A DNA stretch of 64,000 nt from a candidate division KSB1 bacterium (GTDB lineage Bacteria; Zhuqueibacterota; Zhuqueibacteria; JANLFK01; Oleimicrobiaceae): assembly GCA_024655945.1 (NCBI GenBank), contig JANLFK010000001.1, positions 496,001-560,000 of the forward strand, given 5' to 3'. Below the pieces are notes generated by a model that was not told where the DNA came from, made no database searches, and worked only from the letters and a program-made list of their open reading frames with translations. Positions within the stretch are counted from its first letter, which is position 1, and each line of letters opens with the position of its first letter. The position numbers and the translations under genes are program-made. Shown here piece after piece: positions 1 to 64,000 of the stretch.

Positions 1-297
1 AAGGCCAAGACCGATGGCGTAGTGGCTGGAGCCTACGCGAAAGGTCACCGGTCCGCGCAGCATCTGGCTGGCGACCTTGGTCACCGTGACCCCAGGTTTT
101 ATTCCCAGGACTTCCAACCGCTTGACAACTCCATGGCCTCCGGCAATTCTCACCACTGTGCCACTCTCGCCCGGGCGCAACGCAGCCAAATCCACCTCAG
201 CGGACCTCTCCTGCTCTTCCTTCTGCCGCCCGTGCATCCAAGGGCCCCAACACCAGTGGCGTGCCGTTCTTGTCCTCTGCCTGAACCATTCTATCAT
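1..297 (-). CDS. FeoA-domain protein, 3' end cut by window edge
   Basis: Reading the minus strand from an ATG at 297 gives an uninterrupted frame to base 1. After a Trp/Cys/His-rich N-terminus (residues about 14-26, including HWCWGPWMHG) comes a FeoA-type SH3-like domain: VDLAALRPGESGTVVRIAGG, then VVKRLEVLGIKPGV and LRGPVTFRVGSSHYAIG. FeoA domains act with the FeoB ferrous-iron transporter or form the C-terminal SH3 part of DtxR-type metal regulators; the short N-terminus here argues for stand-alone FeoA. An in-frame ATG at 303 is an alternative start, and neither has an ideal ribosome site. The gene lies downstream of a terminator at 424-476, so it is probably its own unit. A feoB gene would be expected beyond the left edge but cannot be seen. 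Confidence 0.8.
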   Translation of the reverse strand, partial: MIEWFRQRTRTARHWCWGPWMHGRQKEEQERSAEVDLAALRPGESGTVVRIAGGHGVVKRLEVLGIKPGVTVTKVASQMLRGPVTFRVGSSHYAIGLGL

Positions 298-423
298 TGC
301 CATCCTGCGAAATCACCGTCCTTTGTCCGAGTGCGTGTCTGGAAAAGAAATGCTATCTCGGGTCGAGAAAACCGCGGAGTAGACGTGAGACGTTCATGGT
401 CTTCTTGGCCGGTGCAATGATAC

Positions 424-476
424 AAAAAAAAAGCCACCTGCGCAAGGTCTTTCTCCGACCTCCTAAGGCGCAGGTG
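424..476 (-). terminator. Rho-independent terminator after the DUF2851 gene
   Basis: On the minus strand a 9-bp perfect stem (468-476 pairing with 435-443, CACCTGCGC type) with a 24-base loop is followed by an uninterrupted run of T residues (A run 424-432 on the plus strand). It lies 28 bases after the DUF2851 stop codon and separates that gene from the feoA-like gene. Confidence 0.85.
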
Positions 477-503
477 ACTCACACTGCTCGGGTCGGCAAG
501 GCG

Positions 504-1907
504 CTAAGCTGAAGGCCGCAGTTGAAAGTGCTCTAAGCAGCGAGCGCACCCGTCTTGCTGGCAGAGCGTTTTCCAGAGCTGGATCAATCCCTGCTGGCGG
601 CGAGCGCTATCCACCGCTGCTCCCGGCCTTCTGGCGAAGAGGCGGTGCCTCATCTGCCTGATGATGGTGTTGTCCGCAAGCAACGGCCTTTGGGCGTAAG
701 CTTGGGCGAGGAGCGTGCACAGCTGCCCGTCGTCGGTCTCTTTGGCGTAAGCCATCAGGCAGGGGAAGACGATGTTGACCACCATATCGGCGGCGCGTTC
801 TGGGCCGAGGAGTCTACCACCGCCGCTCATCGCGCCACAGGTGGCCGCCTCGAACCAGTAGTGGCTGCGCCAGAATTGGTCCGCTTCCACGGACAGCGCG
901 GCGGTCAACTCCCGTCCCAGGTGTGCGATGCGCCGCGCGCCCATCTTCACCTTCCGCACCAAGCTCTCCAGGAAGCCTTGTGCCGCGAAGCGTACCACGA
1001 GGGCGGCCAGGGCGGGGATGCGCCTGGTGGGAAAATTCTGCGGGCGCAGGCGAAAGAAGAGCCACTCCTCCTTGCGCAATGGGTCGATCTTGCGCCGGTA
1101 AGGGAAAGCCTCCCACTCGGCGGCCAGAGCAACCACGTAATCGCGCATGGCAGCATCTGCGCCGGCCAGCTCCTCCGGCGTGGGCAGCAGGCCAGCCGTG
1201 CCGAACAGATAGGCCTGCGCGCGCCGCAATGCCACCTCCTCCCCTGTCCCGTAGATGGCGCGGCACATTTCGGCAAAAGGAAGGCGATCAGCGAGCTTGC
1301 GGAACGGCACCTGGTTCTTGGCGTAGCCCAGTGCTTCCGCAAAACCGCGATACAGAATCTGGTCCCAGTCGTCGGTTAGGCGCTCTTCCTGAAAGCGCAG
1401 GCATTTGGTGCTCAGCCGCTCGTCGCCGGCCATCTCCACCACCTGCAGAATCTCCGCCTCACTCAGCCGCTGCAAAGCGCAATCAACAGCAGGCGGCACG
1501 GTCGATGGTGCACCCTCGTCGGCGAGCTGCTCTGCCGGCTTCGGGAGAAACTGGTCGAGGTTGAGCACGGGGATTTCCACCCCGTCTTGCCGCGTAGTGC
1601 GTTCCTCCGGGTTGGCCTCCATGGTCACCACGTGCAGCACAACACTGTTGTAGCGCGGGTCGCGGTGGTGGCCGTGGCGGTACCAGTCAACTGCTACGGG
1701 ATGGATCTCGATGTCGCCGCAGCACATTTGGCCATCGATGATGACGGTGGCGCCGCGAAAGTCGGGGCCGGCGTCCAGGTTTCGGGTACCGCGGGCGACA
1801 ATCTCCAGGCTCCGGCCGTCCACCGTACACAGCCGACGACCGATGAGATCCTCCCCATCCCACAGCTGGTAAAGGAAGCGCTCCGGGGCAGGTTCTTCGA
1901 TTTTCAT
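504..1907 (-). CDS. DUF2851 family protein
   Basis: A 467-residue soluble protein with no signal peptide or membrane segment. The N-terminal part carries the conserved signature of DUF2851: RNLDAGPDFRGATVIIDG, then CCGDIEIHPVAVDWYRHGHH and YNSVVLHVV. The C-terminus ends with a Cys pair (QQDGCARCLEHF) typical of the family. Function is unknown; the D/E-x-H rich N-terminal block looks nuclease-like, which is only an inference. The start ATG follows a strong AAGGAGG ribosome site. It lies 120 bases downstream of the MFS gene on the same strand and is closed by a clear terminator, so it may be the last gene of a short operon. Confidence 0.85.
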   Translation of the reverse strand: MKIEEPAPERFLYQLWDGEDLIGRRLCTVDGRSLEIVARGTRNLDAGPDFRGATVIIDGQMCCGDIEIHPVAVDWYRHGHHRDPRYNSVVLHVVTMEANPEERTTRQDGVEIPVLNLDQFLPKPAEQLADEGAPSTVPPAVDCALQRLSEAEILQVVEMAGDERLSTKCLRFQEERLTDDWDQILYRGFAEALGYAKNQVPFRKLADRLPFAEMCRAIYGTGEEVALRRAQAYLFGTAGLLPTPEELAGADAAMRDYVVALAAEWEAFPYRRKIDPLRKEEWLFFRLRPQNFPTRRIPALAALVVRFAAQGFLESLVRKVKMGARRIAHLGRELTAALSVEADQFWRSHYWFEAATCGAMSGGGRLLGPERAADMVVNIVFPCLMAYAKETDDGQLCTLLAQAYAQRPLLADNTIIRQMRHRLFARRPGAAVDSARRQQGLIQLWKTLCQQDGCARCLEHFQLRPSA

Positions 1908-2026
1908 GCCACCCCCTCCTTGCTGCAGAGAGAGAACCTTTTGCTTGCTTCGCCGCGTAGCCTGCGGCAGTCCAGTCCCTCAGGGTCTCATCCCTGCGCG
2001 ACTTTCTTGACACAGCTCCAAACGGG

Positions 2027-3469
2027 TCAACGCCTGATCCGCGAGCCAGAGGAGCCCTGCCCGCCGCGGCGGCCATTGGCGTGGGGAAGAAGAAAGAAAT
2101 GCCTGCCAAGCCCAATGCGCCGGGTGACCTCGTTAAAGGTCTGGCGGACCAAAATGGCAGTGGGCACAGCCTCCTTTTCGCGAACACGGTGCAACAGGAA
2201 CAACCCTGGGAAGCGCAGCACCGACGTCAACGTGAAAAGCACCTGGTAGTTGCCAAAGGGGAGGCCAGCCAAGTGGAATTGGAGCCCACTCAGGCGGAGG
2301 GCTATCCAGCCCCCCAGCGTGATGGCAACAAAGTTCATGACACCACTCCACGCCGAATAGGCAGCCATGTAACCGGGTCTGCCCTTTGCCGGCAGCGCGG
2401 CCAACACCAGGCTGAAGATGGCCAAGTTGAAACCCGACCAAAACACCCCGGCCAACACGGCATTGACCCATATCGGCCACGACACCCCCGGCGGACAGAA
2501 GGCGTAATAGAGCGGCAGATGCAAAATGGCCACTTCGCAGACGGTCAGCACGGACTTGTGCCCAAACCTGTCGATCAGCCGTCCCCACAAGAGCTGAGGG
2601 AGTATCGTCATCGCCGCCGTCACGATGTTCAGATAGGCGATGGCCTTAAAGTTCCACCCCAGGTTTTTGAGCAGGTGCGCCGCGAAGAAGGGCGTGGAAA
2701 TTCCCACCGCGAACAGCCAATAGAGGTAGAACGCCAGGATACGGCGATAACTGCGATCGCGCAGGGGGCGCGCCACGTACTCGCCCAAAGGGGGCGTCTT
2801 CTCGGCACGATAGGGTGGTTCGGGCTGCTGGCGGATGTAGTGGAAAGCAACCGCCGCGGCAACCACCGAGATCAACTGAACGGCAAGAAAGCCATCATAT
2901 TCCCGCCCGTGCTCCTTGGCCAAATCCAAAATGAGGCCGGCAATGATGCTCGTGCCCATGGTGACGATGCCCACCACGCGGTTGCGCCAGCCGAAGTAGC
3001 GACCGCGAATCTGTTTCGGCACCAGATCGCCCATCCACGTCAACCAAGCTGGCGCAGACAGGTTTTGCAGCAGCGTCCCAAAGCCATACAGCGCAAGAAA
3101 CGGCACAATGACGTCACCCCGGTGGAGCAGAGGCAGCAAGGCGATGGGGAGCCACATCAGCCGGCCCGTAAAAGAGCCCCAGGCGCAAATCTTCTTGCGC
3201 TGGCCGGTGCGCTCCACCAGCCGTGCGCCAAAGATCTGGAACAGCTGCATCAGCAGCGGCACGGAAGTGACCAGGCTCAGCTGCAAGTCATTGGCCCCCA
3301 AGAACAAGGCATAGCCGGTGAGGAAGGCATTCGTGGTCATCACGATGTGCACCGTTGCCCACGACCCCTCGATCACCGAAATGCGCAACCCGCGCCGCGT
3401 CGCTTCCGGAGTCAGCCTTTCGCTCTTCGTCCGCCTCCGAACCTGAGTTGCTATGCTATCCTCTCCCAC
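2027..3469 (-). CDS. Major facilitator superfamily (MFS) transporter
   Basis: A 480-residue integral membrane protein with about 12 hydrophobic segments, interrupted in the middle by a charged cytoplasmic loop (around residues 205-225), as in MFS permeases. A degenerate MFS signature follows TM2 (VERTGQRKK) and a second-half equivalent is visible (GRLIDRFGHKS). The substrate cannot be predicted. The listed start is a GTG without an obvious ribosome site, so the true start may be a few codons later. The C-terminal tail is Gly/Arg/Ser-rich. It sits between a CapA-like gene upstream and DUF2851 downstream, all on the minus strand; no shared pathway is evident. Confidence 0.85.
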   Translation of the reverse strand: MGEDSIATQVRRRTKSERLTPEATRRGLRISVIEGSWATVHIVMTTNAFLTGYALFLGANDLQLSLVTSVPLLMQLFQIFGARLVERTGQRKKICAWGSFTGRLMWLPIALLPLLHRGDVIVPFLALYGFGTLLQNLSAPAWLTWMGDLVPKQIRGRYFGWRNRVVGIVTMGTSIIAGLILDLAKEHGREYDGFLAVQLISVVAAAVAFHYIRQQPEPPYRAEKTPPLGEYVARPLRDRSYRRILAFYLYWLFAVGISTPFFAAHLLKNLGWNFKAIAYLNIVTAAMTILPQLLWGRLIDRFGHKSVLTVCEVAILHLPLYYAFCPPGVSWPIWVNAVLAGVFWSGFNLAIFSLVLAALPAKGRPGYMAAYSAWSGVMNFVAITLGGWIALRLSGLQFHLAGLPFGNYQVLFTLTSVLRFPGLFLLHRVREKEAVPTAILVRQTFNEVTRRIGLGRHFFLLPHANGRRGGQGSSGSRIRR

Positions 3470-3558
3470 GCCGATGACCAGTCACCACCCTTCAGTTCAC
3501 CTTTTCACGCCACTCTCTGCCTTGATGCTGCCGGTAGCTCTGATGACCAGCAGTTCCA

Positions 3559-4731
3559 TCACTCCGAGGCAGGGCTCTGCCCTTCTCGCCCCACGGGCTC
3601 GGGCGAAAAAAGCACGAATCCATAGTCGTCCAGGATCTGTCTGCCGTTGTTCAAAGGTGCGGAGATCTCTGCCATCCGCGCTAAGGCTGCCGCCCGTGCC
3701 TCTCCGCGCAGCAGGCGCGGCTGATAGTAGACCTCGCGATAGTACACAGAGATAGGAATGACTCGCGCCAGGAGCGGGCCTTTTTCGTCCAGGTAGACCT
3801 TGAGGATCATGCTCTCGCGCGAGGACTCGCTGCGCGAGCCGAAAGCAAAGTTTCCCAATCCGTAGGCGATGAGCTTGCCCCGATAGACTTCCAACCCCTG
3901 CAGCACGTGCGCGTGATGTCCCAGCACCAAATCTGCCCCGCAGTCGATGGCCTGGTGGCCCAAGAGCCGCTGGTAGTCCTTGGGCATGGTAAACAGCTCC
4001 GCGCCCCAATGGAAAGAGACCACCACGAGGTCTGCCCGCGCCCGGCTCTCCTGGATAGCCCTCCTCAACTTCTGCTCAGAAGGGAAGCAGGTGCCCGCGC
4101 GGCTGTGCGTGGCCCAGAATTCTTCTGGGAAGGTAGTGGAAAAGCCCAGGAAGGCAACGGTCTTATCCCCGACCTTCACCAGCGCCGGCGCGGCTGCCAG
4201 CGAATCGTTTGCGCCGGCGCCGCAATGAAGGAGCCCCAAAGAGTCGAGGGTGGCAATGGTATCGAAAAGACCCTCGTGCCCATAGTCGAGGATGTGGTTG
4301 TTTGCCAAGTTGAGGACGTCGAACCCGGCGTTCTTCAACCCTGCTGCCCACGGCGGCGGCACCCGGAAGGTGAACGTCTTGTCGAAGGCCTTACCCCGTG
4401 TGGTGAATGGGGCCTCCAGGTTGCCAATGGCGACATCCGCACTCTGCAGCAGAGCCCTGGTCGAGTCGAAGGGGTACCCGCAACCCTGTGCCTCGACGAT
4501 GCACAGCGCGGCGCCGGCAAGCATCACATCGCCGACAGCCGCGATGGAGACAATCTTGCGCTCGGAAATGGTTTCCACCGATCGGCGCCACCGCACCGTG
4601 TCCTGGGCGACCGAAAAGGTCGCGTTCATTTGTTCGCCGGCGGGCAAACGCTCCTGTTTGCCACCGCAGCACGTCAGAAAAAGACCTACGGCCCACAGTC
4701 CAAGGGCGATTGTGGTTCTTGAATGGATCAA
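3559..4731 (-). CDS. CapA-family metallophosphoesterase-like lipoprotein
   Basis: Homologue of the PGA_cap/CapA family, a calcineurin-like fold used in poly-gamma-glutamate capsule synthesis and other envelope roles. Visible motifs are the metal-binding GDVMLAG, NLEAPFTTRG, LANNHILDYG, VVSFHWGAE and LGHHAHVLQG followed by YGLGNF. The start is placed at a TTG at 4731 because a GGGAG ribosome site lies six bases upstream and a lipoprotein signal follows at once (LIHSRTT..., lipobox LTCC). A longer frame to 4830 has no such support. No other capsule genes (capB, capC) are nearby, so a capsule role is not shown. Likely acts in the periplasm, anchored to a membrane by lipid. Confidence 0.85.
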   Translation of the reverse strand: MIHSRTTIALGLWAVGLFLTCCGGKQERLPAGEQMNATFSVAQDTVRWRRSVETISERKIVSIAAVGDVMLAGAALCIVEAQGCGYPFDSTRALLQSADVAIGNLEAPFTTRGKAFDKTFTFRVPPPWAAGLKNAGFDVLNLANNHILDYGHEGLFDTIATLDSLGLLHCGAGANDSLAAAPALVKVGDKTVAFLGFSTTFPEEFWATHSRAGTCFPSEQKLRRAIQESRARADLVVVSFHWGAELFTMPKDYQRLLGHQAIDCGADLVLGHHAHVLQGLEVYRGKLIAYGLGNFAFGSRSESSRESMILKVYLDEKGPLLARVIPISVYYREVYYQPRLLRGEARAAALARMAEISAPLNNGRQILDDYGFVLFSPEPVGREGQSPASE

Positions 4732-4928
4732 ATTGTTCTCCCAAAAAACTACCCCATCTCCGTGCGATGGGGCATTCCCGAAGTCCTCCCCTCCCTCGTT
4801 TTTTAGCAACCAAGGCTCCCCTGTGCTCAACGCTCCGAAATCGCTCTCGCTCGCATCCCTCGTTCAAGCTCCTTTCGGCGCCCCGGTGTACTCCGCGCCC
4901 CTCAGGGCCGCACCGGACGCATGGCCAG

Positions 4929-5381
4929 CTACAGGCCCGAGTCCTCACCGCCTTCTGTCTTTTTCGTGCGCGCTGCGCGTGGGCGCTTCTTGGCTGCCAC
5001 CTTTGCGGGCTCAGGCTTTGGCTCCGCCTGCGGCGTGGGGGAAGGGGCCCGCGAGGAAGCTTTCTTCTTCCGTTGCTCTTCTTTTTCCTGCTTTATCTTC
5101 TCTGTCTCCGCTTGCTTTTGGCGCAGTTTCCCCTCCAACTCCCTGATGCGCCCCACCAGGGAACTGACCTTCTCATCGGCTGCTACCTGGCTGCGGGCAT
5201 CCTGTGCCAGAAGCTCGTACACTCTCCCGCCCAGTTCGGCGAACAACCGATTGATGCTGTGCTTGATCGCCGTCTCGTCCACCTTGAGCCGACCGATCTT
5301 GGTATACTGGTCGGTGTAGTCGGCAACGGTCTCCAGCCCTTGCTTCAGGCTCTTGCGGATATCATCCCACAGGGATCCCAT
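4929..5381 (-). CDS. Small coiled-coil protein with Lys/Ala/Pro-rich tail
   Basis: A 150-residue protein I do not recognise. Residues 1-55 are amphipathic (MGSLWDDIRKSLKQGLETV...), residues 55-105 are charged and predicted coiled coil (EKVSSLVGRIRELEGKLRQ and following), and the last 45 residues are a low-complexity Lys/Ala/Pro/Arg tail resembling histone-like or nucleic-acid-binding tails. There is no signal peptide. A ribosome site (CAGGAG) precedes the ATG at 5381. It lies 48 bases downstream of the subtilase gene on the same strand and may be co-transcribed, although nothing suggests a shared role. Confidence 0.6.
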   Translation of the reverse strand: MGSLWDDIRKSLKQGLETVADYTDQYTKIGRLKVDETAIKHSINRLFAELGGRVYELLAQDARSQVAADEKVSSLVGRIRELEGKLRQKQAETEKIKQEKEEQRKKKASSRAPSPTPQAEPKPEPAKVAAKKRPRAARTKKTEGGEDSGL

Positions 5382-5429
5382 AGACCTCAGCTCCTGTAGT
5401 GCCGTGTTTGAGCGTTACGTCAACGGACC

Positions 5430-7697
5430 TTAGCGCAATAGCACCAACTTTCGGACGCCCGAGTAGCTACCCGCACGCAAGCGACAGAAGTACACGCCGC
5501 TCGCCAGGGCGGCGCCAGCGTCATCCCGTCCATTCCACACCACGTACGTGCGGCCTCCTCTGATTGTGCGTACCTGCCTGCCCCGTGTGTCGAAGATGGC
5601 GATGCTGACGTCAGAAGGCAAATTGTCTTGAGGAAACTCATACCTGATCACGGTGCTCTGCACAAAAGGGTTGGGGTACCCGGGGAACAGCCGAAAGGCA
5701 GTCGGCAGATTCCCCTCCTGGGGCGGGAGAGCGATCACGGCCCCAGCCCACACCTTGCCATAGCCCCAACTGTTGTTGGGCACCATGCCCGTAAAGGCAT
5801 CTCGGCGCGCAGAGTCCTGCAGCATCTGCCGGATCTGCACACACGTGAGCGTGGGATCGCGCTCCAGCGCCAGTGCCACCACCCCGGCCACGTGCGGTGC
5901 CGCCATGCTCGTTCCCTGGCTTATGGCATGCACGCCGTCGGGCAGGATAAAGCCGTTGGGGAACTGGGCGCTGCCGGTATAGAACATGCTTGTCGGCTGG
6001 GAGGGATCAGCATCGGCCGAGAGAGCGGCGGCGATCTTCTCCCCTGGTGCTGCCACTTCCGGCTTGGTGCGATCGTCACGCGTCGGCCCGGGGTTGGAAA
6101 AGTCCGACAGCTCGCCGTCATGCTTGTTGCTCAACCCTGGACTGGTCAGGGTGTGGCCGTCCAGGTCAACCCATGTGCGCTTGGTAATGTACGAGCCCAC
6201 CGTAATGGCAAATTGGGCAGTGCCGGGGATGCTGACCTTCATGGTGTGGTCTACGTGGTCGACAAAACGTGCCTCCATCGAGGAGGCGGCAATCCAGCCA
6301 TCGAAGCGCCCCGAGGTGCCACTGATGGTCAGTTCCCAGGTGCCTGCTGCCGGCTCCGAGCCCGCGCTGCGGTCGTAGATCTGAATGAGCAGCTCCTTGT
6401 CGCCGTTCCGCGGGTTCACGCCCCCATGGGCGTTGTCGATGTAGAGAAAACCCTCCTTGGTGTCCTCGTAGAAAAGGCGCCCGCTGAGGAAGGGGCCGTA
6501 CGTCCGTCCCGCTGGCGTCGTGACTGTGATCGATTGATTACTAAACCCCGAATACCAAAAATCCAGCACGAGATAGTCATCTTGGGTAGCGCTGTTCTTG
6601 TCGTAGGGAGCGATCTCTGTTCTGATGGTCACGCTCCTGGTAGCCGGGCTGAGGGTGCCGCTGGTGTGGATGTTCTCCTGGCCATCGTTACCGGCAGCCA
6701 CCACTACGGCGCGCCCAGGACGCCCCGGTCCCACAAGCTGGTCAATTGCCTGTTCGGCCACATCGGTGCCGTCGTGTGCACCCCAGTTGGAGCCAAGGCT
6801 TAGGTTCACCACATAAGGCATCCCCAGTTCGCCGGCTTTGCTGTGCACAAAGTGCAGTGCGTTGACCTGATCGTCGTCGGCAATCTTGTCTGCCCCTTCC
6901 ACCCGCGTCCCTTTGACGATGACAAAGGCCGCCTCCGGAGCCACCCCGACATACTGCCCGGCTGGCTGCTTCCTCCCGGTAGCGCGACCGTTGCCCCCGG
7001 CACATCCTGCCACGTGCGTGCCGTGGCCCACCACGTCGCGATGCGCAAGGGAGGGCCCTCCTTGCAAGGCGGTGTTGATCTCGGCTTCCGTGTGCAGCGT
7101 GCCGCCGTAGTCGTCCGGGCCGTCCAACTTGTTATCGCCGTTCACGTCGCCAGGGTCGCTAAAGTCCAGCAGGTACTTGATGCGCGTCGTGCCGTTGTTG
7201 TGCCGAAAATCCGCATGCCGCCAATCGATACCGGTGTCCACGATGCCCAGCACGGTGTTCTTGCCGGTGAGGCCTGAGGAGCTTCGCACCGCCGTCACAC
7301 CGATTTCGGGCACGCTGCGGTCCAACTGCAGCCGGCGCGCTTTGGGTGCCTGCACGTAGACAACCTCATCCAGGCCGATAATGGCCAGCAACTCGTCCTC
7401 GGTCACCAGGGCAGTAGCGACGTTCCCGACCACTGCCTGCACTTGGGCACCGGTGGCGAGCACACCCGAAAACCCATTGCGGACCTGGATCAAAACGCGC
7501 AGGTACTGCTCGGGGGCGGTCTTCATCAGCGCCGTGCCCGGCACGGCACCTCTGGCCACCGCATCCGGATGCAGCACCACCATACGGAGGCAAGGGTCCA
7601 GTTTTGCGCGCTGTGACTCGGACAGGTCGGCCGGAACGCACACATCGACCAAAGCCAACAGAACCACCGCCCAGACCACGCTCCTGCCAAGAGTCAT
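5430..7697 (-). CDS. Secreted S8 (subtilisin-like) serine protease with C-terminal sorting-type domain
   Basis: A 755-residue secreted protease. The start at 7697 is chosen because GGAGG precedes it and a signal peptide follows (MTLGRSVVWAVVLLALVDVC). The catalytic triad is complete: Asp154 (GIVDTGIDW), His228 (GHGTHVAG) and Ser597 (QGTSMAAPHVAGV), with the oxyanion Asn337 (VAAGNDG). A roughly 200-residue beta-rich insert separates Asn from Ser, as in several FCB subtilases. The final 90 residues hold FPGYPNPF, the core of a FlgD/type-IX-like domain (FDTRGRQVRTI, VVWNGRDDAG, ASGVYFCRLRAG). Such tails direct FCB proteins through the type IX secretion system, so surface attachment or release is inferred. 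It is the first of several secreted peptidases in the window. Confidence 0.93.
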   Translation of the reverse strand: MTLGRSVVWAVVLLALVDVCVPADLSESQRAKLDPCLRMVVLHPDAVARGAVPGTALMKTAPEQYLRVLIQVRNGFSGVLATGAQVQAVVGNVATALVTEDELLAIIGLDEVVYVQAPKARRLQLDRSVPEIGVTAVRSSSGLTGKNTVLGIVDTGIDWRHADFRHNNGTTRIKYLLDFSDPGDVNGDNKLDGPDDYGGTLHTEAEINTALQGGPSLAHRDVVGHGTHVAGCAGGNGRATGRKQPAGQYVGVAPEAAFVIVKGTRVEGADKIADDDQVNALHFVHSKAGELGMPYVVNLSLGSNWGAHDGTDVAEQAIDQLVGPGRPGRAVVVAAGNDGQENIHTSGTLSPATRSVTIRTEIAPYDKNSATQDDYLVLDFWYSGFSNQSITVTTPAGRTYGPFLSGRLFYEDTKEGFLYIDNAHGGVNPRNGDKELLIQIYDRSAGSEPAAGTWELTISGTSGRFDGWIAASSMEARFVDHVDHTMKVSIPGTAQFAITVGSYITKRTWVDLDGHTLTSPGLSNKHDGELSDFSNPGPTRDDRTKPEVAAPGEKIAAALSADADPSQPTSMFYTGSAQFPNGFILPDGVHAISQGTSMAAPHVAGVVALALERDPTLTCVQIRQMLQDSARRDAFTGMVPNNSWGYGKVWAGAVIALPPQEGNLPTAFRLFPGYPNPFVQSTVIRYEFPQDNLPSDVSIAIFDTRGRQVRTIRGGRTYVVWNGRDDAGAALASGVYFCRLRAGSYSGVRKLVLLR

Positions 7698-7896
7698 TCT
7701 TCGCCCTCCAGATGTGGGGCAGAACAAAGCAATGGGCAACATTAGACTGGCTCCCAAGAGGTGGCGGGCCAGTCCGGCTCAAAGATAGCAAAAATGGAAC
7801 GCGTGCACAAGGGGAAAATGAGAACGAGATGGCTCTGTCGAGCGCATCGCGCACAGAGGAGGGGACGGCGCCGAAGGCACTTTGTACTGGGTTCGC

Positions 7897-8865
7897 CTAC
7901 GGCACCCAGGAAGGGTACTCGTTGGTGTGGTCCCCGAAGGTAACTCGTTCGACCTGCGAACCGTCGCTGTGCATGATGGCCAGGTGGTCGCCGCGCCCGA
8001 AAAGGATCTGCGTGCCATCACGCGACCAGGCCGGGTGCCAGTCGCTGATCCCAGTGGTCAGCCTGGTAGGCATGCCGCTGGTCAGGTCCAGCACCCAGAT
8101 CTCGTCCACCCCGGTCACCTGCACGCGCACAAAAGCGAGCCTTTCATCGTCTGGTGACAACGCAGGGTGCTTGATAATGGCCTGGTCCACGGCCACCTCC
8201 AAGGTGTAAAGTAAGGTGCTCGAGGAGGAAGCAAAGTCGAAGCGGTAGAGCGCGGCGTGGCGCGCCGTGTCCACACTGACGTAGATGAACGAACGGCCGT
8301 GCGAAAACCAGGCGACGCGAGTGTGGATGGAATCGCTCACATCAACCACATGGCGGGCCGAGTCGCTGGCCAAATCGACCAGCCAGATGGACGACCGCAG
8401 GTCCCGGTTGGACCAGAACGCAACCTGACGGTCATCCGGCGACCACGTAGGGAAACTGTCGTCGTAGTCGGAGGGCGACAGGCGCCGCCATGAGGTAGTG
8501 GCAACATCCATGAGGTAGAGTTGCCAGTTGTAACCCCACAATATGCTGGCCGGGATAAAGTAGCTGAACAATGCACGGGTGCCGTCATGCGATAGCGCAA
8601 AATTAGCCGGCACATACGCGCCGAAATAAGCTATGGCTCGCAGGTCACGGGCCTCCGCATCGAGGAGCATGAGGTAATACTCACCCGGCCAGTCGTGCAG
8701 GGTGCGACGGAAAAGAATCTTGCCGGATAGCCGATGGAAGGGGATCTGGGAAAGCTCATCCTTCGACACCACTTCTGGCTCGGTGGGGACGTGCTCGCAA
8801 CTGAAAGCGATGGCAAGCGCTGCTGCAGCCATCACCACCCAGCGTCGAAAACGGCAGTTCTTCAT
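7897..8865 (-). CDS. PD40/TolB-like beta-propeller lipoprotein
   Basis: A 322-residue lipoprotein: signal AAAALAIAFSCE with the lipid-accepting Cys about residue 23, start ATG at 8865 behind a strong AAAAAGGAGG site. The mature part contains repeated WD40-like (PD40) blades, seen as FPTWSPDDRQVAFWSNRD, LSPDDERLAFVRV and PAWSRDGTQILFGRG. Proteins of this type act as periplasmic or surface scaffolds, often alongside Tol-Pal or peptidases; no enzymatic residues are visible. It is separated from the upstream small membrane gene by under 100 bases. Its specific partner is unknown. Confidence 0.8.
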   Translation of the reverse strand: MKNCRFRRWVVMAAAALAIAFSCEHVPTEPEVVSKDELSQIPFHRLSGKILFRRTLHDWPGEYYLMLLDAEARDLRAIAYFGAYVPANFALSHDGTRALFSYFIPASILWGYNWQLYLMDVATTSWRRLSPSDYDDSFPTWSPDDRQVAFWSNRDLRSSIWLVDLASDSARHVVDVSDSIHTRVAWFSHGRSFIYVSVDTARHAALYRFDFASSSSTLLYTLEVAVDQAIIKHPALSPDDERLAFVRVQVTGVDEIWVLDLTSGMPTRLTTGISDWHPAWSRDGTQILFGRGDHLAIMHSDGSQVERVTFGDHTNEYPSWVP

Positions 8866-8923
8866 GACTGCCTCCTTTTTGCCCGCGTGCGCGGGAAATG
8901 GAGATTCCCCAAAGCACGTCAAC

Positions 8924-9127
8924 TCACGCTTTGGCCCCCCGGCGCCGCCTCTCCTTCCACCAGGTGTAGATCCCTGTGCCGAGCAACAGTGCCATCACTG
9001 CCGCAGACAGCGCCGCCTCCAGAGGATTGCCCTCCTGCAACCCGTCCACGAGCAGGCCAAAAGCAACAAAGAAGGCTATCAAGCCAACCCCTTCCACAAT
9101 CCACGAGAGAATCGCTGCTTTCTTCAC
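8924..9127 (-). CDS. Small two-helix membrane protein
   Basis: A 67-residue protein with two hydrophobic segments (LSWIVEGVGLIAFFVAFGLL and ALSAAVMALLLGTGIYTWW) and a basic C-terminus (KERRRRGAKA), so both ends are probably cytoplasmic. The GTG at 9127 is preferred because AGGGAG lies eight bases upstream; a GTG at 9163 is possible. I do not recognise a family. It lies between rsmE and the PD40 lipoprotein on the same strand. Confidence 0.5.
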   Translation of the reverse strand: MKKAAILSWIVEGVGLIAFFVAFGLLVDGLQEGNPLEAALSAAVMALLLGTGIYTWWKERRRRGAKA

Positions 9128-9218
9128 CGGCGTGCTCCCTACTTCGTGAAGTAATCCAAACACTCCCCTCGGGCTGGTGTCCCCTCCACCGAAACGCTCA
9201 TGCGCTACGAGGGCTCAC

Positions 9219-9965
9219 TCACCGCTGGTCGCAAATGGCCAGGACCAATGCCGCCGCCAGCACGGCTGCCGTTTCGGCCCGCAGCCGACGACTGCCCAGG
9301 CTCACGGCCGTGAACCCTCGTGCCACTGCCGACGCCACCTCCTCGGCGGTAAAGCCGCCTTCTGGACCGACAAGCAGTGCCGCTTCGGAGATGTTTCTGC
9401 CTTTCAGGCCGAGGAGCACACTCACCAACGGCTCGCAACCCGCCCCTTCGTGAGCCAACAAGCGCAGTGGCGCACCCGACAGAGCGTCCATGGCCTGCGG
9501 CAGCGTGCACGGGCCGGTGATTTCCGGCAGCATCGATCGTCCGCACTGCTTCATTGCCGCAAGGGCGACCCTGCGCCAGCGGTCGATGCGGTTCTCAACG
9601 AAGCGCCCGCTCCTTGCCGTGCACAGGAGCACGAACTTGCTCACCCCAAGCTCGGTGCCTTTCTCAACCAAGAGGTCAAAGCGCTCCCCACGCAGCGGCG
9701 AGGCCGCCAAGGTAAGCCGCAGCCGCGGCTCTCCCACCCCCTGCATGCGTCGCACGATCCTTGCCTCGGCGCGCTCCGCTTGCGTGCCCGCGAGCTCGCA
9801 CTCATAGCAGTGACCCAGCCCGTCCACCGCGAAGAAGCGGTGTCCTAGGCGCGTGCGATGCACCACCACCAGATGGTGCCGCTCTTGGTCGACGAGGAAA
9901 AGACGGTCCTTGTGCACGTCCTGCGGCCTGACGTAGAAAAAGTCCGCATGTGATGGCGTGTGCAT
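9219..9965 (-). CDS. rsmE: 16S rRNA (uracil-1498-N3)-methyltransferase RsmE
   Basis: Transfers a methyl group from S-adenosylmethionine to N3 of U1498 in 16S rRNA, in the cytoplasm. The 248-residue length is usual for RsmE. The N-terminal PUA-like RNA-binding part has HHLVVVHRTRLGHRF; the C-terminal SPOUT knot has the family signatures LVEKGTELGVSKFVLL, LLVGPEGGFTAEEV and SLGSRRLRAETAAVLAA. Many bacteria encode rsmE beside prmA, which is absent here. It is followed 37 bases upstream in coordinate order by the Omp85-like gene on the same strand, which may share its transcript. Confidence 0.95.
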   Translation of the reverse strand: MHTPSHADFFYVRPQDVHKDRLFLVDQERHHLVVVHRTRLGHRFFAVDGLGHCYECELAGTQAERAEARIVRRMQGVGEPRLRLTLAASPLRGERFDLLVEKGTELGVSKFVLLCTARSGRFVENRIDRWRRVALAAMKQCGRSMLPEITGPCTLPQAMDALSGAPLRLLAHEGAGCEPLVSVLLGLKGRNISEAALLVGPEGGFTAEEVASAVARGFTAVSLGSRRLRAETAAVLAAALVLAICDQR

Positions 9966-10002
9966 CTCGTCGGCTCAAAATACGGAACAGCCCGCAAGCA
10001 AG

Positions 10003-11316
10003 TCAGAAGGCAACGCCCAAGTCCAGAATCATCTCGCCCTTCAGCTTGCCGTCCCACGCATACTCGGCCCGCAGCACATAGCCGTAAGGCAGGTGGAAAT
10101 GCAATCCGGCGCCAAACCCTCGCCACCACAGGCGCTGCTCCGTGCTTTGGCGGAACCAGACGCTTCCAGCCTCACAGAAGATGCCGGCGTTGAGCGCGAA
10201 CTTGAGATTGCGGCCATAGCCCCCAAGCAGCGCCTCGGCCGTCTCCAGGGTTACGTACCTCACCGGGATGACGGTGAAGCGAAGCTCCGAACCCAGGAGG
10301 ACGCGGCTGTCCCCCTCTGCCACTTGCCGAAAGTGCCCGCGGACCCGCTCCCCATAGCCGAGATAGAGGCGATCGTACACGGCCACCTGGCCCCGCGAGA
10401 ATGAACCGCTGGCCCGCATGGCAAGCGACATCTGCCCCTTGAGCCGTTGGTAGCGGCGGATGTCGAGGCCCCAAAGCAGGTAATTGGCCGTCAAGCCGGG
10501 CAAACCCACGCGGCGAGCGCTCAGACTGAACCACCAGCCCCGCCGGGGATACTCCGCCAGATCACGAGTGTCGTACGAGGCAGAGAGGCCGCCCTGCGGC
10601 GCTCGGTCCAGACCGTCAGCGCTAATGATCGCCCCGGGCAGCGGCGGAACCACCCGCACTTGCCTGTACCCCACCGTCAGACCGAGGTAAAGGTGGTAAC
10701 CGAAACGCTGGCCGATGGTGCACGAGAACCCCGCCACTTCCTGCTCAAAACGGGGGAATTGGGGACTGAGGTTCCGCACTCGCTGCCGGGAGACCAGCGC
10801 CGTGACAAACATCCCCCCTTTGCCCAACAGCCACGGGCTCGTAAAGTCCACCTGGTAGCCTGGATTGTACCCCCACCAGACGGTGATGCCCGCCTGCTCG
10901 TTTCTGCCCCGCAGGTTCATGTGCCTGGGGCCAAATCCGTAGGAAAACTTGGCCCAGTCCCTCTCATGGCGCTCCAGAATCGGAAACGGAAAGATGTACC
11001 ATCGTTCGCTGACCAGGATCACCACGACCAGCCCCTGCTCGGTCCTTATAGGGAGGGCCTCCACCCTGGTGAAAAGGCCCAAGCTCTCGATGCGCAGTCT
11101 GTCGAGCTCGAGCTTCTGGGGGTCAAGCTGCTCACTGATCGCAGTCTTCATTTCCCGCAAAATCACTAAGTCTCGCGTGTGTTCGTTTCCCGACACGACG
11201 ATCTGAACGATGCGCAGGCTGTCGCTGAGCGACTGCTGGCCAAGGCATGGCCCAGCCGACAGGCTGAGCAGCGTCGCAAGCGCGAGCAGCAGGCCACTGT
11301 TCCTCTGGCGCCCCAT
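10003..11316 (-). CDS. Omp85/BamA-like outer-membrane protein with one POTRA domain
   Basis: A 437-residue protein with signal peptide (LLLALATLLSLSAGPCLGQQ). Residues about 35-105 resemble a single POTRA domain (IVQIVVSGNEHTRDLVILRE, then LFTRVEALPIR). The remainder is a beta-barrel of alternating hydrophobic strands with the Omp85 surface-antigen style LYLGYGERVRGHFRQVAEGD and a terminal aromatic strand ending in GVAF. BamA itself has five POTRAs, so this is a shorter relative, probably for membrane assembly or secretion of particular substrates. It lies three bases from a second barrel gene (11320-12537), suggesting an operon and a paired function. Confidence 0.75.
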   Translation of the reverse strand: MGRQRNSGLLLALATLLSLSAGPCLGQQSLSDSLRIVQIVVSGNEHTRDLVILREMKTAISEQLDPQKLELDRLRIESLGLFTRVEALPIRTEQGLVVVILVSERWYIFPFPILERHERDWAKFSYGFGPRHMNLRGRNEQAGITVWWGYNPGYQVDFTSPWLLGKGGMFVTALVSRQRVRNLSPQFPRFEQEVAGFSCTIGQRFGYHLYLGLTVGYRQVRVVPPLPGAIISADGLDRAPQGGLSASYDTRDLAEYPRRGWWFSLSARRVGLPGLTANYLLWGLDIRRYQRLKGQMSLAMRASGSFSRGQVAVYDRLYLGYGERVRGHFRQVAEGDSRVLLGSELRFTVIPVRYVTLETAEALLGGYGRNLKFALNAGIFCEAGSVWFRQSTEQRLWWRGFGAGLHFHLPYGYVLRAEYAWDGKLKGEMILDLGVAF

Positions 11317-11319
11317 CTT

Positions 11320-12537
11320 TCACAAGGCGCTGAGCAAGCGCATGGTGACGCGCCACGAGCCGTCCCCACCTTTCGTTTGCCGGGCAAAATCAACGCGCAC
11401 CACGCCGTCGGCAACGAGGAGGGACACCCCGGCGTCGGCCAGCACACGGTAGCCATCGAGGTCGCTGAGCAGGCCCTCCTTCACCCGCTCTGTGCCCCAG
11501 GCCGAGCCCGCATCGAAAAAGAGGCCCAAAGAGAGTTGCTCGCGGCCATGTGCCCGACGGCCGGTGAGCATGCGCCACAGGTCGCCGCCAAAATAGTACG
11601 CCGCGTTGAAGAGCGCCAGATTCTGCCCGGCCTGACACCGCTCAGGAAACCCCCGCAACGTTCCCACACCGCCGAGGCTCATGAGGTGCTGCGGCGCCAG
11701 ACTCCCGGAGCGCGCCCCCAACATAGTGCGCAGCACCAGCCGCTGATTGCCAAAGGTGGGACGAAAATGCGTGACGGTCAGAAACAAGCCGTCCGTGGCA
11801 AAGTCCTGCCAGGTCTTCTCGTAGATGGCCTGCACCAACGTTCCCTCGAAGGGGAGCAAGGGGCTGTCCCGCCAATCGAACTCGACGATGAACTTCACAC
11901 TCTGCTCCTCCCCTTCGCTGACATGCGGGTTGGGACGGAAGCGCTTCTTGCCGCCGAAGAGTGCACCGGCAAACCCTTCCTCCTTGCCCATGTCCTGGTA
12001 GTCGTAGGCGGCGTACACCACCCTGACATCATGGCGCCCGCCCAGGCGCTCGTTCACAAAGACTTGCCAGCCCTTTCGTCCAAAGTAGTCCATAAAGTCT
12101 TCTTTCAAGACCAAGGCGGCCAGCGAGTTCTCGACCCACCGCAGGCGCCAGCCGTCGTTGGAAGCGGTCTCGTCGAACAAGGCACCGCCAATGGTCAGTC
12201 GCTCCCCCCTGAAAAGAGCTTGCTGCACGCCCACCGAATAGCGCCACGTCTTGTTGGTGAATCCATAGCCGGCCATCACCGGGAAGCTCAGCCCGAGACG
12301 GCGCATCGGGCGCCAGGTCAGGTGGGCGCCGAGAAAAAGCCCTTCCACCCGGTTGTACCGTGGAACCGGGGCCAGCGAGACGGGCTTGTCCTCCCCAAAG
12401 AGTTCGGGCGGGTGCAAAGGCGGAACCTCAAACTGCGCCAGCGCAGGGCCGAGCTCCACCACTAACAAGACGCCCACCAAGCAGACCGCAATCAAGTGCA
12501 CTGCCCTCGGCGTGGCACCTCTATTCTCACGGCACAT
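11320..12537 (-). CDS. Omp85-like outer-membrane barrel protein
   Basis: A 405-residue exported protein. ATG at 12537 is chosen over 12555 because GGAGGAG sits seven bases upstream and a signal peptide follows (HLIAVCLVGVLLVVELG...ALAQ). There is no POTRA; the sequence is mostly barrel, with the surface-antigen (D15-type) signature LMSLGGVGTLRGFPERCQAG, then strands ending LLSAL. It resembles the patatin-associated or TamA-type C-terminal barrel without the periplasmic part. Its downstream neighbour, three bases away, is the single-POTRA barrel, so the two may cooperate, one contributing the periplasmic arm. That cooperation is inference. Confidence 0.7.
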   Translation of the reverse strand: MCRENRGATPRAVHLIAVCLVGVLLVVELGPALAQFEVPPLHPPELFGEDKPVSLAPVPRYNRVEGLFLGAHLTWRPMRRLGLSFPVMAGYGFTNKTWRYSVGVQQALFRGERLTIGGALFDETASNDGWRLRWVENSLAALVLKEDFMDYFGRKGWQVFVNERLGGRHDVRVVYAAYDYQDMGKEEGFAGALFGGKKRFRPNPHVSEGEEQSVKFIVEFDWRDSPLLPFEGTLVQAIYEKTWQDFATDGLFLTVTHFRPTFGNQRLVLRTMLGARSGSLAPQHLMSLGGVGTLRGFPERCQAGQNLALFNAAYYFGGDLWRMLTGRRAHGREQLSLGLFFDAGSAWGTERVKEGLLSDLDGYRVLADAGVSLLVADGVVRVDFARQTKGGDGSWRVTMRLLSAL

Positions 12538-12635
12538 TGGCTTGCTCCTCCTCATTTCTCTCGCTACAGCCTGCCAAACTCATGGCGGCGCGTTCAAAGC
12601 CCTCTCCTGTCTTCGGGAGAGGGAACTGCGGTGTT

Positions 12636-13064
12636 TTACCTGCGGGCTTTCCGTTTCACCAAGACGACCTCGGTCCCTGTGGGCGAGAAACAGAACCGGA
12701 CCTCATCCATCAGGGCGCGAAGAATGAAGATGCCGCGACCGCTGTCCTTAAGCACATTCTCTGGCCGCAGGGGATCTTGGAGCTTGCCCGGGTCAAATCC
12801 CTGGCCCTCATCGCTCACATGCACGACCACCCTCTCCCCGAAGAGCTCGAAAAGGACATGTACCTTCTTCCTCTTATCCAACTTGTTGCCGTGGTGCATG
12901 GCATTGTTCACCGCCTCGGTGACGGCAATGGACAGACTGTCGGCATCATCCTCGGCAAAGCCCAGCTCGTGGGCGACCCCTTCGGCAAGGCGTTCAACCT
13001 CCGCGATGTGGCCGGGATCGCTGGGGACAGCGATAGCATACGTCTTGTGAGGGCGCTCTTTCAC
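12636..13064 (-). CDS. RsbW-like anti-sigma-factor/serine kinase ATPase domain protein
   Basis: A GHKL ATPase of the RsbW/SpoIIAB type, about 142 residues. The N box is TEAVNNAMHHGNK, the G1 box DEGQGFDPGKL and the G2 region SGRGIFILRALMDE. Such proteins bind sigma factors or phosphorylate STAS-domain anti-anti-sigma proteins. No STAS or PP2C phosphatase gene is near, so the partner is elsewhere. The GTG at 13064 follows an AAAGG site; a GTG at 13097 would overlap the upstream barrel gene by 13 bases. It lies between barrel genes on the same strand, 21 bases from the end of one, so co-transcription with envelope genes is likely. Confidence 0.85.
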   Translation of the reverse strand: MKERPHKTYAIAVPSDPGHIAEVERLAEGVAHELGFAEDDADSLSIAVTEAVNNAMHHGNKLDKRKKVHVLFELFGERVVVHVSDEGQGFDPGKLQDPLRPENVLKDSGRGIFILRALMDEVRFCFSPTGTEVVLVKRKARR

Positions 13065-13084
13065 GAATGCCTTTCCCTCGCCCC

Positions 13085-14965
13085 TCAGAACAGCCACGTG
13101 AGGCCGAGGTCGACGCTACTCAGCGTGTGCGGAGCTTGCCCAGTGGTGTGCACCCTGCGTCTGGTTGCGCGGGCCTGGAGGCGCAGCCCAGAGGACCCGG
13201 CGTATTCCACTGCCAACACCGGCCCCCGGCTGAAATGCCGCTCGTACTCTTCCTCCAGCCAGCCCCGCTGAGTGCTCACGGCGTGGCGCCACCCTTGTCG
13301 GCGATAGTAGAGAAGTCCAGGGGCCAGCTCCAGGCCGCCAGTAAGGCGGTACTTCCACGCCAGGCGCACCCAAAGGCTGGTGCGGGAGACAAGTGGCCGC
13401 TCTGCCCACTGCTCCCAGTACAGGCGCCCGTTCTCTTCCAGCAACAGACGCGACTCCGCATAGAGACGCGATTGGCTGGTGAGCTGCCAGTTTAGCGAGT
13501 CGGCGGCGGCGAATTTGCGGAAAACGAAGCTCCGCGTCTCTTCGAACACCTGCTCATAGTCATAGGCCACATAGTTGGCCAGCACTTCGAACGACTGGTA
13601 GAGGGACAACTCTGGAGTGGGGGCATAGAATCCGCGCGTGGTGAGGCGGAAGACCCGGTTCCAATTGTTGTCGGCGCTGCGCTCGGCAAAGAGGTAAACC
13701 ATGTGGAAGAGGTTTACGCTGGCCATGAGCTGAAGTTTCAGCGCAGAGGAGAAGAGGTGTTGCACCAAGAAGGAACCGCTGATGCGCAGTTCATCGCGAT
13801 CGTCAAAATTGTTCGTGTCCGGGGTATCGTAGCGCAGCAAGCTCAGCGAAAAACGGCCCGCGAGGGAATCGGCGGCCATGCGCAGGCCAGCCTCGTTCAC
13901 CAGCGTGAGACGTGAGGAGCGGTTTTCCGGCGTGACAAAGGCAGCACGGGGCGAAAATGGCGAAGGCGCCTTGGTCACCGGCATGTCGTAACGCTGATCC
14001 TGCGCCCAATAGCCCAAGAGGGCGCGCCATGAGGCCCCGCCCTGGGCAAAGTCGAGTCCCACCCAGTGTTCGAACTCCTGGTCGCGGCGGCGACGGCGGT
14101 CTCTCACCTTGCTCTCCTCGCGCAGCGACACCTCCACCTCGCGATAACTGGCGGCATTCTGCAGGCTCAAATGGAAGTTGCGGAAGAGACGATAGGTAAG
14201 GTGGTTGTAGATCCCTGCCGGACGCTCCTCATAGGTCTCGATGTCGCCCGCTGGCGAAAAGTAGTTGTCCCGTCGCCGGTTGCTCAGCGCGATGCGCAGC
14301 GAATCGGCAGTGCCCGGGGCGAACTCCCGCCAGACTGCATAGCCCAGGGCCACGTCCCGATTGGATCGCACCGGAAACTGGTCGCCGCCGAGCTCGAGCT
14401 GGAGCGTGTTCACATATCCTCCAAGAAGCGCGTGGTCGATGTCGAACCGCGTGCCGTAACTGAGGCCCCAGTCGGCGCGATCGAAACGCTGGTCCCATTT
14501 GCTGCCCAGCGAAGCTTCGGCCCACATCCGCTCGGTGATCCCGACGCGCACATTGCCACCGAGATAGTCGGTGCGAGCGTCGTTACGGAAACCCGACTGC
14601 CTGTCGACGAAGGCAGAAGATGTCGCGCGGAAGGAAAGCCGCAGGCGCCGAGCAAGCTGGTAGGCGGCTAAGGCCTCCAGGTTCTGGTCATCCTTCCACT
14701 TGTCCTCGCCCATGCCCACGCGCAGCATGGAAGCCTGGAAGCGCTCGCGCAGGCCGAGAAGGAGACGTCCTCTACCGTAGTGGTAGCCAAGATCGTACAA
14801 CCATCCGTACGCGTTCAAATCTTGGCGAAAGGAGACCGTGCTGGGGTTGCGCGCAGATGCCGTGGGCAAGACCACCTGCTGTGCCTCCGCGCTTGCGCAC
14901 CCCAGCGCGGGCAGGCAGGCGGTGACAACGCAGGCTAGTGCCATCTGGAACCGGCCGCGCATCAA
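13085..14965 (-). CDS. Putative outer-membrane beta-barrel protein
   Basis: A 626-residue exported protein with signal peptide (ALACVVTACLPALGCASAEAQ). The mature part alternates polar and hydrophobic residues with many Arg, Tyr and Trp at strand ends and finishes with an aromatic strand (SSVDLGLTWLF), the usual mark of a large outer-membrane barrel. I see no TonB plug, POTRA or enzymatic motif and do not recognise a family. The start ATG overlaps the stop of the DUF502 gene (ATGA), so translation is coupled. The RsbW-like gene follows within 21 bases. Confidence 0.65.
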   Translation of the reverse strand: MMRGRFQMALACVVTACLPALGCASAEAQQVVLPTASARNPSTVSFRQDLNAYGWLYDLGYHYGRGRLLLGLRERFQASMLRVGMGEDKWKDDQNLEALAAYQLARRLRLSFRATSSAFVDRQSGFRNDARTDYLGGNVRVGITERMWAEASLGSKWDQRFDRADWGLSYGTRFDIDHALLGGYVNTLQLELGGDQFPVRSNRDVALGYAVWREFAPGTADSLRIALSNRRRDNYFSPAGDIETYEERPAGIYNHLTYRLFRNFHLSLQNAASYREVEVSLREESKVRDRRRRRDQEFEHWVGLDFAQGGASWRALLGYWAQDQRYDMPVTKAPSPFSPRAAFVTPENRSSRLTLVNEAGLRMAADSLAGRFSLSLLRYDTPDTNNFDDRDELRISGSFLVQHLFSSALKLQLMASVNLFHMVYLFAERSADNNWNRVFRLTTRGFYAPTPELSLYQSFEVLANYVAYDYEQVFEETRSFVFRKFAAADSLNWQLTSQSRLYAESRLLLEENGRLYWEQWAERPLVSRTSLWVRLAWKYRLTGGLELAPGLLYYRRQGWRHAVSTQRGWLEEEYERHFSRGPVLAVEYAGSSGLRLQARATRRRVHTTGQAPHTLSSVDLGLTWLF

Positions 14966-15768
14966 GAGGTGAACTTTTTGTGGCGTCCTTGCCCGGAGCG
15001 GCCACCTTTGCCTGCCGCCGCTTGCGGAAATGACGGATTGCGCACGCGAAGAGTCGCCGGAAGTCGCTCTGCTTTGCCCCTCTCCATGCGTTCCGGCAGG
15101 GAGATGGTGCCACCGGAAATCACCAGCTTCAGGGCCTCTTCCACCGACAGCCTCACATCGATCGTTTCTTCCTTGGGCACAAAGACCAGAAAACCGGAGG
15201 TCGGATTGGGCGTGCTCGGCAGGAATACGCTGTATACATCGGATTCGAGGGCATCTTGTACTGGCCCCCTGGTGTCTTGCGTCACAAAGGCCACGGAGTA
15301 CAAACCTCTGCGCGGGTACTCGACAAGCACCACCTTGCTGAAGACCTCTCGCTTGTCCGAAATAAAGGCTTGAACAATCTGCTGAAAAGTCTTGTAGACT
15401 CTGTTCAGCAGCGGAACGCGCGCCACAAAATCCTCACCTGCGGCGATGAGCTTGCGCCCCAGAATGTTGCGGGCCACCACGCCCGTCAGCAAGATGAGGA
15501 GCACCAGGGCAACGAACCCCAGCCCGGGGATCGGACGCCCGGCAATGGTGAGGCCCAGACGTTGCGCCAAGAAAGCCCCAATGACTCCCTTGAACAGGCC
15601 ATCGATGGCAAGGAAGAGCTTGTAAAGCACAAAGACGCTGAGCACCAACGGCACGATGACCACCAGCCCGGTGAGAAAGTGGGTGCGCAGGGCCTTGCGC
15701 CAGGGCTGCCGCCCGCCGGCAATGTGTTTCGCCTTGGGTGTCGCGCTACCGTCGCTCACCGCCTCCAC
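14962..15768 (-). CDS. DUF502 family membrane protein
   Basis: A 268-residue inner-membrane protein. It has two transmembrane segments (LTGLVVIVPLVLSVFVLYKL and IPGLGFVALVLLILLTGVVA) flanking a short periplasmic loop, then a soluble domain with the DUF502 signature VPLLNRVYKTFQQIV, FSKVVLVEYPRRGLYSVAFV and PSTPNPTSGFLVFVPKEE. The biochemical role is not established. The C-terminus ends in a basic Gly/Lys tail. It overlaps the downstream barrel gene by four bases and is three bases from the ftsB-like gene, so eno, ftsB, DUF502, barrel and RsbW-like gene form one minus-strand series. Confidence 0.9.
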   Translation of the reverse strand: MEAVSDGSATPKAKHIAGGRQPWRKALRTHFLTGLVVIVPLVLSVFVLYKLFLAIDGLFKGVIGAFLAQRLGLTIAGRPIPGLGFVALVLLILLTGVVARNILGRKLIAAGEDFVARVPLLNRVYKTFQQIVQAFISDKREVFSKVVLVEYPRRGLYSVAFVTQDTRGPVQDALESDVYSVFLPSTPNPTSGFLVFVPKEETIDVRLSVEEALKLVISGGTISLPERMERGKAERLPATLRVRNPSFPQAAAGKGGRSGQGRHKKFTS

Positions 15769-15771
15769 ACC

Positions 15772-16095
15772 TCAAAAGTCCTCGTCCTGCAGTTTCATCA
15801 TGAAAACCACTTCGTCAGGACGGCACAAACCATAGACCTCGCGTGCCACCTTCTCCAAGTACGCCCGGTCGTGACGGAGCCGGTCGATCTCGGCCTGCAG
15901 CTCTGCCTTGCGCGCTTCCAACTCCCGCTCCCTCTGCTCCAGTTGCCGCTTCTTCTGCACCAGGCGGTACTGATTGACAAAGCCGGCACTCCCGCTCAGA
16001 TAGATCACCGCCAAGACGATCGGTATGAGTGGGTACAAGAAGCGACGAAAGTTTGTGCGGCGTCGGGGTCGTACCCTGCGCCGGCGTCTGTCCAC
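15772..16095 (-). CDS. ftsB: FtsB/DivIC-like septum formation initiator
   Basis: A small bitopic cell-division protein, 107 residues from the GTG at 16095. A basic cytoplasmic N-terminus (DRRRRRVRPRRR) is followed by one membrane helix (FLYPLIPIVLAVIYLSG) and a coiled coil (QKKRQLEQRERELEARKAEL and following), then the short C-terminal block ARE-VYGLCRPDEVVFM that is typical of the family. It probably forms a complex with FtsL and FtsQ in the periplasm. The GTG has a GGGAGG site upstream; a TTG at 16137 is the longest alternative. Placement directly after eno is a common arrangement in bacteria. Confidence 0.87.
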   Translation of the reverse strand: MDRRRRRVRPRRRTNFRRFLYPLIPIVLAVIYLSGSAGFVNQYRLVQKKRQLEQRERELEARKAELQAEIDRLRHDRAYLEKVAREVYGLCRPDEVVFMMKLQDEDF

Positions 16096-16155
16096 CAGCA
16101 ATTTCCTCCCCGCCACTCGCAAGGCAACAGGGGCCAAGGGGCCTGGCCCCTCATG

Positions 16156-18985
<2,830 letters not shown>

Positions 18986-19026
18986 TTGCTCTCCACACTT
19001 GCACTCTCGGGGCCATCTCCGCCTCA

Positions 19027-19055
19027 ATTTTACTGAAATATTTCCTCAAAATCAA
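19027..19055 (-). promoter_or_regulatory. Predicted sigma-70-type promoter of the kinase/DUF92 gene
   Basis: On the minus strand TTGATT (19050-19055) and TAAAAT (19027-19032) are 17 bases apart. Transcription would begin near 19020, giving a leader of about 35 bases to the TTG start at 18985. Confidence 0.6.
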
Positions 19056-19660
19056 CCCCTATTTGCACCCCTGCCTGCCGCTCCTGTCGGCGCCTGCCCT
19101 TCGAACAAGGCTCCCCTTCAGAAGCAGACGGATGGCTCAGTCGCCGCGGGCGAGCTCTAGCGTGCGCGAGCGACCCGATTCAAAGCCTGGTGCGAACAAG
19201 GCCGAGCCTTCCCCCACGTGGCGAGTGGACGAGCTTTGATTCGGAAGCCGACAGAAAGCGGCAGGGTCGTTCCGCCCGTTGGCCTTCGGGCGGCGCCAGA
19301 GAGGCCGCCGGTCGCTGGCGGCCTGCGGTGAGCGCAAGTTATCCACACAGGATAACTCGACGAAAACCAAGAGGAGGACGAGGCTGGCAATATTTTGCAC
19401 ACCCGGCGAGCGATGCAGCGGCCAGGGAGTTCGCCGTGGATGACATGGGCCAGTCGCCAGTGCTGTTAAGTCCTTTGCACTCAATAAGCAAAAGGGGCCG
19501 CATGTTGCAGCCCCTTGGCTCCCTCTCGCTTGCGCGTTGCGCGCCAGGCCCTCCTGCCGGCGGATGCAGGCCCGCCCGATGCGGGGCCCAGACGGGCGAC
19601 ACTTTTGCACAAGTTATCCACATTCGCCACCCATGGCCAAAAGCTACAAATAGGACCATC
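19056..19660. other. 605-base intergenic region with two DnaA boxes
   Basis: No convincing gene. It lies between the promoter of the kinase/DUF92 gene and the end of the GWxTD gene. Two perfect DnaA boxes (TTATCCACA) occur at 19339-19347 and 19614-19622, each inside the 13-base repeat CAAGTTATCCACA. TTTTGCACA occurs twice, at 19393-19401 and 19603-19611, the second two bases before a DnaA box. GGATAA at 19350-19355 makes an inverted partner to the first box. There are several GC-rich hairpins (for example near 19300-19320). No AT-rich unwinding stretch is obvious. I could not match it to a known structured RNA. Confidence 0.55.
19492..19516 (-). terminator. Possible terminator of the GWxTD gene
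   Basis: On the minus strand a hairpin with a 7-bp outer stem (AAGGGGC/GCCCCTT) plus three inner pairs is followed by TTTTGCTTATT. It lies about 145 bases after the GWxTD stop codon. Confidence 0.4.
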
Positions 19661-20974
19661 TCACTCGGAGCGCACCAATTGATAGTCACCGGTCCCGTTA
19701 CGATCGGCAAACAGGAACCGCCGGTTGAGATGCCGGTAGTACCAAATTTCGTAGGCGGGACTGTCCAATTGCGTAGGCTCCCGTTCCACCTCAGTTGGCG
19801 GGCCATAGATGATGTAGATGCGACCCCGGTCGGTCCGCCAGCCGTCCCTTTCGCTCAGAAGCACGGTGAACTGCCGGTTGGCGAAATCCACACGCCGGAA
19901 GAACTCCTCGCGCAGCTCGTTGCGCTCTGTGCCCGGGGTGGGGTCCCGCCGCCGCCAAAAAACCTCGAAGAGCATCTCGCGCTCGGCGGGAGTGGCAGCC
20001 AGCATCGCGTCGATGTCCTTCTTGCGCGCCACGTACCGGAGCTGCTCGATGGCCAGGTCGATGTTGGTATCGCGGAAGCTCAGGGTCCCCCATTGCACTG
20101 CGAATCGTGACTTAACCGTGGCGCGTCCCCTGGTGCTCCGCGCCTGAATGGCCAACTCGTAGCGCCCTGGCTGCTGCACCACGCTGCGCAGGTCTATGGC
20201 CAAGGGTAGCACGCCTCCCTTGCCACTGAAGACCTGCCTCTCCCGCCGGATACTCTGCTGTCGGCTGTCAAACACCTCATAGCTCACCTCCACGGAGTCC
20301 GCTCCTAGCGGCGGGTAGACCTCGCAATATGCCTTGAATTGGGACTTGGGCGAACCGAAGGCGCGAAGGAGGTTTGGCACTATCTGCCTGAGCTGACCGT
20401 TGACCAGCTGCAGAGTGTCGGCGAACACAATGTCGCTCATGTGTACCCTTGTGCGGGTGAACTCCCGCAGCTCCACGTCGCGCTGGCGCTCCATGGTCTT
20501 GCGCGTGTCCATGTCCGTGAGGCCGATGGCTACCTGGTATTTCTGCGGCTCCAGCTCGAATCGTATGCACTCGGTGGTGAGACTTGTCCAGGAGTTCGTC
20601 TCCGCAAATGACCGGACCACCAGTCTGCCCGTGCGACTCCGCGAGGCGACGAGGTTCTTCTTGCGGTCGTAGACCAGGGCATGCACTTCGTACGCCGCTG
20701 AGAAGGAATCAGGGGCAAGTTTCACGAATTGCAGCACATCGTTGGCAAAGCAGATGTACACGTCCAGACGGCTCTTGGTAGAATCGCCACACGCAAAGTT
20801 GAACACGTCATAGGAGAAGAGCGCGCCACCGAAGAGCGGTTCGCCTGCCGGCCGAAAATGCTCCTGCGGGCTTATCTCCATCTGGCTCCACGCTGCCTGC
20901 GGTGGAACGACCGAGCTGCAGGCGGTCATCACCCATGTGGCGATCCACAGCACAGCCTTTCTGCTCACCATCAT
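19661..20974 (-). CDS. GWxTD-domain lipoprotein
   Basis: A 437-residue lipoprotein of the GWxTD family, found mainly in the FCB group and Acidobacteria and of unknown function. The start at 20974 has GGAGGAG eight bases upstream and is followed by a lipoprotein signal (AVLWIATWVMTACSS). The body is beta-rich with an internal part describing paired extracellular repeats; the C-terminal 120 residues contain the defining block: FEVFWRRRDPTPGTERNE, then LLSERDGWRTDRGRIYIIYG and PAYEIWYYRHLNRRFLFAD. The GWxTD element here is GWRTD. Probably located in the periplasm or outer membrane. The frame can be extended to 21331 but that part overlaps the next gene and has no signal for export. Confidence 0.88.
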   Translation of the reverse strand: MMVSRKAVLWIATWVMTACSSVVPPQAAWSQMEISPQEHFRPAGEPLFGGALFSYDVFNFACGDSTKSRLDVYICFANDVLQFVKLAPDSFSAAYEVHALVYDRKKNLVASRSRTGRLVVRSFAETNSWTSLTTECIRFELEPQKYQVAIGLTDMDTRKTMERQRDVELREFTRTRVHMSDIVFADTLQLVNGQLRQIVPNLLRAFGSPKSQFKAYCEVYPPLGADSVEVSYEVFDSRQQSIRRERQVFSGKGGVLPLAIDLRSVVQQPGRYELAIQARSTRGRATVKSRFAVQWGTLSFRDTNIDLAIEQLRYVARKKDIDAMLAATPAEREMLFEVFWRRRDPTPGTERNELREEFFRRVDFANRQFTVLLSERDGWRTDRGRIYIIYGPPTEVEREPTQLDSPAYEIWYYRHLNRRFLFADRNGTGDYQLVRSE

Positions 20975-21051
20975 CCTTGCGCTCCTCCATACGTCGCTCT
21001 CTCGGCCGCAGAAGCACCGGCCCGGGAGTCTCTTCTCCCCAGTGACCTCTC

Positions 21052-22890
21052 TCATGAAGCGAGCCCCTCCAAGACTTGCGTTGCCACCTCCATCCTCTCT
21101 TTCCCAAACGGAGGCATGAGGTAGATTCCCTGCACCCGCTCCCGGAAATGACGCACCGTCTCCTGCGCGGTAGCGATGCCCACTTCGCGCGCCTCTTCCT
21201 TGGTCTTTGCCTTGCGCATACGCTCGGCCACCGCATCGCACACGTGCACGCCAGGGACTTCGTTGTTGAGGAATTCCACCATGCGGTAGCTCATGAGGGG
21301 CATGATGCCCAGGAGGACCGGAATGCGGCAATCGGCTATGCGTTCCAAGAAGTGGGCAAAAAGTTCATCGTCGAACACCGGCTGGGTGAGCGCCAATTCT
21401 GCCCCCGCCTCGATCTTCTGCGCAAAGCGGGCCAGCTCCCGCTCGAGGTCCGGCGCTGTGGGATTCACACCCACAGCGATGAGAAAGGAAGTGGGCGCGC
21501 CGATGGCGTTGCCAGCGATGTCCATCCCCTGGTTGAGCCCAGCGATAATGCGCGTCAGGCCGATGGAGTCAACATCGAAGACCGCCGTGGCGCTTGGATA
21601 GTCGCCCAACTTGGGTGGGTCGCCGGTGATGGCCAAAATGTTACGTATGCCCAGGGCATGTGCACCAAGCAGGTCCGACTGGATGCCCAGCAGGTTGCGG
21701 TCCCGGCACGTATAGTGCAGAAGAGGCTCGACCCCCAGCTCTTCGTGGATGATTTTCGCCAAAGCCATGGGGCACATTCGCGCCGAGGCGCGCGGCCCAT
21801 CCGGGATGTTCACCGTGTCGATTCCCAGCTCCCGCAACCGCGCCACGCCAGTCAGCACTTCTGCCGGATCGCAACCCCGTGGAGCCAGCACTTCCACCGA
21901 CACCACGAACTGCTTGCCCAATTTGCGGCCCAGAGCAGACTTTTCCTCCCGGGCCTTGACCGCCGCCTTCGGGATGACCTCGGCACGAGGAGCAATGGCC
22001 ATCGCCGCATGCCGCGGGGCGGTAGCACGCACCGCATTGGCTATGGCGCGTATGTGCGCGGGAGTGGTGCCGCAACAGCCCCCCACGATACGCGCACCGG
22101 CCGCAATGAAGCGCCGGGCGAATTCGGCGTGGTACTCAGGCGAGGAAAGATAGAGGTACCGCCCCTCCACCAGGCGCGGCACGCCAGCGTTGGGCTGCGC
22201 CGCAATGCGCGCTGCGCCAGCAGCGTGCATCCGCTGCACCACCTCTAACATCGGCTGCGGCCCCACCGAGCAGTTGGCCCCGACGACGTCGGCCCCCTCA
22301 TCCAGCAGACGAGTGGCCACCTTTTCCGGTATGGCCCCCAACAGGGTGCGACCATCGTCGCCAAAGGTCATCTGGGCAACCAGCGGCCTGCCGCTAATCG
22401 ACCGCACTGCCCGCAAGGCAGCGACAATCTCGTTGAGGTCGGCAAAGGTCTCCAATAGGAAGATATCCACGCCGCCGGCGAGCAATCCCTCTGCCTGCTC
22501 GCGAAACGCAGCCTCCGCCTCCGCAGGCGTCACGGTGCCATAAGGCTCGAGCTGCACCCCCAACGGCCCGATGGCTCCCGCCACGAAAACCTCCTCCCCA
22601 CCCACGCTCCGTGCCAGCTCGGCCCCTACGCGATTGATCTCGGCCACCACGTGGTCAAAACCATGTGGCGCCAGCTTGAAGCGGTTGGCGCCAAAGGTAT
22701 TGGTCTCGATAATCTGCGCCCCTGCCGCCACATACTCCCGGTGGATCTCGGCCAGCAGCTCCGGCTGGCTCAAATTCAACTCATCGAAGCAGCGGTTCAG
22801 ATAGATGCCACGGGCGTAGAGCATGGTGCCCATGGCCCCATCGCACACGAGCACGCCCTGTTCAAGCCGCTGCAAAAAGTCTGCGCCCAC
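21052..22890 (-). CDS. Bifunctional homocysteine S-methyltransferase / methylenetetrahydrofolate reductase
   Basis: A 612-residue fusion like Bacillus YitJ. Residues 1-290 are a Pfam S-methyl_trans domain with DGAMGTMLYARG, ETNTFGANRFKL and the zinc ligands Cys207 (GANCSVGP) and Cys272-Cys273 (VGGCCGTTPAH). Residues about 325-612 are a MetF-type reductase that uses FAD to reduce 5,10-methylene-THF (VSVEVLAPRGCDP, HYTCRDRNLLGIQSDLLG, ILAITGDPPKLGDYP, LTQPVFDD). Together they can supply methyl groups and make methionine without a separate MetE or MetH substrate-binding chain. No SAM riboswitch or other leader structure was recognised. It is 36 bases downstream of the peptidase/propeller/barrel gene. 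Confidence 0.93.
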   Translation of the reverse strand: MGADFLQRLEQGVLVCDGAMGTMLYARGIYLNRCFDELNLSQPELLAEIHREYVAAGAQIIETNTFGANRFKLAPHGFDHVVAEINRVGAELARSVGGEEVFVAGAIGPLGVQLEPYGTVTPAEAEAAFREQAEGLLAGGVDIFLLETFADLNEIVAALRAVRSISGRPLVAQMTFGDDGRTLLGAIPEKVATRLLDEGADVVGANCSVGPQPMLEVVQRMHAAGAARIAAQPNAGVPRLVEGRYLYLSSPEYHAEFARRFIAAGARIVGGCCGTTPAHIRAIANAVRATAPRHAAMAIAPRAEVIPKAAVKAREEKSALGRKLGKQFVVSVEVLAPRGCDPAEVLTGVARLRELGIDTVNIPDGPRASARMCPMALAKIIHEELGVEPLLHYTCRDRNLLGIQSDLLGAHALGIRNILAITGDPPKLGDYPSATAVFDVDSIGLTRIIAGLNQGMDIAGNAIGAPTSFLIAVGVNPTAPDLERELARFAQKIEAGAELALTQPVFDDELFAHFLERIADCRIPVLLGIMPLMSYRMVEFLNNEVPGVHVCDAVAERMRKAKTKEEAREVGIATAQETVRHFRERVQGIYLMPPFGKERMEVATQVLEGLAS

Positions 22891-22926
22891 AGCCCTTGCC
22901 TCTTCGCGATGCCCAGAAGGGCGCTC

Positions 22927-25900
22927 TCAAAACTCCGCGCCCAACGACCAGTAGTACCTGGGCTTCGATGCGGTGGCATACAAGTCGGTAGGCCAGCCCA
23001 CATCGAACTGCAGCACCAAGAAGCCGATGTTGGCGCGCATGCCAAAGCCGAAGGCCATACGCAAGTCTTCTAACTTGTAGAATCCGTTGGGGGCACGGGC
23101 AAAGGCCTTGAATGGCTCGTCCCGATACTGCGCTCCTGCGATATCGGCGAACAGCGCCCCGCGGATATCCTGGAAGCCGATGGGCAACGGCCATCCCATG
23201 AGGAAGTAGCGGATCAGAGGGAAGCGGAATTCAAAGTTGGTCAGCACAAACCAGTTGCCCGCCAGCTCGTAGTAGCTCCCGCCGCGGAAGGGCATCTCGA
23301 AGGAGGCAAAATAGATCTCCTCGATGTTGTTGACCCGCACGTAGCCGCCGGCGAATTCGCGATTGATCCAGTTCTCCACGCCGCCGACAAAGAACTGCTG
23401 GGGCTGTTTCCCAAAGCTGGCTCCGCCCGCCGCCCGCAGGACAAAGTTGTACTCTTTGCCTATCTTGTAGTACCTGCGCCAATCCAGGCGGGCAGTGACG
23501 AATTCCGCACCGCGCTCCTCGAACAGCCCGGGGCTTGCCATCAGGCCAATGGCACTCCGACGCCCGTTCACCGGACCGGTCATGCCCCACAGCGACGTGT
23601 CGTCCACCCACGAGCTCCCCAGCAGGACGAACCGGCGCCGGGTGGGCGGCAGGTAACCGATGTCCTCGAGGAACTTCTGATCCTCCTCGCTAAAATCTAA
23701 GTAGTCGCGGTCAATGCCCATGAAGCCCGCGCTAAAGTCGATGCGCCGAAAGCGCGACAGCGGCAAGCTGAAGTAGGCGCTTAGCCCATAGTTGCGATCG
23801 CGGATGAGCCCGAGGTTGTAAGAGAAGAAGAAGTAGGCGTTGTGATAGCCACCGACGCCAATGTCCAGACGGCGCGGCAAGTAGAAGTAGGTGACCATGT
23901 AGTCCGAGTTGCGAAAATCATAGAAGAGGTTGGTGTAGATGTTGATGCGGTGGTTGCCCAGAACGTCGGAAAGGGCCAGTTGCGTGGTCCCCTGCACACC
24001 AAAGTACTGACTGTATTCTGCCGTGCCGTAGATGATGTCCGGCGAGAACTTGACCACGTAGTCGTGCACCCGGAAGGCGCCGCTCTCGGTCCTGATCTCC
24101 GCCGAGTCCAGCGCCACCTTCTTCACTTCCGGCTCGAACTCGATCTGGCCATCTGCGAACCTTTCGTCAAACACAAAGTTCCGGTACTTGTTCTCCCTCT
24201 CCGGGAATCCCGGGCGCACGTCCACCACCCGCGCAAGCTCCATCTCCCGCTTTTCCCTCTCCTTCTCCTGCTGCTCCATCACTCTGCTGAACAAAGCCGT
24301 GGGTGCAGGATTCACCGTGTGCGGCTTGATCTCCAGGGGATTGCTCAGGAGGTAGAGGTCGTAGCCCGCGTTGTAGAACGAGGTGAAGGCTAAGCGAGTG
24401 CCGTCCCCGCTCCAGGTCGGTTGAAAGGCGCCGGTGAGCACATCGGTGATCGCCCACTCGTCGCCGGTGGCCAGGTCTTTGAGGTAAAGATTGGCAATAC
24501 CGGTGCGGTCGCTGGTGAACGCGATGTACTTGCCATCCGAGGAGTAGACCGGCGTGCGCTCCACGAAATCGGTAGTGGTCAACCTGGTGATGGCGCGGTC
24601 TTGCAAGGAGAGCTCGTAAATGTCAAAGTTCTTGTAGGCAATTTCGTGAATCTTCACATCGCCAGCCACGGTTGGGTCTACGTACGGCCCGCGGTCGCTG
24701 GCAAAGACAATCCTTGTGCCATCGGGCCTCCAGGAGGGCTCTACATCGCTGAAGCGGTCGTTGGTCAGCTTGCGGAGTTCCCCGGTCGGCAGGTCCACCA
24801 CGTAGATATCGCTCTGGCCATGGTAAGTGCCGGCAAATGCGATCCGCCTGCCATCTGGGCTCCAGCTCGGGTTGAAGGCGCCATCCAAGGCAAAGCTCAG
24901 CGTACGCACGATCTTGCGCTGCTTGACGTCCACGATGTGCAACACGTCGCCTTCGCCCGCCTTGGAGCCGAAGACGATCTGCTCGCCATCCGGAGACCAG
25001 CTGATGTTCGGTCCTTTTAGCCAGTGCAACTCCTCGAGGTTGGCTGTCTTTTGTCCGCTCACCAACTTGGCCAGAATCTGTCCGTCCACGGCGCTCATTA
25101 GGTAGACGTCGAAGTAGTCAGAGCGGTCGGAGAGGAAGGCAATCTTGTCTCCCTTTGGGCTCAGGGCTGGGCTAGTGTTGACAAAGTTACGGTCCTTCTT
25201 GTGGTCGGTGAGGCGCTTGGCAATGTCCTCCGGCTCACGATGGGAGCCAATGTCCGGCCAATAAAGCTCCTTCACCCACTTCTGCCACCGTTTGGAAAGG
25301 TCCTTGACGTTGACACCAACCGCCTGCTTCACCCCACGGTCGACGCTCTTGCTCACTTTGATCTTGCCCAATAGCTCGCCGATCTTCTGCCCGCCATGGC
25401 GGTCGCTGACAAACAGCAACACCGACTGCCCACCCTTGTAGGCCAGGAACCCGCTGAGCATCTCGATCTCCGGCAGGTAGCCGTTGATGGCCGCGTCGCG
25501 CATGTACATGTCGGATTCAAAGTCCCAGCCGCGGCTCTCGTACTCGGCCAGCCCCTCCACCAGCCAGAGTGGCAGCTGCAGGCGCGTGAGCCCGGTAATG
25601 ATGGACTGCACGCCACTGCCGTACACCATCTGGAGCATCACCGCGTGCGTCAGCTCGTGGTGGATGACGTGGCGAAACCTCTCCCACTCTCCATCATAGG
25701 GCACCACCACCCGGTTCTTGAAAAACTCGGTGAATCCACCCACCGACTCCTCAGGCGGCGAGAGGTCCACGTTGGTCTGGCCAAAGTCGTTGTGCGAGTT
25801 GTGCACGATGATGGTAATGCGATCGGTGAGCTCATAGCGAAAGTCCTTCTTCAGCGCGCGGTAGCTCTGTTCAGCCACCTCGGCTGCAAACTCGGCGATG

Positions 25901-26064
25901 CTTTGTCCCCCTTCGGTGAAGTAGATGTTGAAATGCTCCGACTGCAGGTAGTGCCACTTGAAGTTGGTGTACTGCACCTTGTTTTTGCCAAACTCTTGGC
26001 CCGTGGCAACGCTGGTGCCCAGCGTCCACAGGTAGGCAATGGCAAGAATGCGAGCAAGCTTCAT
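22927..26064 (-). CDS. Three-part fusion: HExxH metallopeptidase, PD40 propeller and outer-membrane barrel
   Basis: A 1045-residue exported protein (signal LAIAYLWTLGTSVATGQ). Residues about 35-280 form a peptidase-MA-like (gluzincin) domain with HHELTHAVML (zinc ligands His136, His140) and the third ligand in WLVEGLAEYES (Glu170). Residues about 295-590 contain five or more PD40 blades (NISWSPDGEQIVFGS, NPSWSPDGRRIAFAG, PSWRPDGTRIVFASD, FQPTWSGDGTRLAFT). After a charged linker (EQQEKEREKREMELA), residues about 690-1045 are an Omp85-like barrel ending YYWSLGAEF. The peptidase and propeller would hang in the periplasm below the barrel, or face outward if secreted. Family members occur in FCB genomes; the substrate is not known. 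A promoter is predicted at 26262-26290. Confidence 0.85.
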   Translation of the reverse strand: MKLARILAIAYLWTLGTSVATGQEFGKNKVQYTNFKWHYLQSEHFNIYFTEGGQSIAEFAAEVAEQSYRALKKDFRYELTDRITIIVHNSHNDFGQTNVDLSPPEESVGGFTEFFKNRVVVPYDGEWERFRHVIHHELTHAVMLQMVYGSGVQSIITGLTRLQLPLWLVEGLAEYESRGWDFESDMYMRDAAINGYLPEIEMLSGFLAYKGGQSVLLFVSDRHGGQKIGELLGKIKVSKSVDRGVKQAVGVNVKDLSKRWQKWVKELYWPDIGSHREPEDIAKRLTDHKKDRNFVNTSPALSPKGDKIAFLSDRSDYFDVYLMSAVDGQILAKLVSGQKTANLEELHWLKGPNISWSPDGEQIVFGSKAGEGDVLHIVDVKQRKIVRTLSFALDGAFNPSWSPDGRRIAFAGTYHGQSDIYVVDLPTGELRKLTNDRFSDVEPSWRPDGTRIVFASDRGPYVDPTVAGDVKIHEIAYKNFDIYELSLQDRAITRLTTTDFVERTPVYSSDGKYIAFTSDRTGIANLYLKDLATGDEWAITDVLTGAFQPTWSGDGTRLAFTSFYNAGYDLYLLSNPLEIKPHTVNPAPTALFSRVMEQQEKEREKREMELARVVDVRPGFPERENKYRNFVFDERFADGQIEFEPEVKKVALDSAEIRTESGAFRVHDYVVKFSPDIIYGTAEYSQYFGVQGTTQLALSDVLGNHRINIYTNLFYDFRNSDYMVTYFYLPRRLDIGVGGYHNAYFFFSYNLGLIRDRNYGLSAYFSLPLSRFRRIDFSAGFMGIDRDYLDFSEEDQKFLEDIGYLPPTRRRFVLLGSSWVDDTSLWGMTGPVNGRRSAIGLMASPGLFEERGAEFVTARLDWRRYYKIGKEYNFVLRAAGGASFGKQPQQFFVGGVENWINREFAGGYVRVNNIEEIYFASFEMPFRGGSYYELAGNWFVLTNFEFRFPLIRYFLMGWPLPIGFQDIRGALFADIAGAQYRDEPFKAFARAPNGFYKLEDLRMAFGFGMRANIGFLVLQFDVGWPTDLYATASKPRYYWSLGAEF

Positions 26065-26261
26065 GGTCCTACTCCGTGACTAAGAGGTGGCCGCCAAGCT
26101 GTGCGTCTCCTGGACAATGGGAGAAGATACATGCAAGCACCTTGCCAGCACAAGAAGGTCTGGCTGTGCAGGCTATTCGTGCTGCACTTCCGCTCTCGAC
26201 GCAAAGTTTGTAGCCACCTGTGCAAAAAGTGTTTCGCCGCCCTGTTCGCGACGCCGATCCT

Positions 26262-26290
26262 ATTGTACCAAATCCCCGCATAAGAATCAA
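26262..26290 (-). promoter_or_regulatory. Predicted promoter of the 1045-residue fusion gene
   Basis: Minus strand: TTGATT (26285-26290), 17-base spacer, TACAAT (26262-26267). The leader to the ATG at 26064 would be about 190 bases. No gene was found in the leader. Confidence 0.55.
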
Positions 26291-26462
26291 GCGGAAATTG
26301 GCCCGCAGCAACTCCGCTCCCGCGGCCTTTCCGCGCTGGCAGCACCACTTGATGCGCGATTCAGCTCTGCAATGCCCACTGTTAAACTGGTGCCCGCGCT
26401 GTCCAGTTCCATTGCCAAGGCGCTTCATCCCGCAGCCCGGCCAGAGCGACAGCGGAAAACTC

Positions 26463-26492
26463 TTGACACAGAGGGTGGGGCTGCATTATATT
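26463..26492 (+). promoter_or_regulatory. Near-consensus promoter of the small basic protein
   Basis: TTGACA (26463-26468) and TATATT (26487-26492) are 18 bases apart; shifting the second box one base left gives TTATAT with a 17-base spacer. A start of transcription near 26500 leaves a 45-base leader with AAGGAGG before the small gene. Confidence 0.7.
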
Positions 26493-26544
26493 TTACAGGG
26501 TAGACAAGGACAGGGAACGCGCAGACAAGGAGGCATGCAGGGAC

Positions 26545-26673
26545 ATGGCAAGGAGCAAGAGCAAACAGAAACGGCGTCGGATGAAGCTGCAGCAGAAAAG
26601 GAAGGCGCGGAAGAAGCGGGCCAAGGCGCTGCGGGCGGCGCAGGCGGCAGCGGCTACCGCAAGCGGCAACTGA
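26545..26673 (+). CDS. 42-residue, very basic small protein
   Basis: The ATG at 26545 opens a 42-codon frame: MARSKSKQKRRRMKLQQ, then KRKARKKRAKALRAAQAAAA and a short end before TGA. About 19 of the first 30 residues are Lys or Arg, followed by an Ala-rich tail. It has its own near-consensus promoter and an AAGGAGG site 11-12 bases upstream, so it is likely real and well expressed despite its size. Very short Arg/Lys-rich proteins of this form recall ribosomal small proteins (bS22, THX type) or other RNA-binding peptides; this comparison is by composition only. The longer frame on the same strand (26220-26900) lacks conserved features and I regard it as a shadow. Confidence 0.6.
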   Translation: MARSKSKQKRRRMKLQQKRKARKKRAKALRAAQAAAATASGN

Positions 26674-27090
26674 CGAGGGACAAGCTGCGAGCTGGCCGCA
26701 CCGCGCCACTTTCCGGCCCGGCTGAAGGAGAAGGCACACGGGCAGCAGAGCGGCACCAACAGCATGGCCCCTGCAGTGCGGAGGGGAAGCGCTGTACCCT
26801 GTTGGCTGGGAGACAGGGGGAATTGACCCCTACGCCCGCGGGCAGTTCTTCATGTTGCACCGGTTCTCAGGATTCGTTACATTGCACTGGAGACGGATGA
26901 CCCGGCAAAGGCCAACGCGGAAGCGGACGGAGCCTGCTACGGCTGGCAGCCTCCGCGGCGGGATGAATTCACCGCGGCGAAGAAAGCCGAGAAGTCCTTG
27001 ACCTCACAACCTCGCTCCCCTTGACCTCTCTGCGTCCGGACCATTCCCGCGGTTCACAGGTTAGTGGAATCACACCAAAGGAGCGCACCC
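26674..27090. other. Intergenic region between the small basic gene and the HEAT pseudogene
   Basis: No supported gene. One frame near 26870-27020 reads VLRIRYIALETDDPAKANAE, faintly like the start of a vicinal-oxygen-chelate (glyoxalase-type) protein, but it stops soon after and has no start signal. I see no clear terminator for the small basic gene. Confidence 0.3.
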
Positions 27091-27703
27091 ATGTCCGTAC
27101 TGCAGCGCAGAGCCCACTTTCAGAACTGGCGTGATGAGGTGCCGAACCAGGAACTGACTAAGGAATTGGCCCAGGCACAAGACCGCGCCGGGATACGGGA
27201 GATCGCCGAGGGGCTATGCCACGACAACCCCAACGTGCAGAGCGACTGCATCAAGGTCCTCTACGAGGTCGGCTACCTCAATCCTGAGGTGATCGCCGAG
27301 TATGTCGACGACTTCTTGAACCTGCTGAAGAGCAGGAACAACCGCCTCGTTTGGGGCAGCATGATTGCCCTCTCCACCCTCGCGGGCATCAAGGCAGAAA
27401 CGGTGTTTTCCCGGATAGAGGAAGAGAAGGGAGCGATGGAGAAGGGGTCGGTCATCACCGTGGACAATGGGGTGAAGACGCTTGCGGCTGTAGCCGCCAG
27501 GCACGAGGACTAGCGCAGGCAGATATTCCCGTATCTGCTGAACCATCTCCGCAGGTGCGCACCACGCCGAGAAGGTCCTTGTTACCGCCAGCAGCGAGAA
27601 CAAAGGTAAGTTCATCGCCGTGTTGGCGGAGCGCTCGGCTGTGCTCAGCGGTGCGCAACCTTCCCGGGTGCGCAAGGTCATGAAAGAGGTCGAAAAGAGG
27701 TAG
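27091..27703 (+). pseudogene. HEAT-repeat protein gene broken by an amber codon and a frameshift
   Basis: The ATG at 27091 follows AAAGGAG and begins MSVLQRRAHFQNW, then helical repeats (IREIAEGLCHDNPNVQSDCI, LYEVGYLNPEVIAEYVDDFL, NRLVWGSMIALSTLAGIKAE, GSVITVDNGVKTLAAVA). After 140 codons a TAG at 27511-27513 interrupts, but the same frame continues sensibly (RRQIFPYLLNHLRRCA). Near 27560 the frame shifts and the C-terminus resumes (HHAEKVLVTASSENKGKFIA, ending RVRKVMKEVEKR) to a TAG at 27701-27703. An intact relative would be about 200 residues with no cofactor motifs. The truncated 140-residue product may still be made. Either recent decay or sequence errors explain this. Confidence 0.8.
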
Positions 27704-28042
27704 CGGTTTCCCCGAGTTCTGTCCACCGGCCGCCTGCTCAGTTGGGCCTTGTTTGGTCACGTGCGCTTGCTTGTTGCCCGAGTACGTGGCTCGCCGAAAA
27801 GGCCGCACCATCCCAGCGCGCTACGCACGCAAACACCCAGCTTCCCGAAACGAGGCCTTGAACGCGACCACGCCCCGCGCGCTAACATCAAGGCGGAACC
27901 GCCTTCGGTTCCGCCTTTCGCGTGGATGGATTGGGGAAGCCAACGCTTCTGTCAGCCAGGCATGGTCGGCCTCTTGGCAAGCCCCAAACCGCCAGGAAGC
28001 CCGCTCAGCCGCCAGTGCTGCTAGCCCTGCGTCGCGTTTCGC
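27704..28042. other. Convergent intergenic region
   Basis: The region lies between two genes ending towards each other. Apart from the hairpin at 27892-27915 I see nothing in it. Confidence 0.4.
27892..27915. terminator. Hairpin between convergent genes, probable bidirectional terminator
   Basis: Perfect 10-bp stem GGCGGAACCG/CGGTTCCGCC (27892-27901 with 27906-27915) with a four-base loop, followed by TTT on the plus strand and flanked by AA on the other side. It is placed where the plus-strand HEAT pseudogene and the minus-strand M28 gene would both end. Confidence 0.6.
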
Positions 28043-30391
28043 TCAGAACGGCCGCATCATGCGCGGTTGGGCGCTGGGGAAGATGCGCCCCAACACCTCC
28101 CGCAGATTGCCGCCCAAAAGGTCGGTGATCTCGCGCTCGGCCCATCCCTCCTCTTTCAGGGCGATGGTCAGTTCCAGCATGCGATCCAACTCCGCCACGC
28201 GCAACGGCTGGCCAAAGTCAGGATAGAGGGTCAAACTCTTCGGGCCGAGCTGCTCCCGCAACTCGCGGAGCTTGGCAACGGTGGCGGCCGACCCCTCCGC
28301 AGGGTCGTACGGCACGGCCAGTAGGGCGCCATTCTCCTTCAACTTCTGGCCTACTGAGTCGCTCACTGCAGCGACGCCCGCCACCACCACCGGCGCCTTG
28401 CTCGCGGCCACCACCTGGCAGATGACCGACTCCGGCAGGTTCTGGAGGATGAGCAACATCTTCTGCTCATTGGCAATGGCCACAGCCTGCTTGCCCTCCT
28501 CTGTGAGCCCGTTCCGTGTGATCCAGGTGCCGTCGCAGCCATTCAGCACAAGAAAGCGGGCGCCCAATTTCCCTGCCACCGCCAGAAATTGCAGGTCGCC
28601 ATGCACCGTGCGTGCACCATCCAGGCCCACCAATGCCGCGGTCTTTTCGCGGCGCGAACTGAACATCATGGCCATGGCCCGGTCAAGCCGAGAGGGATCG
28701 CCCACCTCCTTGCTCGCCTGCTCCAAGGAGCGCACGACGTTGACCAGCTGATCAGAGGGCCTGAGCAGGGAGTCAAACGGCACGCTCACGAACTGCAGGT
28801 CGATCCACTCATCCTGCAGCGAGTCGAGCACGGCCATGCCTGGCGTGTAGGGGAGCGGGTGCAGATTGGCAACGACCGCCGATTTGTGGATGTAGCGGGG
28901 GAGCCGCTTTTCGACGATCAGCTCCCCTTCGTGGTCGGCAAGGAGCAGCGCCGTCTTGTAGACAAAGCGCGCCACCTTGCCCATCAGCTCGGCATCGATC
29001 TTTTCGGCATCATCGCTTGGATGGTGATAATTCGGGTGCGCATCGAACGGCGAGGTCATGAGCGCAAAGGCCGGCACGCCGCGCGTGATGAACGGCGTGT
29101 GGTCGCTGCCGCCCGGGCCGCCGCGGCTGGCTTCGATGAACTCCAGCTCTTCTGGCGTGAGGTTTTCCCTGATCAGCCCCCACAGCTCAGGCGCATAGTA
29201 GATGCCGGGAAAGCCCAGCTTCTTGCCCAAGCCCACCATGTCCATGTTCAAGTTGGCGACGGTCTTTTCGATGGGAAAGCGGGGGTGCTCGGCGTAGTAG
29301 CGGGAACCCAGCAGGCCGCGTTCCTCTCCGCCCCAGCAAGCGAAGACGATGCTCCTGCGCGGCTGCACCCCGTTGCGCGCCATCACGCGCGCCACCTCCA
29401 GCACGGTCGCCGCGCCAGAGGCATTGTCGTCGGCGCCGTTGTAGACCTCCCCGTACTGCACGCCGACATGGTCTAAGTGGCCGCCCAGAACAATAGCCTC
29501 CTCACGCAATTGCGGGTCGCTGCCTGGGAGCACGGCGATCACGTTTTTCCCCTTGCGGTTGGGGTCAAACACCACCTTCACGGAAAGCTCGGCTTTCTTG
29601 CCGGTTGTGTGCGACATGGGCTTGAGTTCTTTGTCCAATTTCTCCTGCTCAGCGCGCATCCGACGGTCAAACTGGCGCTTCGCCTCTTTGTCGCCGATCA
29701 AAAGGAACTGCGCGACTCTGTCGCTGACGGCGAAGGCCAGGAAGCCGGGTTTGTAGTTGCCGGGACGGAGTCGCCAGCGCCAGGCGCTGCGATCTTCCTG
29801 GCGGAAATGGGCGCACATGAGCATGCCCACGGCCCCATGCTGCACCGCCATGGCCGCCTTGGCGCTGTCGCTTGCCAACGCTCCCCACTTGGCCTCCTGG
29901 TCGCCCGGGCAGCCATGCATGAGCAAGACCACTTTGCCGCGCGTGTTCACCCCCGCATATTCGTCCAGGCCCTTCTCCGGGGCACTGATCCCGTAGCCCA
30001 CAAAGACGACCTCGGCGCCGACTTTGCCTCCCCCTGAATAGGCCATCACGCGAAAGTCCTCCTCCTGGAACGAAAAAGGCCGCCCAGCTACTCTCAGCGT
30101 CGGCACTTCGATGTCGGCTTGATAGAACTCAAACGGAAACTCCTGGAAATAGGTGCCGTTGTCGCCGCCCGGTTGCAGGCCCCATTCGCGAAAATGCGCC
30201 GCCACCCAGGCTGCCGCCTTCGCAAAACCCGGCGTGCCAGTATCCCTCCCTTGCAGGGCGTCGCTGGCTAAATAGGTCACGTACGACTTGGCGGTCTCCC
30301 CGTTGGGGAGCTCCTGCGCCACCAGCGGCAAGGCCACCAGCGCGATGACCACCAGGATCAACGTCGCCTTTGCTGCATGCGTGCGCTTCAT
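28043..30391 (-). CDS. Secreted M28 aminopeptidase fused to a degenerate M19 (membrane dipeptidase) domain
   Basis: A 782-residue exported protein. The start at 30391 has GGGAG eight bases upstream and begins a signal peptide (ATLILVVIALVALPLVAQ); ATG 30406 is possible. Residues about 25-290 hold the M28 N-terminal segment with an inserted PA domain (GKVVLLMHGCPGDQEAKWG, AMAVQHGAVGML). The M28 core has its zinc ligands: GGHLDHVG, YNGADDNASG, CWGGEERGLLGS, LNMDMVG and NYHHPSDD. The last 260 residues align by eye with M19 dipeptidases (TAALVGLDGARTVHGDL, GLTEEGKQAVAIANEQ, ITDLLGGNLREVLGRIF) but the metal-binding Glu and His positions are lost. The neighbouring upstream gene is an amidohydrolase whose stop lies 20 bases away. 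Confidence 0.85.
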   Translation of the reverse strand: MKRTHAAKATLILVVIALVALPLVAQELPNGETAKSYVTYLASDALQGRDTGTPGFAKAAAWVAAHFREWGLQPGGDNGTYFQEFPFEFYQADIEVPTLRVAGRPFSFQEEDFRVMAYSGGGKVGAEVVFVGYGISAPEKGLDEYAGVNTRGKVVLLMHGCPGDQEAKWGALASDSAKAAMAVQHGAVGMLMCAHFRQEDRSAWRWRLRPGNYKPGFLAFAVSDRVAQFLLIGDKEAKRQFDRRMRAEQEKLDKELKPMSHTTGKKAELSVKVVFDPNRKGKNVIAVLPGSDPQLREEAIVLGGHLDHVGVQYGEVYNGADDNASGAATVLEVARVMARNGVQPRRSIVFACWGGEERGLLGSRYYAEHPRFPIEKTVANLNMDMVGLGKKLGFPGIYYAPELWGLIRENLTPEELEFIEASRGGPGGSDHTPFITRGVPAFALMTSPFDAHPNYHHPSDDAEKIDAELMGKVARFVYKTALLLADHEGELIVEKRLPRYIHKSAVVANLHPLPYTPGMAVLDSLQDEWIDLQFVSVPFDSLLRPSDQLVNVVRSLEQASKEVGDPSRLDRAMAMMFSSRREKTAALVGLDGARTVHGDLQFLAVAGKLGARFLVLNGCDGTWITRNGLTEEGKQAVAIANEQKMLLILQNLPESVICQVVAASKAPVVVAGVAAVSDSVGQKLKENGALLAVPYDPAEGSAATVAKLRELREQLGPKSLTLYPDFGQPLRVAELDRMLELTIALKEEGWAEREITDLLGGNLREVLGRIFPSAQPRMMRPF

Positions 30392-30410
30392 CTGTTCGTC
30401 TCCCATTCGC

Positions 30411-32087
30411 TTAGTCCTTCTGGTACACGACCTTTCCGCCGACAATGGTGAGCACCACCTCAGTGGTGAGCATCTCTTCAGGAGGAATCGACAGCAAGTC
30501 CTTTGACAAAATCACAATGTCCGCATACTTGCCAGGCTCGATGGACCCCTTCACCTCTTCTTGGAACTCGGCAATGGCCGCGCCGAGCGTGTAGAGGTAG
30601 ATGGCCTCCTCGATGGTCAAACGCTGGTCCGGGAACCATCCGCCTGGGGGCTCGTGCGTGTCGATGCTTTGCCTGGTGACTGCAGAGTAGAGGCCGCGCA
30701 TAGGGTCGAGGGGCTCCACGGGCCAGTCGGTGCCGAAGCAGATCTTGCCACCGGCGTCGAGGATGCGCCGCCAAGCATATGCGCCTTTGCACCGCTCGTG
30801 GCCGATGCGTTGTTCAGCCCAGCGCATGTCCGAGGTGCAGTGGGTGGGCTGCATGGAGGCAATGACCCCCAGCTCGGCCAGGCGTGGGATGTCCACCAGC
30901 CTGAGCACCTGCGCGTGTTCTAAGCGGTGCCGGCTGTCGCGGACACCAAAGCGCCGCTGCGCCTCCTCAAAGGCGTTGAGGGCCATCCAGTTGGCGCGCG
31001 AGCCGATGCAGTGCAGCCCTACCTGAAAGCCGAGGCTGTCGGCGGTGCACACCATGGCGGTGAGCTTCTCCTGGTCAATCTGCGGGATACCCACATTGCC
31101 CGGTTCGTCCTCGTAGCCCTCAAAGAAGTAGGCGGTACGGGAGCCCAGAGTGCCGTCGACAAAGCCCTTGAGCAGGCCAAGGCGGAGGCAGCGCCCGTCA
31201 CAGAAGCGCTGGTTTTCTCGATGAACCTTTTGGAGCAGAGTGGGCTGCGCGGCAAGGCCAAAGTCCAACCACTCGGTAACCCGGACGGTCAGCTCGCCGC
31301 GGTCCAGAAACTGCCTGTACAAGCGTACTGACGAGACACCTGAATTGTCCTGGACGGAGGTAACACCCAGCCTGCGGGCCTCGGCGAGCGCCTTGCGCAC
31401 CGCTTCCCGCTCCTGCTCGGCGGTAGGCGGTGGTACGACGCGTGCCACCAAGGAAGAGGCAGCCTCCTTGAGGATGCCCGTGGGCTCGCCTGTCAAAGGA
31501 TCCCTCACGATCTGGCCACCCGGCGGGTCGGGGGTCTCACGCGTAATCCCGGCCCGGGCCAGGGCCAGAGAATTTGCCCAGCCCACGTGCCCGTCGACTC
31601 TGGTCAGATAGACCGGGTTGTCCGGGCTGACCTTGTCCAACAGGCCCTTGTGCGGCCAGGTGCCTTTGTTGAACAGCGTGTGGTCCCAGCCGCGTCCGGT
31701 GACCCACTGCCCGGGGCCAAGCTCGGCCACCTTGGCTGCCACCCGCTGCTGCACCTCTTCAGGCGTGCGACAGCCGTCCAGCACCACCTGCAGCAGGGCG
31801 GCGCCGCCACTCCTGAAGTGCAGGTGAGCGTCGTTGAACCCGGGCATCACCAGCCTGCCCTCGGCATCGATCACGGTGGTCCTACTGCCGCGCCGAGCGA
31901 GGATATCCGCGTTGCTGCCCAGGGCGACAATCTTGTCGTCCTGCACCGCCACGGCCTCCGCCAGTGGCTGTTGTGCGTTGACGGTCCAGACCTTGCCATT
32001 GATGATGATCAAGTCCGCGCTGCGGCCGCAGCCGCTTGCCAGCAGGCCAAGCAAGACGGCCAGTAGGACGAACCTCCTGGTCTTCAT
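30411..32087 (-). CDS. Amidohydrolase (YtcJ-like, Amidohydro_3) lipoprotein
   Basis: A 558-residue metal-dependent hydrolase anchored by a lipoprotein signal (LLAVLLGLLASGCG). The N-terminal strand ADLIIINGKVWTVN and C-terminal SIEPGKYADIVILSKDLL form the small composite domain. The barrel has the metal HxH (FNDAHLHF), then GFVDGTLGSRTAYFFEGY, GLHCIGSRAN, HRLEHAQVL and CFGTDWPVEPLDP. In most YtcJ-like proteins the third element reads HAIGDRA; here it is HCIGSRA, so Asp is replaced by Ser. The substrate is unknown; imidazolonepropionase- or N-acyl-amino-acid-like hydrolysis is typical of relatives. It is co-directional with, and 20 bases before, the M28 fusion gene and has a predicted promoter at 32121-32149. 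Confidence 0.88.
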   Translation of the reverse strand: MKTRRFVLLAVLLGLLASGCGRSADLIIINGKVWTVNAQQPLAEAVAVQDDKIVALGSNADILARRGSRTTVIDAEGRLVMPGFNDAHLHFRSGGAALLQVVLDGCRTPEEVQQRVAAKVAELGPGQWVTGRGWDHTLFNKGTWPHKGLLDKVSPDNPVYLTRVDGHVGWANSLALARAGITRETPDPPGGQIVRDPLTGEPTGILKEAASSLVARVVPPPTAEQEREAVRKALAEARRLGVTSVQDNSGVSSVRLYRQFLDRGELTVRVTEWLDFGLAAQPTLLQKVHRENQRFCDGRCLRLGLLKGFVDGTLGSRTAYFFEGYEDEPGNVGIPQIDQEKLTAMVCTADSLGFQVGLHCIGSRANWMALNAFEEAQRRFGVRDSRHRLEHAQVLRLVDIPRLAELGVIASMQPTHCTSDMRWAEQRIGHERCKGAYAWRRILDAGGKICFGTDWPVEPLDPMRGLYSAVTRQSIDTHEPPGGWFPDQRLTIEEAIYLYTLGAAIAEFQEEVKGSIEPGKYADIVILSKDLLSIPPEEMLTTEVVLTIVGGKVVYQKD

Positions 32088-32120
32088 AGCGCAGTCTCCT
32101 CCTGGGTTCGGGTCTTGCGC

Positions 32121-32149
32121 AATATAAGAATCGTTGCCAAAGAATGCAA
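32121..32149 (-). promoter_or_regulatory. Predicted promoter of the amidohydrolase-M28 operon
   Basis: Minus strand: TTGCAT (32144-32149), 17-base spacer, TATATT (32121-32126), with a leader of about 27 bases to the ATG at 32087. It is divergent from the promoter at 32289-32317, 140 bases away. Confidence 0.65.
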
Positions 32150-32288
32150 GAGAAATCCTGCAATTTTTGCGGCGTGTCGTGCGTCCGGCTCACACCCTGG
32201 CCAAGCCTCGGGCTGGCGCCCTACGAGGCTGTGTGAGGGTCTCCACAAGTCTTCGCCGGCCCGGGCGCTGCTTCGCTGTGCTTTTCCC

Positions 32289-32317
32289 TTGACATTGCCC
32301 CAGGAATTGCGTACAAT
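32289..32317 (+). promoter_or_regulatory. Near-consensus promoter of the inhibitor-protease unit
   Basis: TTGACA (32289-32294), 17-base spacer, TACAAT (32312-32317). Transcription from about 32324 gives a 208-base leader before the inhibitor gene. No known riboswitch fold was recognised in the leader. Confidence 0.7.
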
Positions 32318-32531
32318 AGCACGGAAACATGGGCCGCCCGGCGCCTCAGCTCCACATGACGGACATGGGAGGGGCAGGCAAGCACAGCCGGCCCAGGCCA
32401 CCACCTCGGGCCAGAAGCTGCCAGGTGCAACCGGGCTGGCAATGGCGCCCGGGAAGTGTGGCCGAGGCGTGTCGCGGGCTGCTCGGTGTGCCGATTGTCA
32501 ATTGGGAAACCCTTGCGCAAAGGAGCGCACC

Positions 32532-32909
32532 ATGCGCCTGTTCGCCATTCTCATCGTAGCTGTTGCCCTTGGCAGATGCAACAGCCAGGGGGAACGAATG
32601 TTGCTCACCAAGGCCGACCACGGCAGAGAAGTGCGCGTTCGCCAGGGCCAGGAAATCGCGCTCACCTTGGAAGGAAATCCCACCACCGGCTTCACCTGGG
32701 AAGTGGCCGAAATCGACTCGGCCACCATTGTCCAGGCGAAAGAGGTGGAGTACGTGCCGCGCTCCAACCTCATGGGGGCGCCGGGGACTTTTACCTTCCG
32801 CTTCAAGGCAGTGAAGAATGGGGTGGCGACTCTGCGCCTGGCGTACCGGCGGCCATGGGAGAAAGAAGCACCGGCCGACACTTTCAGCGTGCGCATCGTG
32901 GTCAAGTGA
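32532..32909 (+). CDS. Chagasin-type (I42) cysteine-protease inhibitor, exported
   Basis: A 125-residue protein; start at 32532 after AAAGGAGCG. A hydrophobic leader (LFAILIVAVALGRC) suggests export, possibly with lipid on Cys16, though the lipobox is imperfect. The three inhibitory loops that define the chagasin/ICP (I42) family are all present in order: NPTTGFTW at 49-56, the glycine loop MGAPGTF around 81-87, and RRPW at 106-109. These loops fill the active-site cleft of papain-like proteases. The papain-like protease gene begins 108 bases downstream on the same strand, from a shared promoter, so the protease is the obvious target, perhaps to protect the cell during export. That pairing is inference. 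Confidence 0.92.
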   Translation: MRLFAILIVAVALGRCNSQGERMLLTKADHGREVRVRQGQEIALTLEGNPTTGFTWEVAEIDSATIVQAKEVEYVPRSNLMGAPGTFTFRFKAVKNGVATLRLAYRRPWEKEAPADTFSVRIVVK

Positions 32910-33017
32910 GCAGGACGGCCGCGCCAGGCACCCTTGCCCTGCACTGAAGAGACCTGAGCATTGCTCGGCAGGCGGCCGTATCTGTTGCTTCGCAGCCTAA
33001 GCAGTGGAGGTGGGAAC

Positions 33018-33980
33018 ATGCGACGCACCCTCTTTGTGTTCTTGGCCCTGCTGCTGGTGTGCAGCGCCCTGCTTGCCCAGCAGCTCACGCAGGCACAGAT
33101 CGAAGCGCACCTGCAGCGATTGCAGACGGAACTGGCCAGCGGGCGTTACTCCTTCACGGTCGGTGCCAATCCTGCACTGAGCTTCACCCTGGAGCAACTC
33201 TGTGGGTTGCGAGAAGCACCCGATTGGCGCAAGACGGCCCGGCAGCGCTCCTTAGCCACGGTGCGGCCCGCGCCGCTGCGCGCCATTGAAGAACGCGTGG
33301 CCCTCCCCTCTTCCTGGGACTGGCGGCAGCACAACGGGGTTAGTCCGGTGCGCGACCAAGATGGCTGCGGCAGCTGCTGGGCCTTTGCCACCGTCGCTTC
33401 TTTGGAGTCGGTACTGCTCATCAAACAGTCCTTGCTCACCGACCTCTCCGAGCAGTACCTGGTCTCCTGCAACGCCAAGGGGTGGGGCTGCAACGGCGGC
33501 TGGTGGGCGCACGACATGCTGGTGAGTCCGGGTGCGGTGCTGGAGGCCGATTTCCCTTACGTGGCCAGCGATGTGCCGTGCGGAGGGCCGTACAACTACC
33601 CCCACAAGCTGAACGGCTGGGCCTATGTGGACGGCGAGGACCGCGTGCCGGCAGTGGAGACCCTCAAACAGGCCATCTACGAGTATGGGCCGGTGTGCGC
33701 GGCGGTGTACGTGGGACCCTTCTTTCAGGCCTACACAGGCGGCGTGTTCGACAAGAACGAGGTACCCCAGGGCGGGCTATTCAGCTGCTGCCCGGCGCCC
33801 GCTTCGGTCAACCATGCCATCTTCATCATCGGCTGGGACGATAGCAAGGGGGCCTGGCTGCTCAAGAACTCCTGGGGCACTGGCTGGGGCGAGACCTGCG
33901 GCTATGGCGCGGAACGCGGCTACATGTGGATCAAGTACGGGACGAGCAACGTCGGCTACGCCGCAGTGGTCGCCTGGTAA
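33018..33980 (+). CDS. Papain-like (C1A) cysteine protease, exported
   Basis: A 320-residue secreted endopeptidase. The ATG at 33018 has GGAGGTGGG upstream and a signal peptide follows (FVFLALLLVCSALLAQ). Residues about 20-95 are a short propeptide; the mature enzyme probably begins near LPSSWDWRQHNGVSPVRDQ. The catalytic residues are present: Cys120 (DGCGSCWAFA), His266 (VNHAIFIIGWD), Asn284 (LLKNSWGTGWGE), with the oxyanion Gln before the Cys. Extra Cys residues (CNAKGWGCNGG, FSCCPAP) suggest disulfides. No C-terminal sorting domain is visible. It lies after the I42 inhibitor in one unit and is closed by a strong terminator at 34013-34055. Confidence 0.95.
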   Translation: MRRTLFVFLALLLVCSALLAQQLTQAQIEAHLQRLQTELASGRYSFTVGANPALSFTLEQLCGLREAPDWRKTARQRSLATVRPAPLRAIEERVALPSSWDWRQHNGVSPVRDQDGCGSCWAFATVASLESVLLIKQSLLTDLSEQYLVSCNAKGWGCNGGWWAHDMLVSPGAVLEADFPYVASDVPCGGPYNYPHKLNGWAYVDGEDRVPAVETLKQAIYEYGPVCAAVYVGPFFQAYTGGVFDKNEVPQGGLFSCCPAPASVNHAIFIIGWDDSKGAWLLKNSWGTGWGETCGYGAERGYMWIKYGTSNVGYAAVVAW

Positions 33981-34012
33981 CCCCCAAGACCACGCCTGAC
34001 AAGAGGCAGAAG

Positions 34013-34055
34013 CGCAGGTGGGATGGCTTAGAGCACCATCCCACCTGCGAGTTTT
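34013..34055 (+). terminator. Rho-independent terminator of the inhibitor-protease unit
   Basis: A perfect 14-bp stem (34013-34026 with 34036-34049), nine-base loop, then GTTTT after one A. It lies 33 bases after the protease stop codon. The opposite strand lacks a T run, so it acts on the plus strand. Confidence 0.85.
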
Positions 34056-34083
34056 GCCCATGTCGGAGTTATCCCGCGAAGGC

Positions 34084-37000
34084 CTATTTCCTCACCCGCA
34101 CCGGATAGGGCGGGCGCTGCGGCTTGCGGGGCGGGTTCTTCTCCAGTTCGACCATGATGAGTTCAATGGCTTTCTCAAGCTGGGGGTCGTGGCCGGCAAT
34201 CACTTTGGCCGGCTCCTGTTCCACCTCATGATCGGGAGGCACGCCTTCGTTTTCCACGACGAAACCCTCTTCCGTCCAGATGGCCAAGTTGGGCGCCGTC
34301 ACGTAGCCGCCGTCCATGAGCACCGGGAAGCCGAGGATGCCCACCAGACCGCCCCAGGTCCGCTTGCCCACCAGCGGGCCCAGGCCCAATTTGCGGAACA
34401 TCCATGGCAGCAGGTCACCTCCCGAGCCGGCGTTCTCATCGATGAGCATCACCTTGGGGCCAAAGATCGCACCACTGGGCGTCACCAGGTCCTGCCCGTA
34501 GCGCAACGCCCAATTGCAGATGTACGGGCGCCGCAGGTGGTCGATGTAATAGTCCGCCACTTGCCCGCCACCGTTGAACCGCTCATCGATGATGATGGCC
34601 TCTTTGTTGGTCTGCGGGAAGAAGTAGCGTTTGAAATAGGTGTGCCCCAACCTGGCGGTGTTCGGCACGTACACGTACGCCACTCGCCCCGCGGTGGCGG
34701 CGTCCACCTTGCGGATGTTGCTCTCCACCCAGTCGCGGTTGCGCAGGTCGCTTTCGTCCTTGATGGGCACCACCTGCAGCGTGCGCGACCCCACGCCGTC
34801 CGGGCGCGGGCCAACGGTGATCTCCACGATCTTGCCGGCGGTGTTCTCGAAGCGGCTGAAAAGGTTCTCCGGTGGGCGCAAGTCCTTGCCATTGACCGCC
34901 AACAGGTACTCCCCCGCCTGCACGTCGATGCCCGGCTGCTTGAGCGGAGACTCCAAGTCGGGATTCCAGTTCAATCCGCCATAGACCTTGGCAAAGCGAT
35001 AGCGGCCATTGTCGATGACATAGTCCGCTCCGAGCAGACCGCAGGGTACGCGCTTCGGCTTGGCAAGCTGGTCGCCGCCGCTCACGCGATGGTGTCCCAC
35101 TGCCAGCTCGCTGCACATCCACTGGATGAGCCTGTTTAGGTCATTGCGGCAGGCAAGATCCGGCAAAAAAGCCGCATACTTCTGGCGCATGGCTTGCCAG
35201 TCGGCCCCGTGGAAGTTGGAGTCATAGAAGTAGTCGCGATTGATGCGCCAGGCTTCGTGGAAGATCTGCCGCCATTCGGCCTGCGGCTCGATGCGCACCT
35301 CGATGGCGTCGACGTCCAGCTTCCCCTTGCTCGTGTCAATTTTGTCGGCCAGGTCGGTGATGAACCACGACTGCCCGGTGCGGCACAGGAGCTTCTTGCC
35401 GTCCCGAGAAAGCTGGTAGTCATCGACCTTTTCCAAAATGACCTTATCCTCTCGCTTGTCGAGGTCATAGTGGTGCAGCTTCGTGGGACCGGCAGGCACG
35501 GTCTCGAGGAAGTAAAGCTGTCCCTCCTTGCCCACCTGCAACTCTCGGTAGTCTGCCTCCGGCAGCGGCAGCGCCACGATGCGTTCGTTCATGCCGGCAA
35601 AGTCGATGACCAGCTTCGCCGGAGGTTTTTTCTCCACCTCCTTTGCCTTCTCCGCCTTGTCCTCTTTCTCCTCCTCAGGCTTGCCCCTTTCTTCATCGCT
35701 CTGCCTGGCCAACGGCGAAGGGGTGCCTTTTTGCAGTGAGGCAAGGTAGATGGCGTTCTTCATGCGCACGTCGGCGTTGGACATGGCAAACCAATGCTTC
35801 ACCGGGCCGGCGTCGGTGGAAGCGAAGAAGTAGAGGAACTTGCCGCTGGGGTCGAACACCGGGTCGCTGGCCTCGGCCATGCCATCGGTAACAGGCCAAG
35901 ACTTGCCCTGCTCGATGTCGTACACGAAGATCTGCTGAAAGTAGGCGGTGTTCGTCAGCGTGTAGGCGACCCAGCGGGAGTCTGGCGACCAGGCGCCGCG
36001 AATGGTGCCAAAGGCACCTGGCATGTAGAGGGCCTCCTGCGCGATCTTAGTGATGCGGCCGGTCGCAAGGTCCAACCAGAAGAGCGTGCGAGCGTTGTCG
36101 GCAAAGCAAAGCTTCTTGCTATCTGGGGACCAGGAGATGGCGTTGTAGAAACCGGCGCCGCCCAGCGGCACCACGCGCGGAGCCCCTTTGCCATCCTGCG
36201 GCAAAATGTGCAGGGCATATTCGCCGGAGGCATCCGAGAAGTAGGCGATGAACTTGCCGTCCGGGGACCAGGCTGGGAAGCGCTCATGCACCCCTGGGGT
36301 CGCGGTCAGGTTGCGCGGGTCTCCCTTCTCTGCGGGCACCGTGACAATCTCGCCCCGGAATTCGAAGACTGCCCGCGTCCCCGAGGGAGAGATGTCGCGG
36401 CTGCGAATCCACTCGGCGCCTTTCACATAGCGAGGCCGCAGCTCCAAAAGGTCCGCAGCCACTCCTACCCGCAGCCTTTGCACCTGCCCGCTGACGAGGT
36501 CGTAGGTCTGCAGGTAGCCGGCCTGCTCGAAAATGATCACGCCCGCGCCGTAGGAGGCATCAAGCACCGGAAAGTCGGAAAAGAAGGTGATCTGCCGCAC
36601 TTCCTTGCTGACGGTGTCGTAGCAAAAGAGATTGAACTCGCCGTTCCGGTCGGAGCGGAAATAGACCTTGTCTCCCACCCACATCGGATCGGTGTCGTTG
36701 CACCTGCCATCCGGCTGCGGGATCTTGTCCACGGAATGGTCCGCGAAGGTGTACAGCCAGATCGTGGCCACGGTGCCGCCCCGATAGTGCTTCCATTGCT
36801 GAAAGACCTCGCGTACCGGCAGGTAGGCCAGGCGCTTGCCGTCGGGCGAATAGCAGGCCTTGAAGCCCACGGGCAGCTCGAGCTGCTGCGGCCAGCCACC
36901 CTCCACCGGCACGGTAAAGAGCTGACAGTAGCGGCTGGTGAAGGAGAAGCGGGGCGAGTAGAAGAGCACCGCCTTGCCGTCCGGGGTAAAATCGCAGACC

Positions 37001-37338
37001 ACGTCCGGCGCCGGGTGATGGGTCAGCCGGATAGGCACGCCACCGGAGGCCGGCACAAGGAAGATATCCGTGTTGCCGTCGTACTCGCCACTGAAGGCGA
37101 TCCACTTGCCATCCGGCGAAAAGACCGGGTTGAATTCGTTCCCCTCACCAGAGGTCAGGCGCCGCACATTGCTGCCATCCCGGTCTGCCACGTACAGGTC
37201 ACCGGCGTAGGCAAAGGCAATCTGGGTGGCGCTGATGGCCGGTTGGCTCAGCATCCGGGTGTCTGTGGTGTCAATGGCCAAAGCCACGGCCACGGTGAGG
37301 AGCAGTGCCGCCGCGGCGACCAACGTCACGCGACGCAT
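34084..37338 (-). CDS. Tricorn-like S41 protease, exported
   Basis: A 1084-residue protein with a signal peptide (LVAAAALLLTVAVALA), so likely periplasmic rather than cytosolic. Order: a six-bladed propeller (about 35-315; FNPVFSPDGKWIAFSGEYDG), a second propeller (about 325-560; FPAWSPDGKFIAYFSD, ISWSPDSKKLCFAD), a charged linker (DEERGKPEEEKEDKAEKAKE), a tricorn C1 domain, a PDZ (about 780-860; LKQPGIDVQAGEYLLAVNGK) and the C2 S41 core. The catalytic Ser is Ser972 (ENAGSGGDLLPW) and the His is His749 (ELAVGHHRVSGGD). The residue before the His, Ser in archaeal tricorn, is Gly here. Tricorn relatives trim peptides released by larger proteases. Divergent neighbours are the C1A protease and, upstream, S46. 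Confidence 0.92.
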   Translation of the reverse strand: MRRVTLVAAAALLLTVAVALAIDTTDTRMLSQPAISATQIAFAYAGDLYVADRDGSNVRRLTSGEGNEFNPVFSPDGKWIAFSGEYDGNTDIFLVPASGGVPIRLTHHPAPDVVCDFTPDGKAVLFYSPRFSFTSRYCQLFTVPVEGGWPQQLELPVGFKACYSPDGKRLAYLPVREVFQQWKHYRGGTVATIWLYTFADHSVDKIPQPDGRCNDTDPMWVGDKVYFRSDRNGEFNLFCYDTVSKEVRQITFFSDFPVLDASYGAGVIIFEQAGYLQTYDLVSGQVQRLRVGVAADLLELRPRYVKGAEWIRSRDISPSGTRAVFEFRGEIVTVPAEKGDPRNLTATPGVHERFPAWSPDGKFIAYFSDASGEYALHILPQDGKGAPRVVPLGGAGFYNAISWSPDSKKLCFADNARTLFWLDLATGRITKIAQEALYMPGAFGTIRGAWSPDSRWVAYTLTNTAYFQQIFVYDIEQGKSWPVTDGMAEASDPVFDPSGKFLYFFASTDAGPVKHWFAMSNADVRMKNAIYLASLQKGTPSPLARQSDEERGKPEEEKEDKAEKAKEVEKKPPAKLVIDFAGMNERIVALPLPEADYRELQVGKEGQLYFLETVPAGPTKLHHYDLDKREDKVILEKVDDYQLSRDGKKLLCRTGQSWFITDLADKIDTSKGKLDVDAIEVRIEPQAEWRQIFHEAWRINRDYFYDSNFHGADWQAMRQKYAAFLPDLACRNDLNRLIQWMCSELAVGHHRVSGGDQLAKPKRVPCGLLGADYVIDNGRYRFAKVYGGLNWNPDLESPLKQPGIDVQAGEYLLAVNGKDLRPPENLFSRFENTAGKIVEITVGPRPDGVGSRTLQVVPIKDESDLRNRDWVESNIRKVDAATAGRVAYVYVPNTARLGHTYFKRYFFPQTNKEAIIIDERFNGGGQVADYYIDHLRRPYICNWALRYGQDLVTPSGAIFGPKVMLIDENAGSGGDLLPWMFRKLGLGPLVGKRTWGGLVGILGFPVLMDGGYVTAPNLAIWTEEGFVVENEGVPPDHEVEQEPAKVIAGHDPQLEKAIELIMVELEKNPPRKPQRPPYPVRVRK

Positions 37339-37392
37339 GGTAGGTCCCTCCCTAAGCCGCGAGGGGCGAGCCGGCGGCCCACCCCTCTTCGG

Positions 37393-39480
37393 TTACCTGA
37401 TTCCCTCAATCTCGTCGGCCAAGGCCGCGGCGTCGTAGAGCTTGCGCAACGCCTCGCTGATGTAGCCGGTGTGCACGGCCACGGCCCGGTTGGCCTCTTC
37501 GTCGTAGACAAAGCGCCCCACAAGACTTTCGATGTTGCCGTCAAAGATCAGGCCGACCACCTCGGCGCGCGCGCTGATGACCGGCGAGCCGGAGTTGCCA
37601 CCGATGATGTCGCAGGTGCTGACAAAGTTCACCGGCGTCGAGAGATCGAGACGGTCCTTGCGCTGCCAGAAGCGCTCCGGCAGGTCAAAGTCCTTTTCCC
37701 GGTCAAAGCTCAGCGCGCGGTCGTAAAGCCCGTAGAGCGTAGTCTTGTATGGCGCCTTGGTGCCGTTCATGGGATAGCCTTTCACCGCGCCATAGGAAAG
37801 CCGCAAGGTGAACGTGGCGTCCGGATAGGCCGATTTGCCGTAGACGGCAAAACGCGCCTGCGCGATTTTCTCGGCAGCGGGAGTGATCACGCTCTCCACG
37901 TGCTTCTTGTTCCACTCGATGTCGGCGCGCATCATCGGCTCCAATTTGCGCATGAGCACGATGAGGGGATCGTTGCAGGCCTGGAGTGCGCTCTCGCCGC
38001 CTTCGAGGAGCGACTTGCGGAAGGCCACGTCGGCAAGCTTGGTGCCCTGGATGAGCTCTGCCGCCACCTCCCGCGGCGAACGGCCGTTGAGCACCGTCTT
38101 GATGAAGGGATGGTCGGCGCCCAATTGAGCCAACGACAGCGCAAGTGCCCCGCCAAGGTTGGCTTCTTCGAGGTCGTGATAAATGGGTGCCGGCGACAGG
38201 AGGCGGAACTTGAGCTCATCCAGCTCGGAGTCGTGGTAACCAGGAAGCCTCTGCCCGTCTGGCTTCTTGACTTCGATGCTGTAGAAGACCAGGGTCGAGG
38301 CGAAGCCCGCCAGGCGGGAGCCCATGATGCGCGCGTAGAAGCGCTCCTTGGCCCTGGCTGCCTGCTTCTTGATGACGCGGGCCACCGTGTCCCAGGCGTC
38401 GCCATAGGCCTTCTTCCACTCCGGCTTGGAGGCGACCAGGGCGCGGAATTCATCCTCGGCCTTCTTGCGCTTGGCCATCAGCTTTGCATCTAAGAGGCCC
38501 TGATACTCGCCGGTGAGGGCCTTCTTGCTGTTTTCCAGGCCGAAGATCTGCACCAAGGCGCGCCGCTCCTGCTCCGGGCCGCGCTTGGCGTACTCGCGCA
38601 GAATGGCGATGCGCTTGTTGATGTAGTCCAGCAGCATCGGGTACTGGTAGTCGCGCTGGAAAAGGAGCTGCTCGTAGGTGAACAACCGGTCTGTGGAGCC
38701 AGGGTTCCCGGAGACGAAGACCAGCTCGCCGTCGCGTGCGCCCTGCGCGTTCCACTTGAAGTAGTGCTCGGAGTTCACCGGCTTGTCATTTTCGTAAACG
38801 CGGAAAAATGCCACGTCCAGATCGTAGCGCGGGTAGGTGAAGTTGTCAAAGTCGCCACCGAAGTAGGCCACCTGTCGCTCCGGGGCAAAGACCAGGCGCA
38901 CGTCCGTGTACTTCTTGTAGCGGTAGAGCCAGTACTCGCCGCCATGGTAGAGGCTGATGACATTAGAGCGGAGGCCCGTATTTTCGAGGCTCTCCTTTTC
39001 GATGGCGGCGATGGCTGCGCGCCGCGCCTCTAATGCCTGCTCGTCCTTCATGCCTGGAGTGACCGCCGCCCGCACGCGCGCAGTGACGTCTTCCATGGAG
39101 ACAAGCACGTTCACTTCCAGGTCGGGGCACTTGAGCTCCTCTTCCGGCGTGGCGGCATAAAAGCCCGTGGCCACATAGTCGCGCTCAGGCGTGGACACCT
39201 TCTGCAGCTGGCCCACCGCCACGTGATGGTTGGTCATCACCAGGCCGTGCGGACTGACAAACGACCCGGAGCCGCCGTCCATGAAGCGCACGCTCGCCAG
39301 GCGCACGTGCTCTAGCCACTCCTGCGTCGGGGTAAACCCGTAGCGCTCCTGCAGCAACTTGGTAGGGGGACTATCGAACGTCCACATGCCTTCGTCGGCC
39401 ACGCTGAGGTGGACCCAACAGGCAGCCAGGGCTAACGCCAGCAAAGCGCCACCGACCCGAGAAACACTCTTCCGGTACAT
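37393..39480 (-). CDS. S46 family dipeptidyl-peptidase (DPP7/DPP11-like)
   Basis: A 695-residue exported serine exopeptidase that releases dipeptides from the N-terminus of peptides; the family is found mostly in Bacteroidota and relatives that feed on protein. Signal peptide: GALLALALAACWVHLSVA. The mature N-terminus begins DEGMWTFDSPPTKLL, as is typical. The chymotrypsin-like triad is His86 (GLVMTNHHVAVG), Asp in GGDFDNFTYPRYDLDVAFF, and Ser in DIIGGNSGSPVI. The segment after the Ser reads GLIFDGNIESLVG; a Gly at that position is reported for DPP7-type enzymes and Arg for DPP11, so DPP7-like specificity (hydrophobic P1) is a hedged guess. It is upstream of the tricorn gene with a 54-base gap, so both may be one operon. 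Confidence 0.93.
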   Translation of the reverse strand: MYRKSVSRVGGALLALALAACWVHLSVADEGMWTFDSPPTKLLQERYGFTPTQEWLEHVRLASVRFMDGGSGSFVSPHGLVMTNHHVAVGQLQKVSTPERDYVATGFYAATPEEELKCPDLEVNVLVSMEDVTARVRAAVTPGMKDEQALEARRAAIAAIEKESLENTGLRSNVISLYHGGEYWLYRYKKYTDVRLVFAPERQVAYFGGDFDNFTYPRYDLDVAFFRVYENDKPVNSEHYFKWNAQGARDGELVFVSGNPGSTDRLFTYEQLLFQRDYQYPMLLDYINKRIAILREYAKRGPEQERRALVQIFGLENSKKALTGEYQGLLDAKLMAKRKKAEDEFRALVASKPEWKKAYGDAWDTVARVIKKQAARAKERFYARIMGSRLAGFASTLVFYSIEVKKPDGQRLPGYHDSELDELKFRLLSPAPIYHDLEEANLGGALALSLAQLGADHPFIKTVLNGRSPREVAAELIQGTKLADVAFRKSLLEGGESALQACNDPLIVLMRKLEPMMRADIEWNKKHVESVITPAAEKIAQARFAVYGKSAYPDATFTLRLSYGAVKGYPMNGTKAPYKTTLYGLYDRALSFDREKDFDLPERFWQRKDRLDLSTPVNFVSTCDIIGGNSGSPVISARAEVVGLIFDGNIESLVGRFVYDEEANRAVAVHTGYISEALRKLYDAAALADEIEGIR

Positions 39481-40111
39481 CGTCGTTTACCTCCTGTTTG
39501 GTTCGCTCCACACCGCGCCGTGGGGACAACGCACGCGCCTTCGCATATGGCCCCGGGTGCGAGAAGTTTCACCCGCGCCGTGGTAGAGGCAAGGCTGCGA
39601 TCGAGTGACTCGGCAAGCGCTGGGCCCTACGACGGATGGGCGCGAGCCTCGGCGCTTTTCGGCCCTCCCCAGCGGGCGCGGCCATCCCCGCCAACGAGCA
39701 CAAGCACCGGGATCGGGAACCGGTCCTCGTGCGACCTGCCGAGTATACGCAAAAAGGAGGGAAAAATCAAGTGGAAAGATGGGGCATTTTGTGGAGAACA
39801 GAGCGCCTACCAAAGAAGGCCCGGCGGCGGAGCTGCGGCACTACCTCCTCCATCACCATCCTCTGCGGTGCTCCTGCCGAAGGGCGGACGGGGGGCAATT
39901 GGCCAGCCATCAAAGGCAACGGTCGTGACTCGTGACGGGAAGGACGCCCCGCGCGCCGCACCCACCGAGGTATTAGGGAGCGCGTCTGCTCTGTCCTCGG
40001 TTGACCTGCCGCCGGAGCCGCTGCCGGTTGCTGGCGTTCCACCAGCTGGCGGGGCAGGTCTTGCCAGCCACCGCACTGCCCTGAAATCAACCACAGCCGA
40101 GTAACGGCTAC
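39481..40111. other. 631-base intergenic region upstream of the S46 gene
   Basis: No gene with support. Its only clear element is the minus-strand promoter at 39742-39770. Open frames here on both strands are short, Pro/Arg/Ser-rich and start without ribosome sites. Confidence 0.4.
39742..39770 (-). promoter_or_regulatory. Predicted promoter of the S46-tricorn operon
   Basis: Minus strand: TTGATT (39765-39770), 17-base spacer, TATACT (39742-39747). The leader to the ATG at 39480 would be about 255 bases. Confidence 0.5.
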
Positions 40112-42394
40112 TCAATACACCAGCGTCATCTTCATTACGTCCGCAAACCCACCGGCGTGCATGCGACAGAAGTAGACGCCGGCGGGAACGCGAGCGCCGC
40201 CCTGATCGCGTCCATCCCCCACCACCGAGTAGTGTCCGGGTGCCCGCTGCTCATCTGCCAACAGGCGCACACGCCGCCCCACCACATCGTAGACCTCACG
40301 CACCACCTCGCCGCTTCGCGCCACACCGAAACGAAGCAGCGTCGAGGCATTGAACGGATTGGGAAAGTTCTGCGCCAGATAGAAGCTTGCCGGCACCCCA
40401 GGTCGGTCGCGGTGCACCCGGGACTGGGCGCGGTGGTACACCAGTACCCCACTCCCCTCGGTTGCCGCGTAGATGTAGCTCGGGTCCTTGGGGTCGACGC
40501 GAATCTTGTTTACCAGGCCAAGTGCGCCGGCAGTCCTTCGCCCATTTCTTGCCAGGTAGCGCCTGCGTCGTAGCTGACGTAGACCTCGGTACCCGCCGCG
40601 TAAACAATGTCGGTATCTGCCGGGTCGATGGCAGCCGAGAAGACATACTGCCCACCCTCCAGCCCGATACCCGTGTTTGCCGAATACCACGAAGGCCCAC
40701 GGTCGTGTGATTTGTAGACACCGCCCTTGTACCCCAATGCAACCAACAAGGTACGAGAATTTACCGGATTGATGGCCAGGTCCTCTCCCAGGTGCCATTC
40801 ACCCTCCGAAACTCCCGAAAAGGCGAACACCCAGTGCTCGCCTGTGTCCTCTGACCTGTAGAGACCATGTGGCTGGGCCACGGAACCGGAGCGGACGCCC
40901 GCATAGACAATCTCCGGCCGAGAAGGGTCCACGGCGACAAGTCCACGCTTCCTGGTGGCAGACCGCTGCTCCTTGGTTGCCAGGTCTCACCCCAGTCAAC
41001 ACTCTTGAACAGGCCGCCGCCCATTGTGCCGCAATATACCACTGCAGGGCTGCTGGGGTCAACGTCTATCGCGAGGGGAAAGAGGCCCGCCAATGGCGCG
41101 CCCACTGCACGCCAGCTGTGGCCACCATCCATGCTAACGATAACAGCATCCGCGTAGTAACGCGGTGGGCCTGCGCTGCGGACCACCGTCGCGTACATTG
41201 TCGAAGGGAGTGTAGGAGCGATTGAAAGCCCCCGAACCTCGAGCATACCGTTGTCGGCTTGCGCATCGACCCAGGTGTTTCCACAGTCGTCGCTGTAGTA
41301 AAGACCTCCGTGATCTGCGGCTGTCCACACTCGGGATGGCGTGGTGGTGGTATCGCAGACAGTAGATAGCATCGGGACGCAACGCTCCCCCCGTCGTAGG
41401 TTGCATACAGACCATCACAGGTGCCCAGGAGGAGACGTGCCGAGTCCAGCGGCAGGATGGAAAGAACCGCCGTGTTGCCCAGGCCAAAGTTGCGCTCCTC
41501 CCATGAGCGCCCGCCATCCGGTGAGAAATAGAGCCCCACGGTGGTGCCAACATACAAGCTCTTGGCAGGGGGTGTTCCTCGGGCCAACGCCCTTAGCCAC
41601 AGTCGACCACCCCGGGAGGCGGGGCTGAAGATTTCCCGCCAGGCACTCATGCCGTCACCGACATAGACACCAGCAAGCCCCCCCAGCACCATCTCCTTCT
41701 CCCCCGCGAGCGGGGGGAGCACGGCGACAACCGCTTGGCCGGCTAAGTTCTGGCTGATGTCCCGCCAGCTGCCCGTTCCTGCCCCGCCGAGCCAGGCTCT
41801 TGTGTACACTCCGTCGCGCGTTGAAGCAAATAGGGTATCGCCAGTCGCGTCCCATTGGCGGTCAAGCACATTTCCGGACCGGAGGCCGGCGTTCGCGGGT
41901 CCCCAGCTGTTTCCGCTGTCCTGGGAATACATCACGCCAGCTGGGGAGTCGTTTCCCACCAGCAGCCCTCCCGCGCGCTTCGGCTCCACCAGCAGCACGG
42001 TGGGAACCATCCCTGCAAACCAGGCCATCAGCCCCCAGGTACGCCCCCATCCGAGCTCTTGAACAATCGGCCCCAAACGCCATAGTAGATGGGATTCTTC
42101 ACGTGCGAGGAGACTACCACGTCTCCAAGATCGAACCCTGAGGCACCGCTCCCGACCCAAGGGTATTCCAGCACCCGGTCCCACGTGTAGCCCGTATCGG
42201 AACTCACGTGCAACCCTCCCTTCCCCGTATGCAGGAGGACGACTTCCGGGCGTACCGGACTCTGCGATCCTGTACACCGTGCATACCTGAGGACCGTCAG
42301 CGGTCCAGCAGTCATCGCCGGCCTGGGCCCACGGGGCGCTGATCACCCCGATGCCCACGGCAAAAGTAACAATCAGGCGTCGTCTCGTCATCAT
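40112..42394 (-). pseudogene. Decayed secreted Asp-box propeller protein with type-IX-like C-terminal domain
   Basis: One ancestral gene of about 760 codons now in six frame segments. Segment 1 (42394 to about 42280) has a signal peptide (LIVTFAVGIGVISAPWAQ). Segment 2 (to about 42040) reads GLHVSSDTGYTWDRVLEY. Segment 3 (to about 41385) reads GVMYSQDSGNSWGPANAGL and LYFSPDGGRSWEERNFGLG. Segment 4 (to about 40955) has GLYYSDDCGNTWVDAQ and GLFKSVDWGETWQPRSSG. Segment 5 (to about 40520) has GGVYKSHDRGPSWYSANTG. Segment 6 (to 40112) ends with a sorting domain (AQNFPNPFNASTLLRFGV, VPAGVYFCRMHAGG). Asp-box repeats (SxDxGxTW) indicate a sialidase/Vps10-type propeller. At about 42042 a missing base destroys one Asp box (DGG then TWGLM). 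Only the sum of the frames makes sense, so it is probably dead. Confidence 0.85.
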
Positions 42395-42449
42395 CTTTCA
42401 CTCCTCCGGTTGGTGGCGGAGAGGCTGGGTCGGCCAGAACCGGTCAAGA

Positions 42450-42881
42450 CTACGGAACTTCAAGGCACGCTTCGTTCAAAGCTCCGAAAGCCCAATAGCA
42501 GTGATAACCAGCCTGGACCAGGTCGAAGGCGCGGTAGTTCCCATCACAGCTCGGGCCAGAGACCGGATCGTAATATGATTGCCACTCATAAGGGAGCACG
42601 CCCTCAACGGCGACCTCGCCATCGCAGTAAAGATCCGTGGGTGGGCACCCGTGATACGACCACCATTCCACCCGTATCTCGTACCACCAGCCCCCTGGGG
42701 GCGCCCAAAGGGGCATTACCCCTGGAAAGAAGCTGTCCACATTGTAGTATTTGTTGCCGGTCTACTCCGCTGACATCATGTACACGATTATCGGGCTCCC
42801 CAGGACTCCTTTGCCCGCAAACAGGCCATCAAGGGCAAGCAGGAGCCCAGCCACCAGCAATAGCGACACTGATCTGCGCAT
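42450..42881 (-). pseudogene. Small secreted Trp/Tyr/Cys-rich protein gene with an in-frame amber codon
   Basis: ATG 42881 follows GGGAGGTGGG and encodes a signal peptide (SVSLLLVAGLLLALDGLFAG). Codon 40 is TAG (42762-42764), in the middle of an otherwise continuous frame of 143 codons: before it IIVYMMSAE, after it TGNKYYNVDSFFPGVMPLWA, later WWYEIRVEWWSYHGCPPTDL and ending ALNEACLEVP. A GTG about nine codons after the stop could restart translation but would lack the signal peptide. No family recognised; six or so Cys suggest disulfides. It lies 55 bases upstream of the decayed propeller gene in the same direction, so both may have been one operon that is no longer needed. Confidence 0.7.
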
Positions 42882-42953
42882 AACCCACCTCCCGGGCCTT
42901 TGCAGGCCCTCATTCCTTTCCCCCATAAAGGTTCCTTCGGCCGGCCCGGGCCT

Positions 42954-43739
42954 CTATTGCCAGCGAATCACCAGGTCAACATCCGTGCACAGCTCTTTCC
43001 TTCTCACCCGGTGGAAGCGTCTTTCTCCTTCCAGCCATGTAGAATCAGGCCGCGGGGACAACTCCACCCCTTGCCAGCTGGCCGGCAGCACCACCACGAA
43101 CTCTGCCTCTCCCACAGGCACCGGCCAGGCCTGAGTGGTGCGCAAAATGTAGCGTACCTTCTTGCCGCGCATTTCCTGCAGGTACCTCACCCTCACCGTC
43201 TCCGCACCAGCAGGCCTCACCTGCATTGCCCAAAAGATAGCCGTGTCGCTCACACTCGTCCAGAACTCGTGCCCCTCTACCTCACACTCATAGGGAAATG
43301 CCTGCTCTTCGTCCACGGCCACAGGAAAGCACACCGTTGCGGCCACAGTTGCCCTGCGCAGGTTCTGGAAAACATACAAGCCCTCCACCAGCACCTGTCC
43401 AGGCCAACACGAGAGCACCACGCGTTCTGCTGACAAGTGCAACCAACCCGGAGGGATGCGAAAGGAGCCTTGCTGGGCCACGCTCAGCGAGGGCAAGTAG
43501 GCGAGGTAAAACGAGGCCAAGAGCACCACAAGGATCGGGGCCGGCACCACAGCAGTGCTCGTCTTGTGCGCAGAGCGGATTTGGGGGCCCTGGCAAGAAG
43601 CCCCGCCTGGGAGAAAGGAGGATGCGGACCCGAAAGGGCCAATTCTCCCCGTCCCGGCAGTTTTGCTCCGCCACCATTTGCGCAGGGTTGAGCAGGGGCC
43701 GCGTCGTTGGTTGCCGGACGATGAGAGGAGCGCCTCCAT
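42954..43739 (-). CDS. Membrane-anchored protein of unknown function
   Basis: A 261-residue protein; ATG 43739 is chosen because GGGAGG lies five bases upstream (a frame to 43826 exists). A basic cytoplasmic stretch of about 60 residues precedes one hydrophobic segment (VVPAPILVVLLASFYLAYL), so it is either a signal anchor or a long signal peptide. The exported part is beta-rich (GWLHLSAERVVLSCWPGQVL, TVCFPVAVDEEQAFPYECEV, VRVRYLQEMRGKKVRYILRT, AEFVVVLPASWQGVELS) and resembles proteins with a cleavable outer Ig-like sandwich; I cannot assign a family. It is upstream of the two decayed genes on the same strand. Confidence 0.6.
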   Translation of the reverse strand: MEALLSSSGNQRRGPCSTLRKWWRSKTAGTGRIGPFGSASSFLPGGASCQGPQIRSAHKTSTAVVPAPILVVLLASFYLAYLPSLSVAQQGSFRIPPGWLHLSAERVVLSCWPGQVLVEGLYVFQNLRRATVAATVCFPVAVDEEQAFPYECEVEGHEFWTSVSDTAIFWAMQVRPAGAETVRVRYLQEMRGKKVRYILRTTQAWPVPVGEAEFVVVLPASWQGVELSPRPDSTWLEGERRFHRVRRKELCTDVDLVIRWQ

Positions 43740-44205
43740 TGTGGCCTCCCTTTCCTCTCCCGCATCCAAACGCTTCCGCCGACACACGTCTGCTGGCCCC
43801 CGGCCGTGGCTAAGGTAGTCGGCCATCGGCCCGAGAAAGCCATCAGTCTGCCTGATCCAACCTCGGTTCGCAAGCGTGATAAATGTAAAAAAAATGAGCT
43901 CCTGTCAATACTTTTCTTGAGGAGGCCAACCTCCGGGAGGTGCTCGCGCATCGAGTGGAAGGGGGTGCAGCCGCAGCCAGGCGTGCCGAGTGAAGAGTCA
44001 TTTTCCCGCCCAAGGGAGCGCTCAGGGGAGCATGGTTAAGCACTGCCCGCCGAGGGATGAGACGGCTGGTCGCTCCCTGGCCCGAGCTCTGGCCGCAAGA
44101 GCAACCGCGCCACAGGGCCACCCTGCCCTCATTAGCCGCAAGGGGATGCCCCTTTGGGCAACACTATTCAGCCGCGTGGGGACAGCGCTTCGAACGACCC
44201 CAGGG
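43740..44205. other. Intergenic region upstream of the unknown membrane protein
   Basis: No supported gene. A perfect minus-strand TTGACA at 43903-43908 lacks a good -10 partner (ACATTT at about 16 bases is the best), so promoter status is doubtful. An A/T-rich tract lies at 43880-43920. Confidence 0.35.
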
Positions 44206-45177
44206 TCACATCATCCTCTCCAGCACCAGGAAGCGCTGCCGCAGCGCGGCCCGCTGGAAGCGCACCAAGTCGGTGCGGAGGAAGCTTTGGAGGTCTCCGC
44301 TGCCGGCAATGCGCAGGGCTTCGTACCGCCATTGGTGGGGATCGTAATGTGGGCCCAGGGCGTTGTCGGCAAATGCCTCGGGGAAGGTCTCCACCCAGGC
44401 AGCGCAGCGCTCGGCAAGGGTGTGGCGTCCGCCTGCCGGCACGAGAGCAAAAAGCGCGCGGAGCTGCTTTTCGAGGCTGGCCCATTTGCCACTCACCCTG
44501 CGGGTGCCGCGCGCGGCACACAGCCAGTCGAACACTGCCCGCGCCGCATGGCAGAAGCGCGCAGGGTTATCCCGTTCGAAAGTGCGCCCCCGGAAGTCGA
44601 CGTACCGCCAGCGCTCGTAAGGGAGGTCAGGATAAGCATAGGCCTGCAAGTGGCCAACCCTGGCCCGGAACAGGTCCAGCACCACATCCCAGGCACGTCG
44701 GCAGCGGCGCCATTCACCATCGACGAAGCGGCGCAGGGCGCGCACGTCGTTTTCCAGGTGGCGGCGCCCGGAGAAACCTTCGTGGGCCCAGGTGTCGGCG
44801 TAGGCGTGCAGTGCCACACCAAGCTGGTAAAGCCTCAGCTCACCCCGTTCGGCGAGGGCCCGTTCAACAGGTAGCCGGCTCAAGGTACAGTCCGCAGTGG
44901 TTGCATAGGGCGAGTACTGCCCATCCCAACGCAGGGAGGGGACAAAATGAAAGGGAAAGTAGATCTTCTTGTGCACGTTCCAGGTAAAGAACTGCAGGCC
45001 AAGATGCGCGGTGCGCACAGTGTCGAAATAGTAATCCCCTACCTTTACCTGACCGCTGTCGCTAGAATCATCCACGAACTGCGAGCTGTAGGCGATCACC
45101 CGGGCCTCGGCCGGAGAGAAGCCGGCAAGGTGCGCCAGCACCATCACCGCATAGTAGTGAAAGTCCTTCTGCATCAT
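44206..45177 (-). CDS. DUF6765-like protein with His/Asp-rich putative metal site
   Basis: A 323-residue protein with no signal peptide. The N-terminus (MQKDFHYYAVMVLAHLAGFS, then EARVIAYSSQFVDDSSDSG) and the central GVALHAYADTWAHEGFSG match the pattern of DUF6765 proteins. The Asp/His pairs (FVDD, HAYADTWAH) look like a divalent-metal site similar in spacing to zinc-dependent phospholipase C/S1-P1-type enzymes; this is a comparison of motif only. The rest is Arg/Trp-rich and helical. It is preceded on the same strand by the repeat-protein gene but with a 157-base gap, and no shared function is evident. Confidence 0.65.
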   Translation of the reverse strand: MMQKDFHYYAVMVLAHLAGFSPAEARVIAYSSQFVDDSSDSGQVKVGDYYFDTVRTAHLGLQFFTWNVHKKIYFPFHFVPSLRWDGQYSPYATTADCTLSRLPVERALAERGELRLYQLGVALHAYADTWAHEGFSGRRHLENDVRALRRFVDGEWRRCRRAWDVVLDLFRARVGHLQAYAYPDLPYERWRYVDFRGRTFERDNPARFCHAARAVFDWLCAARGTRRVSGKWASLEKQLRALFALVPAGGRHTLAERCAAWVETFPEAFADNALGPHYDPHQWRYEALRIAGSGDLQSFLRTDLVRFQRAALRQRFLVLERMM

Positions 45178-45334
45178 ACCTCCCTGGCTCTACCCACACC
45201 CAGGCCGAGAGCTTGTCTCGCCCCAGGGGACTTTTCCTACTTAGGCCCGGGCCTGGCTCGCGATAGCCGGGTCGTGGTAGTGAGCTACCAACCAGGCTGA
45301 CCTTCCCGTCGCTTCTTTCCATCGAATAATCCCC

Positions 45335-46234
45335 TCAGCGCCACGGGCGAAAGGTGCCAAAGAAGTAGCTATCGAGGTTCTCGTGGGAGGCTTGCGCCGG
45401 CATCGGCAAAGCCAGCAGGTCTCCCACGCGCGGCTCTTCTCCTGGCTCAGTCCTCACCAGCACCGCGATGCCGCGCTCCTCTCTCCGCTCTGAAAGCCTC
45501 ACCGTGGCAACGACTCTCGTGCTTCCCCCCTGCGCCCGTACCACCTGCAGGGTCATGCCAGGACGCCAAGCTTCGGGCAGGCCAGTCACAAAGACATATT
45601 TCCCGCGGGTCTTGGCCACCTGCGGAACTGGGCCGGAAAGACCACCTGCTGCAGTTTCCTGAATCCTGGGCGCAGTTAAGGAAACTATGTCCCCTGGTCG
45701 GATCGGCTCATTGGGGCTTTCGCCCACGATGGCTGCTGTTGCACAGCTTGGCTCTACCTGCAGGAGCCGCGCCGCGCCGCTAGGGTGCGTGCCGCCCTCG
45801 CCTTGCCGCTCGATTGCCACGGTATCGCCGGGGGCACGCGGGGCACATGCGCCGGCGATGGCCAACTGCCCGCCTCGCACTGCCACCACCTGCGCCTTTG
45901 CGCGCTCATCGGCCCGTATCGGGCTTGCCAGCGGTACTCGCCCGTCCGGTGCCACCAGCCAGTCGCCAACTTGGACTTTCTGTGGGGCGATCTCGCTGAC
46001 CACCCGGCAGATGGCAGACCCACGTGGGACTTCATCGATTACAGCCCTCCCCACAAGCACCAACTCTCGCCCGGTGGCGCGAAAGACCGACAGAGTGTCA
46101 CCGACCCTGCCCCCGGGTGGCGGAGCAGAAGAGAGCGCGTAGGCGCCACGCACCCCCTGCACCTGCTGCCCCTCTGCCCCAGACGCCAAGGACAGGAGGA
46201 CTGCGAGCATTGCGGCCATCACCCCTCGTCGCAT
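45335..46234 (-). CDS. Exported protein with three FlgT-C-like beta repeats
   Basis: A 299-residue secreted protein (signal VMAAMLAVLLSLASGAEG). Three units of about 65-75 residues each follow the pattern of a hydrophobic strand, Gly turn, GDTL/GDIV/GDLL element: unit 1 has GGRVGDTLSVFRATGRELVL, unit 2 APGDTVAIERQGEGG and RPGDIVSL, unit 3 GMTLQVVRAQGGSTRVVA and RVGDLLALP. This resembles the C-terminal domain of FlgT and other periplasmic SH3-like repeats that bind or space polymers. The gene is the last of the series that begins with the giant surface protein, 13 bases after the FadL-like gene, so it probably serves the same envelope system. Confidence 0.6.
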   Translation of the reverse strand: MRRGVMAAMLAVLLSLASGAEGQQVQGVRGAYALSSAPPPGGRVGDTLSVFRATGRELVLVGRAVIDEVPRGSAICRVVSEIAPQKVQVGDWLVAPDGRVPLASPIRADERAKAQVVAVRGGQLAIAGACAPRAPGDTVAIERQGEGGTHPSGAARLLQVEPSCATAAIVGESPNEPIRPGDIVSLTAPRIQETAAGGLSGPVPQVAKTRGKYVFVTGLPEAWRPGMTLQVVRAQGGSTRVVATVRLSERREERGIAVLVRTEPGEEPRVGDLLALPMPAQASHENLDSYFFGTFRPWR

Positions 46235-46246
46235 GGCTCATTTCCC

Positions 46247-47719
46247 TCAAAACTCGTACTGAGCGCTCAGTCGCAGCAGCGGGGTAGGCTCCACGCCTAC
46301 CAATCCCGTGAGCCATAGGCCAGAGGCCATTGGCACGCGGCCGCCAAGGTTGATCCTGGGCAGGGGAACGTTGCGGAGAGGCGTTCCCCCGTTGCCTCGG
46401 GGCCTCACCTCGTCGCCAAGATCGCTGCTCAACCCCACGAAGAAGTAACGAAGATCAAGGCCCAGGCCGCCGCCGTAGCGCAGGCGCAGCCCGCGCGCTT
46501 CGCGCCGTTGCAGTGCCAGGCTGAACTGGCCAGCATACAAGGCAAGGTGGGCAGAGAGAGCCACCGTTGCCGACTCCCACAATATGCCGAGCTGCAGAGA
46601 GCCGGGCAGGCGCAACTCTGGCATGAAGACATTGTGGCTGGCCAGGCGCTCAGTCAGCGTCAACTTCGCCAAATCGATCTTCGTGGCGTCGATGAGGTCC
46701 TCGACATCTCCGCCTGCCCCTTCTTCCACGCGGATGAAGGGGATGCGATTGTTGACGGTGGAATCTCGCCCGCCCAGGCGCAGCCGCGCTGGCAGGCTTG
46801 CGGCAGCTCCCACGTGCAGATGCTCCCCCAGCCGGTGCAGTACCCCAAGACGCACGCCCCAAGCCTCGCCGGCATATTCTGCAAAGAACGACTGGTGCAG
46901 CCTGTTCTGCTCCCCCCTGGCAAAGTCGATGCGCGGATCGTAAGGGTCATTGAAGGCGTACTCGCCTCCCGACATCTCCACAATCCCTTCAACTGCCGCG
47001 TAGGCATTGCACCTGCCGCGGAGCACAAGCCGCCTGAGCGCCACGCCGATGCTGGTGGCGCGCCCAAGCTGGGCGCCCAGGCCCACGTAAAGTTCGTGAG
47101 CCTTGATTTCCAGGTCCGCATTGACGTCCAGCCAGGTGCGCATGCGAATGCGCCGCCTCTCCCCTTGCACTTCCTGTTCGCTGTCGAGCGCTACTTCAAA
47201 CCCGCTGCCCAGAAGGGCACCGCTCATGGCAAATGGTTGGCGATAACCCAGCCCTACTCCTACCTTCCTCCCGCTCACCTGGAAAGGCAGGCCGACGGCA
47301 AAACCGCTCACCAAAGGATGAAATCCCACATTGGCTGCCAGCTCTGGGTAGTGGACCGCTGCGGAAGGTGCGCCGTAGTCGTCGATAACCGCGTCCAGCT
47401 GTTCGTTCAACGTGCCGGAGAGATCGAGCAGAGATTGCGCGTTCTGCACCAGCCCAGGCACCCAGTCAAGCACCACGCTCCTGCGATTGAGGGCAGAAAG
47501 GCCGGCGGGATTCCAGCCGATGCAACTGGCATCGACGCGGCTGGCAGCGGGGCCACCGAGCGGGGCCATACTTCCCCCGAGACCCAGAAACGCGCCTGAC
47601 AAGGAAACGTCTACCCGAAGGTGCTGACCAACCAGTTCGGTGATCGGGCGGTCGCTTTGGGCCAGTGCAACCGAGCTCAGGAAAAGCGCGAGGAAAGCGA
47701 TGTTGGGGCGCGGCTTCAT
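46247..47719 (-). CDS. FadL/PorV-like outer-membrane barrel protein
   Basis: A 490-residue exported protein. ATG 47719 lies two bases after the preceding stop and begins a signal peptide (NIAFLALFLSSVALAQ); a frame extending to 47914 overlaps the upstream gene and is not needed. The N-terminus has the AAxxxNPAGL type block, here ASRVDASCIGWNPAGLSALN, shared by FadL and PorV families. Long barrel strands follow (AVGLPFQVSGRKVGVGLGYR, LYVGLGAQLGRATSIGVALR) and the protein ends LLRLSAQYEF with a terminal aromatic. Probably an outer-membrane channel or shuttle. It is translationally close to the PorV-like gene. Confidence 0.75.
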   Translation of the reverse strand: MKPRPNIAFLALFLSSVALAQSDRPITELVGQHLRVDVSLSGAFLGLGGSMAPLGGPAASRVDASCIGWNPAGLSALNRRSVVLDWVPGLVQNAQSLLDLSGTLNEQLDAVIDDYGAPSAAVHYPELAANVGFHPLVSGFAVGLPFQVSGRKVGVGLGYRQPFAMSGALLGSGFEVALDSEQEVQGERRRIRMRTWLDVNADLEIKAHELYVGLGAQLGRATSIGVALRRLVLRGRCNAYAAVEGIVEMSGGEYAFNDPYDPRIDFARGEQNRLHQSFFAEYAGEAWGVRLGVLHRLGEHLHVGAAASLPARLRLGGRDSTVNNRIPFIRVEEGAGGDVEDLIDATKIDLAKLTLTERLASHNVFMPELRLPGSLQLGILWESATVALSAHLALYAGQFSLALQRREARGLRLRYGGGLGLDLRYFFVGLSSDLGDEVRPRGNGGTPLRNVPLPRINLGGRVPMASGLWLTGLVGVEPTPLLRLSAQYEF

Positions 47720-47721
47720 TT

Positions 47722-48738
47722 TCAGAACCACAGTGAGACCGAAACCCTGGGCGTGGGCGCCAGAAAGTGGAGTTGATAGGCAAAATCGAACCTGGCGCCG
47801 AAACTTTCCCAGAAGAACTGGATGCCGAATCCGCAGTTTGCCTTGCCGTTGGTTACCGGGTCCAAGTTCTGCGACCAACCAGCGCGCAGGTAGAGCATCC
47901 TGAAAAGGAGCCATTCCCCGCCCACACTGATCCGGTCCTTCAGGTCAGCGTAAAAGGACTTGTCCACATCAAGTGCCAGCACCACATTGGGCCTGGCCAG
48001 GAAGGCGGCACCCACAATCAAGGCCGCCGGGACTGCCTCCCCGTAGGAAGTGCGGCGCGTCTCATTTTCGTAGTGCAGACTGTTCAGGAAATCACGGAGC
48101 AACAGCCCTACGGCCCAGCGACCGGCCGGCTTCCAGCGGAGCCCAAAGTCGAGCCCGTAGCCGGCTGCCGTACCCTGAATACGCTGCTCTCCCCCGCCGG
48201 CATTGTTGCCAAAGCTCGACCAGCGCACCTTCGCCGTGAGGCCGGCAGAGAGCGCAGCCCCTGCTTTGCCCATGAAGTCCAGGCGGCGGGCATAGCTGAG
48301 GTACACGGCCGACTCGCGGAGCATCTCGTCGCCCGAGGTCAGGAAGCCTGCGCCCACCCCGGTGCCGTGGCCAGCCCCCTTGGCAGCAGCGGCGATGGCA
48401 TAAGGCACAAGGCCGAATTGCCGCGCATACATGGTGCTGACCTGCCAACCCTGGACTGCGGTCAGGCAGGCTGGGTTCCAGAACAGTGCGTAGGGGTCGC
48501 TGGCCAAGGCGACATAGGCGCCGCCCATCCCCATGGGACGCGCACCGTACCCCACATCCGCGAACGCGGCCGGGATGTCGGCTCGGGCCACACCCGAGGC
48601 GACTAACGCCATTGCCGCAACCACCATCCAACGGCCGCTTCTCCGCGGGCGCAGTGCAGCGCAGCTTGCTGGCTGCCCAGGCATCAGCGGTGTGCAGGTG
48701 GCTTGCCACCTCCGTGCAGCGCGCACCATGGGTCTCAT
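47722..48738 (-). CDS. PorV/PorQ-like outer-membrane protein
   Basis: A 338-residue barrel protein with the PorV family signature near the mature N-terminus: AFADVGYGARPMGMGGAYVA, then ASDPYALFWNPACLTAVQG, and a last strand RVSVSLWF. PorV binds type IX cargo after it crosses the outer membrane and carries it to the attachment complex. The ATG at 48738 overlaps the stop of the giant protein gene (ATGA), so the two are translationally coupled. The signal peptide begins only around residue 35 (SGRWMVVAAMALVASGVARA), so a start at ATG 48627 is possible. It is likely the dedicated PorV for that neighbour, an inference from the overlap and the cargo's sorting domain. Confidence 0.85.
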   Translation of the reverse strand: MRPMVRAARRWQATCTPLMPGQPASCAALRPRRSGRWMVVAAMALVASGVARADIPAAFADVGYGARPMGMGGAYVALASDPYALFWNPACLTAVQGWQVSTMYARQFGLVPYAIAAAAKGAGHGTGVGAGFLTSGDEMLRESAVYLSYARRLDFMGKAGAALSAGLTAKVRWSSFGNNAGGGEQRIQGTAAGYGLDFGLRWKPAGRWAVGLLLRDFLNSLHYENETRRTSYGEAVPAALIVGAAFLARPNVVLALDVDKSFYADLKDRISVGGEWLLFRMLYLRAGWSQNLDPVTNGKANCGFGIQFFWESFGARFDFAYQLHFLAPTPRVSVSLWF

Positions 48739-51700
48739 TTCACTAACACCACCGGCGTGAGCATCTTCTTACTCCCCTCACCGTCCTTCACCTCGATGTG
48801 CAGCAAGTACCTGCCATTCAGCGCCATTGCTCCACCGTCCGTCCTGCCGTCCCAGGTCACGCTGAACCTCTGCCCTTGGGGCACAGCGGCCTCAGTGAGT
48901 CTGCGCGCCAGCTCACCGGTCATGTTGTAGACCTTTATGGTCACAAACACTACGGAGGAACTCTGCGAGGTCGGCCGGAACGATATCTGCAGGGGAGCCA
49001 CGAAAGGCGAAAAAGGTGTCGGCTCGGCCTTGAATTCACGGATGCCCAAAGGGAGCGACGGTTGCATCACCGCCCACTGGCCGAGCACGCTCACCTCCGC
49101 CTGTAAGCCGCCGGACACAGCGACGGACGGCAGCTCCTCCCACGCCAATCGGGAGGGATTCCATGCGAAGAGGGCGCACCCGGCGGCACTGGAATCTGGC
49201 ACGGGGAGAGTGACAACCATCGGCTTCCGCAAGGTGATACCCCCGGGTCGCAGCGCGTAGGTCCGCCCGGCGATCTGGTAGCCCGGGACCCTCTTCTTGA
49301 CGTCCGGCAGGTTCGGGTAACTTAAGCCCAGGCTCAACGGGCTTGCGACACAAGCCGCCGGCAGCGAGAATGTCGCCCCTCGATAGTCCGTGAGCACCCT
49401 CGCCGCACCGTTCGGATTGACTGTCGCCACGACCTGGAGCAACAACGAGTCCGCGACTCCAGAGAACGCATCGCGCAGCATAAGGCAGAGCGGGCCGATG
49501 TAGTCGCGCTTCGGGGTAAGTCTGCCGTTCTCGGAGAGCGCCTCCACCGCCGCTGGATGATCCACTGACCACTGGGCCTCAATCGGCACCTCTCGGCCGT
49601 CAGAAGTGGTGGCGCTGAATGAGAAACTTGCAGTTCCGTCGTTGGTGACCACCACAGGCCCGGAAATGGCGACGCTGGCCACGCCCACCCTGTCCAGTAC
49701 AAAGTTCACGTTCAGGCTGTCGCCGCCGTTGTACAGGCTCACCGTGCGTGTGCGCGGCGTGCTCAAGTGGCCTGCCTTGGTCACCGAGACCTGATAGGCG
49801 TTTGCCGTCAGGCGCGCGAACCCATAGCGCCCTGTAGCGTCGGTGGTGTCCTTGAAGGCGGTGGCTCCAGCCTGCGCCTGGACGATGGCCCTCTGGACAG
49901 GCTCCCCGGACTTGAGCGTCACCTTCCCGCCGATGGCGCCGTAGACGCGGGCCAGCCGAAAGTCGGTGGTGTCGCCTTTGGTGGCCGACACGGTCCGGAC
50001 TACGCTGCGATAGCCGCTCTTGCTCACCGTGAGCTGATAAGGATAGAAAACAGGGAGTGCCTGCAACTCGTACTGCCCATCGCTTTGCGAGGAGGTACGC
50101 GCTTCGTTGCCATGTCCGTCCCCGACGAATATGCTCGCCCCAGGTAACCCCTGGTTGGTTTCCACATCGATGACCGTCCCCCAGATGCGGCCTGCGTTGG
50201 CCGTGAGCCGCAAGGCGATATTGCCCTGGGGCGCGCTGACCACCGTGTCCCTGGCCCAGGTGTAGCCAGTCAACTGCGCGCTGAGCCGATACTCTCCCGG
50301 CGCAATAGGGGCGATCCTGAATGCGCCATTGCTGCGACTCACCGCGGTGAAGCGGGAGGTTCCGTCGCTCTTTTCCGCGATTACCAAAGCATCCGAAAGA
50401 GGTGCGTTCCCGTCGCTCACCACGCCCTCCAGCCAGGCCTCGTGGCGCCTGAGGGGCAGGTCCAAGGAGGCGGTGCTCCCTCCGCGCAGTGCCACACCCG
50501 TCACGACCGTGTCAGCGAACCCCTGCTTTCCTGCCCACAAGTCATAGGTCCCTTCGGTGAGGAACGGGCGACCCTTGTCGTCAACAAACTGGAACTCGCC
50601 GACCTGATCGGACACCGTCGAAGCAATCGTCTCTGCACCACGTTGCAGGCGTATGGCCGCAGCAGAGACAGGGGCGCCTTCGCGGGCGCTCAGCGTCCGA
50701 CCCCGCAGGCCAGCAAAGTGGGTGCGGATAGCCAAATCGACCGTCCGCTCCTCACCGGCTCTCAATGTGACCGTCACCGGGGGTGCATCCCAGACGTAAC
50801 CCGGCTTCCGCGCGAAAACAGCAAAGGTCCCGCCGCTGTGCGAAACAGGCAGCACATAGGTGCCGGACTGCGAGCTGGTGGTGGCAAATGTGTCCGGGCC
50901 GGCAACCGCCAGCACGCGCGCAGCGGACACCCGGGCCCCGAATTCGTCAAAAATCGTGCCTGCAAGGCGAGTGCTCAGCGGCGTGAGAGCCAGCTCAAGG
51001 GTCGCGGTGTTTCCGGCCTGGAGCGGGCCAGTCTGACGGGCTAGCGGCGCATAGCCAGGTTTGGTAGCGGTGACCGTGACGCCACTTGGCTGCGGGTCCA
51101 GTTCTATCTTGAAGCTCCCGTCCTGCCGCGATGTGGTGCTCAGACCGCCTGGGTCGACCACGAGGGAGGCGGACGGAATTGGGCTCCCGGTACCGGCATC
51201 CAGCACTGCCCCTTGCAGCGTGGCCACCGAACGGCTGAGGCGTATGTTTTGCCCCTCGAGCACTTGCGCCTGACCAACTTCTACAGTGACCGTCTCCGAC
51301 GAGAAACCGGCCTTCTGCGCCGTCAGTGTCCAGACCCCTGGCTCCACTCCCAAGGAGTAGTTGCCGTTGTCGTCGCTCATGGTGCTCTTCTGGCCTGGGC
51401 CGATGGCTCGCACCACGGCGCCAGCCACGCCGGAGCCATATAGGACTCTACCTTTGATGACGCTGGCATGGGGAGGCAGGAGAAAGTTCACCCCTTGCAC
51501 GCTCTGGCCGGCGCCAACGGTCACCTCCACCGGGGCCGGGTCCAAGTAACCTTCCTTCTTGGCCATTACTGCGTAAACGCCTGGAGGGACCGACAGCAGG
51601 TAACGGCCGCCGGCATCGGTGGCGGCGCTTTGCCCGCCCGCACTGACTGTGCCATTGACCAGGGGAACCACACCGTCCGTGGTAACGGTGCCGCTGATGC

Positions 51701-54700
51701 TCCCGGCATTGGGTAGCAAGAGCAATTCGATGCCGCTGACCGTCTCGCCGGGCGCCAAGCTGATGACCTGTGAGCCCGCTGAGGTGAAGCCGCTCTTGCG
51801 GGCCTCGAGGGTGTAGGTGCCGGCGCTCAAGCTGAGCGAGAAGCGGCCATACCCGTCGCTTGTACCCGACTGTATCTGACCCGCCAGCGGTATGGCGCGG
51901 ATCTCGGCCTGGGCCAAAGGGGCCAGCCCATCGGTGACCACGCCAGCCACTAGCGCAGCCATCGGCATAATGGCGAGCGGTGGACTGATCTGGTACGACG
52001 TTCCACCCGCAACCGACACGCCCCGTTGTGCCGAGGAAACAAATCCAGCCTTGCTGGCCTGCAGGACCCAGGAGCCATCGAAGAGCGAGAAGCAGAAGCG
52101 GCCGGAGGCGTCGGTGGCTGCCTGCAGCCTTTCGCTGCCCGAAGTCGCCACCACAGTGGCGCCGTAGACGGGCACCCCTGCATCGTTCACCACCGCCCCG
52201 GTGAGTGCGTTCCGGTTGCGCGTGACCACCAAAGGTGCGGGCAACTCCTCCGCCTCACCTGCCTTGACTTCGACGGCCACCTCGGCGCTGGCCCGGAAGC
52301 CACTCTTCGTCGCCGACACCCGCCAGGAGCCGGGCGGAAGGGCGAGGCTGAATTGCCCTAACTGATTGGTCGCGCCCTCGCGCACCAGGTCGGTGCGCAG
52401 ACTGTGCACGGCGCGCACCGTCGCGGCGGCGACCGCCTGCCCAGTTTGATCCCGCACATCCCCACGCACTGCTGCTGGGTCGGGCTGGAGGCGCAACGCC
52501 ACGTCGTACACCTTCCCAGTGGCCACAACCAGCGTGTCGCGGAGCGGGGCATACCCTTCGCGCTGCGCGCGCAGCAGATACACTCCCGGCGCGAACAACA
52601 CCCCATTGCGTCGCCCCTCCGTGTCGGTGGCCAGGGGCAGACCCAAGTCCACGCCGACCAAAGCATCATAGGTGACCGTCGTGCGCGGCAGGGGGATATC
52701 ATCATCCGAAGCCTCAGTGCCGCGGTTATCCAGCGTCCTTAGGTTCACGGTGGCAGCTGGCGCATCATAGCGGAAGGCGCGCGGCAGACTGGGCACTTCC
52801 ACACCATTGGTCGCCACCGCGGCCACTTTCCACAGGTAGTCTCCCTTGACCAGGAGACGAGCAGCCGGAAGGTCCAGCGCCGTGTTGGTGGTCGCGATCA
52901 CCGACTCCCAAATCGGTCGAACCACCTGCACGCCCGCTTCCACCTCGATCTTGAACGGATAGAAGTGGTAAACGACGGCATTGCGCACTGCCTCCCACCG
53001 GAACAAAATGGACGGTCCGGACAGGGAGGCATTGTCCGCCGGAGATAGCAGAGCAGGCGCCCGCATGTTTGGCAACGGCAGGTCCACGCGAAATGAACCG
53101 ACTCCTGACTGCGCGGTGGAGCTCAGCTCCGGCGTTGGGCCGTAGCAGTTGAGCACCACCCACCAGTACTCACCTGCTGGGGCAAGGGGTGCCGGAGCGG
53201 AGGTGAAAGTGCCGCTGGGATCGGGCACGCCGTACGGGACCCCATGCTCGGAGGTCAACACGGCCCAAAGGGGATTCGCCCCCTCAATGGAATAGTCGCC
53301 CGTCACCGGATCCTGGACAATGCTGATCTTCTGATCGGTCATGATGACCAGGTAGTAGGGGACACCCTCCACCGGTTCCCACTGGAACGTAGGGGAAAGA
53401 GTTCGTACTGGACCGAGGGGCGAAATCATCCGCGGGGCGCTCGGCGCCTCGACCACCAGAGTAAACTCGTCACTGGCCAGCGCGTCCAGGCGGATGCGGC
53501 AGAAATAGACTCCCAGCCCCATGCCCACCTCACGGGGCACAAAATGGACCTGATTGTTGCTACCCTGTTCGGCGATCGAGCCTGTGTAAGCGCCAGGCGA
53601 CCGCCCATACTCAAAGACCGCCTGACCAGGAAAGGGCTCCTGCCACCTAAGTACCACCTCCCGGTCATAGGGAAAAAAGTTCCGCGTAGAGGTGAGCAGC
53701 ATGGGGCGGGCCACCGCCGGCTCCACATAGAGCCGCCAGGAGTGCGTGTCGCGCAGGGTGCCGTCGCTGACTTCGAGCTCAACCTCTACTGTGCCAGCAA
53801 AGTCTAAGGGTGCCGCAAAGTTGAACGAGGCCCCTTGCTGGCCGGGGACCACCGTCCCGTTGGTCCGCCACGTGAAAGAAAGCGACGCGGGGGCTTCATC
53901 CTCTACCTGCACCCGCAGCGGCACCGTCTGCCCGGCCACCACCGTGGTATCGAAGCGCGGCGTGTAGGAAGTGATTGTCGGCGGCTCGTTGCCAGTGCTT
54001 TGGCCAGTCACTGTCACCGCGGTCTGGCTGCGGCGGGCCACATCGGCGCGCACGTAGTAGACCCGCTGGTTACTGCCATGGTCAATGGCCTGCAGCACCG
54101 CGCCACCGGCCACGGCAAACGGAGCGGCATCCCGTCGGACATGGAGCTTGACGAGCACACCGTCAAGGTCGACGTCGTTGTCGTTGCGGATGAGCGCCCC
54201 GGCCTTCCACGAGCTGCCGTCCTGCGCAGGATAGGTGTTGACCCACAGACGCCCACACTTGAGCACCGGGAAGTCGACGATCCTCCCATCGCGCACCTTG
54301 AGCAGCCGATACTCCCCATTGTCGTTCATGGTGAAGGAGGTGTTGAGCATGAGGCTCTGGCGCGTGCCCACGGTCCTGACGTTGTTAACGTGCGTGTGGC
54401 CGTAGATGACGGCATCGACCAGGTACTGGTCGAGAAAGTCGCTCGTGAGCTGACCAGACTGGTCATAATGGGTGAAAATGATGCGTGCGCCCTCCCTGGC
54501 GCTGATCGACTCGTCCAGCACATCGCGCAGCCACTTCATCTGCGAGGCGGGAAAGGTAGGGCTTGGGATGTCGTACATCTCCAGCCCCACGAAGCGCATG
54601 CCGCCGTACAGGAAGGTGTAGTCCATGGCAGCGCCGAAATAGCGGCGCCAAAGCTCGTGCCCGTCGTACCACAGGTCGTGATTGCCGCCAGTAAGGAAGA

Positions 54701-55300
54701 ACGGCACCTGGCTCTGCTCCAGGAGCGATTGCGCGATGCGGTAGTGCTCGCCGATCTGGCCGTCATCGACCAGGTCCCCGGTCTGAAGCACGAACTCTGG
54801 GTTGAGATAGGCGAGCTCCTGGAGTATCTGGCTCAGCTCCGGCACAGTATTGCGGTCGTCGTAGAAACCGATCCAGGCCACCGATGGGAGATGGCAATCC
54901 GGCAGGTGCACAAAGGTGAAGGTATCGCGATAGGCTGGAATGACGCGCACGCAATGCCTCAGCACATCGCTCACCCCGCCGCTGCCTGTGAGGCGGAGGT
55001 CATAGAGCTCAAAGGGAGCAGAGGGTGGCACGGCAGCGGTGAGCGTTCGCACCCCATCGGCATAGCCACCCACCGTCAGCTGCAGCGGCACGTCGGCATA
55101 GGGCATGGAAAGCGAGGCCTGCCAGCTCCCTGTGGAGCTGGGGACTTTGCAGAGAATGGTGAACTGCCCCCCGGCAGCACGAATGCCGGGCGATTCATGA
55201 GCGGGTACTGCACAATCGACACGGGGTCGACCGCCCGGCCCGCAGTGCCCAATAGCAGAACCGCAGAAAAGACGAAGATGCCGAACCAGCGCTTGCGCAA
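48735..55300 (-). CDS. Giant surface protein: metallophosphoesterase, about 12 carboxypeptidase-regulatory repeats, sorting domain; 5' frameshift
   Basis: The body frame is about 2190 residues. Order (body numbering): a calcineurin-like phosphoesterase about 133-330 (HLPDCHLPS, LQTGDLVDDG, LTGGNHDLWY, IFTHYD, VIYGHTHVN), Ig-like modules (about 450-880), roughly twelve carboxypeptidase-D-regulatory/Cna-B-like units (about 880-1790, each with the DxxGxFxxxLPPGxYxLxAxxxGY pattern, e.g. GQFSLALPPGSWRVSATKSG), a Big2-like module, and a FlgD/type-IX-like end (TVTWDGRTDGGAMALNGRYL form, IKVYNMTGELARRLTEA). The signal peptide (KRWFGIFVFSAVLLLGTAG, TTG start about 55300) is in another frame; the frames meet at G6 (55167-55172). 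One extra G would join VLPGG to QFTILCK. Without it the body lacks a signal. The PorV-like gene overlaps its stop. Confidence 0.85.
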
Positions 55301-55454
55301 CGGTCTTCCTGCCCAACCCTCGGTTCGCGTCGCCACATCAGGAGTGAGTTTCCGGGTACATTTTCAACTTACGCCCCATGTCTCTCTTTTGCGGACAGCA
55401 TCTCGGGCACCGGTCGGTCTCGCTTGTGGACCTCTGTCCTCTGCAACAAACAGC

Positions 55455-55482
55455 TTGCATTTCTCAAAGGATTTGTTAAATT
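55455..55482 (+). promoter_or_regulatory. Possible promoter of the M16 operon
   Basis: TTGCAT (55455-55460), 16-base spacer, TAAATT (55477-55482), about 45 bases before the ATG at 55531. Confidence 0.4.
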
Positions 55483-55530
55483 GGTCTAGCGCAAGGGTAC
55501 CTCGAACCAAATTGGAGATGGAAAGGAACG

Positions 55531-56865
55531 ATGAAAGGACCAGCGATGTGCATGGCGCTCTGCTCGCTCATAGCCTTCGTTGCCCAGAACACAGCCCACT
55601 CCGGCGTCTTCCCTTATCCGTACCGCACGGAGGTGCTGGACAACGGTTTGACCGTAATCGTCATCCCCATGGAAAGTCCTGGCCTGGTCTCCTACTACAC
55701 GGTGGTGCGTACGGGGAGCAGGGACGAGTGGGAACCCGGCCACACGGGATTTGCCCACTTTTTCGAGCACATGATGTTCCGTGGCACCAAGAAGTACCCG
55801 GGCAGTGTGTACGACCGCCTCATGACCGAAATGGGTGCAGACGCCAATGCCTACACGACTGACGACTACACCTGCTACCACATCGGTTTGGCCAAGTCCG
55901 ACCTGGAAAAGGTCATGGAACTGGAGAGCGACCGTTTCCAGAACCTCTTCTACGACGAGCTCGCTTTCAAGACCGAGGCCGGCGCCGTGCATGGCGAATA
56001 CCTGAAGAGCCTGGCGAGCCCGTGGATGGTATTAGAGGAGAAACTCCTAGCAACCGCCTTCACCGCCCACACCTACCGCCACACGACCATCGGCTTCCGC
56101 GAGGACATCGAAGCCATGCCCACGATGTACGAGTACAGTAAGAGCTTCTTTCAGCGCTACTACCGTCCCGAAAACATAGTGCTGATGATCGTGGGAGACG
56201 TGGAACCCGACGCCACCATTTCACTGGTCAAGAAGTACTACGGCCAGTGGCAAAAAGGCTATGTGCCTCCCCAAATCACGCCTGAGCCAGAGCAAAAAGG
56301 GGAGCGCGTGGCTCACGTCACCTACAAAGGCAAGACCCTACCCATTCTGACTGTGGCCTACAAGGGGCTGGCCTTCTCTCCCACCCAGGTGGACGTGGCA
56401 GCGTGCTATCTCTTGGGGGACCTTGCGTTTGGCCAGACGAGCGACATCTACAAGAAGCTGGTGATTCAGCAGCAGAGGGTCGAGTTCATTAGCGCCGACT
56501 TTTCTGCCAATCGCGACCCGAAGCTCTTTGTCATCTACACGATGGTGAAGGACCAGAACGACGTCGAGAACGTCCGCGACGAGATCTTTGCAGCAATCGC
56601 CGCCTTGCAAGACAAGCCGGTGACCCAGGAGAAACTGGACACGCAGCGCAAGAACACCATGTACAGCTTCCTCATGAACCTGGACACCCCTGACAAAGTC
56701 GCGGGCAACCTCGCCCGCTTCGCCGCTATGACAGGCGGCATCGCCTGCGTTGATCAGCTCTTCGCTACCTTCGAGCGCGTCACCCCGGTGGACATCCAAC
56801 GGGTAGCCAAAGAGTACCTGGTGAGCGACAGACGCACGGTGGTCACAGTTACGGGAGGAGAGTAG
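55531..56865 (+). CDS. M16 family zinc protease, catalytic chain
   Basis: A 444-residue exported peptidase of the mitochondrial-processing-peptidase/PqqL type. The signal peptide (CMALCSLIAFVAQNTAHSG) follows a start with AAAGGAACG upstream. The inverted zinc motif is complete: HFFEH at residues 76-80 and the third ligand Glu156 in EAGAVHGEY. The two-domain M16B layout is seen: the catalytic half to about residue 235, then a structural half with VAYKGLAFSPTQVDVAACYL. It is followed after one base by a second M16 chain lacking the zinc motif, so the two probably form a heterodimer in the periplasm that degrades small peptides. Confidence 0.93.
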   Translation: MKGPAMCMALCSLIAFVAQNTAHSGVFPYPYRTEVLDNGLTVIVIPMESPGLVSYYTVVRTGSRDEWEPGHTGFAHFFEHMMFRGTKKYPGSVYDRLMTEMGADANAYTTDDYTCYHIGLAKSDLEKVMELESDRFQNLFYDELAFKTEAGAVHGEYLKSLASPWMVLEEKLLATAFTAHTYRHTTIGFREDIEAMPTMYEYSKSFFQRYYRPENIVLMIVGDVEPDATISLVKKYYGQWQKGYVPPQITPEPEQKGERVAHVTYKGKTLPILTVAYKGLAFSPTQVDVAACYLLGDLAFGQTSDIYKKLVIQQQRVEFISADFSANRDPKLFVIYTMVKDQNDVENVRDEIFAAIAALQDKPVTQEKLDTQRKNTMYSFLMNLDTPDKVAGNLARFAAMTGGIACVDQLFATFERVTPVDIQRVAKEYLVSDRRTVVTVTGGE

Positions 56866-56866
56866 G

Positions 56867-58363
56867 ATGAAATCGTTCGCCTTACCTGCGTTGGCACTGC
56901 TCATGTTCCTGGTCGCCTGTGGTCCCCAAAAGAGGCTGGAAGTGGTCACCCTGCCGGTGGCCAGTGACCAGACCATTTCCATCAGACTCTGGTTCAAGGT
57001 CGGCTCGCAGAACGATCCATCAGGCAAAGAAGGGCTGGCTGCGCTCACGGCACAGATGATAGCCGACGCCTCCACCAAGAAGAACGGCTACGAGCAGATA
57101 CTCGAGAAGCTCTACCCCATGGCCGCTGGCTACTCGGCGCAGGTGGACAAAGAGATGACCATCATCATGGGTAGGGTGCACAAAGACAATCTCGACGCCT
57201 ACTACAAGCTCTTTGTGCAGGCCGTGCTGGAACCTGCCTTCCGTGAGGATGACTTTGCTCGACTGAAGAGCCAGCAGCTCAACTATCTGGAGCGCACCTT
57301 ACGCTACCAGGACGATGAAGAACTGGGGAAAGAGGCACTCAGCCAGTTCATCTTCGCCGGCACGCCGTATGCCCATCCGGTCGCCGGACTCATCGAGTCG
57401 GCGAAAAGCATCACCTTGGATGACGTGCGCGCCTTTTATCGGAAATACTATACCAAGGACAACGTGGTGGTCGGAATCGGTGGCTCATTTGACAAGCGCT
57501 TTGCGGACCGACTGTGCCGCGATTTGGCGCGGCTGCCAGCCGGCGCGCCGGAACAGCCCGACCCACCGCAGCCGGCGCCCATCAAGGGGCTGCAGGTGCT
57601 CCTCATCGAGAAGGACACCGAGTCGACCGCCATCAGCTTTGGCTTTCCCCTCGATATTGTGCGGGGCGCTCCGGATTTCCATGCCCTCTGGTTGGTCAAC
57701 TCGTGGCTGGGTGAACACCGCAATTCGAGCAGCCACCTTTACCAGGTTATCCGTGAGGCGCGGGGCATGAACTATGGCGACTATTCCTACATCGAGGCCT
57801 TCCCGCGCGGCAGCCGGCTGCAGTTCCCGCCCAGCAATGTGGCGCGCCGCCAGCAGATCTTCCAGATCTGGATCCGCCCGGTACGCAACGAGGCCCGTCA
57901 CTTTGCGCTGCGCGCTGCGGTGCGCGAACTGCAGAAGCTGGTCGATAACGGCCTGAACCAGGAAGCGTTCGAGCTGACAGCGCAGTTCTTGAAAAAGTAC
58001 TACCTCCACTTTGCGCCGACGACGATGGAGCGTCTCGGCTACGCCTTGGACGACGTGTTCTATGGGCTCGACGAGAATTTTCTTAACCAGTTCCCCAAGC
58101 ATGTTGACGAGTTGACGCTGCCCGAGGTGAACGCGGCGGCGGGGCGCCACTTGCAGGACCAGAACATGAAGATCGTCATGGTGACCAAGGACGCCGAGGC
58201 TCTGAAGGAGGCGCTGGTAGCCAATGCGCCAAGTCCCATAAGGTACGCCACGCCCAAGCCGCAGGCAGTGCTCGAGGAGGACAAAGAGATCGCTGTCTAT
58301 CGCTTGCCGGTGCGCCCTGAGAATGTGCAAGTGGTCAAGGTGGAACAAATGTTCCTGCGGTGA
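56867..58363 (+). CDS. M16 family protein without zinc site, lipoprotein
   Basis: A 498-residue lipoprotein (signal LALLMFLVACGP) of the M16 fold. The position of HxxEH is occupied by SGKEGLAALTAQMIADA, so zinc cannot bind in the usual way. The second half retains the Arg/Tyr substrate-binding pair of the family (LYQVIREARGMNYGDYSYIE), as in the non-catalytic chains of alpha/beta M16B dimers. One base separates it from the active chain's stop, a typical coupled pair. Its likely job is to shape the substrate chamber and anchor the complex to a membrane. Confidence 0.9.
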   Translation: MKSFALPALALLMFLVACGPQKRLEVVTLPVASDQTISIRLWFKVGSQNDPSGKEGLAALTAQMIADASTKKNGYEQILEKLYPMAAGYSAQVDKEMTIIMGRVHKDNLDAYYKLFVQAVLEPAFREDDFARLKSQQLNYLERTLRYQDDEELGKEALSQFIFAGTPYAHPVAGLIESAKSITLDDVRAFYRKYYTKDNVVVGIGGSFDKRFADRLCRDLARLPAGAPEQPDPPQPAPIKGLQVLLIEKDTESTAISFGFPLDIVRGAPDFHALWLVNSWLGEHRNSSSHLYQVIREARGMNYGDYSYIEAFPRGSRLQFPPSNVARRQQIFQIWIRPVRNEARHFALRAAVRELQKLVDNGLNQEAFELTAQFLKKYYLHFAPTTMERLGYALDDVFYGLDENFLNQFPKHVDELTLPEVNAAAGRHLQDQNMKIVMVTKDAEALKEALVANAPSPIRYATPKPQAVLEEDKEIAVYRLPVRPENVQVVKVEQMFLR

Positions 58364-58520
58364 AATGGTGCTCGCTCAACAGCGTGCCCAGGTCTTGCTC
58401 TCGCAGAATGAACCTGGGCGGTGAAACGCGGTTACGCCTGCGGAGGCGCAAAGTGGGGGACTGCCCTTCCGGAAGTGCCAACCGATGCTGCGCACACGAA
58501 ACAAGAAGGAGCGGAGGACT

Positions 58521-59252
58521 ATGCAAAGCAGCAAGTGGCAAGGCCTGAGCGCGATCCTGATGCTCGTCGCCATAGGGAGCAGCGCCGCCCAGACGAACTT
58601 CCAGGGATCGGGAAACGCCCTCCTTGGCTTCCCGCAGGGCAAGTTCAAGGAGAACGCGGCCAGCATCGGTGGCGCGGCCGGTTTCGACTTTGCCTACTCG
58701 CCGGCAACCTCGCCATTTGGCCTCGGGGCAGCCGTCGGCTTCATCATCTACGGCTCCGAGACCAGAAGGGAGATTGTCAAGACCAGCACTGCCGATTTCT
58801 CGGTAGACGTGACCTCCACCAACGCCATCATTCAGGCGCACCTGATTGCCCGGGTTCAGCACAAAGGCGGCCCGGTGCGACCGTACCTGGAGGCGGCCTT
58901 TGGCCTCAACCACCTCACCACCGACACGAGCATTAAAGAAGCAAACGGATGGCATAGCGATGATGAGGATGGTGAAATCAGCACCAACAACATGAGCGAC
59001 ACCGCGGTGAGCTATGGCGGCGGCGCCGGGATCATGGTGAAAGTGCACGAGGGCAAAAGAGTCAGCAAATCGGGCAAGCCCGGGATCTGGAACCTGCTTG
59101 TGGACACCCGCGTGCGCTATCTGGTGGGCGGCCAGGCGCGCTACTTGAAGAAGGGCTCCATCAGGAGAGTGGACGACGACCTCGTCTACGACATCAAGGA
59201 GTCGGCCACAGACCTATTGACCGTGCAGCTCGGCGTCACCGTAGAGTTCTGA
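58521..59252 (+). CDS. Outer-membrane beta-barrel protein (OmpX/OmpA-barrel size)
   Basis: A 243-residue exported protein; ATG 58521 follows GGAGGACT and a signal peptide (GLSAILMLVAIGSSAAQ). Barrel strands alternate with loops: AAGFDFAYSPATSPFGLGAA, FIIYGSETRR, AIIQAHLIARVQHKGGPVRP, LEAAFGLNHL, NLLVDTRVRYLVGGQARYLK, ending TVQLGVTVEF. An acidic loop (WHSDDEDGEIS) may bind cations. No specific family. It lies about 160 bases after the M16 pair in the same direction, and a hairpin follows at 59348-59377. Confidence 0.7.
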   Translation: MQSSKWQGLSAILMLVAIGSSAAQTNFQGSGNALLGFPQGKFKENAASIGGAAGFDFAYSPATSPFGLGAAVGFIIYGSETRREIVKTSTADFSVDVTSTNAIIQAHLIARVQHKGGPVRPYLEAAFGLNHLTTDTSIKEANGWHSDDEDGEISTNNMSDTAVSYGGGAGIMVKVHEGKRVSKSGKPGIWNLLVDTRVRYLVGGQARYLKKGSIRRVDDDLVYDIKESATDLLTVQLGVTVEF

Positions 59253-59347
59253 GAAGAGTCCGGAACTCGAAACCTTGCAGTGCGAGAATGCGGGTAGGTA
59301 GCGGCCGTTCACTGAGCCGCTCCCAGCGGCCGCAGGTCAAGAACGCG

Positions 59348-59377
59348 AGAGCCCCGCTCTATCCAGGGCGGGGCTCT
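59348..59377 (+). terminator. Hairpin ending the M16/barrel unit
   Basis: A perfect 10-bp stem AGAGCCCCGC/GCGGGGCTCT with a 10-base loop, followed by a pyrimidine-rich stretch (GTGCTCCTCTTTC) rather than a pure T run. It is also downstream of the minus-strand tRNA and could serve it from the other side. Confidence 0.55.
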
Positions 59378-59418
59378 GTGCTCCTCTTTCGCTGCGTCGG
59401 AGGGACCACGTTGTTTCT

Positions 59419-59496
59419 TGGTCGGGGCGCCGAGATTTGAACTCGGGACCTCCTGCTCCCAAAGCAGGCGCGCTAGCCGAACTGCGCCACGCCCCG
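59419..59496 (-). tRNA. trnP: tRNA-Pro (UGG anticodon)
   Basis: On the minus strand the 78-base sequence starts CGGGGCG and ends CGCCCCGACCA, forming the acceptor stem with encoded CCA. The D arm (GCGC...GCGC), the anticodon stem CCTGC/GCAGG with loop TTTGGGA (anticodon TGG) and the T arm (CCGAG TTCAAAT CTCGG) all fold. It lies 71 bases after the rdgB stop codon in the same direction. Confidence 0.95.
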
Positions 59497-59566
59497 TCGC
59501 TTGACCTCCAGCTCACTCACCTCCAGCCTCTACCACCTGGCTCGGCTGCATCTCCTCCGCAGAACG

Positions 59567-60187
59567 TTATCCCCTTTGCTCGTGGGTCTTCCACGTAGCG
59601 AGCACCGCTTTCGCCTGCCGCAGCGCCTGTCCACGATGGCTGAGCGCATTTTTCTGCGCAAGCGACATCTCCGCGAACGTCAGTCCGAGTTGGGGCACCA
59701 AAAAAACCGGATCATAGCCAAAGCCACCATTGCCCCTTGGCGCCATGGTGATACGCCCTTCGCATACCCCTTCCACCGTTTGCACGCGCTCGTCCTCAGC
59801 GATAGCGATTACGCACCGGAAGCGGGCGGCACGCTGCTCCTCTGGCACGCCATCCAGGTCGCGCAACAGCTTCCGCACGTTGTCGGCGTAGGTGGCACCC
59901 GGGCCCGCATAGCGACTGGAGCAGACCCCTGGGGCTCCGCCCAGCGCCGCCACTTCCAAACCGGTGTCATCAGCCAGCGCGACAAGACCCGTATGCTGGG
60001 CGATGACCAAGGCCTTCTTGATGGCGTTGGCCTCGATAGTGGTGCCATCTTCGACCACTTCTCGCACCTCGGGGAATTGCTCCAGCGACAGAACCTCCCA
60101 GCCGACATCTGCCAGCACCTGCCGCATTTCCCGCACCTTGTCCATGTTGCGGGTGGCCAATACGAGTTTCTTTGCCGTCACAGCCAC
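59567..60187 (-). CDS. rdgB: Non-canonical purine NTP pyrophosphatase (RdgB/HAM1)
   Basis: Hydrolyses dITP, ITP and XTP to the monophosphates, keeping deaminated purines out of nucleic acids; cytoplasmic, magnesium-dependent. The 206-residue length is normal. Signatures: KKLVLATRNMDKVREMRQVL, the catalytic LVALADDTGLEVAALGG, APGVCSSRYAG, and FGYDPVFLVPQ. It is 28 bases downstream of the small Cys-rich gene and likely shares the promoter at 60512-60540. tRNA-Pro follows. Confidence 0.95.
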   Translation of the reverse strand: MAVTAKKLVLATRNMDKVREMRQVLADVGWEVLSLEQFPEVREVVEDGTTIEANAIKKALVIAQHTGLVALADDTGLEVAALGGAPGVCSSRYAGPGATYADNVRKLLRDLDGVPEEQRAARFRCVIAIAEDERVQTVEGVCEGRITMAPRGNGGFGYDPVFLVPQLGLTFAEMSLAQKNALSHRGQALRQAKAVLATWKTHEQRG

Positions 60188-60214
60188 GCGTGCAGGCTCC
60201 CCACAGGTCTTAGC

Positions 60215-60412
60215 TCAGCCAAGAACTTCCTTCTGCGTACACTTGCACACGCCAACAACCCGCTCGGTGAAACGCCATGCTCCACTGCGCCCGCGTTGCT
60301 CGCTCACCACCAGCACGTGCGGGACCAAAAGTTCGCCGCACTTGGGGCAGCGCTTGCCGAACTCCATCTTTGCCTTCGCCACCTTGGTGGCAAAGCTTCT
60401 ATCCTTGCCCAT
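60215..60412 (-). CDS. Small four-Cys (zinc-ribbon-like) protein
   Basis: A 65-residue protein with a basic N-terminus (MGKDRSFATKVAKAKMEFGK) and four Cys: CPKC at 22-25 and CKC at 56-58, separated by a beta-rich stretch (LVPHVLVVSEQRG, WRFTERVVGV). The layout suggests a single zinc ribbon that binds nucleic acid or a protein partner. Family unknown. It is the first gene after the promoter at 60512-60540 and is followed by rdgB. Confidence 0.65.
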   Translation of the reverse strand: MGKDRSFATKVAKAKMEFGKRCPKCGELLVPHVLVVSEQRGRSGAWRFTERVVGVCKCTQKEVLG

Positions 60413-60511
60413 CTATGCTCCTCCTTCGGGTATTCCCCCTCCGCATTGCACTTCGTGCTCGCCGGCACTCTCCGAAACCAAGCACTGTCCGGGAGCAAAC
60501 GACCGGTGGCG

Positions 60512-60540
60512 AATATACAAAAAGAGTGGCAAAGAAACAA
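60512..60540 (-). promoter_or_regulatory. Predicted promoter of the zinc-ribbon/rdgB/tRNA unit
   Basis: Minus strand: TTGTTT (60535-60540), 17-base spacer, TATATT (60512-60517), with a leader of about 95 bases to the ATG at 60412. Confidence 0.6.
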
Positions 60541-60543
60541 CCG

Positions 60544-60586
60544 AAAAGAGCCTAGCCAGGGAGATGATGCGAAAAGGGCTATTCTC
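60544..60586 (-). terminator. Possible terminator of the sigma/anti-sigma/HtrA-like operon
   Basis: On the minus strand GAG-AA-TAGCC pairs with GGCTA-GG-CTC around a 19-base loop and is followed by TTTT. It overlaps the stop codon of the HtrA-like gene, so it is only a weak candidate. Confidence 0.35.
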
Positions 60587-61793
60587 TCGGTGAGGAGCGG
60601 CGGAGGGAACGAATCTCTTTTTCCAGTTCTCCGAGGCGGTGTTGCAGTCGGCGCACGGTCTCTTCCAGGGTGCGCTGGTCTGTTGGCACGATGGGAGCCG
60701 GCGAGAGCTCGGGCAGCGGCCAGGCGGTGTTGGGGCTTCGCCGTACTGCCACTTTTGGGGCGGCCGGCCGTTGTCCCACCGTCACCTGCAGAGAGAGCGG
60801 CTGTCCATGGCGCTCCACCTCCAACGTGACGGTCGACCCCGGCGCGGTAGCACGGACTGCGCGCGCAGCCTCATCGCTGCCGGAGAGCTCTTTGCCGGCG
60901 AAGCGCAGGAGAATGTCCCCTTCCCGCACGCCTGCCTGGTGAGCCGGACCGCCTTCGACTATTGCCGTCACCATCGGCTTGTCCAAGGAGTCACGAGACA
61001 TCACAGTGATGCCCAGCCAACCATCGCCCACGCTCTCTATCTCAATGATGCGTTGCACCACGCTGCGCACTTGCTCGATTGGGTAGGCCAGCACGTAGCT
61101 TGGCGCCTCCCCAGCAGAAAGCAGGGTGCGCCCATGGCTGCGTGCGCCCACTGCCGCAGCGACCAGGCCCACTACCTCGCCTCTGGTGTTGAACACCGGG
61201 CTCCCGGCACTGCCAGCCGCCACCGAGGCAGAAAGCTGCATGAGCCCGTCGTCGCGGAGGCCGTCCACCAGGCCAAAGGAGACAGTTGGCGCCATGCCCA
61301 GAGAGCTGCCGATTACCGTCACCCACGAGCCGGAGCGGAGGGCCTGCGTGGAACCGAGACGGGCGGCGCGCGGCACTGCCGGAATGCGGATGACCGCCAG
61401 GCCTACGCCATGGTCAGCACCGACAAAGCGTGCCGGCTCCAGGCGTCCGTCGTACAAGCGCACCACAATTTCATCCGCGTCCGCCACAACTGAGGTGCGG
61501 GTCACCACATGCCCGGAGTCGTCTACTACCAGACCCGATCCGACGTTGTGGAGGGTGACCGTACGTCTGCTTCTCTTCTGGCCCCACAGGCCCAAGAAGC
61601 CTCCCTCTCGTCGGTCCTCATAGCAGGTGACCACTTTGGCCGCCACCGATACCACGGAGGGCTTGGCTTCGTCCACCAGGGCAGCGAGGTCGCGCTCCAG
61701 CTCGCTGAGCACCGGGGCCTGCGTCTGTGCCAGCACTGCCGCTGGCATAGCGAGGCACAAGCATGAGGCAAGTGTGACGGCAGCAATCTTCAT
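60579..61793 (-). CDS. HtrA/DegP-like PDZ protein with a destroyed catalytic triad
   Basis: A 404-residue exported protein (signal AAVTLASCLCLAMPAAVLAQ) with a trypsin-like domain (about 35-250), one PDZ domain (about 265-350; WLGITVMSRDSL, GGPAHQAGVREGDILLRFAG) and a C-terminal coiled coil (ETVRRLQHRLGELEKEIRSL). All three catalytic positions have changed: the His of the usual TNNHVV motif is Ser101 (GHVVTRTSVV), the Asp of DLAVLK is Gly131 (DHGVGLAVIRI), and the Ser of GNSGGP is Ala196 (AAGSAGSPVF). It cannot cleave by the usual mechanism, so a binding, sensing or chaperone role is inferred. It is third in the operon with an ECF sigma factor and anti-sigma factor, where active HtrA proteins such as MucD are found. 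Confidence 0.88.
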   Translation of the reverse strand: MKIAAVTLASCLCLAMPAAVLAQTQAPVLSELERDLAALVDEAKPSVVSVAAKVVTCYEDRREGGFLGLWGQKRSRRTVTLHNVGSGLVVDDSGHVVTRTSVVADADEIVVRLYDGRLEPARFVGADHGVGLAVIRIPAVPRAARLGSTQALRSGSWVTVIGSSLGMAPTVSFGLVDGLRDDGLMQLSASVAAGSAGSPVFNTRGEVVGLVAAAVGARSHGRTLLSAGEAPSYVLAYPIEQVRSVVQRIIEIESVGDGWLGITVMSRDSLDKPMVTAIVEGGPAHQAGVREGDILLRFAGKELSGSDEAARAVRATAPGSTVTLEVERHGQPLSLQVTVGQRPAAPKVAVRRSPNTAWPLPELSPAPIVPTDQRTLEETVRRLQHRLGELEKEIRSLRRSSPRE

Positions 61794-61829
61794 GGTGTGA
61801 AGACCTGAGGGCAGACTGCGGAAACGCGC

Positions 61830-62435
61830 TCAGAAGGACACAAGGCGAGGCTTCAGACTCGGCGGCGGTGCCATTTCCCTCCCCTCAACGCTGTCCGTGG
61901 CCAAGAACGGACCGCTCACAGGCTGCGAACTCAGCGGGACTCCTTTGCCCAAGAGCATCGCGTCCATGGGCACCGAATCGAGCACGTAGTTGACCCACAC
62001 GCCGGCGCTGTCGTCTTCGAGTGCTGCGTCAACTGCCACGGCGCGCGTGCCCTCCTCCGACGATGCGACTAACTGTTGACCGTGCCGGAAGATGAGCAGA
62101 GCACCGAATGCCGCCAGGCATAGGGCCACCACCGCCAGCGCAAAGGCAGGCACGCGCCAGGAAGAAAAAGGCGCAGCGGCGAACACCTTGCGCCACCGCG
62201 CTTGCTCATCAGCGCGGAGACGGGCGCGAAGACCGACGTCGAATCCCGGGGAAGTACAGACTCGTGGGAGGTTGCGCAACTGAACCCGCAACAGGCGAAG
62301 CTTCTGCACCTGGGATGTACAATGCTCGCACTGCCGTAGGTGCTCCAGCAATCGCTGGCGGTCTCTCCCGGCGAGTTCCCCATCGACATAGTCCATGATG
62401 AGCGAAACAAAATCGTCGCAATTACCCATGGCCAT
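61830..62435 (-). CDS. Membrane-spanning anti-sigma factor (zf-HC2 type)
   Basis: A 201-residue protein. The cytoplasmic N-terminus has an anti-sigma zinc finger: NCDDFVSLIMDYVDGELAG, then LLEHLRQCEHCTSQV with the HxxxCxxC ligands. One membrane helix (FALAVVALCLAAFGALLIF) separates it from a periplasmic tail of about 85 residues. It should hold the neighbouring ECF sigma factor until signal-induced proteolysis releases it. The gene lies 53 bases after the sigma gene and 36 before the HtrA-like gene. Either ATG 62435 or 62429 can be the start. Confidence 0.88.
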   Translation of the reverse strand: MAMGNCDDFVSLIMDYVDGELAGRDRQRLLEHLRQCEHCTSQVQKLRLLRVQLRNLPRVCTSPGFDVGLRARLRADEQARWRKVFAAAPFSSWRVPAFALAVVALCLAAFGALLIFRHGQQLVASSEEGTRAVAVDAALEDDSAGVWVNYVLDSVPMDAMLLGKGVPLSSQPVSGPFLATDSVEGREMAPPPSLKPRLVSF

Positions 62436-62488
62436 CTACCAGACAGTTCCTCCTGCCTCGTGCACCTTCCCACCGCCGACCGTCTGCG

Positions 62489-63079
62489 TCAATTGGCGGC
62501 TATTTCCTCCAAACGCTTCTGTAACCTGAGCCGCGCGCGGTTCACGCGGGACTTGACCGTGCCCAACGGCGCCTTAATAATCTCGCTGATCTCCTCGTAC
62601 GACAGCTCTTGGATGTCGCGCAAAATGATCACCTCGCGGAACTTCGGGGGCAACCTGTCGATCTCGCGTTGAATGATCGCCCCCTTCATGGTGCCGTCCA
62701 CCTCCTGCTCCGGATCAAAGGCGCTATCCTCAATCTCATAGTCTTTGTCCTCGCAGCCGAGCTGGGAGATGGCCAGCAGGCGACGCCCTTTTCGTTTGCG
62801 CAACGCCGTCTTGGCCAAGTTGCCTGCGATGGTGTAGATCCACGTAGAAAAGCGCGCGATCCGGCGGTACGAATGCTTGTTGCGATACAGGCGCACGAAG
62901 GTGTCCTGAACAATGTCTTCGGCCTCCTCGCGGTTGCCCACGAAGCGGCAGACAAAGTTCGTCAGTTGGTTCTTGTACCGCCGGACGAGTACATCGAACG
63001 CGTAAAGGTCGCCGTTCTGAAACTTGGCGATCAATTCCTCGTCAGTGGGATGCAACCCTGCTCTGGTCTCTTTTGTCAT
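62489..63079 (-). CDS. ECF RNA polymerase sigma factor
   Basis: A 196-residue sigma factor of the RpoE-like group. Region 2: LIAKFQNGDLYAFDVLVRRY, REEAEDIVQDTFVRLYRN, RFSTWIYTIAGNLAKTALRK. Region 4: LPPKFREVIILRDIQELSYE and KAPLGTVKSRVNRARLRLQK. The ATG at 63079 is preferred to a GTG at 63091 because a predicted ECF-type promoter would begin transcription near 63090. The following genes are its anti-sigma factor and an inactive HtrA-like protein, so it most likely answers envelope stress. Confidence 0.95.
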   Translation of the reverse strand: MTKETRAGLHPTDEELIAKFQNGDLYAFDVLVRRYKNQLTNFVCRFVGNREEAEDIVQDTFVRLYRNKHSYRRIARFSTWIYTIAGNLAKTALRKRKGRRLLAISQLGCEDKDYEIEDSAFDPEQEVDGTMKGAIIQREIDRLPPKFREVIILRDIQELSYEEISEIIKAPLGTVKSRVNRARLRLQKRLEEIAAN

Positions 63080-63096
63080 GGTCACATGCACGCTAT

Positions 63097-63125
63097 TTTA
63101 ACGGCCGTGCGGAAAGCAAAGTTCC
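63097..63125 (-). promoter_or_regulatory. Candidate ECF-type self-regulated promoter
   Basis: Minus strand: GGAACTT (63119-63125), 16-base spacer, GTTAAA (63097-63102), directly before the sigma gene. GGAACTT is the classic -35 element of RpoE-like promoters; the -10 is a poorer match. Confidence 0.45.
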
Positions 63126-63174
63126 GTAGATTTTCCGGGGGTCTGCTCTCCGCGCCGCAGTTCTCTTGTTCGAG

Positions 63175-64000
63175 TCACTGCACTGCCGCGCGCGGGGCAG
63201 GCTGGCGCGCGCCAACAAGCTGCACCAGCAACAATTCTAACACCAAACGAGCCCGATTCCTGTGGGCGCTACTCTTGAGCGCGTTATCGGTGGCCAGCAA
63301 CAACTCGAACGCCGCCCGCAGTTCCTCCGCCGTAAACCTCTTGCTCTGCTCCACGTATTTGTCCACGAAGTAAGAGGGAACGTCAAGTTTCTCGGCAAGC
63401 TCGGGAGCGGGCAAGCGCCCGGCCAGGCCGCGCGCAATAGTCAGTAGCCGGAAATGGCGCGCCATGCTGGCAAGCACCGCCGTGGGGGCTTCGCCCGCAT
63501 CAAGTAAGTGGCGGAGGATGAGATGTGCCGCACGCAGGTCCCTCCTGCCCATGCTGTCACACAGCTCAAAGACCGTGAACCCCCTGGTCACGCCGATGGT
63601 GTTCGCTACGTCATCCTCGGCAATGGCAGTGCGGGGGTAGATGTTCATCAACACCTTGGTCAGCTCGCTAACAAGGGCGCGCAGCGAATTGCCTGTGCAC
63701 GCATGAAGAAGGCGCAGGGCCTCTTCGCTGATCGCCACCCCCTGTTCGGCAAGATAGCTCCTCACCCATGCCTGCGCGCGGGAGTCCCGGAGCCCCTTCA
63801 GTTCCACCAGGGTGGCCTGCGCGCGCAAGAGACGCGCCCCTTGGCGACGAAGGTCCAACGACTCGCCCATCACCGCCAGGCACGTAGTGGGGCACGGCCG
63901 CCGGGCATAGGAGGCCAGCAACTGCAGCCCGGCAGCAGTCAGCCTCTCCGCCTCCTTGACCACCACGACGCGATGCCTCGCCGCCATGGGGTAGGCGGAG
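63175..64000 (-). CDS. holA: DNA polymerase III subunit delta, 5' end beyond window
   Basis: The frame is open to base 64000 (reading SAYPMAARHRVVVVKEAERL at its start), so the N-terminal ATPase-like domain is cut. The visible 275 residues carry the delta-subunit pattern: MAARHRVVVVKEAERLT, YARRPCPTTCLAVMGESLDL, HACTGNSLRALVSELTKV, VTRGFTVFELCDSMGRRDL, FRLLTIARGLAG and the C-terminal DNALKSSAHRNRARLVLELL. HolA opens and loads the sliding clamp with the rest of the clamp loader. It precedes the sigma operon on the same strand, separated by about 95 bases including the ECF-type promoter. Confidence 0.92.
   Translation of the reverse strand, partial: SAYPMAARHRVVVVKEAERLTAAGLQLLASYARRPCPTTCLAVMGESLDLRRQGARLLRAQATLVELKGLRDSRAQAWVRSYLAEQGVAISEEALRLLHACTGNSLRALVSELTKVLMNIYPRTAIAEDDVANTIGVTRGFTVFELCDSMGRRDLRAAHLILRHLLDAGEAPTAVLASMARHFRLLTIARGLAGRLPAPELAEKLDVPSYFVDKYVEQSKRFTAEELRAAFELLLATDNALKSSAHRNRARLVLELLLVQLVGARQPAPRAAVQ

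Follow-up and report, generated by a model that had tools for sequence, protein, structure and literature searches.

Relatives of a bacterial papain-type (C1A) protease were found in which a chagasin-family (I42) inhibitor domain is fused in frame to the enzyme, in place of its propeptide. In the window (the whole 64,000-nt stretch of candidate division KSB1 DNA that was analysed), the two families are encoded by separate, adjoining genes, and across the phylum this pair comes and goes as one unit. No earlier report of I42-C1A operons or fusions was found in the open-access full-text literature. The unit probably encodes an exported papain-type zymogen together with its cognate chagasin-type inhibitor, which would be held in the envelope and restrain prematurely active protease.

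The inhibitor and protease genes of the window

The I42 gene (32532-32909) and the C1A gene (33018-33980) form a two-gene unit on the + strand (Table 1), flanked on the - strand by an amidohydrolase gene upstream (30411-32087) and a tricorn-type protease gene downstream (34084-37338). The two genes are contiguous, share a strand, have opposite-strand genes on either side and are preceded by one conserved promoter, an arrangement that points to their co-transcription. Both are under purifying selection between congeners, with dN/dS of 0.09-0.16 for I42 and 0.06-0.08 for C1A, the higher-divergence congener pairs being near saturation of synonymous sites. A run of peptidase-type genes was also observed on the opposite (-) strand of the window at 28043-39480, including M28/M19-like, amidohydrolase, tricorn (with S41) and S46 genes.

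Table 1 Features of the inhibitor-protease unit, in window coordinates.
Feature	Position	Strand	Basis
Sigma-70-type promoter, TTGACA-17-TACAAT	32289..32317	+	11/12 consensus matches; conserved island in two congeners; predicted start
Leader, ~200 nt, with Shine-Dalgarno AAAGGAG at 32519-32525	32318..32531	+	Sequence
I42 chagasin-family cysteine protease inhibitor, 125 aa	32532..32909 (ATG 32532, stop 32909)	+	PF09394, E 3.1e-24
Export signal ending at Cys16 (LGRC), lipoprotein-like	32532..32579	+	Cys directly after the hydrophobic stretch in 11/13 phylum I42 proteins
Inhibitory loop NPTTGF	32676..32693	+	N49, P50, T52 and G53 invariant in 15 homologues
Glycine-loop variant GAPG	32775..32786	+	G82 invariant, G85 nearly so (15 homologues)
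Loop RRPW	32847..32858	+	R107 invariant; Y105 and E110 nearly so (15 homologues)
Spacer, 108 nt, with Shine-Dalgarno GGAGGTGG before the protease	32910..33017	+	Sequence
C1A papain-type protease with signal peptide, 320 aa	33018..33980 (ATG 33018, stop 33980)	+	PF00112, E 1.4e-44
Propeptide, ~75 aa, invariant LCG at 33198-33206	33078..33302	+	Segment replaced by I42 in fused relatives
Catalytic Cys120	33375..33377	+	Homologue alignment
Catalytic His266	33813-33815	+	Homologue alignment
Catalytic Asn284	33867-33869	+	Homologue alignment
Gln114	33357-33359	+	Homologue alignment
Hairpin, 14 bp, probable terminator between convergent genes	34013..34049	+	Fold energy

The first-pass annotation of this DNA had described a near-consensus promoter and one strong terminator. 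The promoter was borne out: its 11 of 12 consensus matches lie, with their surroundings, in an island conserved between the window and two congeners (G001 and G002), in which the flanking DNA has diverged. TTGACA is kept in both, and the -10 hexamer is TACAAT in G001 and TACCAT in G002. The leader is weakly conserved in G002, and the spacer between the two genes ranges from 11 to 157 nt in relatives. The hairpin at the 3' end is strong as a stem (folding energy of -44 kcal/mol at 33995-34065, z -7.8), but termination there is only probable because the stem is trailed by just four T, the terminator pattern scan did not call it at 34013-34049, and G002 retains the stem without a T tract.

The inhibitor belongs to the I42 family by its Pfam score (PF09394, 85.5 bits against a curated cut-off of 27.2), and its best PDB match was the Pseudomonas ICP 2wgn, followed by trypanosome ICP and chagasin. 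All three defining loops had been claimed for it. NPTTGF and RRPW are present as described, but the glycine loop is a GAPG variant rather than the GxGG of classical chagasins; GAPG occurs in most of the split and fused relatives. Characterized I42 proteins are active-site inhibitors of C1A proteases, with affinities from pM to 100 nM and broad specificity (PMC7863939), and the bacterial member Cip1 inhibits papain with a Ki of about 4 nM (PMC5014320).

Export signals are present in both protein sequences. That of the inhibitor, noted in the first reading as its own export signal, resembles a lipoprotein signal more than one for free secretion: a cysteine directly follows the hydrophobic stretch in most of the 13 phylum proteins, as read by eye from their N-termini. 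The lipobox is non-canonical, with Arg at position -1 in the window and a small residue there in only some relatives, and lipid anchoring is therefore uncertain.

The protease matched PF00112 with 153.2 bits (cut-off 20.7), carries the catalytic Gln, Cys, His and Asn, and has a signal peptide probably cut after ...ALLA. The complete Cys/His/Asn set reported earlier held up, as these residues and Gln114 are invariant in ten homologues, and the active site of the G002 protease was also intact when its sequence was read directly. No propeptide family was matched in the Pfam scan. The LCG motif suggests a cathepsin-B-type propeptide; that likeness gained no support from a profile of the propeptide, which had no match to procathepsin B in PDB. 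The structure model of the window protease, built from ten sequences, reached a pLDDT of only 36 and was unusable.

The module had been likened to a toxin-immunity (effector-immunity) pair, but no sign was seen of a protease delivered into other cells by a secretion system. Apart from its signal peptide and propeptide, the 320-aa protease is all catalytic domain and lacks a delivery domain, and the flanking genes encode peptidases and an amidohydrolase. The genome holds one I42 gene and two C1A genes, the second C1A being a long multidomain protein encoded elsewhere. C1A proteins of the phylum other than the window type (L002, which is G000:C4, and L011) are long and multidomain, and end in a NYPNPFN-type sorting-like segment.

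Linkage of the pair across the phylum

We profiled 82 genomes of the phylum, whose named records place them in candidate division KSB1 or Calditrichaeota; the named loci L053-L060 come from the same genomes and were counted once. I42 was found in 13 genomes, and in 12 of these a C1A gene lies directly downstream on the same strand (G000, G001, G002, G014, G021, G022, G047, G049, G051, G055, G056 and G067). In G055 the two genes are on separate contigs, and they were counted as neighbours because 141 nt are identical at the two contig ends, an overlap running from the inhibitor-gene end into the protease gene. The I42 gene of G067 is paired with a different, longer C1A that has a C-terminal sorting-like end (locus L011), so the pairing is not limited to one protease subtype. 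There were two exceptions: G026 has I42 without a full C1A in the genome, and G041 has an intact-looking C1A of the window type with a transporter-like gene as its upstream neighbour and no I42 found.

Counting window-type C1A, 11 of the 82 genomes have both genes, one has C1A only, two have I42 only and 68 have neither (Fisher 7e-11, with relatedness of the genomes left uncorrected). With one I42 and two C1A genes, as in the genome of the window, chance adjacency is on the order of 0.1-0.2% per genome, and the observed adjacency would arise by chance with P ~1e-32 at a rough 0.2% per genome, a figure that treats related, non-independent genomes as separate. Both genes are absent from G018 and G030, whose respective congeners G047 and G022 have both, and flanking genes are held in common only within a genus; the pair is therefore gained and lost as a unit.

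Peptidase genes (M28, S46, tricorn) abound around the pair in the window, and the adjacency might on this ground be accidental or a by-product of regional peptidase-gene clustering. The probability of this is negligible. The peptidase neighbours lie on the opposite strand and are absent near the pair outside the genus, whereas the pair itself is kept, and chance cannot account for adjacency in 12 of 13 genomes. Taken with the fusions described below, the linkage and the differing flanks outside the genus rule out accidental adjacency and plain peptidase clustering. The first-pass annotation had proposed a search for conserved I42-C1A neighbours as the check on its pairing; the adjacency is conserved in this phylum, and in other phyla the two domains are fused.

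Fused relatives and the exchange of the propeptide

Searching species genomes for relatives of the window C1A yielded 67 loci. At 19 of them, 20 proteins carry I42 and C1A in one open frame with I42 first (L074, L076, L084, L085, L087, L092, L093, L098-L100, L102, L104-L106, L109, L112, L114, L115 and L117), and L087 holds two such fusions in tandem. The hosts belong to Chloroflexota (Anaerolineae, Chloroflexia, Ardenticatenia and Thermoflexales), Myxococcota and Deltaproteobacteria. Both domains scored above the Pfam cut-offs in all seven fusions scanned. L111 looks like another fusion, cut by the contig start.

None of the 20 fusions has an LCG propeptide, compared with 40 of the 48 non-fused relatives that have a readable N-terminal region (Fisher 4e-11, uncorrected for relatedness), and I42 sits in the position of the propeptide. 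The I42 domain has thus supplanted the propeptide of the enzyme. In papain-type zymogens it is the propeptide that blocks the active site, and the replacement is strong indirect evidence that I42 would act on this C1A. Read most simply, I42 is able to do the job of the propeptide on this protease, and on that reading the pair encoded in trans in the window can be trusted as cognate. More tentatively, bacterial C1A enzymes might use I42 as an interchangeable inhibitory prodomain, one that serves as a backup in trans in one branch and has taken over as a fused propeptide in another; we put this at somewhat short of an even chance. If true, it would be a case of an inhibitor family turned zymogen prodomain.

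In the C1A tree the split pairs of the phylum form one supported clade and the fusions another. The fused domains also fall on one side of a branch in the I42 tree, but this tree, with few columns and weak support, is too weak to derive the fusion from a split pair. A model of a fused protein had both domains folded (pLDDT 81.5), with their relative placement not fixed (pTM 0.59), and a fold search gave only papain-type enzymes among the matches listed.

The position of I42 in the fusions also bears on whether the domain chiefly helps the protease to fold or to be secreted, as a propeptide in trans for which inhibition is secondary. Papain-like enzyme propeptides often assist folding, and in the fusions I42 stands exactly at the propeptide site with the LCG propeptide gone. 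The inhibitory loops are partly degraded in the fusions of Myxococcota and Deltaproteobacteria, in which the domain is nonetheless retained, and a helper function keeps some weight because of these proteins. It is unlikely, however, as the main role: the window protease has a propeptide of its own, so a second one should be needless; the window inhibitor, like most inhibitors of the phylum's split pairs and most Chloroflexota fusions, has intact NPTTG and RPWE loops; and the intact-looking protease of G041 comes without I42. The preferred reading remains a cognate inhibitor.

Other arrangements were also seen. An Aminicenantes genome (L069) has a separate I42 gene downstream of the C1A gene. 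Outside the phylum, free-standing I42 genes, including those of many Chloroflexota genomes, mostly do not adjoin a C1A gene; a minority do (G116 and G229, and L145, L148, L160 and L161 in Chloroflexota), which is above chance by a rough estimate. At L145, L148 and L160 the I42 and C1A genes converge tail to tail, which gives the pair a third arrangement. Several I42 domains per frame were observed in G406:C229:35954-37252 (four in 504 aa), L124, G453:C17 and G687:C39, and such open frames are possibly multi-headed inhibitors.

Free-standing inhibitors raise the question of whether the targets of I42 are papain-type proteases of other organisms (protists, predators or neighbours), the secreted digestive protease beside it sharing no more than its regulation. 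Plant proteases are inhibited by the chagasins of Pseudomonas, a genus in which most genomes lack C1A (PMC5014320); I42 is broad in specificity (PMC7863939); and no C1A gene adjoins the I42 gene of G026 or of many Chloroflexota genomes. For the unit described here we regard a foreign target as improbable, more so than a helper function, since fusion to the same type of protease, replacement of the propeptide and joint gain and loss of the genes all point to the neighbouring enzyme as the target.

Proposed role and known systems

The first-pass annotation had inferred that the inhibitor acts on its neighbour, and the cognate pairing gained support from the 12/13 adjacency in the phylum and the in-frame fusions elsewhere. 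Export, binding, inhibition and a protective purpose are read here from genes and sequences, and the following scheme is accordingly conditional. The two genes would be expressed as one transcript, with the inhibitor made first. The inhibitor would cross the inner membrane and probably stay in the envelope, possibly anchored by a lipid. The protease would be exported as a zymogen silenced by its own LCG propeptide, and on any molecule that lost this propeptide too early the inhibitor would plug the active-site cleft. Such restraint would end once the protease has left the envelope or outnumbers the inhibitor. Because the protease has its own propeptide, the inhibitor would be a second safeguard and not the sole one. 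In other phyla the same control would have been made intramolecular, with I42 fused in the propeptide's place.

What bacterial chagasins do is described as still to be worked out, and the lack of C1A in most Pseudomonas has led to the proposal that chagasins target foreign proteases (PMC5014320). The chagasin described here has an obvious partner of its own, adjoining across the phylum and fused in other phyla, which suggests that the enzyme it guards is the cell's own. I42 would thereby become the third unrelated inhibitor family known to be encoded as a guard beside papain-fold proteases, and a possible route from separate inhibitor to zymogen prodomain is suggested. Two small proteins, or a single natural fusion, make the guard function open to direct test.

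Co-encoded inhibitors of secreted papain-fold proteases are known from the staphopain/staphostatin pairs (SspBC and ScpAB; C47/I57) and SpeB/Spi (C10), in which, as proposed for the window, a cognate inhibitor stops premature protease activity. Staphostatin and Spi are unrelated to I42 and act in the cytoplasm, whereas the window inhibitor carries an export signal. As in pairs of this kind (SspBC, SpeB/Spi, Btp/Bti), the pairing holds across species, here in 12 of 13 phylum genomes. Protozoan chagasin/ICP and cruzipain-type proteases are from the same inhibitor and protease families as the window pair, and there the endogenous C1A is regulated; we know of no operon or fusion described for them. 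The protozoan chagasins lack a signal peptide (PMC5014320), unlike the window I42. Pseudomonas Cip1 and P. aeruginosa ICP (2wgn, the closest solved structure) are exported bacterial I42 proteins like that of the window, but most of their genomes have no co-encoded C1A and host proteases are targeted (PMC5014320), whereas the window I42 adjoins a C1A gene.

The Bacteroides Bfp/Bfi and Btp/Bti systems likewise place a papain-fold protease with a propeptide beside a small beta inhibitor (PMC3462683). Their inhibitors are exported, some as predicted lipoproteins, with the inhibitor gene upstream or downstream of the protease gene (PMC3462683). The families differ, being C10 protease and staphostatin-like inhibitor with co-transcription shown in Bacteroides (PMC3462683), and C1A and I42 with co-transcription inferred in the window. 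The exported staphostatin-like inhibitors are thought to catch prematurely matured C10 protease (PMC3462683).
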